Assembly: GCA_021779955.1 (NCBI GenBank)
Contig: JAJXZS010000004.1
Span: 1-51,026 of the forward strand
Length of the DNA: 51,026 bases
From: Chloroflexota bacterium
GTDB lineage: Bacteria > Chloroflexota > Anaerolineae > Anaerolineales > Anaerolineaceae
Direction: 5' to 3'
A model generated the notes under the pieces. The model saw only the letters and a list, made by a program, of their open reading frames with translations, had not been told where the DNA came from and did no database searches. The translations under genes and the position numbers were made by a program. Of the stretch, positions 1-51,026 are shown in pieces (the stretch's first letter is position 1; every line of letters starts with the position of its first letter).

Positions 1-2
1 AC

Positions 3-872
3 GCCGCCGTCGTAGTGATCCGCGGACGCAAAAGCGCAACCGAGAAATTCGCGGGCGCGGTGAATTCCTACTCCATCGAAGCCATGATGGGCGATACCAA
101 AGCCCTCCAGGCAGGCACCTCGCATTTCCTCGGTCAGAACTTTGCCAAAGCGTTCAACATCCAGTACCTCGATGTCAACAATGAACTTCAGAACTGCTGG
201 ACGACTTCCTGGGGTCTTTCCACCCGCTTCATCGGCGCCATCATCATGACCCACGGCGACGATCAGGGCCTCGTCCTCCCTCCCCGCCTTGCGCCGATTC
301 AGGTCGTCATCGTCCCAATCTACCGCAATGATGAGGAAAAATCCAAAGTGCAGCCTGTTGTCGATAGCTTGAGCAAAGAGCTTGCCGATTTCCGCGTCAA
401 AGTGGACGACCGCACCGAACTCACCCCAGGCTTCAAGTATAACGATTGGGAAATGCGCGGCGTTCCTCTGCGCATCGAGGTCGGACCGAAAGATGTCGAA
501 AAGAACTCGGTCATGACCGCACGCCGCGATATTCCCGGCCGCGACGGCAAAGCCATCATCCCGCAGGAGGGGATCGCTGCCAGGGTAAAAGAACTGCTTG
601 TGGAGATTCAGGCCGGCATGCTCGCGAAGGCCACCCAGTTCCGCGACAGCCACATCTTCGAGCCCGCTGACTACGAAGATCTCAAGAAGATCATCGAGAA
701 GGGTTGGGCATTTGCCTGGTGGTGCGGCGACCCGGCCTGCGAAGCCAAAATCAAGGAAGACACCAAAGCAACCACACGCTGCATCCCTTTCGACCAGCCA
801 GGCGGACATGGAAATTGCATCGTCTGTGGCCAGGAAGCCAGTGAAAAGGCTTATTTTGCCAAAGCCTATTAA
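3..872 (+). CDS. proS: Prolyl-tRNA synthetase, C-terminal part (5' end outside window)
   Basis: The reading frame is open to the left edge, so the N-terminal part of the enzyme is missing. The visible portion covers the end of the class II catalytic core (for example TSWGLSTRFIGAIIMTHGDD and the following GLVLPPRLAPIQVVIVPI), then the anticodon-binding domain, then a C-terminal zinc-binding-type domain with Cys residues in CGDPAC, TRC and NCIVCG, ending in the typical aromatic YFAKAY. This C-terminal domain is characteristic of the short eukaryote/archaea-like ProRS, which charges tRNA-Pro with proline in the cytoplasm and lacks the bacterial editing insertion; the region where that insertion would sit is not in the window. 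A perfect hairpin follows the stop codon. The identification is secure; the subtype is inferred from the C-terminal domain. Confidence 0.95.
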   Translation, partial: AAVVVIRGRKSATEKFAGAVNSYSIEAMMGDTKALQAGTSHFLGQNFAKAFNIQYLDVNNELQNCWTTSWGLSTRFIGAIIMTHGDDQGLVLPPRLAPIQVVIVPIYRNDEEKSKVQPVVDSLSKELADFRVKVDDRTELTPGFKYNDWEMRGVPLRIEVGPKDVEKNSVMTARRDIPGRDGKAIIPQEGIAARVKELLVEIQAGMLAKATQFRDSHIFEPADYEDLKKIIEKGWAFAWWCGDPACEAKIKEDTKATTRCIPFDQPGGHGNCIVCGQEASEKAYFAKAY

Positions 873-877
873 TCTAC

Positions 878-900
878 AGGGCAGGGAACATCCCTGCCCT
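878..900 (+). terminator. Hairpin between proS and the next gene
   Basis: A perfect 10-bp inverted repeat (AGGGCAGGGA / TCCCTGCCCT) with a 3-nt loop starts five bases after the proS stop codon and ends eight bases before the next start codon. There is no T-run after it, so it may be a 3'-end stabiliser, a weak terminator, or a structure that limits translation of the downstream gene, whose only purine-rich ribosome-binding candidates lie inside the stem. Confidence 0.5.
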
Positions 901-908
901 AACTAGAT

Positions 909-1724
909 ATGCCTGCTGTCGAGATCGAAAAACTCACAACCCAGGTCAGATTGGTCGCCCACAAGTTTGGCGAACCCAGAGACTTTATCGTTGCCTTGCG
1001 CAGCCTGTTCGAAGACTATGCCGATCTCACCTTCCGCATCAACTCCATGCGCAGGCCCTCTGTGGTCCTTCCCGAATACCACCTCTCGCCGGTCATTCTG
1101 CGCACCCTCGAAAAGGAATTGGGCAGGTATTGCGAGGACAATCCCCTTGCCTCTCTCGATGTGATCGACTTGTTGTGGAAGGAACCCAGGCGCGAACCGC
1201 GCATCCTGGCTGCCGCATTGCTTGGTAAGATACCCCTCAGCCATTCGCAGGCGGTCATCACGCGCCTGCTGAGCTGGTCGGCTGTGACAGAAGAATATGC
1301 CCTTGCGAAGACCATCGTCGGCAGCGCCTCGCTCAATCTGAGAACTGAAGCCCCTGAAGAGTGGATCGGCGTCCTCAGCAACTGGCTCAATTCCCGGAGT
1401 GACATCGAGATTTCGCTCGGGCTCACCGGATTGATCCCCCTCATCCAGGACCGCAGCTTCGTCGACATCCCTCGGGTGTTTGATCTTCTCACTCCCCACC
1501 TCGACCGGATCGATCCGCATGAACTCACGACGCTTCAATCCATCATCGAGAGCCTGGCCCGCCGCACGCCGAAGGAGACCGTCTTCGTTCTCAAGCAAAT
1601 CGCCGGCAATTCGCGTGACGCAAACCTGTTCCGCTTGCTGCGCCGCTGCCTCCCCGAATTTCCCGAAGAGCAGCGCATTTCCCTGCGCTATGCCCTTGCC
1701 AAAGGCTCTCAACTTGCTGGCTGA
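909..1724 (+). CDS. HEAT-like alpha-helical protein of unknown function
   Basis: A 271-residue protein with no signal peptide or membrane segment, so probably cytoplasmic. It is built almost entirely from amphipathic helix pairs (for example around residues 90-130, 140-190 and 205-260), the pattern of HEAT/ALR-type superhelical scaffolds. The segment with EPRREPRILAAALLGKIPL resembles the DNA-alkylation-repair (AlkD-like) branch of such proteins, but I cannot see decisive catalytic residues, so that is only a possibility. It lies between proS and rpsO on the same strand, 36 bases after proS. No good Shine-Dalgarno sequence precedes the ATG apart from bases inside the upstream hairpin. I assign no function; a structural scaffold is the safest reading. 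Confidence 0.75.
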   Translation: MPAVEIEKLTTQVRLVAHKFGEPRDFIVALRSLFEDYADLTFRINSMRRPSVVLPEYHLSPVILRTLEKELGRYCEDNPLASLDVIDLLWKEPRREPRILAAALLGKIPLSHSQAVITRLLSWSAVTEEYALAKTIVGSASLNLRTEAPEEWIGVLSNWLNSRSDIEISLGLTGLIPLIQDRSFVDIPRVFDLLTPHLDRIDPHELTTLQSIIESLARRTPKETVFVLKQIAGNSRDANLFRLLRRCLPEFPEEQRISLRYALAKGSQLAG

Positions 1725-1753
1725 CCCCAGGTTACTCTAGACAATTCGCTATC

Positions 1754-1782
1754 TTTTCATTCACCTCGTCCTCTGGTATAAT
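1754..1782 (+). promoter_or_regulatory. Extended -10 promoter for rpsO
   Basis: A perfect TATAAT lies at 1777-1782, preceded by TG one base upstream (TGGTATAAT), an extended -10. A partial -35 (TTTTCA, 1754-1759) sits 17 bases upstream. Transcription would begin near 1789 and leave a leader of about 70 bases before rpsO. The leader contains two copies of TGCAAAT (near 1817 and 1833). Confidence 0.8.
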
Positions 1783-1858
1783 CTGTGGCAGTGACTCGAC
1801 CTTTTTGTGGGTATTCTGCAAATATGGCGACTTGCAAATTTTGATTAGGAGCAGTGTC

Positions 1859-2131
1859 ATGCCTTTGACAAAAGAAGAGAAAGAGAAAGTGATTTCTGAA
1901 TTCGCCATTCACGAAGGCGATACGGGTTCAGCAGACGTCCAAATCGCGTTGCTGACCAGGCGCATCACCCAACTGACCGGGCACCTGCGTGCCAATAAGC
2001 ACGACAACGCTTCACGCCGCGGTTTGCTCCAAATGGTCGGACAACGCCGCAGTCTTCTGGCTTACCTCCGTAGGACAGATTTCCCGCGATTTCAGGCGAT
2101 CACTGAAAAGCTGAACATCCGCACCCGGTAG
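1859..2131 (+). CDS. rpsO: Small ribosomal subunit protein S15
   Basis: A 90-residue protein with the full S15 pattern: HEGDTGSADVQIALLTRRI, then LTGHLRANKHDNASRRGLL, then GQRRSLLAYLRR near the C-terminus. S15 binds 16S rRNA early in assembly of the 30S platform. The frame stays open further upstream, but the start at 1859 is preferred because AGGAG (1847-1851) lies seven bases before it and the family begins here (MPLTKEEK). It has its own promoter and is followed by a strong hairpin and then pnp, the classic rpsO-pnp order. S15 is known in other bacteria to repress its own mRNA; whether this leader does so cannot be told by eye. Confidence 0.97.
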   Translation: MPLTKEEKEKVISEFAIHEGDTGSADVQIALLTRRITQLTGHLRANKHDNASRRGLLQMVGQRRSLLAYLRRTDFPRFQAITEKLNIRTR

Positions 2132-2139
2132 TGACCTGC

Positions 2140-2176
2140 AAACGAGTAGATGGCAGCAAAACCATCTACTCGTTTT
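2140..2176 (+). terminator. Intrinsic terminator or attenuator between rpsO and pnp
   Basis: A perfect 14-bp stem (AAACGAGTAGATGG, 2140-2153; CCATCTACTCGTTT, 2162-2175) with an 8-nt loop ends in a short TTTT run. It begins nine bases after the rpsO stop. The short T-run suggests partial read-through into pnp, with the hairpin also protecting the rpsO mRNA end. Confidence 0.7.
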
Positions 2177-2217
2177 GAATCAAGCAAGGCGCGGAATTTG
2201 CCCCACCGGTTGGGTAT

Positions 2218-2256
2218 TGAAAGATGACGAAGACCTCTGGTCTTCATTGGCTTTCA
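2218..2256 (+). promoter_or_regulatory. Stem-loop in the pnp leader
   Basis: A 7-bp perfect stem with a 3-nt loop (GAAGACC TCT GGTCTTC, 2229-2245) is extended by an outer stem TGAAAG/CTTTCA (2218-2223 with 2251-2256) across a few mismatches. It lies 36 bases before the pnp start. In enterobacteria a double-stranded pnp leader is cut by RNase III and mediates PNPase autocontrol; a comparable role here is an inference. Confidence 0.55.
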
Positions 2257-2292
2257 GTCCCTGACCAGGTGGGAAATAAAAAGGGAGTTTTT

Positions 2293-4572
2293 ATGCAACC
2301 AGCAAGCAAGAAATACACCACCATTGTCGGTGGCCGTCCTTTCGCGTTCGAAACCGGTAAATTAGCCGGTCAGGCCGGAGGATCTGTTACCTGCCAGTTG
2401 GGCGAGTCTGTAGTCTTTGCAGCCGCCACGATGGGTAAGGAACCTAGGGAAGGGCAGGATTTCTTCCCCCTAACAGTCGAATATGAAGAGAAGATGTACG
2501 CAGGCGGCCGTATTCCGGGCTCATTCTTCCGACGCGAAGGACGCCCTGGAACCGAATCGATCCTGATTTCACGGCTCACCGACCGCCCTCTCCGCCCCCT
2601 GTTCAACCAGCAAATGCGAAACGAAGTCCAGGTCGTTATGTTCTCGCTCTCGGCCGACCTCGAGAACCCGCTTGACATCCTGGCAATCAACGCCGCCTCG
2701 GCATCGCTGATGATTTCTGATATCCCCTGGGATGGGCCGGTTGGCGCCGTTCGTGTTGGCCGCGTCAACGACGAGTTCATCATCAACCCCACCTACGCCG
2801 AACTCGAAGAATCATCTCTTGATTTGCGCATCGCAGGCACTCGCGAAGCCATCCTGATGGTCGAAAGCGCCTCAGATGAAATCGATGAAGAGACCATGGT
2901 CAAAGCCCTGCTCTTCGGTCACGAAGCCATTCAGCCCATCATCGATATCCAGCTCAAAATGACAGAAGAAATCGGTAAGCCCAAAGCCGAAGTCAAGATT
3001 TACGCTCTCGACGAATCGATCATCGAAAAGGTATACGCCCGCGCCGATTCCGATCTGAACAACATCCTCGATACGCTTCATGGCAAGCACGAACAGCAGG
3101 CTGCCATTGATAGCTTGCGCGATGCCATCGTCGGCGAATATACGAATGAAGATGAACTTGATCTCATCGCATCTTACAAACAGGCATTCGAAGAAGTCTT
3201 CAAACGCATCGTCCGCCAGCGCATCCTCGACAACAAACGCCCCGACGGCCGCAAGCAGACCGAGATCCGCCCCATCTGGTGCGAAGTGGGCGTCAGCCCT
3301 CGCGCGCACGGCTCGGGCCTCTTCACCCGGGGTGAAACGCAGGTGCTCACTCTGGCAACACTTGGCACACCCAAGGAAGCCCAGGAAATCGACACCCTTT
3401 CACCGATGGAAACCAAGCGCTATATGCACCACTACAACTTCCCGCCATACGCTACCGGCGAGGTGAAGCGTCTGGGTGGTCAATCACGCCGTGAAATCGG
3501 TCATGGTGCCCTGGCCGAACGCGCTCTCGTGCCTGTGCTTCCTTCGGAAGCTGATTTCCCGTACACGCTCCGTCTCGTTTCAGAGGTGCTGTCTTCGAAT
3601 GGCTCTTCTTCGATGGCATCCGTTTGCGGCTCCACGCTTGCGCTCATGGATACCGGCGTCCCGATCAAGGCGCCAGTGGCAGGCATTGCCATGGGCCTTG
3701 TCATGGCTGATGATCGCTTTGTTGTGCTCACCGACATCCAGGGCGCCGAAGATCATTACGGCGACATGGATTTCAAAGTCGCCGGTACCAACAACGGCAT
3801 TACCGCCCTTCAAATGGACATCAAGGTCAAAGGCATCAATGCTGAGATCATGCGCCAGGCGCTTTCACAGGCTCGCGAAGCTCGCCTTGTCATCCTCGAT
3901 AAGATGCTCGCAGTCATCCCCGTCCCGCGTCCTGACCTGCGCTCGTTCGTTCCTCGCATCACCACGGTGAAAGTGCCTGTCGATAAGATCGGCGCCATCA
4001 TCGGGCCCGGAGGCAAGAACATCCGTGCACTGCAGGAAGAGACCGGCACCAAGATCGATATCGACGACGACGGCACAGTCTACATCTCTGCTACCGACGG
4101 AATCGCCGAAGCAGCAGCCCGTGAACGCATTGAAGCCCTCACCGAAACACCGCAGGTAGGTCATATCTACACGGGTAAAGTCGTGCGTATTGCCGACTTT
4201 GGCGCCTTCGTTCAGATTCTGCCCAACATCGACGGCATGGTTCACATCTCCCAGCTCGACAGCGAGCGAGTGAACAAGGTCGAAGATGTTGTCAAACTTG
4301 GCGACGAGATCACCGTCATGGTGACAGCCATCGACGAGAACGGCAAGATTCGGCTTTCCCGCCAGGCAGTACTCGAAGGCTGGTCAGTCGATGAAGCGCT
4401 CGAACATGATCGCGGCGGCAAGAGCGGCGGCTCGCGCCCTCGCAGCGGCGGCGACCATCACGGTGGTGACCGTCGCGGAAATGATCGACGCGGTGGTTCA
4501 AGCGGCGGTGAACGCAGAAGCGGTTATTCCAGCGGTCACGGCGGTGGAGACCGAGGAACACACACCGACTAG
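2293..4572 (+). CDS. pnp: Polyribonucleotide nucleotidyltransferase (PNPase)
   Basis: A 759-residue phosphorolytic 3'-5' exoribonuclease of RNA turnover, normally a trimeric ring. Domain order: first RNase PH-like domain (about 10-210), helical linker (about 240-320), second RNase PH-like domain (about 325-545), KH domain with the GPGG loop in [18 protein letters not shown], and an S1 domain beginning near [18 protein letters not shown]. The catalytic segment DHYGDMDFK matches the acidic/lysine pattern of active PNPases. The C-terminus is a tail of about 55 residues rich in Gly, Arg and His, probably RNA-binding and disordered. The start at 2293 follows GGGAG by five bases and begins at the family N-terminus; an in-frame ATG at 2224 lies in the leader hairpin and is rejected. 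It ends at a bidirectional terminator. Confidence 0.97.
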
Positions 4573-4584
4573 TCCGTTCAGAAC

Positions 4585-4632
4585 AATAAAAAAAGTCTTC
4601 TTGAGGATTCCCCTCAAGAAGACTTTTTTATT
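4585..4632. terminator. Bidirectional terminator between pnp and murE
   Basis: A near-perfect stem (AATAAAAAAAGTCTTCTTGAGG paired in two parts with CCTCAAGAAGACTTTTTTATT, around 4585-4606 and 4612-4632) has a short loop, with an A-run on one side and a T-run on the other. It serves as an intrinsic terminator in both directions for the convergent genes. Confidence 0.92.
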
Positions 4633-4647
4633 CCATGCTGGTTTGCG

Positions 4648-6213
4648 CTAAGCCGGCTGGTCCTTTCTTGAAGTCGGTAAAACCGGCATCTTTGGTCCTG
4701 AAATGCCCATCTTCTTCGCGATAGCTGCCCGCATCGCAATGCGGTCATCCCAGGGATACTCCACACTGCCGAAGCACATCGACTGCTCGTGACCTTTGCC
4801 AAAGGAAGCCACGAGGTCACCAGGCTGCGCCAGATCGACCCCCATTTGGATGGCTTCTCCCCGGTCGGGAACCCTGTGAAAGACCTCCCCCTCAACGCCG
4901 CCTGCGCGCCTGGCAGCATTGGCCATTTCCTCCAGAATGCCATCAAGCGATTCCGTCCTCGGGTCCTCAGCGGTGAAAATCGAGAGGTCTGCAAACTGGA
5001 TTCCCACCTGCGCCATCATCCCGCGCTTCTCACGGTCGCGCAGTCCTGCAGAGCCAAATACCGCGATCAACCTTCCTGTAGTCATCTTTCGCAGCGCTTC
5101 AAGCGCCACATGCAGCGCGTTCGGGGTGTGCGCGAAATCCACGACCGCTGCGAAGTCCTGCCCCATTTCGATACGCTGCATCCTGCCGGGCACGCCCTGC
5201 GTCTGGGCGATCCCCCTGACAGCCGCTTCCGGCGGCACCTTCAGCCCGAACACCGAGGCGCCAATGGCAGCCAGGCAGTTCGATACGTTGAACTCCCCGG
5301 GGAATGGTGCGCCCACATCGAAAGATTGATCCTGCGACCTCGCAGTGAAGTGCAGGCTCTGCGGAGCATAGTGGATATCTTCGGCGTTGAGCATGCCTTT
5401 TCCGCGGGTCGAATAACTCACAAAATTGCTGCCGGCCTTCTCTCTGAGCGGCAGATAGGACGGATCGTCGGCATTCAGCACTGAGAACCGCAGGTTGCCG
5501 ATCGGTTTGACCGGGGTTGCCTGGAGCATCTCGAATAGCCTGGCCTTTGCGCCAAGGTATCCTTCGTAACTGCCGTGAAAATCCAGGTGTTCATGGGTGA
5601 TATTGGTCACCACAGCAATGTCGTACTCGCAGCCTGTCACCCTGTGCTGGATCAGTCCATGCGAGGTCGTCTCGAGCACCACGTGGGTGATCCCTGCATC
5701 GAGCATCATCCTGAGGTAGCGCTGCACATCCATCGCTTCAGGCGTGGTCACGTGAAAGCCGGTGTCGATCTCCTTATCCATGATCACGGCATTGACCGTG
5801 GAGATCAGGCCTGTTTTCAACCCTGCAGCCTTCAGAATGTTGAAGAGCAAATTGCATGTGGTCGTCTTCCCGTCCGTCCCGGTCACGCCGATCACGCGCA
5901 GGCTGCGCGCGGGATGATCGTAATAAGCGGCCGCCAGCCACGCCAATGCCTCGCGTGAATCCTCCACGCGGATATAGGGCACGCCAGTCTCCGAAATTTC
6001 CTCGGTTCCGACGATAGCAACGGCTCCCTGCCCAATCGCGGATGAGACGTATTGGTGACCATCCACACTGCCGCCCTTTACCGCCACAAAGATATCTCCC
6101 TGGCTCACTTGCCGTGAGTCATTCTTGATTCCACGGACCTCACTCTCAGGCAGCGGCACGGTGTGATGTTTGGATATTGGCAAATCATCGATCAGTTGCG
6201 CGAGTTTGTTCAT
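4648..6213 (-). CDS. murE: UDP-N-acetylmuramyl-tripeptide synthetase (MurE-type ligase)
   Basis: A 521-residue Mur ligase that adds the third amino acid to UDP-MurNAc-L-Ala-D-Glu in the cytoplasm. It has an N-terminal UDP-binding domain with DSRQVSQGDIFVAVKG (32-47), the ATP loop GVTGTDGKTTT (109-119), the NITHEHLDFHG segment (204-214), and a C-terminal domain beginning near residue 350. The region that reads the third amino acid is EDPR (416-419), where the diaminopimelate enzymes have DNPR; the Arg is kept but the first two positions differ. The added residue (diaminopimelate, lysine or ornithine) therefore cannot be assigned; ornithine is known from Chloroflexus walls. The ATG is preceded by AGGAAAAGG. 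It sits alone between two terminators, away from other mur genes. Confidence 0.93.
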   Translation of the reverse strand: MNKLAQLIDDLPISKHHTVPLPESEVRGIKNDSRQVSQGDIFVAVKGGSVDGHQYVSSAIGQGAVAIVGTEEISETGVPYIRVEDSREALAWLAAAYYDHPARSLRVIGVTGTDGKTTTCNLLFNILKAAGLKTGLISTVNAVIMDKEIDTGFHVTTPEAMDVQRYLRMMLDAGITHVVLETTSHGLIQHRVTGCEYDIAVVTNITHEHLDFHGSYEGYLGAKARLFEMLQATPVKPIGNLRFSVLNADDPSYLPLREKAGSNFVSYSTRGKGMLNAEDIHYAPQSLHFTARSQDQSFDVGAPFPGEFNVSNCLAAIGASVFGLKVPPEAAVRGIAQTQGVPGRMQRIEMGQDFAAVVDFAHTPNALHVALEALRKMTTGRLIAVFGSAGLRDREKRGMMAQVGIQFADLSIFTAEDPRTESLDGILEEMANAARRAGGVEGEVFHRVPDRGEAIQMGVDLAQPGDLVASFGKGHEQSMCFGSVEYPWDDRIAMRAAIAKKMGISGPKMPVLPTSRKDQPA

Positions 6214-6238
6214 GGCCTTTTCCTCATAGAGTGTACAA

Positions 6239-6283
6239 CAAAAAAGAGGGTTTCTCTGGACATTTTCGCCTTCGAAACCCTCT
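6239..6283 (-). terminator. Intrinsic terminator of the ATP synthase operon
   Basis: On the minus strand AGAGGGTTTC (6283-6274) pairs with GAAACCCTCT (6254-6245) around a 19-nt loop and runs into a T-tract (plus-strand A-run ending at 6244). It lies 14 bases after the atpFH stop, which shows that the operon ends here. Confidence 0.85.
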
Positions 6284-6296
6284 AAAGAATCTTGAA

Positions 6297-7034
6297 CTAT
6301 CTAAGCGTTTGCCGCAGATTCTGTAGCTGTCCGGCGACCGAACCATCGACGACTTGATCTCCTGCTCGGACGATCAACCCGCCCAAAATCGTCGGGTCCA
6401 CTCGGAATGCCACCTTTGCCTTGGTATTGAGCGAAGCGAGCAATTCCTTCTCAACGGTTGTCTGCTCCTCATGGGTCAGGGGCAATGCGCTTGTCACTTC
6501 TGCGCTGTCACCGATAATCGTTGTAGCTTTCAACGCTGTCACCTTGCCGCTCTTGATGCCTGAGAAGAATTCATTCAATAGCTTATGCTGTCGCGCTTCA
6601 TCCAGGTTTTCGCCGATCAACCGTTCGGCCGCTGCAATAGCCAATACCGCCACCTGACTGCGCAGTTCGGTCAGCGTACGTTCGCGCTCGATATCGATCT
6701 CGTTCATGGCTGCTTCTCGCTGCTTGGCAAGGTCTGCGTCGGCGGCAGACCGCATCTCTCGGATGGCGGTTTCGGCCTTTTCGGTTGCATCCCTTACGGT
6801 TTGGGCAGCCTGGGTTTGCGCATCTGACATGATCTTCGTCGCATCTTTTTCGGCATTCTCACGCGCCTCAGAGGCTATCCGTGCATCTTCAAGGCCTTTT
6901 TCAACTGTGGCTCTGCGTTTTTCCAGCATGCCCAGCAAGGGCTTATACACCCAGGCACTCAACACCACCATGATAATGGCGAAGTTGAGGATATAGATAA
7001 TCAGGGTTCCAGTATTCAGACCTAGTTTTTCCAA
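6297..7034 (-). CDS. atpF: ATP synthase subunit b fused to the C-terminal domain of subunit delta
   Basis: A 245-residue peripheral-stalk protein. Residues 1-30 form the single membrane helix of subunit b, followed by the KPLLGMLEKRR cytoplasmic junction and a long coiled coil to about residue 160. Residues 165-245 match the C-terminal domain of the delta (OSCP) subunit: VTSALPLTHEEQTTVEKELL, then VDPTILGGLIVRAGDQVVDG and a final short helix. The N-terminal six-helix domain of delta, which normally binds the top of the alpha subunits, is absent from this protein; mycobacterial b-delta fusions keep it and are much longer. Start is TTG (7034-7032), with AGGAG eight bases upstream. It is the last gene of atpI-B-E-F, so a separate delta and the F1 genes must be elsewhere if the enzyme is complete. 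Confidence 0.88.
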   Translation of the reverse strand: MEKLGLNTGTLIIYILNFAIIMVVLSAWVYKPLLGMLEKRRATVEKGLEDARIASEARENAEKDATKIMSDAQTQAAQTVRDATEKAETAIREMRSAADADLAKQREAAMNEIDIERERTLTELRSQVAVLAIAAAERLIGENLDEARQHKLLNEFFSGIKSGKVTALKATTIIGDSAEVTSALPLTHEEQTTVEKELLASLNTKAKVAFRVDPTILGGLIVRAGDQVVDGSVAGQLQNLRQTLR

Positions 7035-7055
7035 TGCTTCATCTCCTGCAGCAAA

Positions 7056-7292
7056 CTAAAGCACGAAAAGCATCAAGAATGCAATAACCAGACAATAGAT
7101 AGCAATTGCTTCAGAAAATGCGATGCCGAGGATCATGTTGGTCAGCAAATTACCATATGTATCGGGGTTACGAGCCATGCCTCCGAGGGCGCCCTGGACG
7201 CTTAAGCCAATGCCGACGCCGCCACCCAACGCGCCGATCATCGCGAGTCCTGCTCCAATGAATTTCGCTGCCTGGACGATATCACCTGTCAT
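7056..7292 (-). CDS. atpE: ATP synthase subunit c (rotor ring)
   Basis: A 78-residue hairpin of two membrane helices with the polar loop ARNPDTYG (40-47). The ion-binding carboxylate is Glu61 in the second helix (LGIAFSEAIAIYCL). The position after Glu61 is Ala rather than the Ser/Thr typical of sodium-binding rings, and the first helix has Ile where sodium enzymes carry a liganding Gln (GVGIG), so proton coupling is more likely. ATG is preceded by GGAGGC. The gene lies 21 bases upstream of atpF and 36 bases downstream of atpB, with the operon order expected for F0. Confidence 0.96.
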   Translation of the reverse strand: MTGDIVQAAKFIGAGLAMIGALGGGVGIGLSVQGALGGMARNPDTYGNLLTNMILGIAFSEAIAIYCLVIAFLMLFVL

Positions 7293-7328
7293 GATTTTTT
7301 CTTCGCCTCCACGTTCTGTCTGGTTTTG

Positions 7329-8306
7329 CTAAGTTATAGCGGGTTCCTCTTCAGCATGTCCTGATGTCGCCATGGCCATGAATACCAGCGTCAACATGCC
7401 GAAGACAAATGCCTGGATCAATCCAATAAACAATTCGAACATCATGATCATTGAGGGTACGAAGACGGGAACCATCACTCCGATCAAGATCAAAAGCACC
7501 ATCCCTGCAAACATATTGCCGAACAACCGGAATGCAAAAGAGAGGATCTTCGCAAATTCGGAGATGGTCTCAAGAATGCCCACAAGAAAGTCCATGAAAC
7601 CGAAAAACGGTTTCTTGAACATGGTTGTGAAATTCAAGAATTTACTGAAATAACTGATACCCTGAGCCTGGATGCCGATCACCTGAGTCATGAACACAGA
7701 GATCAACGCCAGGGCTGCGGTAAAGCTGAGATCGGTGGACACGCCGCGTAAGAACGGGATGACATTGTAGCCGCCCTGGGCGATCGCCGGCAGAGTCACG
7801 TTAAACCAGTGGCCGCCGATCGGTACGATGCTGTACCCGCCTGAAGGCACTTCCTCGACCAAACCAAAAGTCTCGAAGATCGGGACCAGTTTTAGCAGAT
7901 TTGCGAAAAGGACTATGATAAAAATGCTCGCAAACCATGGGAAAATTTTCTTGGTCCATCTACCTGCGGTGGTTTGAGTGAGATTGTAGAGCAACTCAAT
8001 CAGCATCTCCATCATGCCGGTGAACCCGCTAGCGATCAGGGTATCCTTCTTGATATTCCTATTGACGATCCAGGCGACAAGCAAGATGACCAGATCCATC
8101 ACCACCATCCCGGTCAAGGCGTTGGTCAGGTAAACTGGGCCAATGCCAGGCAGGTTGAATAATGGGGTTGAGGAGAGGTTCTCGGGTGCAATTGCTATGA
8201 TCGATTGTGTTGGCTTGGCTACAATGACGCCAACGACGTTCAAGAGGATAAGCGCCAGGATGATCCAGCGATTCTTCCCCCACCGCCATTTACGAGTCTT
8301 TGCCAA
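7329..8306 (-). CDS. atpB: ATP synthase subunit a
   Basis: A membrane subunit forming the ion half-channels beside the c-ring. The conserved Arg lies in SFAFRLFGNMFAGMVLL, and the C-terminal helices include FELFIGLIQAFVFGMLTLVFMAM; about six to seven membrane segments in all. The start is uncertain. I chose TTG at 8306-8304 because GGAGG (8317-8313) lies six bases before it; an ATG at 8312 abuts the same GGAGG and would have no spacing. This gives 325 residues and an overlap of 17 bases with atpI, suggesting translational coupling. A basic N-terminal stretch (AKTRKWRWGKNR) precedes the first helix. Confidence 0.93.
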   Translation of the reverse strand: MAKTRKWRWGKNRWIILALILLNVVGVIVAKPTQSIIAIAPENLSSTPLFNLPGIGPVYLTNALTGMVVMDLVILLVAWIVNRNIKKDTLIASGFTGMMEMLIELLYNLTQTTAGRWTKKIFPWFASIFIIVLFANLLKLVPIFETFGLVEEVPSGGYSIVPIGGHWFNVTLPAIAQGGYNVIPFLRGVSTDLSFTAALALISVFMTQVIGIQAQGISYFSKFLNFTTMFKKPFFGFMDFLVGILETISEFAKILSFAFRLFGNMFAGMVLLILIGVMVPVFVPSMIMMFELFIGLIQAFVFGMLTLVFMAMATSGHAEEEPAIT

Positions 8307-8595
8307 TCTCATCCTCCTTGCGAACCGGCGTATTGGAATCGTCAATCCTGATCTTCGATACGGTCTTGCGCGCAATGAGAACCATCAAAACGATGGAAAC
8401 AGGCACGCTGACGATGAGCAGCCCGATCGTAAACCAGGGTTTGGTGCCGAGCGCTCTATCCAGAGCCAACCCGCCGATCGTGGCTGCAATCACGATGATA
8501 AGCGTCAAAATTCCGACCTGGCCCACCATCACCGCAAGAAGCATGTTCCGCGAATTCCCGCTTTTGGGCCTGGAAGGCTTTTCAAGTGTTTCCAT
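8290..8595 (-). CDS. atpI: AtpI/AtpZ-like ATP synthase-associated membrane protein
   Basis: A 101-residue protein with two predicted membrane helices (about 18-45 and 52-75) and charged, cytoplasmic-looking ends. Its size, two-helix layout and place immediately before atpB match the AtpI/AtpZ family, which helps assemble the c-ring or transports magnesium in other bacteria. Residue identity is low in this family, so the call leans on context. The start ATG lies only nine bases after a TATAAT box, so the message could be nearly leaderless. Confidence 0.8.
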   Translation of the reverse strand: METLEKPSRPKSGNSRNMLLAVMVGQVGILTLIIVIAATIGGLALDRALGTKPWFTIGLLIVSVPVSIVLMVLIARKTVSKIRIDDSNTPVRKEDEIGKDS

Positions 8596-8604
8596 GATTT
8601 TCCG

Positions 8605-8610
8605 ATTATA
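8605..8610 (-). promoter_or_regulatory. Candidate -10 box of the ATP synthase operon
   Basis: A perfect TATAAT with an upstream TGA context (TATGATATAAT) lies between nuoN and atpI. No convincing -35 is seen at 16-18 bases. If active, transcription begins about three bases before the atpI ATG. Confidence 0.5.
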
Positions 8611-8633
8611 TCATAAGCAATTTGTTCATACCA

Positions 8634-10082
8634 TCAAAAAAGACTTGCAGCTGATTGCATTGCTGCTTGCGTCCACGGGTTGATCAGCACTCCGAGCAGG
8701 AGAATCCCCGCCGCGCAGATCGCTGCGGCTGTGACCCAGCGCGCATTGAACCGGATCTTCGCTGCCCCTTCCGGGGCGGGATCCAGGTAGATTACCTTGA
8801 GGATGCGCAAATAGTAGTACAAGCCGATTACCGAGTTGATCACGCCAACGATCGCAAGCCAGGCCAACCCCTTTTCGATCGCCGAGTTGAACACCAGGAC
8901 TTTGGCAAAGAATCCGACAAACGGCGGAATGCCGCCGAGCGAAAGAAGGCCAATTAACATGATGAATGCCAGCCCCGGCGACCTTCTGCTGAGCCCTGCA
9001 AACGCGCTAAGATCGCTAGATCCGTCGATCTTTGCCACCAATCCGATAATGCCAAACACGAGCAGGTTGGTCACCAGGTACCCGGTCAGGTAATAGGTTG
9101 CGGCCGTCACGCCTGCCGCGTCACCTGCAGCAACTCCGATCAAGACGTACCCCGCCTGCGCGATCGACGAGTAAGCGATCAGCCGCTTGATATTCTTCTG
9201 CGGAATCGCCGCCAGGTTGCCCAGGAACATGCTGGCAACCGCCAGTACCGCAGCAACCCATACCCAATACGAGCCTGCCTGCGGGAAGAAACTCAGCAGC
9301 ACCCGCATCAACACCGCAAACCCTGCCGCCTTCGATGCCGTGGACAAAAACCCAGCCACCGGAGCAGGTGCGCCTGCATACACATCCGGCGCCCAGAAAT
9401 GGAATGGCACCGCGCTGATTTTGAAGGCAAAACCCGCCAGCACGAACAACATCGCCACTACGAAAAGTGCGCCAGGAACCTGGTTGGTGATGCCCAAGCC
9501 GTAAACGGAAAACAATCGAGTCGTCCCCGAGAATCCGTACAAGAAGCTAAAGCCGTAGAGCATCAACGCCGAGCTCATCGCACCAAACAGGAAATACTTG
9601 ATGCCTGCTTCGGTGGATTGCTTGTCCTTGAGCTTCGCCCCCGCCATCACGTAGAGCGGGAAGGAGGTCGTCTCGATCGCCAGGAAGAGCATCAACATGT
9701 CTTCCGCAGATGCCATCAACGCCATGCCGAGCGTGCTCACCGTCATCAACAGGTAGAACTCGGGTTTGACTGCAATCGTATCATCCGTGCAGGTAAACAA
9801 CGCAGTCAGCGCTGCGCCGGCGAGGAACAGAATACGGAAGAGAAATCCCTGCGCATCGAAACGCAGCATCCCGCCCCATACGGAAGTGACCTGGCTGCCG
9901 GGATTGGAGAAGAGAATTGCAGCGCCAATGATGGCTGCAAGCGTAATTGCCGTAAACCAGCCCAGGAATCGCTGGCTCATCGGCTTACGGAGCATCCCGA
10001 TAATCAATAGCGCCATTATCAGCCCAACCAGGCAGATTTCAGGCAAAATCGAGCGCAGCATCGTGGAAAGTTCGGGGTTCAT
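8634..10082 (-). CDS. nuoN: NADH-quinone oxidoreductase subunit N
   Basis: A 482-residue antiporter-like membrane subunit of complex I with about 14 helices. Diagnostic segments are FFLAIET-like LMLFLAIETTSFPLYVMAG, the FKISAVPFHFWAPDVYAGAP signature of NuoN, and LIAYSSIAQAGYVLIG. It forms a proton pump module next to NuoK. The ATG overlaps the nuoM stop by four bases (ATGA) and is preceded by GGAGG at six bases. It is the last gene of the operon. A weak GCAGC/GCTGC stem followed by TCTTTTTT overlaps its end and may act as the operon terminator. Confidence 0.96.
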   Translation of the reverse strand: MNPELSTMLRSILPEICLVGLIMALLIIGMLRKPMSQRFLGWFTAITLAAIIGAAILFSNPGSQVTSVWGGMLRFDAQGFLFRILFLAGAALTALFTCTDDTIAVKPEFYLLMTVSTLGMALMASAEDMLMLFLAIETTSFPLYVMAGAKLKDKQSTEAGIKYFLFGAMSSALMLYGFSFLYGFSGTTRLFSVYGLGITNQVPGALFVVAMLFVLAGFAFKISAVPFHFWAPDVYAGAPAPVAGFLSTASKAAGFAVLMRVLLSFFPQAGSYWVWVAAVLAVASMFLGNLAAIPQKNIKRLIAYSSIAQAGYVLIGVAAGDAAGVTAATYYLTGYLVTNLLVFGIIGLVAKIDGSSDLSAFAGLSRRSPGLAFIMLIGLLSLGGIPPFVGFFAKVLVFNSAIEKGLAWLAIVGVINSVIGLYYYLRILKVIYLDPAPEGAAKIRFNARWVTAAAICAAGILLLGVLINPWTQAAMQSAASLF

Positions 10083-11554
10083 CCTGCACCTCCCACCAGC
10101 GTCAGAATATGCTGCACACCCGCCTGGATCGTGGGCACCAGAAGCGATGGGAATACCCCGATGGCGATCATCACAAGCGAAAGCATCACGATGCTCACTT
10201 TATCGGCAAGGTTGATATCTTTGACGCCTGCTGCGAGAGTCTGGGGCACATCGCCAAAGAAAACCTTCCGCACCACCAGCAGAATGTACGCCGCCGTCAC
10301 CACGATCGAGATCACTGAAACGATTGCCACCAGCGGGAACGTCTTCCATGCCCCGATATAGATGGGCACCTCGGCAATGAATCCGGAGAATCCGGGCATA
10401 CCCATCGAAACCAAACCGCCGACCACAAATCCCACCATCGCCATGGGCATGAACCTCGCCAGCCCTCCAAGCTCCTTGATATTCCTCGTGTGCGCCCGGT
10501 CGTAGACCATGCCGACGATAGCGAAGAAGAGCGCTGTCATCACGCCGTGCGAGAACATCTGCACCCCTGCGCCGGTTAGGCCTTCGGGAGTCAGCGTTGC
10601 AAACCCGATGAATACCAGACCCATGTGCGAAACCGACGAAAAACCGATGACATACTTGAAATCCGTCTGGATCATGGCGATGAACGCGCCATAGACCACA
10701 TTGATCGTCGCCAGGATCAAGATCAAAGGCGCCCAGTAACGCATGCCGTCTGGCAGCAGCATCAGGCCTGCCCGCAGCGCAGCAAACGCCCCAACCTTCA
10801 TTTCAACGCCTGCCAGGATCATCGAGACCGCCGTCGGCGCGGCCACATGGCCGTCAGGCGCCCAACTGTGGAAGGGGAACAGGCCGCCCAGCACCCCAAA
10901 ACCGATGAAGATGAAGGGGAACCAAAGCTTCTGAACCGCCAATCCGAACCCGGCTTTTTCGAGTTGCAGCAGGTCGAATGTGTGCAAGCCGGAAGAGAAG
11001 TACAACGCCAGCACGCCAACAAGCGCCACCATGCTCCCAAGGAAGAGATACAGGGTCAGCTTCATGGCGCCATATTCCCGGGTCTTCGGGTATCCCCAGA
11101 TGACGATCATCAGGTACTTGGGGAAAATAGCCAACTCGAAGAAGAAGAATAATTGGAACAGGTCGAGCGATGCGAACACGCCGGCGACGCTCGCGGCCAG
11201 GAACATCATGAACGAGAAGAATTCGCGCGGTCGCTCTTCCACATTCCACGAAACGAGCACGCCGCTCAATACAACCAGCCCGGCCATCAGCTCAAGTGAA
11301 ACGCTGATGCCGTCGACGCCTACGAAATAGGAAATGCCAAGCGCAGGCAGCCATTCCAGCCGTTCCATGAACTGGTATCCCGCCTGCGAAAGGTTATAGC
11401 TGAAGAACAGGAAGACCGAGATGCTCAACATGATCGCTGCTGCGGCAAGCGCAGTGATGCGGATCAGGTTGCGCTTCTGAGCAGGATAGAGAAGCAGAAG
11501 GATGCCTGCTGCGACGGGGGTGAAGATCAGAATGCTCAAATAGGGTATCTGCAT
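10079..11554 (-). CDS. nuoM: NADH-quinone oxidoreductase subunit M, second copy
   Basis: A 491-residue antiporter-like proton-pump subunit. It carries the quinone-oxidoreductase motifs LFFFFELAIFPKYLMIVIWG (with the key Glu), FPFHSWAPDGHVAAPTAVSM, and ILAGVEMKVGAFAALR (with the central Lys). This copy is more divergent from the textbook NuoM than its upstream neighbour: it has FPKYLMIVIWGYPK where the other has the usual IPMYFLINQWGG. The two tandem nuoM genes imply an enzyme with one extra pump module. The ATG has GAGG six bases upstream, and the gene overlaps nuoN by four bases. Confidence 0.94.
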   Translation of the reverse strand: MQIPYLSILIFTPVAAGILLLLYPAQKRNLIRITALAAAAIMLSISVFLFFSYNLSQAGYQFMERLEWLPALGISYFVGVDGISVSLELMAGLVVLSGVLVSWNVEERPREFFSFMMFLAASVAGVFASLDLFQLFFFFELAIFPKYLMIVIWGYPKTREYGAMKLTLYLFLGSMVALVGVLALYFSSGLHTFDLLQLEKAGFGLAVQKLWFPFIFIGFGVLGGLFPFHSWAPDGHVAAPTAVSMILAGVEMKVGAFAALRAGLMLLPDGMRYWAPLILILATINVVYGAFIAMIQTDFKYVIGFSSVSHMGLVFIGFATLTPEGLTGAGVQMFSHGVMTALFFAIVGMVYDRAHTRNIKELGGLARFMPMAMVGFVVGGLVSMGMPGFSGFIAEVPIYIGAWKTFPLVAIVSVISIVVTAAYILLVVRKVFFGDVPQTLAAGVKDINLADKVSIVMLSLVMIAIGVFPSLLVPTIQAGVQHILTLVGGAG

Positions 11555-11564
11555 CTGCGTCCTC

Positions 11565-13100
11565 TCAGAACCAGGCCAGCACGGTCTGGTTGATTACCTG
11601 CACGATCCACGACGGCCAGAATCCGATCACCAGGCTTAAGATCATCAACGGCGCGATCACCGCAATCTCCCGCGCCTTGATATCCCTGAGATGGTCCTTC
11701 CAGCTTGTATTCAAAGGCCCTTGCAGCACGAGCTTGAGCGCCTTGAGCACGTACACACCTGTGAACAGCAGACCGAGCATGCTGACCGCCGTGATCAAAG
11801 TAAATTCGGGCCAGGCTCCCCGCACTACCATGAATTCGGAAATGAATCCGCTCAACCCAGGCAAGCCAAGCGAAGCCATCGATGTGAACATCAGAATGGA
11901 TCCGTAGACTGGCAGGATGGCATACAACCCACCGAACCGGTCAAGCAAACGGGTGTGCGCCTGGTCGTAAAGCACGCCGACCAGGAAGAACATGCCTGCC
12001 GCGCTGAGTCCGTGGCTGAACATCTGCAGCACAGCGCCGTCGATTGCGATTGCAGCATCCTGGCTGGCAGCCAGGCTCTGACTGGCGCCAACCCTGGCGG
12101 CAACCGCCACTCCTAGAATGACGAAACCCATGTGATTGATCGAGGAATACGCCACAAGCCGCTTGAAATCCTTCTGTCCCGCCGATGCGAACGCGCCAAA
12201 GACGATCGAGGCAGCGGCAAGCACAGCGAGCCAGATCGCGTAATGATTCGATTCTGCCGGAAAAAGCGGCAGTACGAGCCGGATGAACCCGTAAGCGCCC
12301 AGCTTCAAGAGCACTCCTGCCAGGATCATCGACCCCGCCGTCGGCGCCTCGGTATGCGCATCAGGCAGCCAGGTGTGGAACGGCCAGATGGGCACCTTGA
12401 TCGCAAATGCGATCACGAATGCCCAAAAAGCGATCGCCTTCACCGTTTCGCTCGGCAGCCCAAACAGGGATGCCTGCTTGAGCGCCGGCCAGGTTTGGAT
12501 CAGTGTCACCAGGTCGAACGTGCCGGTTACCGCGCCGATCATCTGGATCGCCAGCAGTAACCCAAGCGACCCGCCCATGGTGAACAGGATGAATTTCAAC
12601 GAAGCATAATTCCGCTTCTCTCCGCCCCATTGGTTGATCAGGAAGTACATCGGGATCAAACCCACTTCCCAGAACACGAAGAAAAGCAGCAGGTCCAGCG
12701 ACACAAACACGCCAAGCATTCCGGTTTCGAGCAACATGAACAGGATCAGGTAGGCTTTCAGGTGATCCTTGATCGAATGCGAAGCCAGCAGCGCCAGGGG
12801 TGTGAGCAGCGTGGTCAGCAGCACGAGCACCAGGCTGATCCCGTCCACCCCCAGGTGGTAGCTCGAATGGATCGCCGGGAACCAGTCCGCCTGCTCTTGA
12901 AAAGCGAATTGAAGCGCATTCGCTGAAGGCTGGTATACAGCCCACAAATAGATGGTGATTGCCAATGGCACAACGCTTGCGGCAATGGCCGTCCAGCGCA
13001 GCGCCTTGTCCGCTCTGGATGAGATCAGCGCAAGAGCCGCCGCCCCAAGGACAGGGAAGAAGAGGATCCAGCTCAATAGATGATTCGCAAAGATATCCAT
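11565..13100 (-). CDS. nuoM: NADH-quinone oxidoreductase subunit M, first copy
   Basis: A 511-residue membrane subunit with the classic NuoM signatures: LLFFVFWEVGLIPMYFLINQ with the essential Glu, then AIKVPIWPFHTWLPDAHTEA, then SMILAGVLLKLGAYGFIR, then FKRLVAYSSINHMGFVILG. It translocates protons as part of the complex I membrane arm. It lies 14 bases after nuoL and 10 bases before the second nuoM; an AGGGA site lies seven bases upstream of its ATG. Of the two copies this one looks more like the usual bacterial NuoM, so the duplication is probably old rather than recent. Confidence 0.95.
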   Translation of the reverse strand: MDIFANHLLSWILFFPVLGAAALALISSRADKALRWTAIAASVVPLAITIYLWAVYQPSANALQFAFQEQADWFPAIHSSYHLGVDGISLVLVLLTTLLTPLALLASHSIKDHLKAYLILFMLLETGMLGVFVSLDLLLFFVFWEVGLIPMYFLINQWGGEKRNYASLKFILFTMGGSLGLLLAIQMIGAVTGTFDLVTLIQTWPALKQASLFGLPSETVKAIAFWAFVIAFAIKVPIWPFHTWLPDAHTEAPTAGSMILAGVLLKLGAYGFIRLVLPLFPAESNHYAIWLAVLAAASIVFGAFASAGQKDFKRLVAYSSINHMGFVILGVAVAARVGASQSLAASQDAAIAIDGAVLQMFSHGLSAAGMFFLVGVLYDQAHTRLLDRFGGLYAILPVYGSILMFTSMASLGLPGLSGFISEFMVVRGAWPEFTLITAVSMLGLLFTGVYVLKALKLVLQGPLNTSWKDHLRDIKAREIAVIAPLMILSLVIGFWPSWIVQVINQTVLAWF

Positions 13101-13114
13101 CGTCTCGTCCCTGC

Positions 13115-15295
13115 CTACTTGAACACCGAATAAAGGATGATGAAAAGGATGGCCAGACCAGCCAACGCCCCAGCCATGTACTGTTGCACCCTGCCAGTCT
13201 CAAGTTTGCGGATGAACGATCCGCTCTTGCGCGTCCCGCCGGCGATCCCATCAGCAGCGCCGTTGACCACGGGCAGATCGAACCAGTTTCTCAAAACATA
13301 CCCAAACCAGAGTCCCAATTTACCGATGCCGTTGATGATCCCGTCGATGATCACAAGATCCATCCATTTCGACACAAAGACGTCGGCAATCCAGGCCGCC
13401 GGCCGGATGAAGAGCAGGTCATATAGCTCATCGAGCATGTACTTCTTCTGCACGAAGCGGTATGCGCTTCCAAAGGCCGCCTCGAGCACGTCTTCTGCCT
13501 TAGCGCTCCTCACCTTCCTGTACACCAGCCATCCCAGAAGCAGACCGCCCAGTGCAACGATCAGCGAGGTGACCAGCGGCACGCTGCTCACCCCTTCCGA
13601 GACCTCGAAGGAAAGCATGGAGCCCGTGAAGGTGGCGAACCAATCCGTGCTGAGCTTTCCGAGCACAGGGAAAGTCTGCGGGATCCCGATCCAGCCGATT
13701 CCAATGGCAAACAACCCGAGAACCACCAGCGGTGCTGTCATCGTCGCTTTCGATTCGATACCGTGTTCCGCGGCTTTGCTGCGGGGCTTGCCCAGGAACA
13801 CGAGCGTGATCTGCCTCGCAGAATAGAAGGCGGTCAGCAGCGCTGCCAGCGCCAACGCGATAAAGACGACCGCTGATTCGCTGAACGCACCTGCCAGAAT
13901 AGCATCCTTCGACCAGAATCCGGCCGTTATCAGCGGAAAACCGGAAAGCGCAAGCCCGCCCGCGAGGAATGTCCAAAAAGTGAGCGGCATTTTCTTGCGC
14001 AGCCCGCCCATGTTGCGCATGTCCTGAGTATCGAGTTCTTGCTTGCTGTGAAATGCGCCGTGTTCCATCCCATGAATGACCGAGCCTGCAGCCAGGAAAA
14101 GCAGCGCCTTGAAGAAGGCATGCGTGAACAGGTGAAACACCGCCGCGGAGTATGCGCCCACACCCAGCGCGGCAACCATGTATCCGAGCTGCGAAATGGT
14201 CGAGTACGCCAGCACGCGTTTGATGTCGTTCTGCGTCACGGCGATGCTTGCGGCAAACAACGCTGTGAATGCGCCGATCGCAGCCATCGCCAGCATGGGC
14301 GTTGTCAACGGCAGCCCGGGCTGCCAGCCTGCGGAAATCAGCGGGAAGAAGCGTGCTACAAGATAGACGCCTGCCGAAACCATCGTTGCGGCATGAATCA
14401 TCGCGCTGACCGGCGTCGGGCCTTCCATTGCGTCGGGAAGCCATACATGCAGCGGGAATTGCGCCGATTTGCCGATCGTTCCCGCAAACAGCAGCAGGCC
14501 GATCAGCCCTGCCCAGGATAACCCTGCCACTGGGGATGCGGTTGTGCTTAACATGCTCAGAGTCTGTGGGCTGGCCAGGATCTGCTGATAATTTAGCGTC
14601 CCGGTCAGCGCATACAGGGCAGCCAGGCCGAGCAGCATGATTACATCGCCGATACGCGTGACGATGAACGCTTTGATCGCAGCTTTACGCGCCGACTCCC
14701 TGCCGTACCAGAATCCGATCAGCAGGTACGAGCATAGGCCCATGATCTCCCAGCCGATGTACAACCCAAGCAGGTTGTCTGTGACGACCAGCAGGAACAT
14801 GGCGAATGCGAAAAGGCTGATCAGCGCGAAGAACCTTGCATACATCGGCTCGACGGAAGGTACCTTCTCCACATGCCCATCGCGCTTCACCTCTGCCCCC
14901 TTTGGAGGCAGGCCTGGAATATCCTCCTTGCCAACGGGTGCGCCGAAATTGTGATATCCAACGCTGTAGATGAAAATCATCAGGATGGTGATGGCTACGA
15001 AAGCCAGGGTCACCACGGTCAATGGGTCGAGTTGCACGCCAAACATGAAGGTCGAATTGCCTGCCGGCAGCCATGGTATCTGGCTAATGACCGGGTTTTG
15101 AGCGAGCCCGGGCAGATGCAGGCCGTTCCACACCACGATCATGCTGGCAATGAACGAAAGCCCGGCAGCTCCGAGCGCCAGGCTGTGGCTCAGGCTTCGG
15201 CTGCGAAATGCAGCGACCGAAATGATCACAAATGCCGCAAAGGGCACAAGAGGGATGAACCAGAGTAAATTGGCGGTGGACAAGAATGTGCTCAA
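13115..15295 (-). CDS. nuoL: NADH-quinone oxidoreductase subunit L
   Basis: A 726-residue distal pump subunit with LPDAMEGPTPVSAMIHAATM, LAYSTISQLGYMVAALG and the C-terminal lateral helix region ending in a membrane anchor (VQQYMAGALAGLAILFIIL). It is longer than the roughly 610-residue E. coli protein. Part of the excess is a polar insertion of about 30 residues (117-150, containing GKEDIPGLPPKGAEVKRDG) between the third and fourth helices, where most NuoL proteins go straight from YSVGY to RFFALISLF. The remaining extra length is toward the C-terminus. Start is TTG (15295-15293), with AGGG about eight bases upstream and four bases after the nuoK stop. Confidence 0.95.
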   Translation of the reverse strand: MSTFLSTANLLWFIPLVPFAAFVIISVAAFRSRSLSHSLALGAAGLSFIASMIVVWNGLHLPGLAQNPVISQIPWLPAGNSTFMFGVQLDPLTVVTLAFVAITILMIFIYSVGYHNFGAPVGKEDIPGLPPKGAEVKRDGHVEKVPSVEPMYARFFALISLFAFAMFLLVVTDNLLGLYIGWEIMGLCSYLLIGFWYGRESARKAAIKAFIVTRIGDVIMLLGLAALYALTGTLNYQQILASPQTLSMLSTTASPVAGLSWAGLIGLLLFAGTIGKSAQFPLHVWLPDAMEGPTPVSAMIHAATMVSAGVYLVARFFPLISAGWQPGLPLTTPMLAMAAIGAFTALFAASIAVTQNDIKRVLAYSTISQLGYMVAALGVGAYSAAVFHLFTHAFFKALLFLAAGSVIHGMEHGAFHSKQELDTQDMRNMGGLRKKMPLTFWTFLAGGLALSGFPLITAGFWSKDAILAGAFSESAVVFIALALAALLTAFYSARQITLVFLGKPRSKAAEHGIESKATMTAPLVVLGLFAIGIGWIGIPQTFPVLGKLSTDWFATFTGSMLSFEVSEGVSSVPLVTSLIVALGGLLLGWLVYRKVRSAKAEDVLEAAFGSAYRFVQKKYMLDELYDLLFIRPAAWIADVFVSKWMDLVIIDGIINGIGKLGLWFGYVLRNWFDLPVVNGAADGIAGGTRKSGSFIRKLETGRVQQYMAGALAGLAILFIILYSVFK

Positions 15296-15299
15296 TTCG

Positions 15300-15614
15300 T
15301 TAACCCTTCAAGAGATTCATCTCATTGACGTCGACCGTCTTGCGGCTGCGGTATGCCGAAATAATCAACGCCAACCCCACCGCTGTCTCGGCCGCAGCCA
15401 CCACAAAAGCCAGCGCCACGAACACCAACCCGTCCATCTCTGGCTGCGCGTAATGCAAATAACGCCAGAAAGCCAAAAGGTTGATATTCACCGAGTTCAG
15501 CATCAGTTCGAGGCCGATCAAAGCCCCCACCAGGTTCTTGCGGGTGATCACGCCATATAGCCCAATCCCCATGAGGGCAGCGGCAAGGATGAGATACCAG
15601 CTCAATGGGATCAC
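15300..15614 (-). CDS. nuoK: NADH-quinone oxidoreductase subunit K
   Basis: A 104-residue, three-helix subunit. It keeps both membrane glutamates of the proton path: Glu36 in GLELMLN and Glu76 in AAETAVGLAL. The start is GTG overlapping the nuoJ stop (GTGA), the usual coupled arrangement. It is followed after four bases by nuoL. Confidence 0.96.
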   Translation of the reverse strand: MIPLSWYLILAAALMGIGLYGVITRKNLVGALIGLELMLNSVNINLLAFWRYLHYAQPEMDGLVFVALAFVVAAAETAVGLALIISAYRSRKTVDVNEMNLLKG

Positions 15615-16135
15615 TTCTTGATCTCCTCCTTTTTCTCGACGGCCGTATAAATCGCGCCCACCAGGGTTGCCAAAAGCAGGATGGAAGACAATTCGAACGG
15701 GACTAGATACCCATTGGGGTTGACAAGCTCCTTACCCAGCGTCGCCAGGTCGGTGGCGCTTGCAGGCAGGGGCGCAGGTATTGAGGTTACCTTCGGCCAT
15801 AAAAGAATCGCCGCGCAAATTCCCACGAACAGGATCAGCAGCCCCAAAGCTGCGAGCCACCACCTAGGGTTGGTCTGAGTTCCTTCATCTGTCAATGATG
15901 AACGGCTGAGCATCACCGCAAAGATGATCAGGATCGCGATTGCGCCAATATAAACAAGCACCTGGACCACCGCGAAGAAACTGGCTTCGAGCAGCGCAAA
16001 GATGAAGGCCACCCCAAGCAGGGAGAGCACCAACCAGAGCGCCGCGTGCAACATCTTGCGCGCGTTGACCGCTGCAATGCCCGATCCCAGGGTCACAGCG
16101 CCTACGAGCAGGAAGATCACCTGACCTGCGCTCAA
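15611..16135 (-). CDS. nuoJ: NADH-quinone oxidoreductase subunit J
   Basis: A 174-residue membrane subunit with five predicted helices. The conserved VQVLVYIGAIAILIIFAVML segment contains the pi-bulge helix that gates complex I coupling. The final helix is PFELSSILLLATLVGAIY. Start is TTG (16135-16133) with GGAGG six bases upstream, overlapping the nuoH stop by four bases. nuoI, which separates H and J in most operons, is missing here. Confidence 0.95.
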   Translation of the reverse strand: MSAGQVIFLLVGAVTLGSGIAAVNARKMLHAALWLVLSLLGVAFIFALLEASFFAVVQVLVYIGAIAILIIFAVMLSRSSLTDEGTQTNPRWWLAALGLLILFVGICAAILLWPKVTSIPAPLPASATDLATLGKELVNPNGYLVPFELSSILLLATLVGAIYTAVEKKEEIKK

Positions 16136-17418
16136 GCTTCACCTCCCGGTTCGTGTTCTGCAGCAGCCTGGGGCGGGTTCGCCAACGGAGGCCTTGCCAG
16201 CGGCCGCGGACGGGCTACCTCTGGCACTACCCGCTTTGGCGCAACCACCCGCACGAGACGGTCTGCTGCGACCCAAATCGCAATATTGACAATCCAATTC
16301 ACGCCGATACGCAGAGCCGTCAGATTGGAGGGAATGGCTTTATCCACCACTGCCGTCGCTGCCAGCACCACCAGTGCCAGCGGCGTCAGGAACTTCCAGT
16401 TGAAGTTCATCATCTGGTCGATCCTGAAACGCGGAACAGTAAATCGTATATGCAGGATCAGGAAATAGACCACAGTTGCTTTGACCGATAAATAGATGAA
16501 ACCGAGGATGGGGATGGATTCTGCGCCAGGCCCGCGCCAACCGCCGAGGAACAACGTGGCAAATATCAGCGCAGCGGTGGCCGAGTGCAGAAAGTCTGCA
16601 ACGTAGAACATGCCGAATTTCAATCCCGAATATTCCACGTTGAAACCCGCCACAAGCTCCGAGTCCGCTTCGATCAGGTCGAAAGGCGCACGGCTGTTCT
16701 CGGCGATCGATGCGATGAAGAAAATGGCTGCCGAGAGCGGCGCCAGGAAGATGTACCACACGTTTTGCGATCGGGCGATATCGTTCATTCCCAGCGAGCC
16801 GCTGAACATCACGGGTATTAAGAGCACAAGCACCATAGGCACTTCGTAACTGATCAGGTTCGCCACCGCCCGGAAGCCGGCGATCAACGCGTACTTGTTG
16901 TTCGAACCCAACCCCGCCATGATGATTCCGAGCTCGCCGATGGCTCCAACTGCCATGAGATAAACCACCCCAACATTGATATTTACCCCAAAGATCGTGG
17001 ATGCGAACGGGATCACCGCAATAACCGCCAGGACAGCCCCCACTGAGAGCACTGGCGCCAGGTTGTATGGGATCTTGTCCGCCCCTGTCGGGGTGATGTA
17101 CTCTTTGGTGAAGATCTTGACCATATCCGCCAGGGGTTGGAAAAGCCCCCACGGTCCCACCCGGTTCGGCCCAAGGCGATCCTGGAAGCGTCCCCCCACT
17201 TTGCGCTCCAACCAGATCAGGAAGACGGTGAAGAACAGCCCGCCAAGCACCAGGGATGCGCCACCCAGTATCGCCAGGATCACCTGGATCAGCGTGGCAT
17301 TTGCGCCCCAGCCGCTGAGCACGCCCGTCAGCCATTGGTTCAAGATTGTGATAGGGTCGCCGATGAATCGCAGCACGCCTTGCAGGAACGTCAGGATGTT
17401 CTGCCAGATCACAGCCAT
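16132..17418 (-). CDS. nuoH: NADH-quinone oxidoreductase subunit H
   Basis: A 428-residue membrane subunit that joins the membrane arm to the peripheral arm and lines the quinone site. Signature loops are WLERKVGGRFQDRLGPNRVG, FTKEYITP and ENSRAPFDLIEADSELVAGF, all with the charged residues of the quinone channel. The C-terminus carries a Pro/Ala/Arg-rich tail of about 35 residues beyond the normal end. It overlaps nuoA by 10 bases, and GGAG lies eight bases before its ATG. The quinone partner subunits NuoB, NuoD and NuoI are not in this operon. Confidence 0.96.
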   Translation of the reverse strand: MAVIWQNILTFLQGVLRFIGDPITILNQWLTGVLSGWGANATLIQVILAILGGASLVLGGLFFTVFLIWLERKVGGRFQDRLGPNRVGPWGLFQPLADMVKIFTKEYITPTGADKIPYNLAPVLSVGAVLAVIAVIPFASTIFGVNINVGVVYLMAVGAIGELGIIMAGLGSNNKYALIAGFRAVANLISYEVPMVLVLLIPVMFSGSLGMNDIARSQNVWYIFLAPLSAAIFFIASIAENSRAPFDLIEADSELVAGFNVEYSGLKFGMFYVADFLHSATAALIFATLFLGGWRGPGAESIPILGFIYLSVKATVVYFLILHIRFTVPRFRIDQMMNFNWKFLTPLALVVLAATAVVDKAIPSNLTALRIGVNWIVNIAIWVAADRLVRVVAPKRVVPEVARPRPLARPPLANPPQAAAEHEPGGEA

Positions 17419-17765
17419 TCGAGCGCTCCCTTACGCCATGCGTAGATTAGTGCCGCAGCAAGGATCGCGATGAACAGCACCGCTTCCAGCACGCCAAAGA
17501 GAGTAAGCTGATTGTAAGCTACAGCCCATGGGAAAAGCAGAACGGTCTCGACATCGAATACCAGGAAGATGAGACCGTAAACGTAATACTGTACCTTGAA
17601 TTGGATTCGCGATTCACCGATCGGCTCTATGCCGCATTCGTAAATGGAATCCTTGATTGGGTTGGGCTTTTTTGGAGAAATAACGCCTGCAAACGTGATC
17701 GCTGCAAGCGGCAGTGCAAAAGCAATAACCAAGAAGATACCCAGGTAAATCCAATCAGTAAACAT
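17409..17765 (-). CDS. nuoA: NADH-quinone oxidoreductase subunit A
   Basis: A 118-residue, three-helix subunit. The conserved first loop (KPNPIKDSIYECGIEPIG, with the Cys) and FLVFDVETVLLFPWAVAY with acidic residues in the second helix are both present. It is the first gene of the operon: a promoter lies about 60-90 bases upstream and GAGGAAT precedes the ATG. It is directly followed by nuoH rather than nuoB. Confidence 0.96.
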   Translation of the reverse strand: MFTDWIYLGIFLVIAFALPLAAITFAGVISPKKPNPIKDSIYECGIEPIGESRIQFKVQYYVYGLIFLVFDVETVLLFPWAVAYNQLTLFGVLEAVLFIAILAAALIYAWRKGALEWL

Positions 17766-17829
17766 GGCAATTCCTCGGGGAGATTCTTCAATTGTTACGG
17801 ATAAAGATAATTGCTGGAATGCTTCGCTG

Positions 17830-17858
17830 ATTTTATCATAAACAAGACATACTGTCTC
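17830..17858 (-). promoter_or_regulatory. Promoter of the nuo operon
   Basis: On the minus strand a -35-like GAGACA (17858-17853), a 17-base spacer and TAAAAT (17835-17830) form a sigma-70-type promoter; TG one base before TAAAAT makes it an extended -10. The start would be near 17823, leaving a leader of about 58 bases before nuoA. Confidence 0.65.
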
Positions 17859-17860
17859 GC

Positions 17861-18466
17861 CTATCTCTTATTCTGTTTTCGCTTTTGACGCGCCGGAACG
17901 CCTTTTCCTTGTGTGCGTTTCGATCCTGCAGACAGTCTCGAGAAGGCCAGGATGAAAAACACTCCAGCCGCGATGAATCCGATTGCTGCCCAGCGGTACC
18001 AGCGGGCCGTGACGCCCAGGAACGTGATCGCGCTCACCTGAAAATCCCTGGCAAGCAGCGCGGTTATGGGGAGTTCATTCACCCCGGCATAGACCCACAG
18101 TGTCCCCCGGAGCGTACCGGCGCTCTCGGGCGTCACCTTCCAGGCAAGTTTCACCGGGCCGGCCGGGTCGAACGTCAGCGAGACATCTCCCTGCGGGGAA
18201 AGCTTGGCATGACTCAGGTCTACGGCTGCCCGCAAATGGCCAGAAGACGTATCCGCAGGTGAATCCAGCTTGAAACTCAAATTGAGAGTGAATTCCTCGC
18301 CCACCCACGCCCTGGCAGGCAGGCTTCCGCTGATGACCGCCTGCTGCCCCGAACTCAGTTTTACAGGGACAGAGAAAGGAACTTGCTTGAATGGCCAAAA
18401 ACCGATCACCAGGCAAATCGCCCCTATGCCTGCCAATACAATACCTGTAATGAAGCGCTTGTTCAT
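17861..18466 (-). CDS. Membrane protein of unknown function with an extracytoplasmic domain
   Basis: A 201-residue protein. One membrane helix lies at about 5-25 (FITGIVLAGIGAICLVIGF), then a beta-strand-rich domain of about 120 residues (30-150, for example VKLSSGQQAVISGSLPARA and LRAAVDLSHAKLSPQG) that looks like an extracytoplasmic sandwich, then a second helix (WAAIGFIAAGVFFILAF) and a strongly basic cytoplasmic tail (KRTQGKGVPARQKRKQNKR). I do not recognise a named family. The ATG at 18466 is preferred over upstream in-frame codons because those run through the terminator of the upstream operon. A TATAAT box ends seven bases before this ATG, so the mRNA may be leaderless. Confidence 0.75.
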   Translation of the reverse strand: MNKRFITGIVLAGIGAICLVIGFWPFKQVPFSVPVKLSSGQQAVISGSLPARAWVGEEFTLNLSFKLDSPADTSSGHLRAAVDLSHAKLSPQGDVSLTFDPAGPVKLAWKVTPESAGTLRGTLWVYAGVNELPITALLARDFQVSAITFLGVTARWYRWAAIGFIAAGVFFILAFSRLSAGSKRTQGKGVPARQKRKQNKR

Positions 18467-18472
18467 GCCGCG

Positions 18473-18478
18473 ATTATA
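18473..18478 (-). promoter_or_regulatory. Candidate -10 box of the unknown membrane protein gene
   Basis: A perfect TATAAT lies six bases before the ATG at 18466; initiation at the usual distance would fall on the start codon itself. No clear -35 is seen. Confidence 0.45.
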
Positions 18479-18523
18479 CTTCAAGCTTTTTGAGTCACTC
18501 GTCAGGCAGTTTGATTCGTGGTT

Positions 18524-18554
18524 AAAAAAAGAAAACGGATCTTCATCCGTTTTC
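18524..18554 (-). terminator. Intrinsic terminator of the DUF4097 operon
   Basis: On the minus strand a perfect 10-bp stem (GAAAACGGAT / ATCCGTTTTC) with a 4-nt loop is followed by seven T. It lies about 27 bases after the stop of the 207-residue gene. Confidence 0.92.
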
Positions 18555-18580
18555 GATTCTCGTTTCTCCATCAGGGCCGA

Positions 18581-19204
18581 TCAATTGATTACAACCCCGA
18601 TCTTTTTGCCGTCCTCGTCTGAATCCACATGCACCTCGAACGGTTCGTTCCGATCCATGGAAGCATCGATTTCATCGAGGATTTCATCGAGATGCGAATT
18701 GCGCACTTCTGCGCTCATGTGTTTGCCGAAGGTTCTGACGATCCAGGATAAAAAGCTGATCGGGAATGGCACCTGGATATCGATATGTTCGCGCTTTCCC
18801 TCTTCATTGGAATTGACCACAATATGCATCCAGCGCGATTCCAACAATCGGGCGCCGGCATAGACAAGTACAATTCCCAACACCAATGGGATGCTCGAAA
18901 GGAAGAAACCCCAGCTGAAACCGGCAGCTTCATACCCGCTGTACATGCCGTACGCTGCAAGCACGGTGATGATCACGCCAAGCCACATGGGGATGCTCCA
19001 GAGAGCTCTCCACACGCCTGAACCTTCAGGCTTCTCGGCTTGCAGAGGCGATCTAACTACATCCACCTTTGGCTCTGGCGATTCATCAGCGGGCTCTCTC
19101 CGTTTGCCTTCGAGAATTCCGAGCAGTTCGGAGCCCTCCTCAGGTGTAAGCAGACCTTCCTGTACTTTCTTGAGAATTTCGAACTGGCTCTCCTCGTTTG
19201 TCAT
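18581..19204 (-). CDS. SHOCT-like membrane protein
   Basis: A 207-residue protein. Residues 5-35 form a helical hairpin (FEILKKVQEGLLTPEEGSEL) of the short SHOCT-like/LiaX-type kind, a putative protein-interaction module. Two membrane helices follow (about 70-90 and 96-118), then a basic and acidic C-terminal part of about 90 residues ending in a strand-rich FEVHVDSDEDGKKIGVVIN. Function is unknown; membrane proteins with this module often sit with DUF4097 proteins and envelope-stress sensors. It starts one base after the stop of the DUF4097 gene and shares its promoter. The ATG is preceded by GGAAGG. Confidence 0.75.
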   Translation of the reverse strand: MTNEESQFEILKKVQEGLLTPEEGSELLGILEGKRREPADESPEPKVDVVRSPLQAEKPEGSGVWRALWSIPMWLGVIITVLAAYGMYSGYEAAGFSWGFFLSSIPLVLGIVLVYAGARLLESRWMHIVVNSNEEGKREHIDIQVPFPISFLSWIVRTFGKHMSAEVRNSHLDEILDEIDASMDRNEPFEVHVDSDEDGKKIGVVIN

Positions 19205-19205
19205 T

Positions 19206-20324
19206 TCATCTTCCTTCCAGCGCTTTTAGCAGTTTCTCGGCTTCTTCCACGGTAATTTTCTTCTCAGAAAGCATTTTTAAGATCATCATCCGTTCGTCTT
19301 CGGAAACCTTCGGCTTTTCAGATGCTCCTGGAGGCGTGGGCTTCTCGAAAGTGAATGACGCGGCCCCTCCCCGGTTGAAAATTCCTTTTTCTTCCATCTT
19401 GTTGACGTAGCGATCGATATTTTCCTGGGCAATCCGGCCGGCCCTTTCAGCCTGTTTGGCCGCCTTTTCGGACGAGCGGTAGGCAATCTTCAAGCCTTCG
19501 GAAATCTTCCTTTCAAGATCGTTGGAGAATTTGTCCCAGTTCGTGTCAAAATGATTGAAAACATTGTCGAACTTGAATCGGATCGGCTGACGATCCGAGA
19601 TCGAAATATCCCCGCCTGCCCGAAGCTCAACCGTCGAACCGCCCTGTCCAAGGATGATATCTCTGGCAATCCCTTCGAATTCCGCCTGGTTATCCCTGGT
19701 CTGGATCGAAATATCCCCGCCTGCCGTAAAATTCAGGCTCGCATTCGCGCCTTCGGGCACAAGGATCTCGATGTCGCCTCCTGCGCTGATGCGCACAGGT
19801 TGAATATTGGGGTTGATCAGGCTTAGTTCCACATCGCCGCCGACTTTTGTTTCCACCTTTCCCGAAACTCCCTCAGCCGAAAGGTCGCCGCCCACATTGC
19901 TCACCAGCATTTGAGATGCCTGTTCGATTGCCAGGTCTCCGCCGACCCGTGCAATTTCGACCGTGCCGCTCACGCCGCGTAAAGCGCAGTCGCCTCCCAC
20001 AGATTCGATCGAAGCGGTCGGTGTATCTTGCAGGTTGAAGTCGCCGCCGATCTTGCCAACGATCACCCTGTTCCTCAGGTTGCGCACGTTGCCGTCGCCA
20101 TCCACTTTCTCGATGGTTACTGACGCAGCCTCGGGAACCATGATTTTGCAGTCCGAGTCGCACCGCACGTAAAATATACCGTTCTCTTCCTTCATTCTGA
20201 ATGTGTCAGCAGACTCTACAACCGAAGTGAATTGTGGCGCTGGAACACCTTCAAGATACAGATCACCCCTCATCGATAACACGAGCTTTGCATCCATCTT
20301 CATTGGAATGATTGTCTGCTTCAT
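19206..20324 (-). CDS. DUF4097-family beta-helix-like protein with C-terminal SHOCT-like module
   Basis: A 372-residue protein. Residues about 20-260 consist of short beta-strand repeats with recurring GGD turns (VGKIGGDFNLQ, VESVGGDCALRG, ARVGGDLAIEQ, VGGDLSAEG, KVGGDVELS, and so on), the DUF4097 putative-adhesin pattern. A helical charged segment follows (265-325), and residues 340-372 form a SHOCT-like hairpin (MILKMLSEKKITVEEAEKLL). There is no signal peptide, so it is probably cytoplasmic or membrane-associated through its partner. In Bacillus-like bacteria similar domain sets occur in envelope-stress regulators (YvlB/LiaX). It is first in a two-gene operon with a strong promoter and possible repressor site. 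ATG is preceded by GAGGAAAT. Confidence 0.85.
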   Translation of the reverse strand: MKQTIIPMKMDAKLVLSMRGDLYLEGVPAPQFTSVVESADTFRMKEENGIFYVRCDSDCKIMVPEAASVTIEKVDGDGNVRNLRNRVIVGKIGGDFNLQDTPTASIESVGGDCALRGVSGTVEIARVGGDLAIEQASQMLVSNVGGDLSAEGVSGKVETKVGGDVELSLINPNIQPVRISAGGDIEILVPEGANASLNFTAGGDISIQTRDNQAEFEGIARDIILGQGGSTVELRAGGDISISDRQPIRFKFDNVFNHFDTNWDKFSNDLERKISEGLKIAYRSSEKAAKQAERAGRIAQENIDRYVNKMEEKGIFNRGGAASFTFEKPTPPGASEKPKVSEDERMMILKMLSEKKITVEEAEKLLKALEGR

Positions 20325-20375
20325 GATTTCCTCGATCTCTCAATAATCCATGGGCTAAAATGCTCTCGACTGTGC

Positions 20376-20387
20376 GATACATGTATC
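20376..20387. promoter_or_regulatory. Palindromic operator candidate over the -10 region
   Basis: A perfect 12-bp palindrome, GATACATGTATC, overlaps three bases of the -10 element of the DUF4097 promoter. ATACATGTAT-type sites bind PadR-like repressors in other bacteria, and PadR genes often accompany DUF4097/SHOCT proteins; no such regulator is in the window. Confidence 0.55.
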
Positions 20388-20413
20388 ATAGCAAAACTTT
20401 GAGAGATTGTCAA
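20385..20413 (-). promoter_or_regulatory. Strong sigma-70-type promoter for the DUF4097 operon
   Basis: On the minus strand TTGACA (20413-20408), a 17-base spacer and TATGAT (20390-20385) give a near-consensus promoter. The leader to the ATG at 20324 is about 55 bases. Upstream of the -35 lies an AT-rich stretch (20414-20520) with several A/T tracts that could act as an UP element. Confidence 0.88.
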
Positions 20414-20520
20414 TACCATAATTGATTTTATTGAAGTAATTGTCCAAATATATTGAATTTTTATCATAATCTTTCTAATTTTTATGAATTATGCTTCAAT
20501 ATTTTTATATGCCTTAACTA
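20414..20520. other. AT-rich intergenic stretch
   Basis: This roughly 107-base segment is far richer in A and T than its surroundings, with tracts such as ATTTTATT, AATTTTT and TAATTTTT. No ORF or RNA gene is visible. It separates the terminator of the polysaccharide locus from the DUF4097 promoter and may be curved DNA. Confidence 0.6.
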
Positions 20521-20558
20521 AAAAGTTAGCGGCTCATCCCAGGGAGAGCCGCTAACTT
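20520..20558 (-). terminator. Terminator of the polysaccharide locus
   Basis: On the minus strand AAGTTAGCGGCTC (20558-20546) pairs perfectly with GAGCCGCTAACTT (20535-20523) around a 10-nt loop, followed by TTT. It lies about 57 bases after the last gene of the locus. Confidence 0.88.
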
Positions 20559-20614
20559 CGACCTTTACGCTCATGTGTATAATTTGCCTGATATTTGCTT
20601 TTCTCGATCGCAGA

Positions 20615-21901
20615 CTAAGTCGGGAGTAATCTTGTTGCGTAATCCGCAAGCGACAAGGCATCCAGATCGCCTGTAAGGCATAGCGCGCTTCGTTGACCGT
20701 CAGGCCATGGCCAAAAACGGATGAGAGGCGCGTCCAGGCTTTCGATGGCCGCCCGCAGCGCCACCGGGTTGTTATGCTGCTCGACCATCGCCGGTTCGAT
20801 ATGGATCGAACAGTCGATTCCATCTTCAGGTGTTAGCGTGATATACCCCAACTGCTTCAAGCACGCGCTGACCCACCCTGGGACGTCGGGAGCCACCTGG
20901 ATGAGTGGAAGCGGCCTCCCCTCGATGGTCACATGCCTGGCATACAGCCGGCGGTAAGTGGCATCCCAGGATGTCGAAAGCTGAGGAATCTCAAATCCAC
21001 GATACAGGACTGTTCCCCTCGGCCCGCAGATGAAGTTGAGCACAAATCCATCCCCCTGCCGTTCGATTTCGATCTTGTAGGCATCTTTCTCCAGCCACCA
21101 TTCGCTGATATCCCGTAGCTGTGCAACCCAAACCCCACCTTCCATGTTCCTGGCTTCACGCAGCGTGGTAATAAAAGGCGCCTCGACCAGGTTTGCCAGC
21201 TCAGGATGGAACATCAGATTGAATAACTCCCCTCGCTGGTGAGTTCGGCCAAGCAGATCAGACCATGCGCCTGCGATCTCCTCCAGTGAATACCCCAGGC
21301 CGTCGTGAAGCTGCAAATCGTCAGGAACGCTCACCGGAATTTCCACCATGCCATCTTGTTTCCACGGCAGGCTCATATGGCTTTCCGCAGGCACGCCCTG
21401 GTAGAACTCCTGGATCGTTTCGAACACCACGCGTCCATCATCAGCCGGACGATTCTTGTAAGGCCATTCGACGGCTTTGTTGCTGCTGTACTTGAATGTC
21501 CCATGCGGCAATTCCGCCAACAATTCGTCTGTGACGCTCAAGTAAGGGCACCTGAAACCGTTCACCTCAAGTCCGAACTTCTCGAAGCTCGTTGCAGCCC
21601 GCAGCAACTGTGCGCTGGCTTCGCCGGCTGTATAACTCTTCAAATCCAGGTGTTGATAACCGTGCACGCCGATCTCGCAGCCGCGCTCGTTCAATTCGCG
21701 AATGAACCTCAGATTCCGCCTCACTACGATGGCAGGCACAAAGAAAGTCGGCCGGCAATCGAACTTTTGGAGTTCGGACACGCAATGGCGAATGCGTGCC
21801 GTCGCTTTAGCAGGATAGACTCCGTAGCGTTGCGAAAGCCGTTTTGCCCGCTCCACTACGAACCGAAATCCTCGCTTTTCATACCAGGCTTGAAGTTTCA
21901 T
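20615..21901 (-). CDS. Polysaccharide-deacetylase-like protein, possibly permuted
   Basis: A 428-residue protein of the NodB/CE4 carbohydrate-esterase type, which removes N- or O-acetyl groups from glycans using a metal. Visible motifs in order are TFFVPA (52-57), the metal-binding HGYQH (80-84), RCPY (117-120), and FHPE in LMFHPELANL, equivalent to family motifs 2, 3 and 5. Motif 1, the TFDD-type strand that supplies the catalytic Asp and precedes TFFVP in the usual fold, is absent from the N-terminus; a TGDLDA sequence (410-415) at the extreme C-terminus resembles it. I infer a possible circular permutation. No signal peptide is seen. It is the last gene of the locus. The start at 21901 is the family-like MKLQAWYE; in-frame upstream TTG and ATG codons exist and no strong ribosome-binding site decides. 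Confidence 0.78.
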   Translation of the reverse strand: MKLQAWYEKRGFRFVVERAKRLSQRYGVYPAKATARIRHCVSELQKFDCRPTFFVPAIVVRRNLRFIRELNERGCEIGVHGYQHLDLKSYTAGEASAQLLRAATSFEKFGLEVNGFRCPYLSVTDELLAELPHGTFKYSSNKAVEWPYKNRPADDGRVVFETIQEFYQGVPAESHMSLPWKQDGMVEIPVSVPDDLQLHDGLGYSLEEIAGAWSDLLGRTHQRGELFNLMFHPELANLVEAPFITTLREARNMEGGVWVAQLRDISEWWLEKDAYKIEIERQGDGFVLNFICGPRGTVLYRGFEIPQLSTSWDATYRRLYARHVTIEGRPLPLIQVAPDVPGWVSACLKQLGYITLTPEDGIDCSIHIEPAMVEQHNNPVALRAAIESLDAPLIRFWPWPDGQRSALCLTGDLDALSLADYATRLLPT

Positions 21902-22049
21902 CGTTTGGCCCATAATGGATAACAAAGTAATCGAATGCTTTGAATGTAAATCGAATTAACACTTGTAACCGTGTTGAATTTGGTTGCAACTCGCGTGCTA
22001 TCTCTGCGATTTGCATCTTCCTGCTTTTGGGCAACCGGTAACCCGTCGC

Positions 22050-23261
22050 TCATCCCTGATCTCCTGCATGCGCATTGAGCAGCGATCGGTACATTTCGAC
22101 CAGTTTCCCTGCCTGGTGATTCCATGCCAGCTCGTCCCGGATCCTTTCAAGGCCGACGGCGCCCATCTGTCTGCGCCGTTCTTCATCCTCCATCAACATG
22201 ACGATCTTTTGGGCAAAATCGAAGATATCGTTGCCGTCTGCGTACAAGGCCGCTTCTCCCGCGCTATGCCGGCTCTCCGGGAGATCGAAAGCCACCAGGG
22301 GCTTTCCAAACGTCATGTAATCCATCACCTTGATGAAGGTGGAGGTATCGTTATAAGCATTGGAAGGCTCCGGCGACAGGCCGATATCGATGCGTTCCAA
22401 ATGCCGGTTGAATTCATTGGGGTCGTCGATCCATCCGGTGAACTCAACATGCTTGTCGATCCCCAGATCGCTGCTTAACTGTTTCATTTGCAGGAATGCA
22501 TCGCCTGCCCCGACCAGCACGCAACGGACGTTTTCCTGGTGCAGTTCATGCACCAGTAGCTGGAATGCCTTGAGCAAATAGTCCACCCCATCCTGGATGC
22601 CCATCACGCCTACGTATCCCAGGGTGATGCCATCGTCCGGCTTTTTCTGGTCCAACAGATTTGCCCGGAGAGGTTTTTCGTTCAGGTCGGGCCCATTGCG
22701 TACGATCGTTATCTTCTCTTCCGAAATGCCAGCCCGCTCGATCTCGATCTGCTTGTACGATTCATTCGTCGCAATCACCCTATCTGCGAGGTGTAAAGCT
22801 TTTTTCTCCCACCACATCAAAGCCCTGTAAATTGCCGGCTTCCCCCTGTACAGGAAATGGGCATTATAGAGCTCAGGCGCCAGATCGTGATGGTCCATCA
22901 CGTAAGCCTTGCCAAACAGCTTGAAGAATCCTGCCACTAAAAGCCCGGTATCGGGCGGTTGGTGTACGTGAACGGCATCGATCCCATAACGCGCCCACAC
23001 GTACACTGAGAGCACAAAGAAAATAAACAACGAATACCCGTATTCGCAAATGTATCCGATGAAGTTATTGAACTTAGGCGGCACAGGATAGCGAATGACA
23101 CGGGTTCCGCAATAATTTTCCGACCACGCCTGTCCTGTGGAATGCGGGCAGATCAACGTGACGCTGAACCCTGCATCGGTCAAAGCGCGGGCTTCGTGCC
23201 TCACCCGCGGATCGCGCGGGAAGGGACAATTCTCCAGCAGCATCAAGATACGCCGCTTCAT
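22050..23261 (-). CDS. GT4-family glycosyltransferase
   Basis: A 403-residue GT-B fold enzyme. The N-terminal domain starts KRRILMLLENCPFPRDPRVR, a common opening of family-4 glycosyltransferases acting on surface glycans, and contains DAVHVHQPPDTGLL. The C-terminal nucleotide-sugar domain has GYVGVMGIQDGVDYL and GLSPEPSNAYNDTSTFIKVM with DYMTFGKPLVAFDLPES. It probably transfers a sugar to a lipid-linked glycan on the cytoplasmic face; the sugar cannot be predicted. The ATG at 23261 overlaps the stop of the ATP-grasp gene (ATGA); the frame extends further upstream but that region belongs to the ATP-grasp gene. Confidence 0.9.
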   Translation of the reverse strand: MKRRILMLLENCPFPRDPRVRHEARALTDAGFSVTLICPHSTGQAWSENYCGTRVIRYPVPPKFNNFIGYICEYGYSLFIFFVLSVYVWARYGIDAVHVHQPPDTGLLVAGFFKLFGKAYVMDHHDLAPELYNAHFLYRGKPAIYRALMWWEKKALHLADRVIATNESYKQIEIERAGISEEKITIVRNGPDLNEKPLRANLLDQKKPDDGITLGYVGVMGIQDGVDYLLKAFQLLVHELHQENVRCVLVGAGDAFLQMKQLSSDLGIDKHVEFTGWIDDPNEFNRHLERIDIGLSPEPSNAYNDTSTFIKVMDYMTFGKPLVAFDLPESRHSAGEAALYADGNDIFDFAQKIVMLMEDEERRRQMGAVGLERIRDELAWNHQAGKLVEMYRSLLNAHAGDQG

Positions 23262-24535
23262 TCGGGCGCTCCGATACTTTTTTCGCCAGTTGAAGCCGGC
23301 TGGGGCGCAGCTCCTTTTCGCTGGCGGTTCACAAGCTGCTTGAAAGAGACCCATGCAGGCCTCCAATCATCCCATTCTAAAAATGCCCATTCCTTCTCGC
23401 CGATCAGGGAAGACAGCCAGCGCCACAAAGTCAGCTTCTTCTGTTTTCGATAAATGATGAAGGCCCTTACATCACGTTGAAAGTCCACCCAACGCACCCC
23501 ATTTCGATACTTGAATTCAGGTTCGACGTGCAAGGCCAAAGCATCTCGGTATGCCACGTATGGAATATCTACCCCGCATCTGGCTCCGTATGAATCCCAC
23601 ATGCCCAACCTGGCGTTGAATTCGATTAGTTTGTATTCGTTATCTCTTGAGTCTCTTTTAAATTCGACTCCGCCAAGGCCTTTGTACCCTACGTCTGACA
23701 GCAGTTTCAGGCTCACTTCTTCCAGCTTCGGATCGTAAAAAGTGCGAACGAATGTCGCCGACCCAAATCCGACAGGCAGAATGCGCTCCTTGACACCGGC
23801 AAATGAAGCCAGAATTCTCGATTGCCGGTTGAGATAAAAGCAAAAATACACCAGGTCGCTATCTTTTCCCGGAATATACTCCTCGATGATCATCCGTGGA
23901 TCGTAAACCGCTATCTTCTTGTACATCTCCAGGAGCTTACTTAAATTCTCGCAAAAGACAACTTTTGAAGGGCCGCTGAGATAATTCTCGCGCACGATTG
24001 CGGCAATTTCATCTTGTAGCCATGACGGACTGAATACAGGCTTAAGCACTACAGGAAAAGGCAGATCGTCGCCAATCTTTTCGATTTCTTCCACCGAATT
24101 GGCCCAAATAACTTGTGGGGATGGAGTATTGTATTTGTCTGCAATTTTGTGCAAACCATCTTTGGTCAGCATGCTCGTCATGGTCTCGTGGTCCGACATG
24201 ACGTAGCGGTAATGGTGCATCAGTTCATCCCGATATTTGGAACACAGTAGCACATCATTGTCGCGCAGTGGATAGAGCACTGCTTCACCCAGTTCCTTGC
24301 CCAATTTCAACAATGTCTCCAGCCGGTTTTCGTCCGATTTGTCTCCCCCGGGTAGCGGACGCGGAATCACATACCGCGAAGCCATCCCGATCGCATCCGG
24401 GTTCTCGTCCACCTCGTAGACCTTGATCCCCCTTCGCCCTAATGACCTGGCGACCCCCAGCGATGCAGGCCGGTCGGCAGGGATGACGACTGCCGGCGGG
24501 AACGAATCCATCTTACGTGTGCGGTCCTGGCTCAT
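23258..24535 (-). CDS. ATP-grasp carboxylate-amine ligase-like protein
   Basis: A 425-residue enzyme of the ATP-grasp superfamily, which activates a carboxylate as acyl-phosphate and joins it to an amine or thiol. The ATP-binding lysine region is LPFPVVLKPVFSPSW, followed by IIEEYIPGKDSDLVYF, and the metal-binding end is LIEFNARLGMWDSYG. The N-terminal part (IPADRPASLGVARSLGRRGI) resembles the first domain of biotin-carboxylase-like members. The substrate is unknown; in this neighbourhood, linkage of an amino acid or acid to a sugar or to another amino acid is plausible. The ATG overlaps the preceding DUF362 stop (ATGA) and AAGG lies eight bases before it. Confidence 0.85.
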   Translation of the reverse strand: MSQDRTRKMDSFPPAVVIPADRPASLGVARSLGRRGIKVYEVDENPDAIGMASRYVIPRPLPGGDKSDENRLETLLKLGKELGEAVLYPLRDNDVLLCSKYRDELMHHYRYVMSDHETMTSMLTKDGLHKIADKYNTPSPQVIWANSVEEIEKIGDDLPFPVVLKPVFSPSWLQDEIAAIVRENYLSGPSKVVFCENLSKLLEMYKKIAVYDPRMIIEEYIPGKDSDLVYFCFYLNRQSRILASFAGVKERILPVGFGSATFVRTFYDPKLEEVSLKLLSDVGYKGLGGVEFKRDSRDNEYKLIEFNARLGMWDSYGARCGVDIPYVAYRDALALHVEPEFKYRNGVRWVDFQRDVRAFIIYRKQKKLTLWRWLSSLIGEKEWAFLEWDDWRPAWVSFKQLVNRQRKGAAPQPASTGEKSIGAPE

Positions 24536-25974
24536 TTTGACAACCTTTCTTTCCATCCATCCGATGGCTGAAAGTGGTAAGGAGATTGGTTGCGAAACGA
24601 TTCGATCATCTTCCACTCACCGTTAAGCACGACCTGCTCAAGGTCAAACTCCCTCTTCAAAAGCGGATGACTCGAAAGGCAGATCGACTCGCTCACAAGC
24701 GGTATCTTCTCGGGTTCGAACCCCATCAAGAAGCAATTCAAGGTATCGATTGCCGGCAGGTTGTCGCCAAATAAAAGGACTCCTGTCTGCACCGCCGTCG
24801 GGTAAGCCGGCCCTTCTCCCTCGCCGCCAAGGATTCCATCGATCAAAGCGAGATGCTTCCGGCACGGCTTATCCTGCATCTTCCCATCCGTCGTGCAGTA
24901 AGTGGCGATCCGCACCAGATCGAGCACCATCCGCCATGCGGTATCGTTCCCCCACCACGCTCCTTCGACCACCGGGGTCCACGGCCGGATGGCTCTCTTC
25001 AGCAAGCGATAGGACACCCGCAACGCGCTCCCCCAGGTCGTATCAGGCGCTGTCTGTTGCAGTTTTTCATGGTACGCTGAAGCCAGCACCTGGATGCCTG
25101 CCCGGCTGTCAGGATACTCATCCCCGCCCTCGGCCGGTGCGCCGTAACGGTGATGCGGCAGCGAATCCTTGTGCGCCACGGTGCCCACAAAACCCTTCAA
25201 TGCGCAGCTGATGCCAACTTTCTCGTGTGTCTTCAGCTTCGGAATGCTGAATATCACATCGGCTTCCAGGATTTTCCGGTTGACCACGTACTCGTGTTTG
25301 CCGTCCGAGTGAAAGTTCTCTGTCCGGTTCGGGTTATAGTTCATCACACGGTAGTGGTGTCCTGGCTTTTCATCCAGTTCCGCAAACAGACTGTCGCCAT
25401 TAAGGTTGATGTGAACACCATCCGATTCATCTCTGCGCTCAACTTTTCGGACCGCGCCTACAGAATTTGAATCTGTGACGAACAGGCGCAGGTCGTGCGC
25501 TTCGACCGGAATTGCCTGGCTCTTGTAGAACGCTTCCACCTCGTCCGCCCCGGTATCCCTCTGCACCTGCTGCCAGTGACAGAATTGTGTCGGTGCATTC
25601 CCGAAATTGACCTCGCCATTCTCCCCCACAGCGATCAACAGGTAATCGATTGCCGCACGAATCACCGATCCGTGTGTGCACCGCGACAGGTAATCCTCGA
25701 GCCGCTCATTATCACGCCGCTCGTTGGCAAAATTGCACAGGACGAAGACTTTGCTGCCTCGCTCGACAAAATCGCCCAACGGGTTCCAGCCTGCCGTGCC
25801 CAGGTGTTTTTCGTCCAACCCCGCCTGGATGAAGCACTGCCGCACCGCCCTGTAGATTGGATTGGGTTTCGAGGCGACATGCTCATACCGGTATTCCGGG
25901 AAGCGTTCATCCGGTGAGTACCACTCCCCACCCTCAGGATATCGCAGGGATGGATCGAGAATTAACGAAATCAT
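24532..25974 (-). CDS. DUF362-domain protein, copy A
   Basis: A 480-residue protein matching the DUF362 pattern: IFSIPKLKTHEKVGISCALK (the central conserved block), then GTVAHKDSLPHHRYG, then HLALIDGILGGEGEGPAYP and DNLPAIDTLNCFLMGFEP. Other DUF362 proteins are often tied to iron-sulfur or redox chemistry, but this one has no ferredoxin-type cysteine cluster, so I assign no reaction. It is clearly paralogous to the next gene upstream, sharing long blocks such as GAWWGNDTAWRMVLDLVRIA. The start is ATG; an AGGAAAGG lies somewhat distant upstream. Confidence 0.85.
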   Translation of the reverse strand: MISLILDPSLRYPEGGEWYSPDERFPEYRYEHVASKPNPIYRAVRQCFIQAGLDEKHLGTAGWNPLGDFVERGSKVFVLCNFANERRDNERLEDYLSRCTHGSVIRAAIDYLLIAVGENGEVNFGNAPTQFCHWQQVQRDTGADEVEAFYKSQAIPVEAHDLRLFVTDSNSVGAVRKVERRDESDGVHINLNGDSLFAELDEKPGHHYRVMNYNPNRTENFHSDGKHEYVVNRKILEADVIFSIPKLKTHEKVGISCALKGFVGTVAHKDSLPHHRYGAPAEGGDEYPDSRAGIQVLASAYHEKLQQTAPDTTWGSALRVSYRLLKRAIRPWTPVVEGAWWGNDTAWRMVLDLVRIATYCTTDGKMQDKPCRKHLALIDGILGGEGEGPAYPTAVQTGVLLFGDNLPAIDTLNCFLMGFEPEKIPLVSESICLSSHPLLKREFDLEQVVLNGEWKMIESFRNQSPYHFQPSDGWKERLSK

Positions 25975-25994
25975 GGTTTGTAAGCCTTTCCTAT

Positions 25995-27503
25995 TTATAT
26001 TTCAATCGATTCGGGAGAATCGACGCTCTGTTCTTCTTGTTCAGGAACCTGGAATCCCTCGCCGCTCAGGATCACTTCTCTCCATCCTTCATTAGGCTTG
26101 AAGTGATACGGGGGCGCTTTGCGGATCTCTTCAACCGACGAGCTCTTCCCATTGACGATTACCTTCTGTTCGTGAAGCTCGTCGCTGAACAGCGGATGAT
26201 TGCTCAAATGCCTTGCCTGCCAGACCATGGGAATATGATCGGGGTTGAATCCCATGATCAGCGCGCACATCGTATCGACCACGGCAAGGTTGTCGCCAAA
26301 CATCAACACCCCGGCGTGTACTGCCGTCGGATAGGCCGGGCCTTTTCCCTCTCCGCCGAGCACCCCATCGACCAGGGCAAGATGTTTTCGGAATGGCGCA
26401 GAGTGAACTCTGCCTTCTGCATCGCAGTAAGTGGCAATGCGCACCAGGTCGAGCACCATCCGCCACGCCGTATCGTTCCCCCACCAGGCCCCCTCGATTT
26501 GCGGATTCCATTTGCGGATTAACTTCTTGAGGATCCGGCTCGAAGCGTGAAGCACTTTCCCTGCTCCAGTTTCAGGCGCCAATTGATATACCCATTCGTG
26601 ATACGCCGATGCCAGCGGTTGAATGCCCATCTGACCGTCCGGGTATTCGTCTCCGCCCATCTTTGGCGAGCCATAGCGGTGATGCGGCAGCGAATCCTTG
26701 TGTCCGACGGTACCGACGAAACCCTTCATTGCGCAGCTGATGCCGACCTTCTCGTGCGTCTTGAGCTTGGGAATGCTGAAAATCACATCTGACTCTAAAA
26801 TCTTCCGCCCGATCACGTACTCATGATTTCCAACAGAATGGAAGCTGTCTGTACGCTTGGGATCGTAATTGATCACCCGGTAGCGGTGGACCGGCTTTAG
26901 GTCCAGTTCTGTCATCAGGCTGTCATTGTCGAGATGCACGTGCACACCCCGGTCCTCATCGCGCCTCTCAACGCTCGTGATGAAGCCCAATTGGGTGGCG
27001 TTCGTCACCATCAACCGCAAGTCGCTGGCTTCTACCGGGCTTCCCTGAGCTTCGTAAAAATCTCTCACCTTGTTCGCACCGGTATCCGCGAGCACCTCTT
27101 CCCACTGCGTGTACTGCACAGGCGCATTGCCGAAGGTGACCCGGCCTTCCTTCCCCGCTGCGATCAACAGGTAATCGATCACCGCCCGGATCACCGCGCC
27201 GTTTGTGCACCTCGAGAGAAAGTTATCGACCTTTTCGTCCGGCCTTCTCTCTCCCGCAAAATTGCACAAGACGAACACTTTGTTCCCCGGAGCGACGTAT
27301 CCACCCAAAGGGTTCCATTCGCGCATTCCATAATGCTCATCATCGAGGCCGGCTTGAGCAAAACAATCTCTGACGGCCTTGTAGACCGGATTCTTGCGGC
27401 TTGAGATATGCTCGAAGGGATATTCGGGAAAACGCTCATCCGGAGAAAAGAATTCCTCCCCGTCGGGATATGAGATCGATGGATCGAGAATCAACGAGAT
27501 CAT
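25995..27503 (-). CDS. DUF362-domain protein, copy B
   Basis: A 502-residue paralogue of the neighbouring DUF362 protein. It keeps the same landmarks (IFSIPKLKTHEKVGISCAMK, GTVGHKDSLPHHRYG, HLALVDGVLGGEGKGPAYP) and has a longer C-terminus with EGFQVPEQEEQSVDSPESIEI. Both copies begin MISLILDPS. The pair arose by tandem duplication, with enough divergence to suggest distinct substrates or partners. The ATG directly follows the FemAB stop, with GGAGGG overlapping that stop as its ribosome-binding site, so translation is coupled. Confidence 0.85.
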   Translation of the reverse strand: MISLILDPSISYPDGEEFFSPDERFPEYPFEHISSRKNPVYKAVRDCFAQAGLDDEHYGMREWNPLGGYVAPGNKVFVLCNFAGERRPDEKVDNFLSRCTNGAVIRAVIDYLLIAAGKEGRVTFGNAPVQYTQWEEVLADTGANKVRDFYEAQGSPVEASDLRLMVTNATQLGFITSVERRDEDRGVHVHLDNDSLMTELDLKPVHRYRVINYDPKRTDSFHSVGNHEYVIGRKILESDVIFSIPKLKTHEKVGISCAMKGFVGTVGHKDSLPHHRYGSPKMGGDEYPDGQMGIQPLASAYHEWVYQLAPETGAGKVLHASSRILKKLIRKWNPQIEGAWWGNDTAWRMVLDLVRIATYCDAEGRVHSAPFRKHLALVDGVLGGEGKGPAYPTAVHAGVLMFGDNLAVVDTMCALIMGFNPDHIPMVWQARHLSNHPLFSDELHEQKVIVNGKSSSVEEIRKAPPYHFKPNEGWREVILSGEGFQVPEQEEQSVDSPESIEI

Positions 27504-28613
27504 TTACCCTCCATTCCTGGAACCGGCTTTCTTCAGCGAATCCACCCAAATGGCGATGCGCTCGAAATGCTCCGTGCTTACAAGCGAATTCGCTGCCAAA
27601 GCATAAGCAACCGGAGAATAGACAAAATCGAATGCCCCGGCATACACCACAACGTTCTTGCTGAAACCGCTTTTGAACCTGTACACACCCCATAATCCAT
27701 CTGTCCGCGCCAAATATGTTGACTCGTCCTGGTCGGCGTTCCCTTCGATTTCGTCAGGGATTCCCCACAGGTCGTAACTCACACACCCCCTCGCTTTCGC
27801 CAGTTTGATCGCTTCCCAAACCAGCAGGTAATTGGGATGCAAATGGTCCGATCCTTCGGCCGAACCTGCGTGGAACTCGGCAGCGTGCTCTCCAAAGAAA
27901 CAAACCGTTCTGGCAGCCAGCAATTTTTCACCCTGATATGCCAGCAGCAGTTCGCCCTCTCCGTTCTGGTTTAGCACCTCATACTCCTGCTCGTAATATT
28001 CTTTTGAACGCCCCGTAAAGTGCTCCCTGAGCCCGGTCTGGCGCATTAATTCGATGTAGGCTGGCAGATCCTGGCTGTTGCCTATGCGCACACGAATCCC
28101 TTCCCGTTCCACCTTCCGGATATTTTGGCGGGTTTTCTGCCGCATCGACTTCAGCAGCGCGCCTTCATCAGCCCGAATGTCGATGACGATCGTATTCCGC
28201 GGTTGGTTCGTCTTCGAACTGGGTCGAAACGAGTATCGCGCCAGCTGTTCTTGAATTCCTTTGCTCTTCAAGACAGGCGGCTCGATCTTGAGGAAAACGG
28301 CTCGCTCCCGCCGCGCGATCCTGTGCAATTCATCCAGCAACTGGACGGTTGTGTCCTCATCATCCCAATCGACCAGCGGTCCCCTGGGTACGTATGCCAC
28401 ACTTGCCACCCCGCCGGGAAGCGGTTTGACCAGCATCTGCGCCGCTGCGCTGATCCTCTCTCCCAGCATAGCCGCAATCCGAAATACCTTCCAGCCCATT
28501 CTTTGCTTGAATTCGCCCCAGTCCCACGATTGCAGCAGCGCAAATGCATCCTGCTTTTCAGCATAAGCATTCCATTGCGCCTTCTCTTTGCACTCGGCCA
28601 GGGATGTTTTCAT
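27504..28613 (-). CDS. FemAB-like aminoacyl/peptidyl transferase, copy A
   Basis: A 369-residue protein of the FemA/FemB/FemX double-GNAT type, which transfers an amino acid from aminoacyl-tRNA to a peptide or sugar-linked substrate. The second acetyltransferase-like domain has HPNYLLVWEAIKLAKARGC, then CVSYDLWGIPDEIEG and VYRFKSGFSKNVVVYAG, the classic FemX C-terminal signature. An ORF open further upstream is out of frame with family homology, so the start is ATG 28613, five bases after the stop of copy B. It is the most textbook-like member of three consecutive FemAB genes. Confidence 0.88.
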   Translation of the reverse strand: MKTSLAECKEKAQWNAYAEKQDAFALLQSWDWGEFKQRMGWKVFRIAAMLGERISAAAQMLVKPLPGGVASVAYVPRGPLVDWDDEDTTVQLLDELHRIARRERAVFLKIEPPVLKSKGIQEQLARYSFRPSSKTNQPRNTIVIDIRADEGALLKSMRQKTRQNIRKVEREGIRVRIGNSQDLPAYIELMRQTGLREHFTGRSKEYYEQEYEVLNQNGEGELLLAYQGEKLLAARTVCFFGEHAAEFHAGSAEGSDHLHPNYLLVWEAIKLAKARGCVSYDLWGIPDEIEGNADQDESTYLARTDGLWGVYRFKSGFSKNVVVYAGAFDFVYSPVAYALAANSLVSTEHFERIAIWVDSLKKAGSRNGG

Positions 28614-28617
28614 CCGC

Positions 28618-29658
28618 TCAACCTTTGTCCTGGGCGTACTTTTTCGAAAGCACCAAACGCAATCCCTCATACCCCACCGCGCAGATGGCGAGCAGCGCCT
28701 GGTTGGGCACCCAGCGGTTGCGCCCGTAACACACCAGGTTCCCGCCGAACTTCGCTTTGAATTGGCGGACGCCGTACTCCTCGTTGGGCTTGCCGGCACC
28801 GCCAAAATCGTACATGCGATATCCCCTCTCGCAGCCAAGCTGCAACACATGCCACATCAACAATTCATTCGGCGTGTAAGAACTGTAAGCTCTATCCATA
28901 CCGCCGTACCAGCCGATCATCGTATCTTTGTACAACAGGTCCACTGACGTCGCCGCCGGAGAAGCGCCGACCAACGCCGTGGTCACCAACATCATTCCCT
29001 TTGGCATCAACACATCGTATGCGGCTTCGAAGAGCGACCGGTCTGCCAGTGGAACCTGCGCCATGCGGTAAGTCTTGGTGAGCAACTCATAACTCACGTC
29101 CAGTTCGTTTCTGTCATGCAGTTCGCTGATCGCCACTTTTGCCTGGTTGATCCCGTGGCGGATATTCCTCTGCGTCCGGTGACCAATCCGGTTGAAAACT
29201 TCTTCCGTCTTTGGCCCCAATTCGATCAAGTAGTTGAGGTGATCCTCATACTCAAACTTGGCCCGGTTCAATATCGGTTGGTATTCCACACACGAGCTGA
29301 CGTTCCGTACCTCGGTGAACAACGATCTCGTGTCCATGCCTTTCTTGTAAGCTTCAAGCAGCACTGCCAGGGCTTCTTTACCTTCCTGACCCGGATCGAC
29401 GAGCACGCCGCCAAACAAGATGCTTCGCGTCGTCAGCCGCCGCAGCAGACCCGAACTCAGCGAGATGTGCACGGGCAGCAGTAGCGCCAGGATCTTGCGG
29501 TTCTCTCCCACAGCAGCCCACAACTCTGGACGGTATCCTTTCACCTGTTCGAAGACGTGGAACATCTCGGGTGTGTGAAAGATGTTGCCATCGGGATGTC
29601 GATCCACGTAGTTGCGCCATTGGTCTTCAGGGAGCGTGCTGACGATCGAAATCTTCAT
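28618..29658 (-). CDS. FemAB-like aminoacyl/peptidyl transferase, copy B
   Basis: A 346-residue member of the FemAB-related group found in exopolysaccharide loci. It shares the motifs HPDGNIFHTPEMFHV near the N-terminus and YRMYDFGGAGKPNEEYG near the C-terminus with copy C, so the two are close paralogues. The signature DFGGAG replaces the DLWGIP of copy A. The role is probably transfer of an amino-acid or acyl group onto a glycan or peptide acceptor; the donor is unknown. Start ATG 29658 has AAGGTG nine bases upstream; the upstream in-frame TTG is less likely. Confidence 0.85.
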   Translation of the reverse strand: MKISIVSTLPEDQWRNYVDRHPDGNIFHTPEMFHVFEQVKGYRPELWAAVGENRKILALLLPVHISLSSGLLRRLTTRSILFGGVLVDPGQEGKEALAVLLEAYKKGMDTRSLFTEVRNVSSCVEYQPILNRAKFEYEDHLNYLIELGPKTEEVFNRIGHRTQRNIRHGINQAKVAISELHDRNELDVSYELLTKTYRMAQVPLADRSLFEAAYDVLMPKGMMLVTTALVGASPAATSVDLLYKDTMIGWYGGMDRAYSSYTPNELLMWHVLQLGCERGYRMYDFGGAGKPNEEYGVRQFKAKFGGNLVCYGRNRWVPNQALLAICAVGYEGLRLVLSKKYAQDKG

Positions 29659-29694
29659 GGGTAAGGGCACCTTGTTCAATAAAGTAGGACTGGC

Positions 29695-30732
29695 TTACCA
29701 GTCTTTTCCCGAAATGTGATTCTTGAACATAATAATCCGCATCAGGCGGTAACCAAACTGGCTGATCGCCATTCTCTGACGGGAGTGGGTGTAGATATTC
29801 CGCCCGTAGTTGACCAGCGTACCGCCCCACCTCGATTTGAACACCCGCGGCCCGTAAGGTTCCCCGGGCTTGCCAGCCCCGCCGAAATCGAATAAACGGT
29901 AATGGTTTTCGCTCCCCCATTTGAGAATGTTCCAAAGCAGCAAGGATTCGGGTTGGCATTCTGAATAGGTGCGTTCCGAGCCGCGCCACCAATCGTAGAT
30001 CTGGTCCTTGTACAACAGAAATGCGTTGAAGCCGATACAACTCTGATCTTTGCGCACCAGGAAAGCCTTCATCATTCCTTTCGGCAGCAGCAGTTCAAAA
30101 GCCGATGTAAACAGCGATTTGTCTGCCAGAGGAACGCTGATCCGGTTGTAAACTTGCGCCAGCAGCCGGTACGCTGTTGAAAGCTCTTTGGTATCCTGCA
30201 TATCTTCGATGATCAGGCCCGAGCTAAGGGATTTGTGGATGTGCTGACGTGTCTTCTTGCTCAGGTTATGCCACAACTCAGCCTCAGGCTGTTGCAGATC
30301 GATCAGATAATTGAGGTGTTGTTCGAAATGGAACCCGCAATCAAACAGGGTCGGCTGCATGTCCTGCGGATCGACAAGATTTCGCACTTCGGTGAAAATG
30401 GGATTGCCCTTGACTTCCCGCGTATATTTCTGCAGCAACAATTTCGACGCATCGCAGCCCCTGGCTCCCGCTGCCCGCAGCAGGCTGCCGTAAACCACCG
30501 CACGCGTCGTCAGGGGACGCATGAATCCTTCAAACAGGGTGATCTGAACAGGCAGGAACAACGCCAGAATCTCGTCATTCGCCACTGCTGCCCAGAGTTG
30601 AGGTCTATAGCCCTTCGTGCGGCTGTACACTTCGAACATCTCCGGCGTGTGGAAGATATTACCCGCGGGGTGCCGGTCGACAAACTGTCGCCAGGGTTCC
30701 TGGGGAAGTGAATTGACGATCGATAATTCCAT
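29695..30732 (-). CDS. FemAB-like aminoacyl/peptidyl transferase, copy C
   Basis: A 345-residue paralogue of copy B with HPAGNIFHTPEMFEV and YRLFDFGGAGKPGEPYG. Both B and C begin with a short MxxSIVxxLP-type strand. It lies 36 bases upstream of copy B and starts at ATG 30732 (AAGG five bases before). Three FemAB genes in a row are unusual and suggest either consecutive addition of residues, as with FemX-FemA-FemB in staphylococcal bridges, or separate acceptors. Confidence 0.85.
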   Translation of the reverse strand: MELSIVNSLPQEPWRQFVDRHPAGNIFHTPEMFEVYSRTKGYRPQLWAAVANDEILALFLPVQITLFEGFMRPLTTRAVVYGSLLRAAGARGCDASKLLLQKYTREVKGNPIFTEVRNLVDPQDMQPTLFDCGFHFEQHLNYLIDLQQPEAELWHNLSKKTRQHIHKSLSSGLIIEDMQDTKELSTAYRLLAQVYNRISVPLADKSLFTSAFELLLPKGMMKAFLVRKDQSCIGFNAFLLYKDQIYDWWRGSERTYSECQPESLLLWNILKWGSENHYRLFDFGGAGKPGEPYGPRVFKSRWGGTLVNYGRNIYTHSRQRMAISQFGYRLMRIIMFKNHISGKDW

Positions 30733-30801
30733 CTTGACCTTCCGGTGCACCTGGTGAATAAAACACCATTTGGGTGCTCTACCGAGAATTTGCCGCAGGA
30801 T

Positions 30802-31260
30802 TTAGGGGAGAACTCCGTACGCCAGGCTGAGCAAAACGGCTCCGCTGATCACCTGTACCACGGTCCCAAAAAGCGCAAAGGTAATCGCGATCACTTTTCC
30901 CAAAGGCCGCCGGAAAAGCCAGCCCTGGATATCTTGCGGAACGAATTTGCCAAGCAATTCTCTGTATCTTCTGTCGGCAACCTTGTACAGTTTATATTCG
31001 ACCACGAGCAGATAGGACGTAAAACCGGATAAAAGAAAAGTGACTATGGGAAAGGCCAGCACCGCAGCGCCCAGCTTTTTGACCATGTCCGGGAAGAAAT
31101 AAGGTGCAATTGTAAGAATGATGACTGCAAACCCCATCAGGTAAAAAGTCTGCCAAAAACCTTCATTTCGATAAGTCCGCCATTCCCAAAGAAAACGCAC
31201 AGCTTCGTTTGCCGTCAGCGTATCGCCTGCCATACTTCCCTTTTCTATCGATTCAGCCAT
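30802..31260 (-). CDS. Three-helix membrane protein, copy A
   Basis: A 152-residue protein with an N-terminal cytoplasmic-looking segment containing the ANEAVRFLWEWRTYRNEGFW block, three membrane helices (about 36-60, 68-92, 122-147), and a charged stretch VEYKLYKVADRRYRELLG between the second and third helices. I do not recognise the family. A paralogue of exactly the same length lies after the other PaaK-like gene. The ATG is preceded by GGAGGAGAA. Its fixed place directly after a PaaK-like ligase suggests a partner that holds the ligase or its product at the membrane; this is inference. Confidence 0.75.
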   Translation of the reverse strand: MAESIEKGSMAGDTLTANEAVRFLWEWRTYRNEGFWQTFYLMGFAVIILTIAPYFFPDMVKKLGAAVLAFPIVTFLLSGFTSYLLVVEYKLYKVADRRYRELLGKFVPQDIQGWLFRRPLGKVIAITFALFGTVVQVISGAVLLSLAYGVLP

Positions 31261-31348
31261 TTCTCCTCCAATTTGCATACCAGAATGATTTGCTGTCGCA
31301 ATATTTCAAACCTTCAACAATACAACGCTTACGAAGAAACCTCTTTCC

Positions 31349-32683
31349 TTAGATAAAATCCGGCTCGATTTCTGATATAACGTCGAGATGTTTTCCGGCA
31401 GCAGTCAGAGGAATATGATCGACTACGTTCAAAGCGACCTGCATATCCTCGCCAAAGATTCTTTTGACCTCATCGATGATTTCATCGAACCATTTTGGTT
31501 TAGCCGCATTGTTTAGCACAAGACGTATTTCGAGATGCCGAACGTCTGATTGATACACCTGGTATTTGGCGATTTCAGGATAATGTCTGAACGCCAGAGA
31601 GAAGAAGCCCCCGTGGACAAAGTGCCCGTCAGTTGCCACCAGGAACTCATGCAGCCGTCCAATGATTTCTTTTATTATCGGCATTCCCCGACCGCAGGAA
31701 CAAGGTTGTCCGTCATAGACGGCCATGTCTCCAATCTTGTACCGGATGAACGGCATACCCAGTTGGTGCAGTGACGTGATCACCACTTCCCCCATTTGCC
31801 CAGGTTCCACGACATAATCGTTCGCTACGATTTCGAGATAGCGCGTCTCACAAACATGAAGGCCTCCTGCCGGACATTGATATGCGATTGTCCCCATTTC
31901 GCGCGCGCTGTACCAGTCAGCCACTTTGCATCCGAGAACCTGTTCGATCATTTCCCGTTGAGGTAGGCTGATCTTTTCCGCCGTCGTCTCGATCAATTTC
32001 GGTCGGATATTGTGAATGCCATGAATCTTCAAGTAATTGGCGAACTGGCTGAGCGATGAAGCATAAGCCCTGAACATGACCGGTTGCCACTTCACCATCA
32101 TTTCAGTAAAGAGCTGCATGTTTTCATCCGTCATATGGAACGCATTCAGAAAGCGTTCCTGCAGCAACGTTGCCCGCAGGCGGGCGCGCAATCCGATCGG
32201 CTGAAAATCATACTTGAGTCCCCACACATAAGCCAGCTTGTCGGCTTCCTTGACTCCATACCAGCCTCTACCCCGAAGCTCAAGGGCTGGATCCCAATAA
32301 CTGAACGCATGCTCGGTGTAGAAATGCAAGGGGACGCCCGTCGACCCTCCCGTAGAGCCTGCAACAACCTTATAACCCGGCTCACGGGTGACCAGTTCGG
32401 GCAGATGAGTTTGAATATCTTCTCTCGTCAGAAAAGGTAGTGATTCGAAATCTTTAGTTGAATGAATATCCTGGGGATGGATGCCTTGGCGTTTATACTT
32501 TTCATGGTAATAAGGCACGTGCTCGTACGCATACACAACGACTTTCTTGAGCCGCTCCAATTGCCACGTCCTTAATTGGTCAATGGACCACCATTGGCTG
32601 TCTTCCAATTCCTTTTGGCGGCTGCGAAGTGTTCTGCCGCCAGGCCAAAACGGCCTGAGAGCCCTAAATATTTTTGGATTCAT
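31349..32683 (-). CDS. PaaK-like AMP-forming ligase, copy A
   Basis: A 444-residue protein of the phenylacetate-CoA-ligase-like (CapK/PaaK) branch of the adenylating superfamily, which activates carboxylic acids with ATP. The phosphate loop is GSTGGSTGVPLHF (109-121), followed by YSAREMGTIAYQC and the C-terminal zinc-like PCSCGRGMP and HGGFFSLAF region. Such proteins occur in capsule loci as CapK-type enzymes. The acid is unknown. AGGG lies five bases before the ATG. It is paralogous to, and the same length as, the gene at 33469-34803. Confidence 0.88.
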   Translation of the reverse strand: MNPKIFRALRPFWPGGRTLRSRQKELEDSQWWSIDQLRTWQLERLKKVVVYAYEHVPYYHEKYKRQGIHPQDIHSTKDFESLPFLTREDIQTHLPELVTREPGYKVVAGSTGGSTGVPLHFYTEHAFSYWDPALELRGRGWYGVKEADKLAYVWGLKYDFQPIGLRARLRATLLQERFLNAFHMTDENMQLFTEMMVKWQPVMFRAYASSLSQFANYLKIHGIHNIRPKLIETTAEKISLPQREMIEQVLGCKVADWYSAREMGTIAYQCPAGGLHVCETRYLEIVANDYVVEPGQMGEVVITSLHQLGMPFIRYKIGDMAVYDGQPCSCGRGMPIIKEIIGRLHEFLVATDGHFVHGGFFSLAFRHYPEIAKYQVYQSDVRHLEIRLVLNNAAKPKWFDEIIDEVKRIFGEDMQVALNVVDHIPLTAAGKHLDVISEIEPDFI

Positions 32684-32911
32684 CGTGCCCTCGATATTTC
32701 AAATATTTGGAGACTCATTGGTAAAACCTGGCGCTGCGACCATGGCTTTTGGTTGTAGATCACTTGAAAAGCCCGGCTCATTCTTGCTTTTAATGATGAG
32801 ATTTTCGTTTGGGTTATTTCTCTTAACACATGAACAATGATTGCACCAGGGTAGTACTTGCGTTGAACCGGTCAAGAAGTCAGGATGTAGTTTTAGAATC
32901 AAATCGTTGTT
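32684..32911. other. Intergenic gap inside the polysaccharide locus
   Basis: About 228 bases lie between the PaaK-like copy A start and the stop of membrane protein copy B, the largest gap in an otherwise compact locus. No coding sequence stands out. It is richer in A/T than its flanks and contains a CAAATATTTG palindrome near 32700; a TTGACC with a poor -10 is present, so an internal promoter is only a weak possibility. Confidence 0.4.
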
Positions 32912-33370
32912 CTAGGGCCAGACGCCATTCAACAAAAATGCCAAAACCATCCCGTTAAGGAGTTGCATCACCGTCCCAAAAAAGATGAATAACGCAGAAA
33001 CCACTCTACCGATCGAATAGCGGAAGAGCAGGCTTTTGATGTCGGGCGGATCGTAAGGACCCAACATGGAGCGGTACTTGCGATCAACCTCCTTGTACAG
33101 TTTGTACTGAACAGACGCGAAGTACGCCGCCACGATCGCAAGAAAGCATGCCAGCAGCGGAAAAATGAAGATGGCTATCCCCAGGCTTTTGATCAGGTGC
33201 GGCAGCAAATAAGGAATGATGGTCATCAGCAATAGGACAGCCCCCCACCTGTACACGGATGCCCAGAACACCTGGTTACGGTACCGTCTCCACTCCCAGA
33301 TCGCACGGATGGCTTCGGCAAGGGTCAACTGCTCAGCTGTTCCACCAGTTACTTCCTTGGGACTTTCCAT
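32912..33370 (-). CDS. Three-helix membrane protein, copy B
   Basis: A 152-residue paralogue of the protein at 30802-31260 with the same layout: LAEAIRAIWEWRRYRNQVFW block, three membrane helices, and a charged VQYKLYKEVDRKYRSMLG stretch between helices two and three. Function is unknown. GGAGAG lies about eight bases before the ATG. It follows PaaK-like copy B, so the pair ligase-membrane protein occurs twice in the same order. Confidence 0.75.
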   Translation of the reverse strand: MESPKEVTGGTAEQLTLAEAIRAIWEWRRYRNQVFWASVYRWGAVLLLMTIIPYLLPHLIKSLGIAIFIFPLLACFLAIVAAYFASVQYKLYKEVDRKYRSMLGPYDPPDIKSLLFRYSIGRVVSALFIFFGTVMQLLNGMVLAFLLNGVWP

Positions 33371-33468
33371 ATGTTCTCTCCATGAACGGCTGGTCATTTA
33401 AGCATGACAGAGGTGCGTAATGGAATTGAATCTGAAAAAGGATGCGGTTTATTGATCGTTTGCTTGGT

Positions 33469-34803
33469 TCATACGAAATCGGGTTTGACCTCGGAAATGA
33501 TCGGGCGGTGCTTTCCTGCGCTGGTGAGCGGGATCTCGTCAACGATATTCAGGCTGATGTTCATCTGCACTCCAAAGCACTCGCGCAGTTCATTGCGCAG
33601 ATTCGATATCCACGCCAGGTCGTCGCTCGTCTTGCACATCAGGCGCACCTCGAGGTGCTTTCGATCTGGCTGGTACACCTGGTACCGCAGGATTTGCGGC
33701 CAATGACGCAGCGTATGCGGGAAGTACCCTCCGTGGACGAACTGCCCCTCGCTGGTGACCAGAAAATCCTGCAGCCGTCCGACAACCTCTTTCAGCCTGG
33801 GCAGGCCTCGTCCGCAGGTACAGGGCCCGTCATCCGCGATGGCCATGTCGCCGATCTTGTATCGGATGAAAGGCATGCCGTATTGGTGCAGCGACGTGAT
33901 CGCCACCTCGCCCAGTTCTCCCGCTTTGACAGGCCGGTCGTTGGCGACCACCTCGAGGTAACGTGTTTCGCACACATGCAGGCTGCCTTCGGGGCACTGA
34001 TATGCAATCGTGCCCAGTTCTCTTGCGCTGTACCAATCCGCAACCTTGCACTGGAATACCTCTTCGATCAATTCACGTTGCGGTTGTGTCACCTTCTCGG
34101 CAGTGGTCTCGATAATCCTTGGCCGGATGCCATTGATTTGATGATCTTTGACGTATTGCGCGAAGAGCGCAAGCGCTGATGCATAAGCCCGAAACATCGC
34201 AGGCTTCCATTTCACCAGCATCCCGGCAAATTCAGCCATTGTCGCGTCGGTCATGTTGAAAGCATTCAGAACGCGCTCCTGCAGGAGTATGGCCTTGAAT
34301 CTTTCTCTCCAGGTCTGCAGGTGCATGTCCCGTTTTGCTCCCCATACAAGCGCCATCTTCTCGCCTTCACCAACTCCATACCACCCCCGCCCCCGTAGCT
34401 CCAGCGCCGGATCCCACCAATCGAAAGCCTTCTCGCGGTAAAAGTGAAGCGGCTCGCCTGTAGACCCTCCGGTCGAATCCGCCAGCAGTTTGCCATGCGT
34501 CTTCCAGGCTGTCATCTCACGCAAGTGAGTATTGATCTCTTCTCGGGTCACAAATGGTAATTTTTGAAAATCGCCGATGCTTTTGATATCTTCAGGATGG
34601 ATATCCAGGCTGCAATAGAGTTCGTTGTAGTAAGGCACATTCTCGTACGCATATGCGACAAGCCTGCGAATCCGTTCAAACTGCCATGCTTCGAGTGCTT
34701 CTGCTGAAAGCCATTGGGTTTGCGCGAGCTCCTTCTTGAGGCTCTGCAATGTCTCGCCGCCTGGCCAAAAAGGTCTGAGCAAACTATAAAGTGTCGGTTT
34801 CAT
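33469..34803 (-). CDS. PaaK-like AMP-forming ligase, copy B
   Basis: A 444-residue paralogue of the ligase at 31349-32683, with STGGSTGEPLHFY (110-122), YSARELGTIAYQC and PCTCGRGLP. Both contain the WDPALELRGRGWYGV block, so they come from one duplication together with the following membrane protein. The adenylation residues appear intact in both copies. The ATG at 34803 has GGAGGAG three to four bases upstream; an in-frame upstream ATG five codons earlier is less well placed. Confidence 0.88.
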   Translation of the reverse strand: MKPTLYSLLRPFWPGGETLQSLKKELAQTQWLSAEALEAWQFERIRRLVAYAYENVPYYNELYCSLDIHPEDIKSIGDFQKLPFVTREEINTHLREMTAWKTHGKLLADSTGGSTGEPLHFYREKAFDWWDPALELRGRGWYGVGEGEKMALVWGAKRDMHLQTWRERFKAILLQERVLNAFNMTDATMAEFAGMLVKWKPAMFRAYASALALFAQYVKDHQINGIRPRIIETTAEKVTQPQRELIEEVFQCKVADWYSARELGTIAYQCPEGSLHVCETRYLEVVANDRPVKAGELGEVAITSLHQYGMPFIRYKIGDMAIADDGPCTCGRGLPRLKEVVGRLQDFLVTSEGQFVHGGYFPHTLRHWPQILRYQVYQPDRKHLEVRLMCKTSDDLAWISNLRNELRECFGVQMNISLNIVDEIPLTSAGKHRPIISEVKPDFV

Positions 34804-34885
34804 GAGCTCCTCCGGCATCCGCCTTAACCATCTACCCAGATGTCGTTATCGGTGCATTACCCCTCTTTGGTAGCATATCCTCTCG

Positions 34886-36091
34886 CTATTTCGCGCACAA
34901 CCCTTCCACGCGGTTGACGTAGGCTTCGCTTTCCTTCGCCCAGCTGTACTGCTCGTTGAACAGTCGAATGGACTTGGCCATCTTTTGCCTGTAAGCCTCG
35001 TCCTGATACAGTTTCAAGATGCAGCGGCAAAGGTCGTTCACATCTCCCGGCTCGAAATACTCCACAAGCCCATCCCCAAAATAGGCTGAAATGGCGGTAG
35101 TTCTCGCAACGATCGTTGGAATGCCCTCTACGGCATATTCCATCAGCTTGGTGGGCATGAGCGAATCGGTAAAAACATCGTTCCGGTAGGGGACAACCGC
35201 AACGTCCGCAGTTGCGATCAATCCGGGCAGCTTCTCCACCGGTTGCCCGCCGATGAATTCCACTCGGTCTTCCAGATCGAGTTCGTGGGTGATCCGTTTT
35301 AATTCGTTGAAGAATTGCCCTCCTCCCACCAGCTTGAGATGCAGGTTCGGGATTTGTCCGCGCAATTGTGCAACAGCTTTCAACGCCAGGTCCAATCCAT
35401 AGCGTTCGGGCATATCGCCGTGATAAAACAGCGTAAAGCGGGTGGGGTCCTTTTCTGCTCTTTCTTGTGCTGTAATCGGGTGGAACACCCGCGTGTCTGC
35501 CAGGTTCATCACCACGCTGCATTTTTCGGGCTTCACCCCGCGTTTGATAAGCGTTCGCCGCCAGTGCTCGGTAACCGTGATGACGTGGTGGGCAAACCGG
35601 CACGAGAGCTTCTCTTGCAGCAGCACCATTCGATGAGCAAACCCGTTCGCGCCGTTTTTTGAGCGCACGCTGAAAAATTCGGGCATCAGGTCGTGCAGAT
35701 CGATGATCACCCTTGCGCCAAGGATCTTTGGCACGATCGCGCTGAACACCAGGAAATCCGGCAAATTGTGAGTTTGCACGGCGTCGTAATGGCGCTTGAA
35801 ATGCAGGAACGTGACCTTGCCGAACGCCTGGAGAAAGAAGCGGATGTATTGGCTGAAAGTGCCTGAAAAATTCTTCTTCCTTCCCCAGCTCATCTTCACC
35901 CTGTAGATGTTCACCCCGTTGTGCTTCGCTGTCGCTTCTTCCACCTTAAGTCTCGGGCAAATGACATCCACTTCATGCCCACGGGCTACCAGCGCCTCGG
36001 CTTCGCGTTGGACTCTTGTCTCATAGTGCGGATAGGCGGCGTAGACAATCATGCAGTGATGCAATGGGCGAAACGAGGTCTGTGGGGTCAT
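34886..36091 (-). CDS. GT4-family glycosyltransferase
   Basis: A 401-residue GT-B enzyme with MIVYAAYPHYETRVQREAEA at the N-terminus, HDLMPEFF in the acceptor domain, and a C-terminal donor-sugar domain with FYHGDMPERYGLDLALKAVA, then LMEYAVEGIPTIVAR. It is predicted to add one sugar to the lipid-linked repeat unit. The ATG at 36091 follows AGGAAGGAAG by three bases; an ATG at 36133 overlaps the stop of the beta-helix gene (ATGA) and would add 14 residues, and is the alternative. Confidence 0.88.
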   Translation of the reverse strand: MTPQTSFRPLHHCMIVYAAYPHYETRVQREAEALVARGHEVDVICPRLKVEEATAKHNGVNIYRVKMSWGRKKNFSGTFSQYIRFFLQAFGKVTFLHFKRHYDAVQTHNLPDFLVFSAIVPKILGARVIIDLHDLMPEFFSVRSKNGANGFAHRMVLLQEKLSCRFAHHVITVTEHWRRTLIKRGVKPEKCSVVMNLADTRVFHPITAQERAEKDPTRFTLFYHGDMPERYGLDLALKAVAQLRGQIPNLHLKLVGGGQFFNELKRITHELDLEDRVEFIGGQPVEKLPGLIATADVAVVPYRNDVFTDSLMPTKLMEYAVEGIPTIVARTTAISAYFGDGLVEYFEPGDVNDLCRCILKLYQDEAYRQKMAKSIRLFNEQYSWAKESEAYVNRVEGLCAK

Positions 36092-36129
36092 GGACTTCCT
36101 TCCTGAATTTTTAAGTCTTGTTTGTCGAG

Positions 36130-38661
36130 TCATGGCACGCTTCTCATCATTTCAGTTGTGCTTGGCAGGCAGACGGGAGTAAACAATCGGTCCGGCCAGT
36201 CGTTTTGTGTTTCATCTGGAGCTAAATTGACCGGCACCTTGGAGAGCTCATAGCGCCCGATCTCGTAAGCGTCTCCACAGCGGATATCTTCCTCGCCAAA
36301 TAACGTCAACAGTCTCTTCAACGACTCAGGTAAATCTGTAGTTCCCGCGTTCACCAACACGGAACTCAAAGCTGTCGGTTCAAAGCTCGCGGACGCATCT
36401 TCGTATTGTGGATGTGCTGCAGGGTCATAATTCAGCAAATACGGGTCTGCCTGGATGCCGTGATCCTCCCAGGCTGTGCTTGAGCGGATCTGTGCGGCGG
36501 TTCTCAAGTGGGTGGCAGGTAAAAAGCTGCGGTACAACAAAATGTCCGAAGAATTCCCCCCCACACTCGTATCCCAGCCATTCTTATAATACAGGTTGTA
36601 ATCGATGGTCAGATTGCCATATTCGTTGACTGAATCGCTGAGCAGCTCGAAACCTGATAACCCGTTTCCTGCCACGACGTTGTTCACAAACTGGCTGTTC
36701 ACGCTTCCCCCATGATCGTCGCAGCTGCCCGTGCCTGTAGTTTTGAAACCGTAGAGAACGTTATTTGCTGCCACATTGTTATAAAACACGGCGTCCCCAT
36801 CCCGCCAAAGGCAGGCAAGCTTGAAGCCTGCGTCCGTGTTGTTGTATGCGATATTCCGGTAGACATGCACTCCGGTCGCATAATCGAGGTAGAAACCGTT
36901 GCCATCGCCCAACGTATTGATATGCCGTAGGATGGAAACAAAGCTCCATCCATACACGTTTCGGAATGTATTGCCGCTGATCAGCACATCTTTGAAAACG
37001 TGCGTAAAAGGCCGGTTGCTCCCGCCGATCTTCAAGCCTCCGCAGTCTGATGCTGCCTGGCAGGTCTTTTCGAAGACATTGTTGCGGATCAGGATCTCGC
37101 CCAACTTGATCTCATCCGGGCTCAAGTTGTAGTATGCATCCGAGTCGATGAGCGAGAGATGCATGTGCATCCCGTTTTGGCCGACGTTATAGACATGGTT
37201 GCCCTCGAAACGGATTTTATCCGGGAAAAAGATGCGCACGCCAACCGCACTTCGGTCGTGCGAGTTGAAACCAAGATCGTGAAATTCGTTTTCGCGAATC
37301 GTCAGGTTGCGAACGCCGGCGTAGCTAAAGGTGTCTGGCGAAGGCATATCCTGCCAGCCGAAACTGGAATCGAAACCTGTTGAATCCATGAACGCAATTT
37401 CGGAATTCTCGAGTTTAAAATCGTCGATCGCCAGGCTCTCATCAGTCCCCTGGACGTAATGATAGAGCAGCACCCCTTTGTTCGCATACTGCAGCACGCA
37501 ATTTTCGATCGCATTTCCGCGCGAAACGCTCGTACTGAACTTGTTCACAATCTGGTAGGCATTCTGGTTGTAAAGCTCGACCCTCAATCCGCTGAGCGTG
37601 ATATACGATCGATTCGACAGGTCGAATCCGTTGTCGTAACGCGAGATTTCCAGGTGCAGCTTCTCCGGGTTGATACCTTCAGCAGGCCACAAGTACAACT
37701 TTCCGCTCGAAACATCGAACCACCACTCATTGGGTTGGTCCAGCAGCGCGGGCGCGTTCTCGACGTAATACTTGCTTCCCCACCCCAACCCGGGTTCGCC
37801 GTCATTATCGGCTCTCCCATCGACAGTCACCATGCCTGCCTTTACATCGTGGCTGATAATCGTGTACCTGTACACATAGTGCGCGTGATGGGCATCCATC
37901 GCCACCAGCGTTGCGCCTGTAAGATCGCCAAACGATGTCAGGTTCCCTGCCTCGATTCCAGAAGGGCTGCTGTCATTGGCGTTATCGGTCAGGTCGTTGT
38001 AAGAACGGCTCGAAAGATCGCAGTCTGCATCCAGGTTCTTCGTCGGATCGCAGCGGGCAACTTCCCATCCACCATTCGCCATCCACCAGAACTCGTCGAA
38101 CTTCCATTCGGTATCCACCCGGTAATCGGGTTCGCGCGCCGGCATCAACCTCGAGATGATTGCTCCATTGTCATCGAGCCCGACGATGAATGCAGGCGCC
38201 TGGCTGAGCTTCCAACTCGAGAGATCGGTCACATAGATTTTACTTGGGTCGACGTTCTGCGTTAGTCCGATCGTATTCTCATTTAGCCGGGTCCATGCCA
38301 TGTTCGAGGAAGATACCGAGCCGCGCACGATCACGCTCCCGGCTCCGTCTTCTGCCGTATAGGAGATCGGCTGATCTGCAGTCCCGCTCGTCTTCGGCAT
38401 GATTTCCTCTCGGTACACCCCGGGCAAAATGTGGATGGTGTCACCGGGTTTGGCAACGGCTGCAGCAGCCCGGATGGTCCTGAACGCATCGTTCCAGCTC
38501 ATCCCTGATTGGCCGTCGCTGCCTGTTGCTGCGCTTACCCACAATCCCCCTCCGGTTTGCGGAGCCTCGACTTCGCCCCAGACCGGTAATACATTATGGA
38601 ACGCCGCCCCGAACAAAAATAAGCACAGGACGAACACCCTTCCCCAGCGAAGAAGCAGCAA
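36130..38661 (-). CDS. Secreted right-handed beta-helix protein
   Basis: An 843-residue exported protein. It opens with a signal peptide (RWGRVFVLCLFLFGAAFHNVLP), then ISYTAEDGAGS and GDTIHILPGVYREEI, the usual start of parallel beta-helix domains. Repeated N-x-F/V/I turns (IENCVLQYANKGVLLY, IRENEFHDLGF, FEGNHVYNVGQNGMHM, IRNNVFEKTC, ISGNTFRNVYGW, YRNIAYNNT, YNNVAANNVLYGF, VNNVVAGNGLSGF) form the helix. Such proteins are often polysaccharide lyases, hydrolases or epimerases acting on the exported glycan; no catalytic residues can be assigned by eye. The start is TTG (38661), five bases after the nucleotidyltransferase stop. Confidence 0.85.
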   Translation of the reverse strand: MLLLRWGRVFVLCLFLFGAAFHNVLPVWGEVEAPQTGGGLWVSAATGSDGQSGMSWNDAFRTIRAAAAVAKPGDTIHILPGVYREEIMPKTSGTADQPISYTAEDGAGSVIVRGSVSSSNMAWTRLNENTIGLTQNVDPSKIYVTDLSSWKLSQAPAFIVGLDDNGAIISRLMPAREPDYRVDTEWKFDEFWWMANGGWEVARCDPTKNLDADCDLSSRSYNDLTDNANDSSPSGIEAGNLTSFGDLTGATLVAMDAHHAHYVYRYTIISHDVKAGMVTVDGRADNDGEPGLGWGSKYYVENAPALLDQPNEWWFDVSSGKLYLWPAEGINPEKLHLEISRYDNGFDLSNRSYITLSGLRVELYNQNAYQIVNKFSTSVSRGNAIENCVLQYANKGVLLYHYVQGTDESLAIDDFKLENSEIAFMDSTGFDSSFGWQDMPSPDTFSYAGVRNLTIRENEFHDLGFNSHDRSAVGVRIFFPDKIRFEGNHVYNVGQNGMHMHLSLIDSDAYYNLSPDEIKLGEILIRNNVFEKTCQAASDCGGLKIGGSNRPFTHVFKDVLISGNTFRNVYGWSFVSILRHINTLGDGNGFYLDYATGVHVYRNIAYNNTDAGFKLACLWRDGDAVFYNNVAANNVLYGFKTTGTGSCDDHGGSVNSQFVNNVVAGNGLSGFELLSDSVNEYGNLTIDYNLYYKNGWDTSVGGNSSDILLYRSFLPATHLRTAAQIRSSTAWEDHGIQADPYLLNYDPAAHPQYEDASASFEPTALSSVLVNAGTTDLPESLKRLLTLFGEEDIRCGDAYEIGRYELSKVPVNLAPDETQNDWPDRLFTPVCLPSTTEMMRSVP

Positions 38662-38665
38662 TGAA

Positions 38666-39874
38666 TTATCCGTAGCAGTAAACCTTCCACATCCAGGTCA
38701 GCTTGTCCCGCAGATACTGCCGGTCTCCACCAGGCTCCAGTTTTCCCAGCGGTTTCATGGCGCTGCTGGCAGCCTGCAAAATGGCAGTGTAATCCCCGCC
38801 GCATTGGCTGCGAAAAACCAGCGGCACATTTGCGTAAACCACCTCGGAAAGGTCTCGTTCGCGAAAGAGCCCCACCGGGATGTGCCGTGCCCGCAAGCTT
38901 CGGTACACTTCGAGCATCTTTTCCCCGGTCGCTGTAAGCCACTTGCGTTTGCTTCTCACGGCGATTGCGCTCAAATACCGCTTGGGATAATTCTCATAAA
39001 CGCTGGCTTCGATCCCCAGGATTTCGCCCACAAGGGTTCGAAATACTCGATCGATCAGCGGAATAGCATCACTCCACAAATCTGCAGCCGGTTCGCTGTA
39101 CAGCCTCGGATCGGGCATCAACTTGTATTGGGTTGCCCGTCTGACCAACCCCGACAGCTTTTTGCCGTCGTCTTCGAGAAATCCAAGCCTCTCGCCCGCC
39201 AACCTTTCGAAGCGTCTTCCCCGTTCGGCGTACGAGTAATGATATTTTTCCCAGTTCAGCAGCAGCGCTTCTGCGCAGGCCAAAATGGTCTTGTTGTACC
39301 AGTAATACGAATCCCGGTTCTTGTTCGCCTTGCCGCCAGTTGATTCCATATTCATCATCGACTCGGCCATCCGGTTGAGCATCAGGTAGATACCGCTCAC
39401 CTTATCGATCTGAACCGGGTCGATTTCCGCGGACTTGGCCACAAAGTCCTCACCAAAAATCACCATTGACCCATACCGCGATTCATAAGTCGAAATCGAG
39501 ATGGGCTCCCTGCCGGTGACGAACGGTCCGGTCCGGTGTTTTTCGAGGAAATCCGGCCGCACCCAACGCAGACTTGTCTCCACCTTCAGTTCGTCGGTAA
39601 ACCTGCGCGATAGATCCTTGAAAAGCCCCCGGTATCCCGGAGAATATGTCACCACATCGATCTCGTAATCGCTGTAGAACTGATATCCCCCATCGATCAC
39701 TGCCACGCTGCCCTCCCCGCGCCCAAAACTGCCGCGCAGCAGAATCGCGATGGGCTCCATGTTCGAGCGCACGGCATCCACGATGCTCATCATGTGGTTC
39801 TCGATCAATCGTTCGAGCGCTACGTCATTTCGAGCCGTGAATTTACCCAAGTCGCTGCTCCATGAGTTCGTCAT
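38666..39874 (-). CDS. Nucleotidyltransferase-fold protein
   Basis: A protein of about 402 residues with a DNA-polymerase-beta-type core near its N-terminus: the glycine-serine motif LLRGSFGRGEG followed, after a spacer, by the acidic SDYEIDVV that would bind metal. The remainder is mostly helical and shows no family I recognise. It may transfer a nucleotide or phospho-sugar, or regulate the pathway. The start is ambiguous: ATG 39874 overlaps the upstream phosphodiesterase by 32 bases with no good ribosome-binding site; a TTG at 39850 has GGAG seven bases upstream. The overlap points to coupling with the phosphodiesterase. Confidence 0.7.
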   Translation of the reverse strand: MTNSWSSDLGKFTARNDVALERLIENHMMSIVDAVRSNMEPIAILLRGSFGRGEGSVAVIDGGYQFYSDYEIDVVTYSPGYRGLFKDLSRRFTDELKVETSLRWVRPDFLEKHRTGPFVTGREPISISTYESRYGSMVIFGEDFVAKSAEIDPVQIDKVSGIYLMLNRMAESMMNMESTGGKANKNRDSYYWYNKTILACAEALLLNWEKYHYSYAERGRRFERLAGERLGFLEDDGKKLSGLVRRATQYKLMPDPRLYSEPAADLWSDAIPLIDRVFRTLVGEILGIEASVYENYPKRYLSAIAVRSKRKWLTATGEKMLEVYRSLRARHIPVGLFRERDLSEVVYANVPLVFRSQCGGDYTAILQAASSAMKPLGKLEPGGDRQYLRDKLTWMWKVYCYG

Positions 39875-41081
39875 CTTCCATGTACCGCGCGGGTTTTCCT
39901 TCCGCCCAAAGCGATCGCCCATCGACGTAAGCCGGTACCGGCAGTTCCAGGCTGCTCAAAATCGTGGGCAGCACATCCACCAGCTCGACGTGGGAAGCCT
40001 CGATCAACGGCGTCTGGCTCAGGAAGACCCCGTCGGATTCCGCATGCTCAGGCAGATACCCGTGCATCGATTTTTGCGTCTTGCCGAATCCCCAAATCGT
40101 CTTTGTAAAAATCGCGGGGGTATCCAGGTAATAGACCAGATCGCCGTATCGATTGTCAGGCATCTTCAGGTGGTATTTCTCGAACTCCGCATCCCCCAGG
40201 ATGAACCCGCCTTCGATGGTACCCAGGATCTTCTCCACAGTTGCGCGTTCGCGATCATTTCTGAACCAGAATCGCGCATAGTTCGCTTCGATCAGGTGCA
40301 GGAACCGGTTGATGTTCGACCCCTGCTCCTTGAAAATCTTCTGGATATCGATCCGCTTCTCGACGCGGATGTGCCCGTGGTCGGAAAATACGAACACATC
40401 GAAATCTTTGACCCTCCGGCTGTACGCTTCGAATTGCTCTTCCACCAGCCGGTCCAGTCTCTTCATCAGTTCGATTGTCTCGGGAGCATCCTGCCCGTGA
40501 TGGTGCGAATAGCTATCCACACTTCCCAGGAAGAAATAGGTCCAGGGCTTGATTTCGCGGAACTCGTGCCCCTCGATTTGGGCAAATTCGTCTCCCGCGC
40601 CTTTGACCATCCCAACCACCTCGAAATCGGTCTTTTGCTCGCGCAGAATGTCGAAAACGGTCGGATATTGCTTCAAATATCCGGGCGTGTCCCAGCTCCG
40701 ATCTTCCACCACGTCGAAGCTCGACCAGTATTTAAGCGGCAAGTTGACCAATAATGGAACGCCAAACCAGGATGTGTTTTTCCTTCTGAATTGACGCGTG
40801 TACTTATGCAGAAAGTAGCGCGTCGGCAGCGTGTCCAGAAAGCCGAGATATCGAAACGGCTTCGTCCATTGGAAGGGCGAGGTTTCCGGCGCATAGCGCC
40901 ATACGAACCACTGCAGATGCTTGTCTGGATGTACTCCACTGTACATGCTTGGGTGACAGGTGACCGAATACCCCAGTTCTGTCGTCATCCGCCGTTGGTG
41001 GGCAAATGAATTGAGAAACGGCATGTACTGTAAGCTGCCGGGCTTGAGTGCATCGAAGAAGAAAGTCAATACAGGTTTCAT
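39843..41081 (-). CDS. Alkaline-phosphatase-superfamily phosphodiesterase-like protein
   Basis: A 412-residue protein with the metal-ligand scaffold of nucleotide pyrophosphatases/phosphodiesterases: FFFDAL (Asp10), the nucleophile region SVTCHPSMYSGVHP (Thr41), DSYSHHHG, FSDHGH and SMHGYLPEH. These together bind two metal ions and cleave phosphate esters. There is no signal peptide, so it is probably cytoplasmic or peripheral. Its locus suggests action on a nucleotide sugar, a lipid carrier or a phosphodiester in the glycan. The ATG has GGAAAG six bases upstream. Confidence 0.85.
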   Translation of the reverse strand: MKPVLTFFFDALKPGSLQYMPFLNSFAHQRRMTTELGYSVTCHPSMYSGVHPDKHLQWFVWRYAPETSPFQWTKPFRYLGFLDTLPTRYFLHKYTRQFRRKNTSWFGVPLLVNLPLKYWSSFDVVEDRSWDTPGYLKQYPTVFDILREQKTDFEVVGMVKGAGDEFAQIEGHEFREIKPWTYFFLGSVDSYSHHHGQDAPETIELMKRLDRLVEEQFEAYSRRVKDFDVFVFSDHGHIRVEKRIDIQKIFKEQGSNINRFLHLIEANYARFWFRNDRERATVEKILGTIEGGFILGDAEFEKYHLKMPDNRYGDLVYYLDTPAIFTKTIWGFGKTQKSMHGYLPEHAESDGVFLSQTPLIEASHVELVDVLPTILSSLELPVPAYVDGRSLWAEGKPARYMEDDELMEQRLG

Positions 41082-41094
41082 TCGCTTTCCTTTT

Positions 41095-42699
41095 TTAGAG
41101 TACCGGATTCCGCCTTGATCTCACAACCGCAAACACCTTCTGGAGTTGCGGGACCTTAAGCAGCTTCTGCTTCATCGTGCTCAGTACCACAAGGTCTGTA
41201 GGATCAAGCTTGAGCAGGTATACGCCGTACAGAAATATGACACAGAAGAGGATTGCTGCGATCGCGTCGAGCACGATCGATTCAGGATATACATAGTTGT
41301 GGAGCGCAAAGAAGAGCATCGCACTGATCTCCCCTGCAATCAACGGCTTGACGAAACTCAACTTGAACGGGTGGATCCTCAACGTCCACCACACCTCTGC
41401 CACCCGCAGAATATTGATCAGTATCACCGTCGCTCCCCCTGCAATCCCCGCTCCAACTACTCCAAATCGCGGAATGAGGAGCCAATCCAGGGCAATGCTC
41501 GACCCGAACAGGATGACCGTATTCATCAGCGTCAGGTCCGAGCGTCCTGACATGATCAGGATCGTGTTGCACGCCCCGGTGAATTCGTTGAACAACTGCG
41601 CAAATGCCAGCATCAACAACACACCGCCGCCCGAAGCCAGGGTTGGATCGAACACGCCCATGATCTCTTTCCCGTACAGCATGTACACCAAAAAAATCAT
41701 CAGCGCTGCCGTGAATCCCCACTTTGCTGTGGTCTTATATAGCACTTCCAGGTCGCTGATCCTTCTGCGGTGACTCAAATCTGAACTGTAAGGCGCAAGA
41801 ATTTGCTCCAATGATTGGCGCAATAGAGTCTCCAGGCCCGCCAGGCTCCAGGCTACTTTGTACAGGCTCACTCCCACGGCACTGGGCAGGAATCCCAGGA
41901 AGAAGATCTCCGTGCGCTCGTTCGCAAAATGCATCCACTCGGTCATCGAAAGCGGCACCGAAAACTTCAGCATGTGCGCGAGCGGATAGGGCTCTGCCTT
42001 GCGTTGATCCTTTGGGATCATCCTAACATAATAGAACAGCGCCAGCGATGTCCCCAGCAGGTACGAAGCAGCGTAGGCTGCTGCAGCCCCGTTTGCTCCC
42101 AACCCTACTTTGACCAGAATGATTCCCGCTACCAGCGCAATCGCCGGCTGCACGATGCCAACGATCGCCGTCCATCGCATCACCTTCAGCGCCCGTGTTG
42201 CTGCGAGCAGGGTGCTCTGCAATGCCATGAATGGGATACTGATCGCCAGGATTTGCAGCAGTTGTGTCAGTTCAGGTTTCTTGAACACCAAATTGGCAAT
42301 TGTGCTTGCGGCAAACGCCGTAGCCAAACCAAGCAGAATGCTGACAGGCACAACTACTTTGAACGCCGTCTTCACCACCTGGTGCGTGCCTGCGATACCG
42401 TTCGCGTTTGCTTCGATCGCACCGTAGCGAATGATCCCTTGCGGCAGCCCCGCGCTTGAGATCAAGCCGATGAACATGATGATGGCCAGCGCCAGCGTAA
42501 ATTGCCCGAAACTCTCCGCCCCCAGGAAGAAGATCAGGGCGAAGTTATAGATGTAAGTCAGCCCCCGGGTGCCTGCCGTTCCGATAAAGGCAATGCTGCC
42601 GCCCTTGGCTACATTGACGAGCTCTTTTGCCTGCTCTTCGCGGGCAGCTTTCTTACTGCGTTTGCGCGGTCCACCCGCCTGGGATCCTTGCTCTGCCAT
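41095..42699 (-). CDS. Wzx-type polysaccharide flippase
   Basis: A 534-residue membrane protein with about 14 predicted helices after a basic cytoplasmic N-terminus (GPRKRSKKAAREEQ). It belongs to the MOP exporter fold that moves undecaprenyl-linked repeat units to the outside, as in FAIIMFIGLISSAGLPQGII and the symmetric second half GGGVLLMLAFAQLFNEFTGA. Its neighbour is a polymerase-like gene. ATG has AAGG eight bases upstream. Confidence 0.9.
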   Translation of the reverse strand: MAEQGSQAGGPRKRSKKAAREEQAKELVNVAKGGSIAFIGTAGTRGLTYIYNFALIFFLGAESFGQFTLALAIIMFIGLISSAGLPQGIIRYGAIEANANGIAGTHQVVKTAFKVVVPVSILLGLATAFAASTIANLVFKKPELTQLLQILAISIPFMALQSTLLAATRALKVMRWTAIVGIVQPAIALVAGIILVKVGLGANGAAAAYAASYLLGTSLALFYYVRMIPKDQRKAEPYPLAHMLKFSVPLSMTEWMHFANERTEIFFLGFLPSAVGVSLYKVAWSLAGLETLLRQSLEQILAPYSSDLSHRRRISDLEVLYKTTAKWGFTAALMIFLVYMLYGKEIMGVFDPTLASGGGVLLMLAFAQLFNEFTGACNTILIMSGRSDLTLMNTVILFGSSIALDWLLIPRFGVVGAGIAGGATVILINILRVAEVWWTLRIHPFKLSFVKPLIAGEISAMLFFALHNYVYPESIVLDAIAAILFCVIFLYGVYLLKLDPTDLVVLSTMKQKLLKVPQLQKVFAVVRSRRNPVL

Positions 42700-42711
42700 G
42701 AAATATTGACC

Positions 42712-44094
42712 TTATTGAGTGATCGCCGCTTGGCCGGCATTTACAGCTTCGGCCTGGCGGATACGCGGGATCGCCAGGGTTGCAGCCACGATGGCGCACA
42801 ATGGATACATATCGAAAGAATCCAGCAGGATGTTGTCGGTCAAACGCATCACCATCACAATGGTGATCACGATCAGCACCGCCAGTGAAATCGTCCTGTC
42901 CAGGTTGACCTTACCCACCTTCAGCGTCTTGAACAATTCCGTCAGCCATTGGTAGTGCCAGAAAAGGAACACAACGAGTCCAAGAATACCCGTCTCAAGC
43001 AAAGCCGAAACGTAATCGTTGTGGATCATCACGGGGTAAAGGCCGCGGTAATCGCCAACCACGTATCTGCCAACCCCCAGCCCCGCTCCCAGGATAGGGT
43101 GGCTCCGAAAGATGACCAATGCCGCCTGCCAGTATTCCAGTCGTTGCGAAAAAGTACTGTCGCTCGAGCCCACCTGGTTGTCGAAAGAGATATCCGCAAA
43201 GCGCTGAGTGATCCCGGGCACCAGCAGAACAACCAGGATCAATGCCAGCGGAATGATGAAGATCAGCTTCTTGAACCGGATCATGCTCATCAGCATCACT
43301 GCAATAGCAAAACCGATCCAGCCTGAACGCCCATAACTGAAGAACAACCCTGCCAGGAATAGCACGGTTGCCGCCCCCCACAAGATTCGGTTGCGATTGC
43401 TCCTCGCGCTAAGGAAGAACACCAGGCATAAGGTTGAAACGATCGCCATATACACGCCGACGCCCGAGTTGCCAAGCCGCATCGTCTCGTCGTTGAAAAC
43501 AAAACCCGTTTTCCCTGCAGACATCAGCAGTCCGGTCACCGTCGGAATGATCTGCGCCGCGATCACCGCGCCGATTACCCATTTGACCTTGGTGATCGAA
43601 TCCAGCTTGTGGCTGAGCACCGCGTAGATCGAGAATGCGGTCAGCAGCCTCAGCGCGATCGTCACCCCGTCCATCAGATACCCCCCTGTGTTGATCAGTG
43701 ACACAACTCCGACGCCCATGTACAGCGCAAATCCGCCGATAGCCCTGAAACGTGAAAAATCGACCTTGTGGGTCATGAAGTAGAACGCTGCCCCGGCAAT
43801 GATCGCGATGCCCATCAGCCCATTGGGGTGGAACGGCGTTCCCCCACCCATGTAGTTGAACCTCAGCAATTGGTTTTGGATCAGCAGCGCAATGATGATC
43901 GCGATTTCGATCTTGAAGAACACCAGGTAAGCATAGATCAATCCGCAGATGCCAAATGCGAGATAGAGCGCGGGCACATACATGGCGCAAACCCCCAGCA
44001 CCATGCCGATAAAGAGCGGGATGGCCAGGAACAGCACCCTGGTCCGTAATTTCCGTGCTCCCCAGGCTAAAGTCGCTTTTTGGACGTAACTCAT
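42712..44094 (-). CDS. O-antigen ligase/polymerase-like membrane protein (Wzy-type)
   Basis: A 460-residue membrane protein with about 11-12 helices. The large extracytoplasmic loop and the segment SQRLEYWQAALVIFRSHPI, then LGAGLGVGRYVVGDYRG, with HNDYVSALLETGILGLVVF, match the Wzy_C/O-antigen ligase family. It polymerises repeat units or ligates finished glycan to an acceptor. The ATG at 44094 is preferred to an upstream TTG, with AGAGGA about ten bases before it. Confidence 0.9.
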   Translation of the reverse strand: MSYVQKATLAWGARKLRTRVLFLAIPLFIGMVLGVCAMYVPALYLAFGICGLIYAYLVFFKIEIAIIIALLIQNQLLRFNYMGGGTPFHPNGLMGIAIIAGAAFYFMTHKVDFSRFRAIGGFALYMGVGVVSLINTGGYLMDGVTIALRLLTAFSIYAVLSHKLDSITKVKWVIGAVIAAQIIPTVTGLLMSAGKTGFVFNDETMRLGNSGVGVYMAIVSTLCLVFFLSARSNRNRILWGAATVLFLAGLFFSYGRSGWIGFAIAVMLMSMIRFKKLIFIIPLALILVVLLVPGITQRFADISFDNQVGSSDSTFSQRLEYWQAALVIFRSHPILGAGLGVGRYVVGDYRGLYPVMIHNDYVSALLETGILGLVVFLFWHYQWLTELFKTLKVGKVNLDRTISLAVLIVITIVMVMRLTDNILLDSFDMYPLCAIVAATLAIPRIRQAEAVNAGQAAITQ

Positions 44095-44119
44095 CTGCGT
44101 CAGTCCTCTATTCAATCCC

Positions 44120-44791
44120 TTACCAGTTCTGGATGATCGCCTGAACCTTGGTGATGATCATGTCCACAGCCACGGTATTGTGCCCTCCTTCGGGCACGAT
44201 CACATCCGCATACTGCTTGCTCGGCTCAACAAACTGGATATGCATCGGGCGCACGCTCTCCATGTACTGCTTCACCACTGATTCGCGGGTCCGCGCTCTC
44301 TCCAGGATGTCCCGTTCCATGCGCCTGATAAAGCGGATGTCCGCATCTGTATCGACGAAGATCTTGATATCGAACAGATTGCGCAACTGTTCATCCGCAA
44401 GGATCAGGATCCCTTCAACAACCACCACTTTCCCAGGAGTCATGTGCACGTGCTCGTGCCTGCGGACGTGCTGCGAGAAATCGTAGATCGGAACGTCCAC
44501 GGCAAGACCCTGTTGAAGCTGCTTGATATGCTCGACGAGCAGGGGCGTATCCAGCGCATCGGGATGATCGTAATTGACCTTCGCCCGCTCATCCATCGAC
44601 ATGTGGCTGCGGTCCTTGTAGTACGAATCGTGCGTGATCACCGTCACATCCGTTGGTCCCAGCTTGTTGAAGATCTCCCGCACAACGGTCGTCTTCCCCG
44701 AACCGGTTCCCCCCGCCACCCCAACAATTACCGGAGCCTTGGCCTTATTCAAAGCGGCATCCACCGCTGCCGACTCAATCACTTCGCTCAT
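44120..44791 (-). CDS. udk: Uridine kinase
   Basis: A 223-residue enzyme that phosphorylates uridine (and cytidine) to the monophosphate using ATP or GTP. The P-loop is GVAGGTGSGKTTV, followed by ITHDSYYKD, VNYDHPDALDTPLL, YDFSQHVR, VVVEGILIL and RFIRRMERDI, as in Udk. Its place inside the polysaccharide locus may supply UMP for UDP-sugars. GAGGTGG lies nine bases before ATG. It overlaps the upstream glycosyltransferase by 17 bases. Confidence 0.93.
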   Translation of the reverse strand: MSEVIESAAVDAALNKAKAPVIVGVAGGTGSGKTTVVREIFNKLGPTDVTVITHDSYYKDRSHMSMDERAKVNYDHPDALDTPLLVEHIKQLQQGLAVDVPIYDFSQHVRRHEHVHMTPGKVVVVEGILILADEQLRNLFDIKIFVDTDADIRFIRRMERDILERARTRESVVKQYMESVRPMHIQFVEPSKQYADVIVPEGGHNTVAVDMIITKVQAIIQNW

Positions 44792-46028
44792 GTTTTGCCA
44801 CCACCTCTGAAAAGACTTCGCTCAGTTGTTGCACGTTGCGCTTAATATCGTATTCCCGGGCTACCACATCCCACCCGCCTTCGCGCAATGACTGTCGCAG
44901 GTTGGAATCCTCTCTCACCCTCAGGATCGCTTCTGCCAGCTGTTCTTCGTCTCGTTCAGCCACCAGCAACCCGCTGACTTCGCTCTCGACCATCTCAGGG
45001 ATTCCGGACACCGGCGTGGAAACGACGGGCACACCCATTGCCAATGCTTCCATCATCGCCACAGGAATTCCATCTTGCCCGCCTGCTCCGGCCTGCACGC
45101 ATGCCAGGGCGAACACATCGCTTCTGGTAAGCTGATCGCGCACCCAAACTTGCGATCTCCCTCCTGCCAGTTCAACCTTGCCTTGCAGGCCTAGCTCGTC
45201 GATCAGCGCCTGTAACCGGTCCTTTTGTTCGCCAATTCCGATGATCGTGCAATGGAAATCCACTCCCCACTCTTTCAGCCTCCCGCATGCCCGAATGAGA
45301 TGCTCATGCCCCTTCTTCGGGATCAAACTGCCCACCGAGGTGATCCGCATGGGTCCGGCCGTCTTCTCATCATCGCTTCCAATAGCCTGAAAGAACGAGA
45401 GATCCACCCCACAATGAATGACATTGATCTTCTCTTCCGGCAGGAGATTGCACTGCTCGAGCATCGCCCGTTTGTTCTTCTGCGAGATGGTGATCACCCT
45501 GGCAGCTTTTCGGGTGGTCAGATCGAGCAGATCGTTGCGCTCGGAATAGATGTCATAAGCATGTGTGGTCACTGTAAAAGGCAAACCGAGCAGTTCGCTC
45601 ACAACCCATGCCGAAGCCGCCGAAAGCCAGGCGAAATGGGAATGAACCATCCGGATGCCGCGCGGCTCCATGTCCCCGGCTACCCAGGCGCTTTTCAAGA
45701 AAACGCCGAACCGTTTGAGGTAAAACGAAACCCCCGGCGCAGGCTGCCTTAACAATGTGCCCAGCAGCTTGAAATACCTTCCGGGGGATTTGATCACGAA
45801 ACGGAATTGAGCCGCCCAGAGGCTGGGCGAACCAAAACCGGGAGCCGTCCGGGCCAATGCCAGAAGGCTCTGCGAAACCGGGTGGACCAGCGTGTCTCGT
45901 GGCTCGAGCAGCGAGTAGATGCAGACTTCGATACCCTTATCCTGGATCTTTTGGATCTCTTCGGCGATAAAAGTCTCGGTCATGCAGGGGAAGCGTAAGA
46001 GAATATACGCGACTTTGAGGTTGGCCAC
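44775..46028 (-). CDS. GT4-family glycosyltransferase (WcaL-like)
   Basis: A 417-residue GT-B enzyme. LRFPCMTETFIAEEI and MVHSHFAWLSAASAWVVSEL, with PFTVTTHAYDIYSERN, resemble WcaL/AmsK-type transferases of colanic-acid-like pathways. The donor domain has VGSLIPKKGHEHLIRACGRL and the EALAMGVPVVSTPVSGIPEM block. Start is probably GTG at 46028, because AAAGGA lies nine bases before it; an upstream TTG (46055) is the alternative. The gene is 60 bases downstream of the fused autokinase. Confidence 0.88.
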   Translation of the reverse strand: MANLKVAYILLRFPCMTETFIAEEIQKIQDKGIEVCIYSLLEPRDTLVHPVSQSLLALARTAPGFGSPSLWAAQFRFVIKSPGRYFKLLGTLLRQPAPGVSFYLKRFGVFLKSAWVAGDMEPRGIRMVHSHFAWLSAASAWVVSELLGLPFTVTTHAYDIYSERNDLLDLTTRKAARVITISQKNKRAMLEQCNLLPEEKINVIHCGVDLSFFQAIGSDDEKTAGPMRITSVGSLIPKKGHEHLIRACGRLKEWGVDFHCTIIGIGEQKDRLQALIDELGLQGKVELAGGRSQVWVRDQLTRSDVFALACVQAGAGGQDGIPVAMMEALAMGVPVVSTPVSGIPEMVESEVSGLLVAERDEEQLAEAILRVREDSNLRQSLREGGWDVVAREYDIKRNVQQLSEVFSEVVAKHERSD

Positions 46029-46088
46029 GCTGTTCAATCCTTTCGAAATCAGCAAACTTTAGAATTTCGAACGTGCCTTGTCCCTCCC

Positions 46089-48530
46089 CTAAAGCATTTC
46101 TGACTGCGCCAGTTGTTTCATCGCTTGCAGAGTCTGATAAGGGGTCCTGCCGTAACAATATTTGCCCGGATACGGCCGCTCGTTGTTGTAATTCCTCAAC
46201 CATTCATCCAGGTCACGCTGCAGCTCGTCAATGGTTTCGTAGGTCTTCTTGCGGAACGTCACCTGGTAAAACTCGTCGCGGATGAGTTTATGGAATCGGG
46301 TCGACATGCCGTTGGTCTTGGCATGCCATGCATCCGTGCTTGCGTGATCGCATCCATTGGTTTTCAACAGCATCTCGTACGGGTGCAATTCGGCATCCCC
46401 GCAATAGATCCCGTCGCGGTCGGTCAATACGCGCTGCAATTTGATTTTTTCTTCCTCGTAAAACGGCAGAACATGGTTCTTGAGCAAATCCACTGCCGTA
46501 TCCACATTTCTGCGATAGTAGATGCTCGCAATGGTATAGCCCGTGTACGTGTCGATGAACGTTTGCTGGTAGATTCTCCCCACCCCGTCGATCAAGCCGA
46601 TGTGAAACGAATCCTGCACTCCCAGGTTGCCCGGGTAGCTGCTTTCGGTCTCAGCTTCTGCATCCCGTTCGGCCTTTGCTTTTTCCAGAGCTTCCAGTTG
46701 GCTCACCGAATATACGATTTCTTCATCTGAAGCCTTATTCTGCAGAACTTGATTGCGCTTTTCGAAGGTCTCCAACCCATGCCTGAGCCAGATTGTCCTC
46801 ACGCACCCGGGGCTGACATAGATAGCCCGCTTCCGCAGTTCGTTCGAAACGCGGATCTGCCCGTATAGGGGGTTCTCCATCGCCAGCGCGATCACCGATT
46901 CTTCGACAGCGGGATCGATATGCCGGTTCGATGAGGAATTCTTGCTTTCCCCGTTTTCTTCATCCTCTTCGTCATCATCGTTTCCAAGGCGCCTCAAGAT
47001 GTAGGAGGAGGATAATCGATCTTCTTCTGGTTGGGCCCGGTGATAATAATAGTTGTCGCTGCTGGAATCCTGATTCACGATCAATGCCGTGAACTTATCG
47101 GGGAAATTTTTCAAGAACGAACCTGCCGCTCTTGACGCTTCCCGCGTCGTTTGCTTCCTCCGCGCAACCAGGAACATGCCGTCAGCGCTTTCGCTGATGA
47201 CCGCAGCATCACCAACTGCCAGCAGCGCAGGCGTATCGAGCAGCACGTAATCGAACTTATTGCTCAAAGTGGTGATCAATTGCTTCATCCGCTGGCTGCC
47301 CATCAGCAGCGTAGGCTTCTCTGCGTCTTCGCCGCTTGTGATCACGTACATCCCATCGAATTTGGTTTGCTGCAACACGGATGCAACATCCGCTGTATCT
47401 TCAAGATAGTCCTTCAATCCGATTTCATTCGATAACTCGAACCATTTGTGCAGTTTTGGCATCCGCAGATCACAATCCACAGCCACCACCCGCTTGCCGA
47501 ACTCCGTCAGCGATACCGCAAGATGCGAGACGATCATCGATTTGCCCTGGTTCGGCTCGGAACTCAACACAAGAATGGTCTTTAGCGATCTTTTCCGATC
47601 CAACTGCTGGATCTTCATGGCGAGCTCGCGGAACGAATCTGTAAACGCTGTGCTTCCGCTCAGAGTCAGCTTTGTTTGAGACTTTCGCACTTTGGGAACG
47701 CGCGAAAATGTCGGTAACCCCGTATAATGCTCGATATCTTGCGCGGTGTAGAGCGTGGTATCGAAACTGTTGATCACAAATGCCAGCACGATCCCGCCGA
47801 CCAACCCTGCTGCCAACCCGATTAGCAGGTTATACAATAGCACCGGTTTTGCAGGTTCGATGGCTACCAGCGGCGACTCAACGATCGTGATCATGTTCGC
47901 CCGCATCGCGTTCTGATACTGCGACGTTTGATACTGGCTCAGCAGCGAATCATAATTTCGCTGCTCCAAAATCAGCTCCTGGTAAAGCAAATCAGCCTGC
48001 GCCGGCGCGGCCGGCGTGAGCAGTAAGGCTTCATTGTATTTCTGCCGCGTGATCAAAATTTCAGCCTCGGCTTGCGCCACCTGGGTGCCAAGCACAACCA
48101 CTGCATTCGTCCCGCCGCCTGTATAAAGCGTATTGCTTTGTGAGATCAGATAGTTGCCGAGAGCTTGCGCTATCCCGGCCGCTGTCTCAGGATTTGGGTC
48201 GAGCACAGTGATCTTGATCAGCTCGGTATTGGGGAGCACCTCGGCGGTCACGTCCGGTTTGTAGGTCAGCTTGAGATCGCTCATCATGTTGTTCAATACG
48301 GGCTGGCTCGTAGCGATCTGAGCCACCGTGTTGAGCAATTGCGTCGTGTATGTCGTGGAACTGCTCGTCCCTCCGGTCGAAGAAGTTGCCACCCTTATCG
48401 TAACCCATGATTCATATAATGGAGTTTGCATTCGGGTGCCGATCACCACGGCAGCCAGCGCAGCCAACACAGTAATCAAGATCACCCATTTTCTGCGCAG
48501 CAAGATGCTCATGTAATCTTTGAGTTCCAT
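46089..48530 (-). CDS. Wzz/BY-kinase tyrosine autokinase fused to an IS481-type transposase core
   Basis: An 813-residue single-frame fusion. Residues 1-255 are a Wzz chain-length domain with two membrane helices (about 14-31 and 231-255). Residues 290-500 are a BY-kinase: Walker A in SSEPNQGKS (323-331), Walker A' VVAVDCDLR (348-356), Walker B VLLDT (429-433), and a YYY cluster (494-496). After an acidic linker, residues 536-807 match an IS481-type transposase minus its first helix-turn-helix: PLYGQIRVSNELRKRAIYVS, then IYQQTFIDTYTGY, then VLTDRDGIYC and NGMSTRFHKLIRDEFY. Asp640 and Asp704 align with the catalytic aspartates, but the third position is Thr744 where active enzymes have Glu. 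The spacing between the last two positions is unchanged (39 residues). No stop or shift interrupts the frame, so I infer a domesticated, inactive DDE domain. The kinase would control chain length and export. Confidence 0.9.
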   Translation of the reverse strand: MELKDYMSILLRRKWVILITVLAALAAVVIGTRMQTPLYESWVTIRVATSSTGGTSSSTTYTTQLLNTVAQIATSQPVLNNMMSDLKLTYKPDVTAEVLPNTELIKITVLDPNPETAAGIAQALGNYLISQSNTLYTGGGTNAVVVLGTQVAQAEAEILITRQKYNEALLLTPAAPAQADLLYQELILEQRNYDSLLSQYQTSQYQNAMRANMITIVESPLVAIEPAKPVLLYNLLIGLAAGLVGGIVLAFVINSFDTTLYTAQDIEHYTGLPTFSRVPKVRKSQTKLTLSGSTAFTDSFRELAMKIQQLDRKRSLKTILVLSSEPNQGKSMIVSHLAVSLTEFGKRVVAVDCDLRMPKLHKWFELSNEIGLKDYLEDTADVASVLQQTKFDGMYVITSGEDAEKPTLLMGSQRMKQLITTLSNKFDYVLLDTPALLAVGDAAVISESADGMFLVARRKQTTREASRAAGSFLKNFPDKFTALIVNQDSSSDNYYYHRAQPEEDRLSSSYILRRLGNDDDEEDEENGESKNSSSNRHIDPAVEESVIALAMENPLYGQIRVSNELRKRAIYVSPGCVRTIWLRHGLETFEKRNQVLQNKASDEEIVYSVSQLEALEKAKAERDAEAETESSYPGNLGVQDSFHIGLIDGVGRIYQQTFIDTYTGYTIASIYYRRNVDTAVDLLKNHVLPFYEEEKIKLQRVLTDRDGIYCGDAELHPYEMLLKTNGCDHASTDAWHAKTNGMSTRFHKLIRDEFYQVTFRKKTYETIDELQRDLDEWLRNYNNERPYPGKYCYGRTPYQTLQAMKQLAQSEML

Positions 48531-48551
48531 TGCGAACCTCTATAGCCTTCT

Positions 48552-49712
48552 TTAGTTCACCTGACCGGTAACCACTACATCGTCCACATTTCCTTCGGGC
48601 AGATGTATCGCGTAGAAGCTTTTGATCGCATCAGCAATGCGCACAATTTCCTCATCGCTTAGTTCGGCAAACATCGGCAGCGAGAGGATTTCGCCAACAG
48701 CTTTTTCTGTCACAGGCAGATCCCCGGCGTGGTGGCCCAGGAACGCAAAAGCCTTCTGCAGGTGAATGGGAATTGGATAATGAATGCCTGTGAAGATCCC
48801 TTGATCTTTGAGGTAAGCCTGCAATTCGTCGCGCATGGGGGCGCGAATCACATATAGGTGATAGACGTGTTTCGCGCCTTCAGCCTCAACCGGCACTGTC
48901 ACGGGTGAATCCGCGAGCAGTTCGGCAAACAATGCAGCGTGCCTGCGGCGGATGTTGTTCCAGTCATCCAGGTGCTTCAATTTCACCCGCACCACAACCG
49001 CTTGCACCTCGTCGAGCCGTGCGTTCATGCCAACCATATCATGGCAATATTTCTTCTCTGATCCATGATCTCGGATCATCCTCACCCGCCTGGCGATCTC
49101 ATCGTCATTTGTGCTGATAAATCCGCCCTCGCCGTAAGCCCCCAGGTTCTTGGAATAATAGAAGCTGTACGCCGCTGCATCGCCCAGGTTGGCGGCCTGC
49201 CTGCCGTGGAATTCTGCACCATGTGCCTGGCATGCATCTTCGATGATCTTCAACCCGTGCCTGTCCGCAATCGCTCGCAGCCGCTCCATATCCACCATTT
49301 GGCCGTAAAGGTGTACAGGCATGATCGCCTTGGTGCGCGGCGTGATTTTCGCCTCAACCTGGTCGAGATTCATCAGGTAAGTCTTCGGGTCGATATCCAC
49401 GAAGACAGGGGTGGCGCCGACCATGGCGATCGCTTCTGCGGTGGCAATGAATGTGTTCGCCACGCTTATAATTTCGTCCCCAGGTCCTATCTCCATTGCG
49501 CGCAAGATCACGTGCAGCGCCGATGTTCCATCGCTTACCCCAATCCCGTGCTTGACCCCGCAAAAGGCGGCAAATTCTTTCTCGAGCGACTGGACGTTAT
49601 CCCCCAGGAACAGGTGCATCCCTTCCAACACCTCGCTAATACCCGCCAGGATTTCCTCTTTGAGAGGGGCATATTGCTTTTTGAGATCGACAAACTGAAT
49701 ATTGGTTGCCAT
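48552..49712 (-). CDS. DegT/DnrJ/EryC1-type sugar aminotransferase
   Basis: A 386-residue PLP enzyme that aminates a keto sugar on a nucleotide carrier. The PLP Lys lies in YYSKNLGAYGEGG, with DACQAHGAEF before it and VSDGTSALHVILRAMEIGPG near the N-terminus. With the two following upstream genes (acetyltransferase, oxidoreductase) it makes an amino sugar of the UDP-3-amino-glucuronate (WbpE-like) kind. AAGGGATATC precedes ATG. Confidence 0.93.
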   Translation of the reverse strand: MATNIQFVDLKKQYAPLKEEILAGISEVLEGMHLFLGDNVQSLEKEFAAFCGVKHGIGVSDGTSALHVILRAMEIGPGDEIISVANTFIATAEAIAMVGATPVFVDIDPKTYLMNLDQVEAKITPRTKAIMPVHLYGQMVDMERLRAIADRHGLKIIEDACQAHGAEFHGRQAANLGDAAAYSFYYSKNLGAYGEGGFISTNDDEIARRVRMIRDHGSEKKYCHDMVGMNARLDEVQAVVVRVKLKHLDDWNNIRRRHAALFAELLADSPVTVPVEAEGAKHVYHLYVIRAPMRDELQAYLKDQGIFTGIHYPIPIHLQKAFAFLGHHAGDLPVTEKAVGEILSLPMFAELSDEEIVRIADAIKSFYAIHLPEGNVDDVVVTGQVN

Positions 49713-49724
49713 GATATCCCTTCC

Positions 49725-50246
49725 TTATTTGACTTCTTCTTCCGAAACCTGGAATTCCTGCAAGGGCTGCTCGACAGTGCGCAAAAACCGCGCTGGAACC
49801 CCTGCCACCACACTCCAGGGCGCCACGTCGCGAGTGACCACGCTTCCCGCTCCCACGATCGCCCCTTCCCCGACGGTCACGCCGCAAAGTACGGTGGCAT
49901 TGCTGCCGATGGAAGCCCCCCGTCTGACCAGCGTCGGGACAAGCTCCCAATCGGCCTCCGTCTGAGGCGCGCCGTCGGCTACAGTCGCTCTGGGATACTT
50001 GTCGTTGATGAACATCACCCCATGGCCGATAAAGACATCGTCTTCCACCGTCACGCCGGAGCAAATGAAAGCATGGCTCGAGACCTTCACTCGTTTTCCA
50101 ATCCGCGCATCCTTTTGGATTTCCACGAAAGTGCCAATGCGGCTGTCATCTCCGATCTCGCAGCCGTACAGGTTGACGAACGCGTAAATGCGCACATTCT
50201 CACCAAGCTTGACGTCGGGGGCAATCCGCGTATACTCGCCTACCAC
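49725..50246 (-). CDS. Left-handed beta-helix N-acetyltransferase (WbpD-like)
   Basis: A 173-residue hexapeptide-repeat acetyltransferase. Repeats such as IYAFVNLYGCEIGDDSRIG and the loop ICSGVTVEDDVFIGHGVMFI, with GVTVGEGAIVGAGSVVTRDV at the end, match trimeric enzymes that N-acetylate an amino sugar on UDP. Start is GTG overlapping the oxidoreductase stop by seven bases, with GGAGG nine bases upstream. Confidence 0.92.
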   Translation of the reverse strand: MVGEYTRIAPDVKLGENVRIYAFVNLYGCEIGDDSRIGTFVEIQKDARIGKRVKVSSHAFICSGVTVEDDVFIGHGVMFINDKYPRATVADGAPQTEADWELVPTLVRRGASIGSNATVLCGVTVGEGAIVGAGSVVTRDVAPWSVVAGVPARFLRTVEQPLQEFQVSEEEVK

Positions 50247-51025
50247 TTCAGCGCCTCCTCATGATGCCCGTTCATCAACGAGTTTTGCGCAGCCTCCAGG
50301 ATCCGCACCACCTTCAATCCGTCTTCCCCTGAAGTCTCGCAGGGAATGTGGTTGCTAATGCAGTCCACGAAATGCTGGCATTCCTGCCGCAGGGGCTCTG
50401 TGAACTTAATGTTCGGGATGATGATGTCTCCATAACGATAGCTGCATTGGAACTCGCCGAATGTGTTGGTGTAGTCGGGAGTATCTACGCCCTTGTCGTA
50501 AATCTTGATCTTCTCAGATGGTTCGATGTCGTTGTAGACCACCATCTTCTTACTGCCCACCACTGTCACTCGCCGCACCTTACACGGGTCGAGCCAGCTC
50601 ACATGCACATGCGCCAGGATATTTCCGGGGTAAATCAGGTTCATGTGCACCACATCGTAAACGCCTTTGAGCACGCAGGCTGTTCCGTAGACTTCCAGCG
50701 AAAGGGGATTCTTGTCCAAAATATAAGAAATGATCGATAGATCGTGCGGGGCAAGATCCCAGAGCACGTTCAAATCTCGCTGAAAGAGGCCCAGATTCAA
50801 TCTTGCGGTGTCGACATAATGAATTCTCCCGATTTCGCCGTCCTCGACCAGTTTCTTCAGCGCATGTACGGCATTGTTGAACCTGAAGGTGTGGCCAACC
50901 ATCAGCACCTTCCCCTTTTGCGCTGCCAGCTCGATTAACTGTTCGGCTTGTTCGCTGGTGGTTGTGAGCGGTTTTTCGACAAGCACGTTCAGGTCATGAT
51001 TCAGCGCGTCTTGGGCTATCGCAAA
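50240..51025 (-). CDS. Gfo/Idh/MocA-type oxidoreductase, 5' end outside window (WbpB-like)
   Basis: The frame is open to the right edge; the first visible segment continues into NVLVEKPLTTT, the conserved Lys motif of the family, followed by LMVGHTFRFNNAVHALKKLV and DLAPHDLSIISYIL. These enzymes oxidise or reduce nucleotide-sugar carbons with NAD. The N-terminal Rossmann half is missing. It overlaps the acetyltransferase start. With the aminotransferase it fits a WbpB-WbpE-WbpD-like set that makes 3-amino sugars. Confidence 0.92.
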   Translation of the reverse strand, partial: FAIAQDALNHDLNVLVEKPLTTTSEQAEQLIELAAQKGKVLMVGHTFRFNNAVHALKKLVEDGEIGRIHYVDTARLNLGLFQRDLNVLWDLAPHDLSIISYILDKNPLSLEVYGTACVLKGVYDVVHMNLIYPGNILAHVHVSWLDPCKVRRVTVVGSKKMVVYNDIEPSEKIKIYDKGVDTPDYTNTFGEFQCSYRYGDIIIPNIKFTEPLRQECQHFVDCISNHIPCETSGEDGLKVVRILEAAQNSLMNGHHEEALKW

Positions 51026-51026
51026 T

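Follow-up and report, generated by a model that had tools for sequence, protein, structure and literature searches.

The question raised by this locus is whether a transposase domain at the end of a membrane tyrosine kinase has been taken into use by its host, or whether it is an idle remnant of a mobile element. The window analysed is the whole stretch of 51,026 nt from contig JAJXZS010000004.1 (assembly GCA_021779955.1), which belongs to a Chloroflexota bacterium of the family Anaerolineaceae. An earlier note, made from these letters alone, had suggested exaptation, and its claims are taken up below where results bear on them.

A kinase and a transposase in one open frame

The fusion gene occupies positions 46089-48530 on the reverse strand, as do all the features of the protein described below. 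It is a single open frame of 813 codons without interruption, encoding 813 amino acids followed by a stop. This is how the earlier note had described it, and the residue numbers and coordinates given there are right. The kinase part is complete to about residue 497, and is followed by a disordered acidic linker and then by an IS481-type transposase domain (residues 534-813, 46092-46931), delimited using NF033577 and a profile of relatives.

The protein begins with a Wzz domain (residues 2-86, 48273-48527), which matches Pfam PF02706 with 35.4 bits against a cut-off of 25.5. The GNVR region, which contains the second membrane helix (residues 185-252, 47775-47978), scores 25.9 bits with PF13807, just below the cut-off of 27.7; the structure model of the full-length protein (mean pLDDT 79.0, pTM 0.48) places this helix at residues 231-256. 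The BY-kinase domain (residues 300-497, 47040-47633) matches the NCBIfam profile TIGR01007 with 127 bits against a cut-off of 108. The Wzz and kinase profiles are both above their curated cut-offs, as looked for in a BY-kinase of the PCP-2a group. The kinase motifs are all present and intact, namely EPNQGKS at residue 325, DCDLRMP at 352 and FDYVLLDTP at 426, which we take to be Walker A, A' and B, respectively.

A cluster of tyrosines (Tyr494-496, 47043-47051) was located by alignment with 24 kinases. In the nearest kinases the aligned positions are at the end of the protein, whereas in the fusion the cluster is internal. The nearest kinases that have the cluster (L162, L163, L165-L167 and L169) stop a few residues past it, which implies that the join was made at the natural end of the kinase or just after it. 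The linker that follows (residues 498-533, 46932-47039) is predicted with pLDDT below 50 over residues 491-536, and carries a charge of -6 over 504-533. The junction could lie anywhere within residues 498-537, that is approximately 47039-46920, a range that includes the position near 46945 suggested earlier. A frameshift at the junction was looked for in the sequence, and none is visible.

Long tails are found in some other kinases of this type. Tails of more than 200 residues occur in 4 of 90 kinase-like ORFs, a set picked by similarity and partly by length, which includes some short MinD-like ORFs. In addition to the fusion these comprise a BY-kinase with a GAF domain past the tyrosine cluster (L151:1462-3735), one with a LysM domain in the same place (L192:841-3603), and G043. 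The GAF and LysM proteins have the same order of kinase, tyrosine cluster and extra domain as the fusion, and differ from it in that the extra domain is not a transposase. Since domains have been added past the tyrosine cluster in other BY-kinases, a functional tail is plausible.

G043 (L185:9475-12687) comes from the same genus as the fusion, and is a BY-kinase of 1070 amino acids, of which the C-terminal tail takes up 496. The tail is acidic at first and Lys-rich at its end, with a net charge of -8. It includes the sequence RGRPRKN, presumably an AT-hook-like motif, and no Pfam domain was matched in it. The idea that C-terminal DNA-binding tails recur in this genus was considered on the basis of G043, and is unsupported given this charge and the lack of a Pfam match; it remains a lead.

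The transposase part: losses and retained features

The transposase domain matches the NCBIfam profile NF033577 (transpos_IS481) over residues 521-800 with 167 bits, which is below the equivalog cut-off of 224, so that it is not assigned at the equivalog level. It also matches Pfam rve_3 over 726-786, above the cut-off. A profile made from 67 relatives gives 376 bits over 520-813, with low alignment confidence before approximately residue 537. The domain contains the second helix-turn-helix (residues 538-585, 46776-46919), an RNase H-like catalytic core (residues 629-762, 46245-46646) and a set of C-terminal helices (residues 763-811, 46098-46244). A model of residues 528-813 (mean pLDDT 76.6) has the fold of an integrase core, nearest to IstA and retroviral integrases. 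In the full-length model the prediction is good for both the second helix-turn-helix and the C-terminal helices, and of low confidence for segments of the catalytic core.

The D-D-E triad is incomplete. Alignment with the relatives indicates that Asp640 (46611-46613) and Asp704 (46419-46421) are kept, and that the catalytic Glu is replaced by Thr744 (46299-46301). At this position Glu is found in 67 of the 67 aligned relatives, in all 14 rows of the same group that lie outside that alignment, and in all eight of the more distant or damaged copies that were checked. The first helix-turn-helix of the full-length relatives has no recognisable counterpart in the fusion, where the profile match is reliable only from near residue 537. 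Both observations agree with the earlier note, to which no terminal inverted repeats were apparent either. This needs a small qualification: none are recognisable, and the only candidate in the window is a weak inverted pair that does bracket the domain (45891-45914 and 47056-47079, 24 nt, 71%). The pair is at chance level (11 of 60 shuffles were equal or better) and sits within the coding sequences of the kinase and the glycosyltransferase.

The closest relative found (L003) is a free-standing transposase of 389 amino acids from another genus of the family, with approximately 56% identity. It has the catalytic Glu, the first helix-turn-helix and a 40-nt inverted-repeat pair (83%), while the fused domain lacks all three. 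More generally, the fused domain resembles IS481-family transposases in having the integrase core and the second helix-turn-helix, at 46-56% identity to free-standing copies from many phyla, but differs from them in these same three features and in its score below the equivalog cut-off. It is present in a single copy in its own genome, and in GC3 and codon usage the tail is like the genes of the window. The net charge of the tail is -8, which is equal to that of its nearest relative and is therefore uninformative on DNA binding.

Constraint, decay and occurrence

The alternative that survives best is that the tail is a passenger, in other words a transposase fragment that was fused by read-through when the kinase stop was lost, and which is idle and tolerated while it decays. 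The fusion is found in one genome only, parts of its catalytic core are poorly predicted, and its conserved residues are being lost fast, all of which would fit. The losses were counted over 114 near-invariant positions in residues 538-811, defined as at least 95% conserved among the 67 distinct relatives. The fusion has lost 33 of these without a stop or frameshift; the worst of the 67 relatives has lost 6, and the median is 1. A further 19 of 86 rows stand outside the alignment: four have in-frame stops, four are truncated at the end of a contig, six are identical copies, and five are fragmentary or from another subfamily. The 14 of the same group among them have lost 0-4 of the 114. With a stricter set of 56 positions, which are conserved in another IS481 subfamily as well, the fusion has lost 13 and the worst relative 4. 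The terminal branch of the fusion is the longest in the FastTree tree, at 0.76 compared to at most 0.27. The number of losses does not in itself demonstrate a changed function, because intact transposases from another subfamily of IS481 deviate at 42-48 of some 113 of these positions without decay, and keep the Glu where this was checked.

Against a passenger, 33 losses without a stop are not easily obtained by drift. When neutral drift was simulated until 33 residues had been lost, the mean number of stops was 4-5 (3.8 at the lowest setting). Only 1.25% of 2000 runs were free of stops, and 0.3-3.0% over 12 settings with 600 runs each; these fractions count stops only, and frameshifts would reduce them further. 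Damaged copies of the same group do carry stops: one of them (L188) has 23 losses and 2 stops, and four others have in-frame stops with just 2-4 losses. A two-ratio codon model, without site-rate variation, rejected omega = 1 on the fusion branch as a whole (2dlnL = 40.6), and fixing omega at 0.3 costs 2dlnL = 24.3. The free estimate ran to the branch-length limit because dS is saturated, and no omega can be quoted for this branch, which also covers the time spent as a mobile element. The earlier note had suggested that neutral evolution of the tail would count against exaptation, and by both the codon model and the simulation its evolution does not look neutral. A transposase with catalysis lost and the frame still open under constraint, as looked for in domestication, is what is seen here, subject to the saturation of dS. 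We consider it rather unlikely that the tail is a decaying passenger.

The losses are unevenly distributed. They amount to 2 of 15 near-invariant residues in the second helix-turn-helix (13 kept), 6 of 13 in the linker helices, 23 of 70 in the catalytic core, and 2 of 16 in the C-terminal helices (14 kept). The second helix-turn-helix and C-terminal helices together have lost 4 of 31, compared to 29 of 83 for the rest (Fisher p 0.022), and the comparison with the catalytic core alone gives p 0.050; in both cases the regions were set post hoc. The stricter set points in the same direction with small numbers (0/3, 2/5, 10/36 and 1/12 for the four regions in the same order). The statistics thus support non-neutral evolution of the tail, and also that its second helix-turn-helix and C-terminal helices have been retained better than its remaining parts.

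The selection seen could also belong to an earlier life of the domain, if domestication came first, in a separate gene that was already inactive, and the join to the kinase is recent. The changes in the tail are not datable relative to the fusion, and its codon usage is already like that of the window, both of which would fit this sequence of events. Against it, no free-standing relative that lacks the Glu was seen among the 67 aligned, 14 left-out and 8 distant or damaged copies, and we regard this history as quite improbable.

The same fusion was searched for at increasing distance. It was not seen in the 15 other genomes of the genus (16 with its own), in 146 others of the family (searched as 61 and then 147 genomes), in 300 others in a sample of the order (301 genomes), or in 395 others in a sample of the class (396 genomes); from the family outward, a subset of the first-look candidates was scored per genome. 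With the tail as query, no fusion was found in 399 others of a phylum sample (400 genomes), again with a subset of the first-look candidates scored. These sets overlap, those for order, class and phylum being samples. When 84,980 species genomes were scanned, 387 relatives were obtained, of which the best 80 all match the transposase part only. Among plasmids there are 1494 matching records, and in none of them does the match extend over 80% of the query. The earlier note had counted occurrence in this assembly only against its own proposal, and this is how the searches came out. Conservation in several species, which is also looked for in domestication, is thus replaced by occurrence in one assembly, and this is the main weakness of the exaptation reading.

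The neighbouring genes are relevant here. They are exopolysaccharide genes, with an aminotransferase upstream of the fusion, and a glycosyltransferase, an O-antigen-ligase-like protein and a flippase downstream; a gene of the PRK/uridine-kinase family lies in between. For the glycosyltransferase directly downstream (44778-46025), none of the 15 other genus genomes gives a match at E <= 1e-70, and identity within the family reaches 38% at most. A gene at the other end of the contig (2224-4569) has a match at E <= 1e-100 in 15 of the 16 genus genomes, its own included, with 70-86% identity across the genus. The exopolysaccharide cluster around the fusion looks replaceable. With the other end of the contig shared across the genus, and no strong match there for the downstream gene, the absence of the fusion elsewhere may partly reflect a cluster that is not common to the genus. 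That the join or the contig is a chimera of assembly or binning would be in keeping with a metagenome-like draft in 56 contigs, with a join absent from all other genomes searched and with the poorly matched downstream gene, but is very unlikely given that the frame continues through the join, that GC3 and codon usage are alike on both sides of it, that the far end of the contig belongs to the genus, and that the domain is single-copy, which makes collapse of repeated insertion sequences an improbable cause of the join.

A putative module under the kinase ring, and known systems

The tail is probably a catalytically dead IS481-type transposase that has been exapted to serve beneath the kinase ring as a module for binding or assembly. 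The exaptation suggested by the earlier note is supported in part, as regards the in-frame fusion, the loss of the Glu and the first helix-turn-helix and the non-neutral evolution, and is weakened by the single assembly. What is read directly from the DNA is that the two parts are fused, that the kinase motifs are intact, that the Glu is missing and that the frame is open. This could have arisen as follows. An IS481-type transposase gene, lacking its inverted repeats and the first of its DNA-binding domains, would have been joined to an exopolysaccharide BY-kinase gene at or just after the natural end of the latter, giving one long protein. After this the transposase part would have lost catalysis, while selection maintained it as a folded module in the cytoplasm.

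By analogy with E. coli Wzc, the kinase may form a ring, in which case several dead transposase domains would hang beneath each ring on the flexible acidic linker. The tails might either aid the assembly of the ring or grip a partner, DNA or protein, in a multivalent manner. Binding of a partner would link polysaccharide synthesis to something within the cell. In a more specific and unlikely version, the tail is a membrane-tethered device for binding DNA: the retained second helix-turn-helix, in several copies under the ring, would anchor the exopolysaccharide machine at a chromosomal site or on the nucleoid. If true, polysaccharide synthesis and chromosome position or transcription would be coupled via tyrosine phosphorylation.

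The fusion protein resembles Wzc and other PCP-2a BY-kinases (E. coli Wzc, S. aureus CapA-CapB) in its Wzz domain, P-loop motifs, tyrosine cluster and location in an exopolysaccharide cluster, and differs in having approximately 317 residues past the tyrosine cluster. In E. coli Wzc the tyrosine-rich tail enters the active site of a neighbour within the octamer, which forms and comes apart with phosphorylation (PMC11986026). The fusion raises the question of how a Wzc-type kinase works when its tyrosine tail does not have a free end.

No published kinase-transposase fusion of this type was found in the literature covered, which was mainly at the level of abstracts, with subscription journals mostly outside it. 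In the same literature, fusions between transposases and host proteins are mainly eukaryotic. One example is CSB-PGBD3, in which the transposase likewise forms the C-terminal part of a host protein (PMC3459987). The present protein differs in being a bacterial membrane kinase, in being made from one uninterrupted frame rather than by alternative splicing, and in that its function is putative. A bacterial example, here with a signalling kinase whose architecture is known, would mean that new proteins arise by the same route in bacteria. It also makes it possible to test directly if a membrane machine can use a dead transposase as a structural element or to tether DNA.

A second comparison is with the pneumococcal capsule BY-kinase CpsD, which is linked to chromosome segregation through ParB. 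There the link is by protein interaction, and DNA binding by CpsD was not detected by the authors (PMC4574921). Both cases would concern a BY-kinase of capsule or exopolysaccharide synthesis with a link to the chromosome machinery, the difference being that here the candidate link would be built into the polypeptide itself.
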